Positions 1-6,875 of a stretch of DNA of 6,875 nt are shown one piece after another. The notes under the pieces are model-generated. The model worked only from the letters and a program-made list of their open reading frames with translations. It was not told the DNA's origin and did not search any database. Origin of the DNA: an uncultured Bacteroidales bacterium (GTDB lineage Bacteria > Bacteroidota > Bacteroidia > Bacteroidales > UBA932); NCBI GenBank assembly GCA_946405645.1, contig CAMJHW010000072.1, forward strand, positions 1 through 6,875. Direction: 5' to 3'. The translations under genes were made by a program, and so were the position numbers. Within the stretch, counting starts at the first letter, position 1, and every line of letters starts with the position of its first letter.

Positions 1-1344
1 GGGTTCGCTCCGCTGTGTACTGCCGGACCGGCGGCTGCCGGATGAGGAGCCGCTCTTGCGCGGGTGCCGGAAGGCGTCGAGGTTGAAAAGGACCGTAGCT
101 TTGACCTGTGAGCCGATGAAAGGCCCGATCTGGTCCTCGGTGCCGCGCCCTGCGGGCGTGATGAAATGTCCGATGGCGGAGAACCTGGCACCGATGAACT
201 CGGACTTCAGCGGCTGCCAGTAGAGCTCAAGACGGTCATACCATGCGGGGACGCTCCTTCTTGTGAAGTAGAAATCCTCTCCCTTATAAACCGTGCCCGC
301 ATATGTGGCGGCCGAAGAATCGGAATAAACGCTGCTCATGTAAGTGTTGAGGTTGGCGCCGAAATAGTAGGTATTCTCGAGCCCGAAGCCCCAGTGGCGG
401 ACATTGAAGATGACTTCGGCACCCATGGGGAAGTGCGGGGACTCGCCGACTTCCTCTCCGGATTCGTCATAGGCCGGCATTTTGTAGTCCAGCTGATATG
501 TGGCGATGGGGCCGGCTTTGACCGAAAGCTCCTGCATGCCGAGCTTGGAGCCGAAATCGACCTTGGCATAGGGATTGACCAGCGCAAAATCGACGTCGGC
601 GCTGGCCAGGAGCGAACCGTTGGAGTGGGTATATGCGGCGGACCATCCCAACGAAGCCCAATCGACGGGATTGTAAACTCCGGAAGTAAACACCATCTCG
701 CAGCCCACCCTGTCGACTCCGCGTACTCCCGCGATGTCCGCGGTGACCTCCGCCTTGAAACGGGGAGCGGAGTATTTGAACGTCACGCCTTCAAGGTTCG
801 GATCGTAATAGCGGATGTCGTCGGCGAAAATGGCCCTGGTGTAATCCCCGTCAAGGATAGTCCTGGGAAGTATGCCGGCGTAGAAGTCCAGGATCCCGTC
901 GCCTATGGATTTCTTGTAGTTGTAGTAGAAGAATATGTCCTTCATCAGGTCGAAGTTGCTCAGCTTGGACTGATGTTCCGCTTCGGAGTAAACTTCCACG
1001 GCCGTGGGGTTGGCGCCGAGATTCTTTGTGAGGTCGATACCGAGCGCCAGCCTGTGTGTCGTCCGCGCATCCTGGTCGAAACGCAGCACGGCGGAAGGCG
1101 AGAACCGGGCGACGTTGAAGGTTTCCGTCGCCATGAACAACTCTTCGCTGGCGCCGAACGACCTGAGGTCGAAGAAGTACTGGAAGTCGATGTCATATTC
1201 GACCTTTACGGCATTCTCCTGAACGCGGCGGTCCTGCTGCTGCCTGCCGAGGAGCCCCGGGAGGTCCAGAAGTGACTGGGCTGAAGTCACCGATGCGGCA
1301 ACGAGGAGCGCCGTCACGGAAAGAAAAATGGGCTTTTTGTTCAT
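1..1344 (-). CDS. Putative outer-membrane beta-barrel protein of unknown function (3' end beyond window)
   Basis: Reading from the ATG at 1344-1342, the frame stays open for 448 codons to the window edge, so the C-terminus is missing. Residues 1-22 look like a signal peptide: Lys-Lys after Met-Asn, a hydrophobic core, and T-S-A before Gln23. The rest is rich in aromatic residues and alternating polar/hydrophobic stretches typical of barrel strands, for example around 50-60, 137-143, 178-200, 320-330 and 367-380. The segment at about 153-187 (FYAG, then DYTRAIF, then NLEG) resembles, from memory, a conserved Bacteroidales barrel family without an assigned role. After a last strand-like stretch (about 409-422) comes a Ser/Gly/Arg-rich tail, so little is probably missing. 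The product is expected in the outer membrane; substrate and partners are unknown. Divergent from the GSCFA gene across 99 bp; no exact TAnnTTTG box was seen for this direction. Confidence 0.8.
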   Translation of the reverse strand, partial: MNKKPIFLSVTALLVAASVTSAQSLLDLPGLLGRQQQDRRVQENAVKVEYDIDFQYFFDLRSFGASEELFMATETFNVARFSPSAVLRFDQDARTTHRLALGIDLTKNLGANPTAVEVYSEAEHQSKLSNFDLMKDIFFYYNYKKSIGDGILDFYAGILPRTILDGDYTRAIFADDIRYYDPNLEGVTFKYSAPRFKAEVTADIAGVRGVDRVGCEMVFTSGVYNPVDWASLGWSAAYTHSNGSLLASADVDFALVNPYAKVDFGSKLGMQELSVKAGPIATYQLDYKMPAYDESGEEVGESPHFPMGAEVIFNVRHWGFGLENTYYFGANLNTYMSSVYSDSSAATYAGTVYKGEDFYFTRRSVPAWYDRLELYWQPLKSEFIGARFSAIGHFITPAGRGTEDQIGPFIGSQVKATVLFNLDAFRHPRKSGSSSGSRRSGSTQRSEP

Positions 1345-1415
1345 AATGCCGATGATTCTTATGAAGTTATATATTCAAGATGCTTAATTGCGTGCGTGCG
1401 TTGCATCTTTTTCCG

Positions 1416-1423
1416 TATTTTTG
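1416..1423 (+). promoter_or_regulatory. Putative Bacteroidota -7 promoter box for the GSCFA gene
   Basis: TATTTTTG is an exact match to the TAnnTTTG -7 element used by the Bacteroidota housekeeping sigma factor. It ends 20 bases before the ATG at 1444, which implies a leader of roughly 15 nt. No convincing -33 TTG element lies at the usual 19-21 bp spacing, so the call rests on the -7 box and its position. It lies downstream of the possible GTG start at 1396 and so argues against that start. Confidence 0.45.
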
Positions 1424-1443
1424 CAAAAACGACTGATCATATA

Positions 1444-2304
1444 ATGCTGAAACTCCAGACAATGGTCGAATGCGGGACAAGTCCCGTAAAGATGACATTC
1501 TCCGAAGGAATAGTGCTGCTTGGCAGCTGTTTCGCCGACAATGTCGGCGCCCGTATGGCCGAAGCCGGCTTTGACGTCTGCGTCAATCCTTTCGGCACGC
1601 TGTACAATCCGGTCTCGATCTCCGACGCGGCAGGCCGGCTGGAGAGCGGAGTCCCGTTCGGACCCGGGGACTGCGTGGAGATGGGGGCGGGAGCAGGCCT
1701 TGTCTGCTCGTTCCATCACCATACTTCCTTCGCCCGCCGAACCTCCGGGGAGTTTCTCGAAGCCGCGAATGCCTCACTTGCGGAGGCAAGTGCCAGGTGG
1801 CGCCGTGCCGGCCTTGTCATCCTGACACTCGGCACCGCATGGTGCTTCCGGCATATCGGGAGCGGGCAGGTGGTCGCCAACTGCCTCAAGCGGCCAGACC
1901 GCGAGTTTTCCCGTGAAAGGCTCTCCGTCGAGGAGATCGTTTCGATTCTCAAAGAACTCGTATCCCGCTTCCCGGAGAAGCGTTTCATTCTGACTGTCAG
2001 TCCAATCCGCCATATGGCGGACGGCGCTCACGGCAACCAGGCCAGCAAGTCCACCCTGCTGCTCGCTGCGGATTCCGTAGCCGACGGGAAGCGCATAGTC
2101 TATTTCCCCGCCTACGAAATCCAGATGGACGAACTGCGCGACTACCGTTTCTATGCCGAGGACATGGTCCATCCCAGCCCCCAGGCCGTCGATTACATCT
2201 GGGAGAGATTCTGCGACTTCGCGCTGCCGGACGGCGAGAGGCAGACCCTCCTGGACAATGTCAAGGCCTTCCGCCGCATGCAGCACAGGCCTTTGGCAAG
2301 GTAG
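1444..2304 (+). CDS. GSCFA-domain protein (SGNH-hydrolase-like)
   Basis: This 286-residue protein carries the family's name-giving motif, GSCFA, at residues 27-31, followed by NPFGT at 48-52. Other recognisable blocks are VSPIRH (185-190), FPAYE (221-225) and DMVHPS (240-245). By analogy with SGNH hydrolases, Ser28 and Asp240/His243 are the likely catalytic residues; this is inferred from motif order. The family is common in Bacteroidota and is thought to contain esterase- or acetyltransferase-like enzymes, but its substrate is not established. There is no signal peptide or membrane segment, so it is probably cytoplasmic. I chose ATG 1444 over the in-frame GTG at 1396 because the motif then starts near residue 27, as in relatives I recall, and because a promoter-like box lies between the two starts. 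Its stop is 11 bp from the convergent rny stop. Confidence 0.88.
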   Translation: MLKLQTMVECGTSPVKMTFSEGIVLLGSCFADNVGARMAEAGFDVCVNPFGTLYNPVSISDAAGRLESGVPFGPGDCVEMGAGAGLVCSFHHHTSFARRTSGEFLEAANASLAEASARWRRAGLVILTLGTAWCFRHIGSGQVVANCLKRPDREFSRERLSVEEIVSILKELVSRFPEKRFILTVSPIRHMADGAHGNQASKSTLLLAADSVADGKRIVYFPAYEIQMDELRDYRFYAEDMVHPSPQAVDYIWERFCDFALPDGERQTLLDNVKAFRRMQHRPLAR

Positions 2305-2315
2305 GGGAGAGTCCC

Positions 2316-3875
2316 TTATTTCGCGTAAGCGACGGACCTGGTCTCACGGATGACGGTGATCTTCACCTGTCCGGGATAGGTCATCTCTTCCTGGATCTTC
2401 TGGGCGATGTCGGTGGAGAGGCGTGCAGCCTGCTCGTCGCTGACTTCTTCGGCTCCGACGATGACGCGGAGCTCCCTGCCGGCCTGGATGGCGTACGACT
2501 TGGTGACTCCCGGGTAGGACGCAGCCAGGTCTTCCATACCCTTCAGACGCTTGATGTACGACTCGATAACTTCGCGGCGGGCTCCCGGACGGGCGCCTGA
2601 GATGGCGTCGCCGACGAGCACGAGCGGAGCGATGATGGAGGTCATCTCGGTCTCCTCGTGGTGGGCTCCGATGGCATTGCAGATCTCGGGCTTTTCCTTG
2701 TACTGCTCTGCTATCTTCATACCGAGGAGTGCGTGAGGCAGTTCAGGATCCTGCTCGGAGACCTTTCCGATATCATGCAGGAGTCCGGCGCGCTTGGCGA
2801 GCTTGGGGTTAAGACCGAGCTCCGAAGCCATGATGGCGCAGATGTTGGCGACTTCGCGCGAGTGCTGGAGGAGGTTCTGTCCGTATGAGGAACGGTATTT
2901 CATTCGGCCGATGAGGCGTACGAGCTCCATGCTCATGCCGTGGATGCCGAGGTCGATGCAAGTACGTTTGCCGGTCTCGAGGATCTCGTCCTCGAGCTGC
3001 TTCTGGACCTTGGCGACCACTTCCTCGATGCGCGCGGGATGGATGCGGCCGTCGATGACGAGCTGATGGAGGGCCAGACGTGCGACCTCCCTGCGGACAG
3101 GGTCGAAAGCGGACAGGAGGATGGCGTCGGGTGTGTCGTCCACGACGATCTCCACTCCCGTGGCGGCCTCGAGTGCGCGGATGTTGCGGCCCTCGCGGCC
3201 GATGATGCGTCCCTTGATCTCGTCGTTCTCGATGGGGAAGGTGGTGACGGCGTTCTCGATGGCCGTTTCGGTGGCGGTACGCTGTATGGTATTGATGACG
3301 ATGCGCTTGGCTTCCTTGGCGGCGTTCAGGCGCGCCTCGTCCATCGTGTCGTTGATGTAAGCCTGGGCCTCGGTGCGGGCCTCCGCCTTCATGTTCTCCA
3401 TGAGGACGTTCTTGGCTTCGGCGGCGCTCATGCCGGCGATGGCCTCGAGCTGGCGGTTGACCTGGGAGATGAGCTTGTCATACTCTTCGCCTTTCTTCTC
3501 GACGTTTTCGGTGCGGGCCTGGAGGCTCTGCTTGAGGGAATCGTTCTCCTTGATCTTGCGGGCGAGGTCCTCGTTCTTCTGGTTCAAGGAGTTCTCCTTC
3601 TGCTTCAGGCGGTTCTCGGCGTCCCTGAGCTGGTTGTTCTTCTCGCTGACGTACTGGTCATGCTCGCTCTTCAGCTGGAGGAAACGCTCCTTGGCCTGGT
3701 AGATCTTGTCTTTCTTGATGTTCTCGGCGTCGTTCTTGATCTTTTCTGCCTCGAGACGCGCCTGCTCGAGGATTTCCTCACGCTTGCCCTTGAGGGCCTG
3801 ACGGCGGATGAATATGGAGACGGCCAGGGCGATTGCGGCGCCCAGTATTGCGGCCAATATGCAGTAAACCAACAT
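2316..3875 (-). CDS. rny: Ribonuclease Y
   Basis: This 519-residue protein is a full-length RNase Y, the membrane-anchored endoribonuclease that starts mRNA decay and processes some RNAs. The domain order is the canonical one. Residues 2-23 form an N-terminal membrane helix. A long Lys/Glu/Gln-rich coiled coil covers about 28-200. A KH RNA-binding domain has its GREG loop at 226-229. An HD phosphohydrolase domain spans about 330-430, with His338, His367-Asp368, His405-His406 and Asp423 as likely metal ligands. The tail (about 460-519) is the usual conserved RNase Y C-terminus. The start is firm, since an in-frame TAA lies only a few codons upstream and the stretch before the ATG is AT-rich without a Shine-Dalgarno sequence. 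It lies downstream of the 6S RNA and a hairpin on the same strand, and may have its own promoter. It converges with the GSCFA gene with no visible terminator. Confidence 0.97.
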
Positions 3876-3920
3876 ATATATGTGAATTTATATGGTTAAT
3901 AAAATGTCTTTCCGTTCCGG

Positions 3921-3928
3921 CAAATACA
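3921..3928 (-). promoter_or_regulatory. Weak candidate -7 box upstream of rny
   Basis: The minus strand reads TGTATTTG here, 7 of 8 matches to TAnnTTTG. It sits just downstream of the 3931-3963 hairpin and about 45 bases before the rny ATG. I found no good -33 partner. It is the best candidate in the rny leader, but a chance match is quite possible. Confidence 0.2.
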
Positions 3929-3930
3929 TG

Positions 3931-3963
3931 AGCCGGCGCATGTGTTGGAAGCATGCGCCGGCT
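3931..3963. repeat. Perfect 12-bp inverted repeat between the 6S RNA and rny
   Basis: AGCCGGCGCATG (3931-3942) and CATGCGCCGGCT (3952-3963) are perfect reverse complements separated by a 9-base loop. The GC-rich stem should be very stable in RNA of either strand. Neither side has a run of T, so it is not a textbook intrinsic terminator. On the minus strand it falls 12 bases after the T-tract that ends the 6S RNA and about 55 bases before the rny start. It could back up termination, stabilise an RNA end, or form a hairpin in the rny leader. A protein-binding palindrome is less likely given the loop size. Confidence 0.75.
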
Positions 3964-3975
3964 GTGCGTGTATTG

Positions 3976-4156
3976 AAAAAAAGCCGTTAGTCAGGTGTCA
4001 GAAAATCTTAATGATAAGATTTGAGCTCCGAACAAGTTCCGGCGTCCATCGTCCCGCTCGCGCGGAATCCCCGTAGGTCACCTTGGCCTGCCATCCCCCA
4101 TTCGAGTTACCCGGTTCCGAGGAACTTGTTGTTTTCAGCACGGGGGACTAACGGCT
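3976..4156 (-). ncRNA. ssrS: 6S RNA (RNA polymerase-binding regulator)
   Basis: The minus strand can fold into the 6S RNA architecture over about 181 nt. A perfect 11-bp closing helix pairs 4156-4146 with 3992-3982. A perfect 10-bp helix pairs 4130-4121 with 4040-4031. Between them lies an asymmetric bubble: 15 nt on the 5' side, and on the 3' side 38 nt holding a small 6-bp hairpin (4020-4005, UCAU loop). The apical part contains a 6-bp hairpin closed by a GCGA tetraloop (4067-4052). The RNA ends in seven U (3982-3976), fitting intrinsic termination. In known 6S RNAs such a bubble mimics an open promoter and holds housekeeping RNA polymerase. Position right after zapA matches the E. coli zapA-ssrS order. 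I saw no exact TAnnTTTG box just upstream, so it may be processed from zapA mRNA. It probably corresponds to the Bacteroidota 6S family (6S-Flavo); ends are approximate. Confidence 0.8.
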
Positions 4157-4445
4157 ACTTTTTATCAATGCTGTCGAGATAGGCACTAGTCTGGCTGAGG
4201 AGCGTGCGGGCCTCCTCGCTGAGCGAGGCAAGCCGTTTCTGCGACGACATACGGTTGACCGTTTCGTTGAGCGCGACGAAGGATAGCTTGTCCACAAGTG
4301 TCTTGTCCGGGAACCTCGCATCGTAGGCGGCGAGCTTCTGGTTGATGGATTCGGCAGCGAGTCTCATGAGCTGCTCCATCTCCGGGGAAGTCGCCTTCAG
4401 GGGATAGTCCTTACCGGCTATCTTGAGAGTAATGCTTTGTTCCAT
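4155..4445 (-). CDS. zapA: Cell division protein ZapA
   Basis: From the ATG at 4445 this encodes 96 residues, close to the usual ZapA size of about 100. ZapA binds and cross-links FtsZ filaments at the division ring in the cytoplasm. The N-terminal part (ITLKIAGKDYPLKAT, residues 5-19) is the typical beta-strand opening of ZapA. It is followed by the helical stretch with EMEQLMRLAAESIN (22-35) and a long C-terminal helix suited to coiled-coil dimerisation, including FVALNETVNR (60-69). A TTG 12 bases further upstream would add four residues and overlap the preceding gene; I prefer the ATG, which follows that gene's TGA after one base, suggesting coupled translation. The TAG stop (4157-4155) overlaps the 5' end of the 6S RNA by two bases. 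Confidence 0.9.
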   Translation of the reverse strand: MEQSITLKIAGKDYPLKATSPEMEQLMRLAAESINQKLAAYDARFPDKTLVDKLSFVALNETVNRMSSQKRLASLSEEARTLLSQTSAYLDSIDKK

Positions 4446-4446
4446 A

Positions 4447-4719
4447 TCACTTTTCAAGCAAGGAGATGCATTTATTGATCTCCTTTATGAGTTTATCTAT
4501 CCGTTCCTTCGCACTGTCGGAACTGCCTGTCGGTGTCAGAAACGCCTCAGCGAGCTTGAGATTCTCTATCTGTCTCTCCAACTCGGTTATTTGCTTCCTG
4601 CAGGTATCATTGGAGGCTTCGCTCGCTGCGAGTTTGGCGCGGAGGTCGGTATTGGCTTCGCGCTCGCTCTCGTAAAGTGCTATGACCCGTTCGAAATTCT
4701 TTTGTATATCTTCAAGCAT
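4447..4719 (-). CDS. Small coiled-coil protein, conserved upstream neighbour of ZapA
   Basis: This 90-residue protein is almost entirely helical and charged. Heptad-like Leu/Ile spacing runs over about residues 5-57, broken by a short loop with TPTGSSDS (62-69). A second helix, KERIDKLIKEINKCISLLEK, covers 71-90. There is no signal peptide or membrane segment, so it should be cytoplasmic. Proteins of this kind with the same C-terminal pattern are, from memory, common next to zapA in Bacteroidota and are usually annotated as hypothetical. Position and coiled coil suggest a division-ring partner of ZapA, comparable in style to E. coli ZapB, though I see no clear homology to ZapB. Its TGA is one base from the zapA ATG, so the two genes are surely one operon. 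An exact -7 box lies 25 bases upstream. Confidence 0.85.
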   Translation of the reverse strand: MLEDIQKNFERVIALYESEREANTDLRAKLAASEASNDTCRKQITELERQIENLKLAEAFLTPTGSSDSAKERIDKLIKEINKCISLLEK

Positions 4720-4744
4720 TTCTATCCAATTTACCCATACCTTG

Positions 4745-4752
4745 CAAATTTA
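4745..4752 (-). promoter_or_regulatory. Putative promoter of the coiled-coil/zapA operon
   Basis: The minus strand reads TAAATTTG, an exact TAnnTTTG -7 box, 25 bases before the ATG at 4719. A TTC that could stand in for the -33 TTG lies 19 bases upstream, within the normal spacing. This is the best-supported promoter in the window and would drive the coiled-coil gene, zapA and possibly the 6S RNA. Confidence 0.55.
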
Positions 4753-4808
4753 GTAAAAATGTATAAAAAATGAACCGCTTCAGAGGACATTTTTTGGCCG
4801 AATCACCC

Positions 4809-4816
4809 TATATTTG
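4809..4816 (+). promoter_or_regulatory. Putative -7 promoter box immediately before nadE
   Basis: TATATTTG matches TAnnTTTG exactly and ends only 7 bases before the ATG at 4824. If used, transcription would begin within a few bases of the start codon, giving a leaderless or nearly leaderless mRNA. No good -33 element lies at 19-21 bp; TTTG at 4793-4796 is too close. It also bears on the choice of nadE start. Confidence 0.4.
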
Positions 4817-4823
4817 TGTCATT

Positions 4824-6500
4824 ATGCGCAAGAATCCCGTTTTGAAAGTCACCGCCGTCACTCCCAGGGTCTGGCTGGCGGATCCCGTCAAGAATTCCGA
4901 AGAGATCATCCGCCGCGTCCGTGAAGCCGCGGCATCCGGATCGGACATCGTAGTTTTACCTGAAATGTGCCTCACCGGAGCCACCTGCGGAGACCTTTTC
5001 CGCCAGGAACTCCTGCTCGAAGCCGCACGCCGTGCGGCGCTCGAGGTGGCGAAGGCCACGGCCGGGCTCGACATCACCATAGTCCTCGGCCTGCCGGTAG
5101 GGTCCGACGGAGGATATTCCTCCGGCGCTGCGGTCCTCAAGGGAGGGAAGTTCCTCGAGGAGGACCCCCGTTTCCTGGTCGTTACCGGAGAGACGATCCC
5201 CGGCGGCCTTCCTGAAGGGACGCAGCTGGTGCTGCATCTTGCTGCCAGCCCGGAACTGGTGACGCGGCATGCGGCGCGCAAGCGCAGCCTGGCCGCGCTC
5301 ACATACCGGACCGGCGCATCTTACGTCTATTGCGCCGCCGGGTATGGCGAGTCAACGGGCGACGCCGTCTATGCCGGTCCGTCCCTGATCTATCAGAAAG
5401 GCCGGCTTCTCGCGGAGAACGCGCGTTTCAGCAGGGAGACGGGAATCATCTGCGCGGAGCTCGACCCCGACGCTCCCGCAGAGGAGCCTGAGGCGGCTCC
5501 CGCCGCTCCTGCGCTCCGCGCCAATCCTTTCGTCCCGGACGATACTGCTGAACTCGCGTCCAGATGCGACGACATCTTGTCGATACAGTCCCTCGGCCTG
5601 ATGACACGCCTGGAGCATGTCGGCTGCAAGACCGCTGTCCTGGGCATCTCCGGCGGCCTCGACTCCACCCTTGCCCTGCTGGTGACGGTCAAGGCCTTCG
5701 ACAGCCTCGGCCGCGACAGGAAGGACATCATAGCGGTGACGATGCCCGGCTTCGGCACGTCCGACCGTACGCACGGCAACGCCTCCGGGCTGATGGCCGC
5801 CCTCGGCGTCACCGCCCGCGAGATCCCCATCGGCCCCGCCGTGTCGCAACATTTCTCCGACATCGGCCATGATCCCGCGGACCACAACGTCACTTTCGAA
5901 AACGCCCAGGCCAGGGAGCGCACCCAGATACTGATGGATATCGCCAACGATACAAACGGCCTGGTGGTCGGTACGGGAGACCTCTCCGAGATCGCGCTTG
6001 GCTGGTGCACCTACAACGGCGACCATATGGCCATGTACAGCGTCAACGCCGATGTTCCCAAGACCTTGATGCAGGCAATGGTGCGCTGGGCGGCCGAGAA
6101 CCGCTTCCCGGAGGCGCGCGGCATACTGCTCGACATAGTGGACACGCCAATCAGCCCCGAGCTTACTCCCGTCGACGAGAACGGCCGCATCAAGCAGAAG
6201 ACGGAGGATATAGTCGGTCCTTACGAGCTTCACGACTTCTTCCTGTATCACCTTGTCCGCCACGCCCGCCGGCCGCGCGAGATCCGCGCCCTGGCCGTCG
6301 AGGCATTTGCGGGCAGATACGACGAAGCCACCGTCGACCGGTGGCTCCGGAAATTCCTGTGGCGCTTCTTCTCGCAGCAGTTCAAGCGTTCCTGTTCGCC
6401 CGAGGGCCCGCGTGTTGGCTCGGTCTGCCTGTCGCCCCGCGGCGCCTGGGCAGCCCCCTCCGACGTCTCCGCCGCCCTCTGGGTCTCCGACCTGGATTGA
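4824..6500 (+). CDS. nadE: NAD+ synthetase with a truncated glutaminase domain
   Basis: NAD+ synthetase amidates nicotinic acid adenine dinucleotide to NAD+ with ATP, the last step of NAD synthesis. This copy has 558 residues, clearly shorter than the usual 640-680 of the glutamine-dependent two-domain form. The C-terminal synthetase domain is intact: SGGLDS pyrophosphatase loop (276-281), MPGFGTSDRT (307-316), GTGDLSE (383-389), SPEL (444-447), and the conserved end with FFSQQFKRSC (515-524). The N-terminal nitrilase-type domain keeps its first catalytic residue, Glu47 in LPEM. The segment between AAVLKGG (102-108) and LHLAAS (137-142) is only about 30 residues. The family's catalytic Lys block (KTxLPNY) and Cys block (EICEDLW) belong there and are absent. 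Cys170 lies in a different conserved block. Ammonia is the predicted nitrogen source. An in-frame ATG at 4770 would add 18 residues unlike the family's N-terminus; I prefer 4824. Confidence 0.93.
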   Translation: MRKNPVLKVTAVTPRVWLADPVKNSEEIIRRVREAAASGSDIVVLPEMCLTGATCGDLFRQELLLEAARRAALEVAKATAGLDITIVLGLPVGSDGGYSSGAAVLKGGKFLEEDPRFLVVTGETIPGGLPEGTQLVLHLAASPELVTRHAARKRSLAALTYRTGASYVYCAAGYGESTGDAVYAGPSLIYQKGRLLAENARFSRETGIICAELDPDAPAEEPEAAPAAPALRANPFVPDDTAELASRCDDILSIQSLGLMTRLEHVGCKTAVLGISGGLDSTLALLVTVKAFDSLGRDRKDIIAVTMPGFGTSDRTHGNASGLMAALGVTAREIPIGPAVSQHFSDIGHDPADHNVTFENAQARERTQILMDIANDTNGLVVGTGDLSEIALGWCTYNGDHMAMYSVNADVPKTLMQAMVRWAAENRFPEARGILLDIVDTPISPELTPVDENGRIKQKTEDIVGPYELHDFFLYHLVRHARRPREIRALAVEAFAGRYDEATVDRWLRKFLWRFFSQQFKRSCSPEGPRVGSVCLSPRGAWAAPSDVSAALWVSDLD

Positions 6501-6875
6501 CTACAGTGAAGATATCAGCCGGGTGAAGAGCCCGCACATGCGGTCGGCGGCAGCGTCGGCCGCACGTACCACGTCGTCTCCGTCATTGAAGTTCCTGGGG
6601 ATGTTGTCGGTGTTGCATTTGTTGGTGATGACCGACATTCCGAACACCCTGATGCCGCAGTGGCGGGCAACGATGACCTCCGGGATGGTGGACATGCCCA
6701 GGACGTCGGCGCCGGCCATCCTGTAGAACCGTACTTCCGCCGGAGTCTCATAAGTGGGGCCGGGACCGCCGAAATACACTCCCTTGTGATACCTCACGCC
6801 CATCTCCACGGCAATCTGCTGCGCCCTGTCGATAAGCTCGAGGTCGTATGCGCAGGTCATGTCGGGGAAGCGGGG
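6501..6875 (-). CDS. Purine nucleoside phosphorylase, trimeric PNP-I type (5' end beyond window)
   Basis: The visible 124 codons are the C-terminal part; the frame stays open to the window edge, and the ATG at 6860 is internal. The enzyme cleaves inosine and guanosine with phosphate to a free base and ribose-1-phosphate in purine salvage. Recognisable blocks, numbered from the first visible residue, are the GPGPTYETPAE stretch with its substrate-binding Glu (about 33-43) and GADVLGMSTIPEVIVARHCG (about 50-69). ITNKCN follows at about 78-83. They correspond to human PNP Glu201, Met219 and Asn243. The nearly unbroken VPEVIVARHCG-type block marks the trimeric family rather than hexameric DeoD. 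The tail ends in an ordinary helix. Its TAG stop begins at the base right after the nadE TGA, on the opposite strand. The symbol is left blank because usage varies (punA, pnp, deoD). Confidence 0.9.
   Translation of the reverse strand, partial: PRFPDMTCAYDLELIDRAQQIAVEMGVRYHKGVYFGGPGPTYETPAEVRFYRMAGADVLGMSTIPEVIVARHCGIRVFGMSVITNKCNTDNIPRNFNDGDDVVRAADAAADRMCGLFTRLISSL

Follow-up and report, generated by a model that had tools for sequence, protein, structure and literature searches.

The nadE gene of this window (the whole stretch of DNA analysed here, 6875 bases) very probably encodes a NAD+ synthetase that was once glutamine-dependent, of the M. tuberculosis type, and that now depends on ammonia while keeping a non-catalytic scaffold where the glutaminase used to be; among its relatives the same loss appears to have happened repeatedly, with some later regain. 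The open reading frame covers 4770-6500 on the forward strand; from the Met at 4824, the gene (4824-6500, +) encodes 558 aa with a decayed glutaminase domain and matches PF02540, PF00795 and NF002730. In M. tuberculosis NadE, loss of Cys176 abolishes the use of glutamine; the use of ammonia stays. Loss of glutamine use with the scaffold kept was the central prediction of the first-pass annotation, and sequence and model both speak for it: the catalytic Lys, the catalytic Cys and the YRE loop are gone throughout the close clade; the nitrilase fold is still predicted; the synthetase domain is strongly conserved; and 22 of 25 affected genomes yielded no nadE besides the affected one.

The gap itself is best seen against the M. 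tuberculosis chain (6ofc sequence), where query residue 115 pairs with 120 and query residue 132 with 193; 16 NadE residues face 72 in the homologue, a net loss of 56. The earlier estimate, a spacing of about 30 residues in place of about 85, agrees with this figure. By the same alignment the site of the missing segment (residues 116-131) lies at 5169-5216 (+), within the interval 5127-5245 that holds the codons for residues 102-141. Absent from NadE are the counterparts of Lys121, of the YRE loop (127-132) and of Cys176, in the numbering of PMC6946656; the M. tuberculosis literature gives these positions, the roles of the residues and the existence of C176A structures. Of the Glu-Lys-Cys triad, only Glu47 (4962-4964, +) is left, as the first reading of the sequence had it. 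The motif VVTGET of the window protein may be what is left of the strand that carried the catalytic Cys, now with Gly in its place, in a part of the alignment that is uncertain.

The gap belongs to a whole clade. A homologue search scored 8000 proteins, of which the best 120 were taken; among these, all 46 homologues of 542-572 aa at 70-91% identity (P0003-P0048) share it, the opposite of the outcome, relatives all with the full segment, that would have counted against a real loss. Another five, at 75-91%, are fragmentary (316-424 aa), and the one that spans the region, P0056, shows the gap; eleven of 514-531 aa at 55-60% identity have a still larger one. Full-length Bacteroidales homologues among the same 120 are about 640-700 aa long, and those shown keep VPK and EIC(Q/E)D or ELCED, with the exception of P0068. 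The alignment shows no Cys motif in this 640-aa protein, which otherwise resembles the P0072 group and whose near-identical relatives have the motif; a local frameshift or one more loss could explain the divergence around the Cys. Six close relatives of the window protein (P0031, P0033, P0034, P0039, P0042 and P0045) have Ala for the catalytic Glu and a Cys near the old position, in VLTCNE, without the Lys. Four genomes nearest to the window (G394, G366, G440 and G460) carry the gap within a frame of exactly 558 codons. A frameshift that hides the segment is ruled out by this equal in-frame length in all five coding sequences compared, in line with the first-pass annotation. A deletion made in assembly or sequencing is a vanishingly small chance: 46 of 46 near-full-length homologues and four other genomes share the same in-frame gap, which excludes an artefact, and no point in favour of one was found.

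What surrounds the gap is still recognizably the two-domain enzyme. Pfam places NAD_synthase (PF02540) at residues 259-489 with 104.8 bits, and CN_hydrolase (PF00795) at 8-102 with 26.2 bits, the first part only (profile positions 1-95 of 256). The NCBIfam model NF002730 (PRK02628, NAD(+) synthase, 677 positions) gives 638.9 bits against a cut-off of 473; the model used as the single-domain test, NF010587, gives 91.8, below its cut-off of 255. Residues 7-115 and 132-215 align to the glutaminase domain of the M. tuberculosis enzyme, and 232-558 to its synthetase domain. On the DNA, the nitrilase-fold remnant (residues 1-221) occupies 4824-5486 and the synthetase domain (residues 233-558, with the C-terminal extended loop) 5520-6497, including the ATP-pyrophosphatase loop SGGLDS (residues 276-281) at 5649-5666, all on the forward strand. 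This loop is invariant in the 54 sequences of alignment A2. The C-terminal extended loop is present, with 518-558 pairing with M. tuberculosis 632-674 (model confidence is low at 519-542), and the predicted structure of NadE retains the nitrilase fold. The synthase domain, SGGxDS, the nitrilase fold and the C-terminal loop of the M. tuberculosis type are thus all found, and the triad and YRE loop are not; the protein belongs to that type by descent and architecture, and is not classed as glutamine-dependent because the triad that defines such enzymes was looked for and is incomplete. Nor does it have the size of a single-domain NadE (about 250-300 aa, synthetase alone), having 558 aa with a nitrilase-fold remnant.

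The nearest genomes, judged by NadE over all 558 residues among the best rows from draws of one GTDB genus, are G440 (84%) and G394, G366 and G460 (81%); in one genus draw, window-type genes were found in 4 of 400 genomes among the matches listed. NadE similarity and gene order place the window, by inference, in the Candidatus Cryptobacteroides group of gut Bacteroidales or close to it. Within that genus, 79 NadE genes comprise 54 with Glu-Lys-Cys and 25 without an intact triad. These genes were picked by likeness to the window protein from the best rows of the genus draws, a similarity-biased choice, so that 25 of 79 is not a frequency for the genus; 26 further sequences from a family draw (loci L092-L117, 22 of them from genomes also in the genus draws) are all intact. 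A profile scan of contigs with alignment A1 (general motif) gave a shortened length in one match, L039, among the 80 loci listed.

The affected genes form a graded series of decay. Three of 654-685 aa (G586, G555 and G309) have Gly for Cys (e.g. IELGDDLW), and G465 (676 aa) has Arg for Lys as well as Gly for Cys. In four of 550-629 aa (G524, G620, G487 and G308), Gly replaces Cys and the loop is shorter; in G231 (574 aa) the Cys is likewise Gly and the Lys loop is missing; G591 and G371 show other losses. Next to the window type (G394, G366, G440 and G460) stand ten genes without the whole Lys-to-Cys stretch (G481, G462, G380, G566, G303, G543, G406, G001, G542 and G334), in frames of 491-618 aa; eight of these ten have lost the Glu as well (seven Pro, one Arg). 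Across several relatives the position of Glu47 is Ala, Pro, Lys or Arg.

How many losses this represents was estimated from trees built on the synthetase domain only, which keeps the trait itself from influencing them. In a quick tree of 113 rows, long ones kept, 41 affected rows fall in a single clade (SH-aLRT 98), and four changes are needed overall. A more careful tree used 74 of 182 aligned rows: it leaves out eight long-branched or unstable rows (G371, G334, G001, G481, P0117, G428, G432 and P0052), 16 rows in a thinning of relatives, the 26 rows of L092-L117, most P rows and five of the eight outgroups. Here 23 affected rows form one clade (100/96), G591, G586, G555 and G309 form a second (100/99), and G465 stands apart beside the intact G640 (88/64). 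This tree requires three changes, a number that holds over the 5-95% range of the bootstrap; a single change suffices in 0% of 200 bootstrap trees, and the well-supported branches force two. Change counts alone cannot tell loss from gain; with outgroup rooting, losses are the natural reading. In the Candidatus Cryptobacteroides group, loss would thus have occurred at least twice, and three times on the best tree.

The genomes were also searched for other NAD synthetases with PF02540: 25 affected genomes and six chosen for weak matches, with nadE defined as E below 1e-24; the weaker matches (E 2.9e-9 and above) were put down to other ATP pyrophosphatases. Of the 25 affected genomes, 22 gave one nadE and three (G366, G394 and G542) gave two; all are draft MAGs whose completeness is not given, so that a second nadE may be missing from some. 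A second copy of nadE, raised as a possibility in the first-pass annotation, is therefore a divided matter among these relatives: none in 22, a complete copy in or beside a glnB-amtB cluster in three. A notion that the window clade generally has two nadE genes was dropped, as two of the four window-type genomes do. The six genomes chosen for weak matches (G293, G314, G305, G317, G318 and G321, of the same genus draw) all have a single-domain NadE, in frames of 246-293 aa, and no two-domain NadE was found in them; three solutions to the same step of NAD synthesis are thus seen within one genus.

The second copies lie in or beside nitrogen clusters. In G394 and G366, the cluster runs, in the direction in which it is transcribed, pyrG, glnB (PF00543), amtB (PF00909), a gene for a 244-aa protein with no Pfam match, the second nadE, asnB (PF00733), type III glutamine synthetase (GSIII, PF12437) and a last gene, putatively the glutamate synthase large subunit as read from its start; in G394 the contig stops within the gene for the 244-aa protein, with pyrG on a different contig. 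The site of the second nadE is empty in G460 (77 bases versus 2647) and on a contig of G440. The acquired proteins are 94-95% identical to the NadE of G249 and group with G249/G323 (100/98), and pyrG and GSIII are only 77% identical between G366 and G249; horizontal transfer is the simplest reading of this disparity. The inserts of G366 and G394, unlike G460, carry just upstream of asnB a repeat (92%) of the 275-base pyrG-glnB intergenic region (copies at 8295-8567 and 13204-13476 of locus L129 in G366), which may be a nitrogen promoter that was copied. G542, from the 520-aa lineage, has an intact nadE directly upstream of glnB-amtB, with 85% identity to that of the G365/G564 lineage; the site is empty in G406 (24 bases versus 2307). 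The second copies apparently came from two donor lineages. Such linkage is not confined to acquired copies: intact G365 has its native nadE inside a similar nitrogen island, and location in a nitrogen cluster is for that reason no proof, alone, that decay created the need. The intact G625 has two different full-length nadE genes (L248 and L249); the regions examined there yielded no open frame matching amtB.

Contamination as the source of the second copies was considered and judged unlikely. G366, G394 and G460 have one pyrG match each, and G440 has two pieces on the same contig; identity is 95-100% inside the group versus 77% to G249. The operon copy of GSIII is 96-100% identical within the group, again versus 77%; each of the four has a second copy at 74%, so this gene is not single-copy. 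G542 has one amtB match, 95-98% identical to G406, G303 and G566 versus 87-90% to the donor-like G365, G469, G564 and G575 (in the same comparison amtB was not found in G543), and its icd, on the same contig as nadE, has one full match at 95-97% to relatives and a weak second at 27%. The affinities of G366 differ by locus: its nitrogen cluster is nearer G394 and G440 than G460, its nadE locus nearer G460 and G440 than G394.

These results bear on what the short protein does. If it were a decaying pseudogene, with NAD made by another route, the faster evolution of its nitrilase half than in intact relatives would be accounted for. For the ratio of nitrilase to synthetase dN, 15 intact pairs give 0.67-1.99, three window-type pairs 4.5-8.4 and one other affected pair 5.2; in the other eight of 12 affected pairs it is 1.56-2.60, overlapping the intact range, and is thus not raised everywhere (the pairs share branches and are non-independent). 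However, the 558-codon frame is kept in five of five sequences, and dN/dS between the window and the four genomes is 0.02-0.10 for the synthetase domain and 0.12-0.23 for the remnant, with synonymous sites near saturation in several pairs; by these figures the remnant is relaxed yet still under purifying selection. As 22 of 25 genomes moreover gave no nadE but the affected one, a pseudogene is very improbable. A full-length NadE might instead be the partner of the short form in a mixed oligomer, ammonia reaching the latter by a tunnel between subunits. G366, G394 and G542 hold both kinds, and the tunnel of M. tuberculosis NadE does run between subunits (PMC6946656). Against this, no form but the affected one was found in the 22 other genomes, the protein has lost the YRE loop, the gate of that tunnel, and in the tree the full-length copy of G366 and G394 comes from another lineage, which speaks against long co-evolution; we consider such an oligomer quite unlikely.

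The remaining alternative is a glutaminase or amidase whose own gene lies elsewhere and which supplies the ammonia, the arrangement known from the two-subunit NAD synthetase of Thermus thermophilus; PMC3376133 describes such systems with the G-subunit gene adjacent (type C) or remote (type R), and an interface that includes the C-terminal extended loop and helices alpha-9 and alpha-18. The loop is kept in the window protein, a point in favour. To look for a partner, 22 genomes (15 affected, 7 intact) were searched with PF00795, and matches were classed by open-frame size only. Stand-alone CN-hydrolases were found in 12 of 15 affected genomes (255-279 aa; 347 in G406), with none listed for G231, G380 and G487; like-sized ones (258-279 aa) occur in four of seven intact relatives. 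An Lnt-sized protein occurs in 14 of 15 and five of seven. By size, then, no class of CN-hydrolase is peculiar to the 15 affected genomes as compared with the seven intact ones. Neither a CN-hydrolase nor a G-subunit gene is among the annotated neighbours of nadE in the window, and the CN-hydrolase matches of affected genomes lie away from the short nadE. The separate partner entertained by the first-pass annotation is thus unsupported, though a class shared with intact relatives could serve, and we regard it as quite unlikely.

The ammonia-dependent enzyme on a dead scaffold is accordingly the reading to be elaborated. That is, the synthetase domain would adenylate NaAD and amidate it with free cytosolic ammonia, the probable donor given the sequence, which would reach the synthetase site without the old tunnel entrance. 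The dead nitrilase domain, to judge from the predicted fold and from selection, would serve as a scaffold; the proposal is that it persists for its packing against the synthetase domain and its support of the oligomer. Probably the glutaminase site was inactivated first, as in the full-length relatives with Cys-to-Gly, and the now useless loop was deleted afterwards. Some affected lineages would later have gained an intact NadE in or beside the glnB-amtB cluster, presumably under nitrogen control; such gains suggest that the resident enzyme gives no glutamine use. Among the points against this reading are the draft state of the genomes, the rate ratio that is not raised in every affected pair, the native nadE of G365 in its nitrogen island, and the Cys near the old position in the six P0031-type relatives, though these have Ala for the Glu and no Lys.

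A broader scenario has, in our estimate, an even chance of being right: that the genus is taking its two-domain NadE apart in situ, step by step and more than once (Cys-to-Gly, loop loss, half-size remnant), and that some lineages regain glutamine use by taking an intact nadE from relatives into a cluster with PII and the ammonium transporter, leaving a general ammonia enzyme beside a nitrogen-controlled glutamine enzyme. PII-nadE gene islands are described in PMC7196632, and the second nadE of G366, G394 and G542 is likewise found with glnB and amtB; here, by comparison with those islands, it was acquired by lineages whose resident NadE lost its glutaminase site.

Other known systems share parts of this picture. 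The octameric glutamine-dependent synthetase (M. tuberculosis NadE, NF002730) is like the window protein in its domain order and nitrilase fold, and both have the ATP loop and the extended loop at the C-terminus; the window protein, known here from sequence and model, differs in its 558 aa and in lacking the catalytic Lys, the catalytic Cys and the YRE loop. The single-domain enzyme of E. coli and B. subtilis, a type found in the same genus, would share the donor, free ammonia, but has no N-terminal domain, whereas the window NadE descends from a two-domain enzyme and keeps a remnant. The Thermus thermophilus enzyme (PMC3376133) likewise has a synthetase part without its own active glutaminase; unlike it, the window has no G-subunit gene beside nadE, and the 15 affected genomes no peculiar nitrilase. 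That a glutaminase domain can be kept after loss of its catalytic Cys is already known from human CPS1 (carbamoyl phosphate synthetase I), where the ancestral domain remains and ammonia is used (PMC4655335); CPS1 is an unrelated enzyme, and there the change is Cys to Ser in a complete domain, whereas here the catalytic segment is deleted. In the titles and opening abstract lines of the open-access literature, no report was found of a Bacteroidales NadE that has both domains and yet a deletion of the glutaminase site.

If the main reading is true, an essential amidotransferase has changed its nitrogen donor through decay of its glutaminase domain, and the C-terminal loop, an interface element, persists although the glutaminase site is gone. 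As the intermediates lie within one genus, the order of steps is directly testable. Annotation is affected as well: the close relative P0004 is annotated ‘NAD+ synthase (glutamine-hydrolysing)’, and nitrogen metabolism predicted from these gut bacterial genomes may therefore be wrong at this point.

In the rest of the window, an unassigned gene with a 448-aa product and no Pfam match (1-1344, -) has resembling frames near RNase Y in relatives; it is followed by genes for a GSCFA protein (1396-2304, +) and RNase Y (2316-3875, -), a ZapA-like gene (4155/4158-4457, -; PF05164, 36.9 bits), a small gene with a sub-threshold DivIC match (4447-4719, -) and, beyond nadE, the 3' part only of a purine nucleoside phosphorylase gene (6501-6860, -; PF01048, 90.5 bits). 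The neighbourhood of nadE is conserved: G394 and G366 have the ZapA-like gene in the same order, their short nadE being placed as in the window (RNase Y, ZapA, nadE, phosphorylase), and the phosphorylase gene adjoins nadE in G394 and G249 and is one gene off in G211. Beside the ZapA-like gene, 3976-4156 (-) weakly matches RF01693 (Bacteroidales-1, a suggested 6S RNA) over the full model length, at 31.8 bits against a gathering score of 60 (E 0.019).
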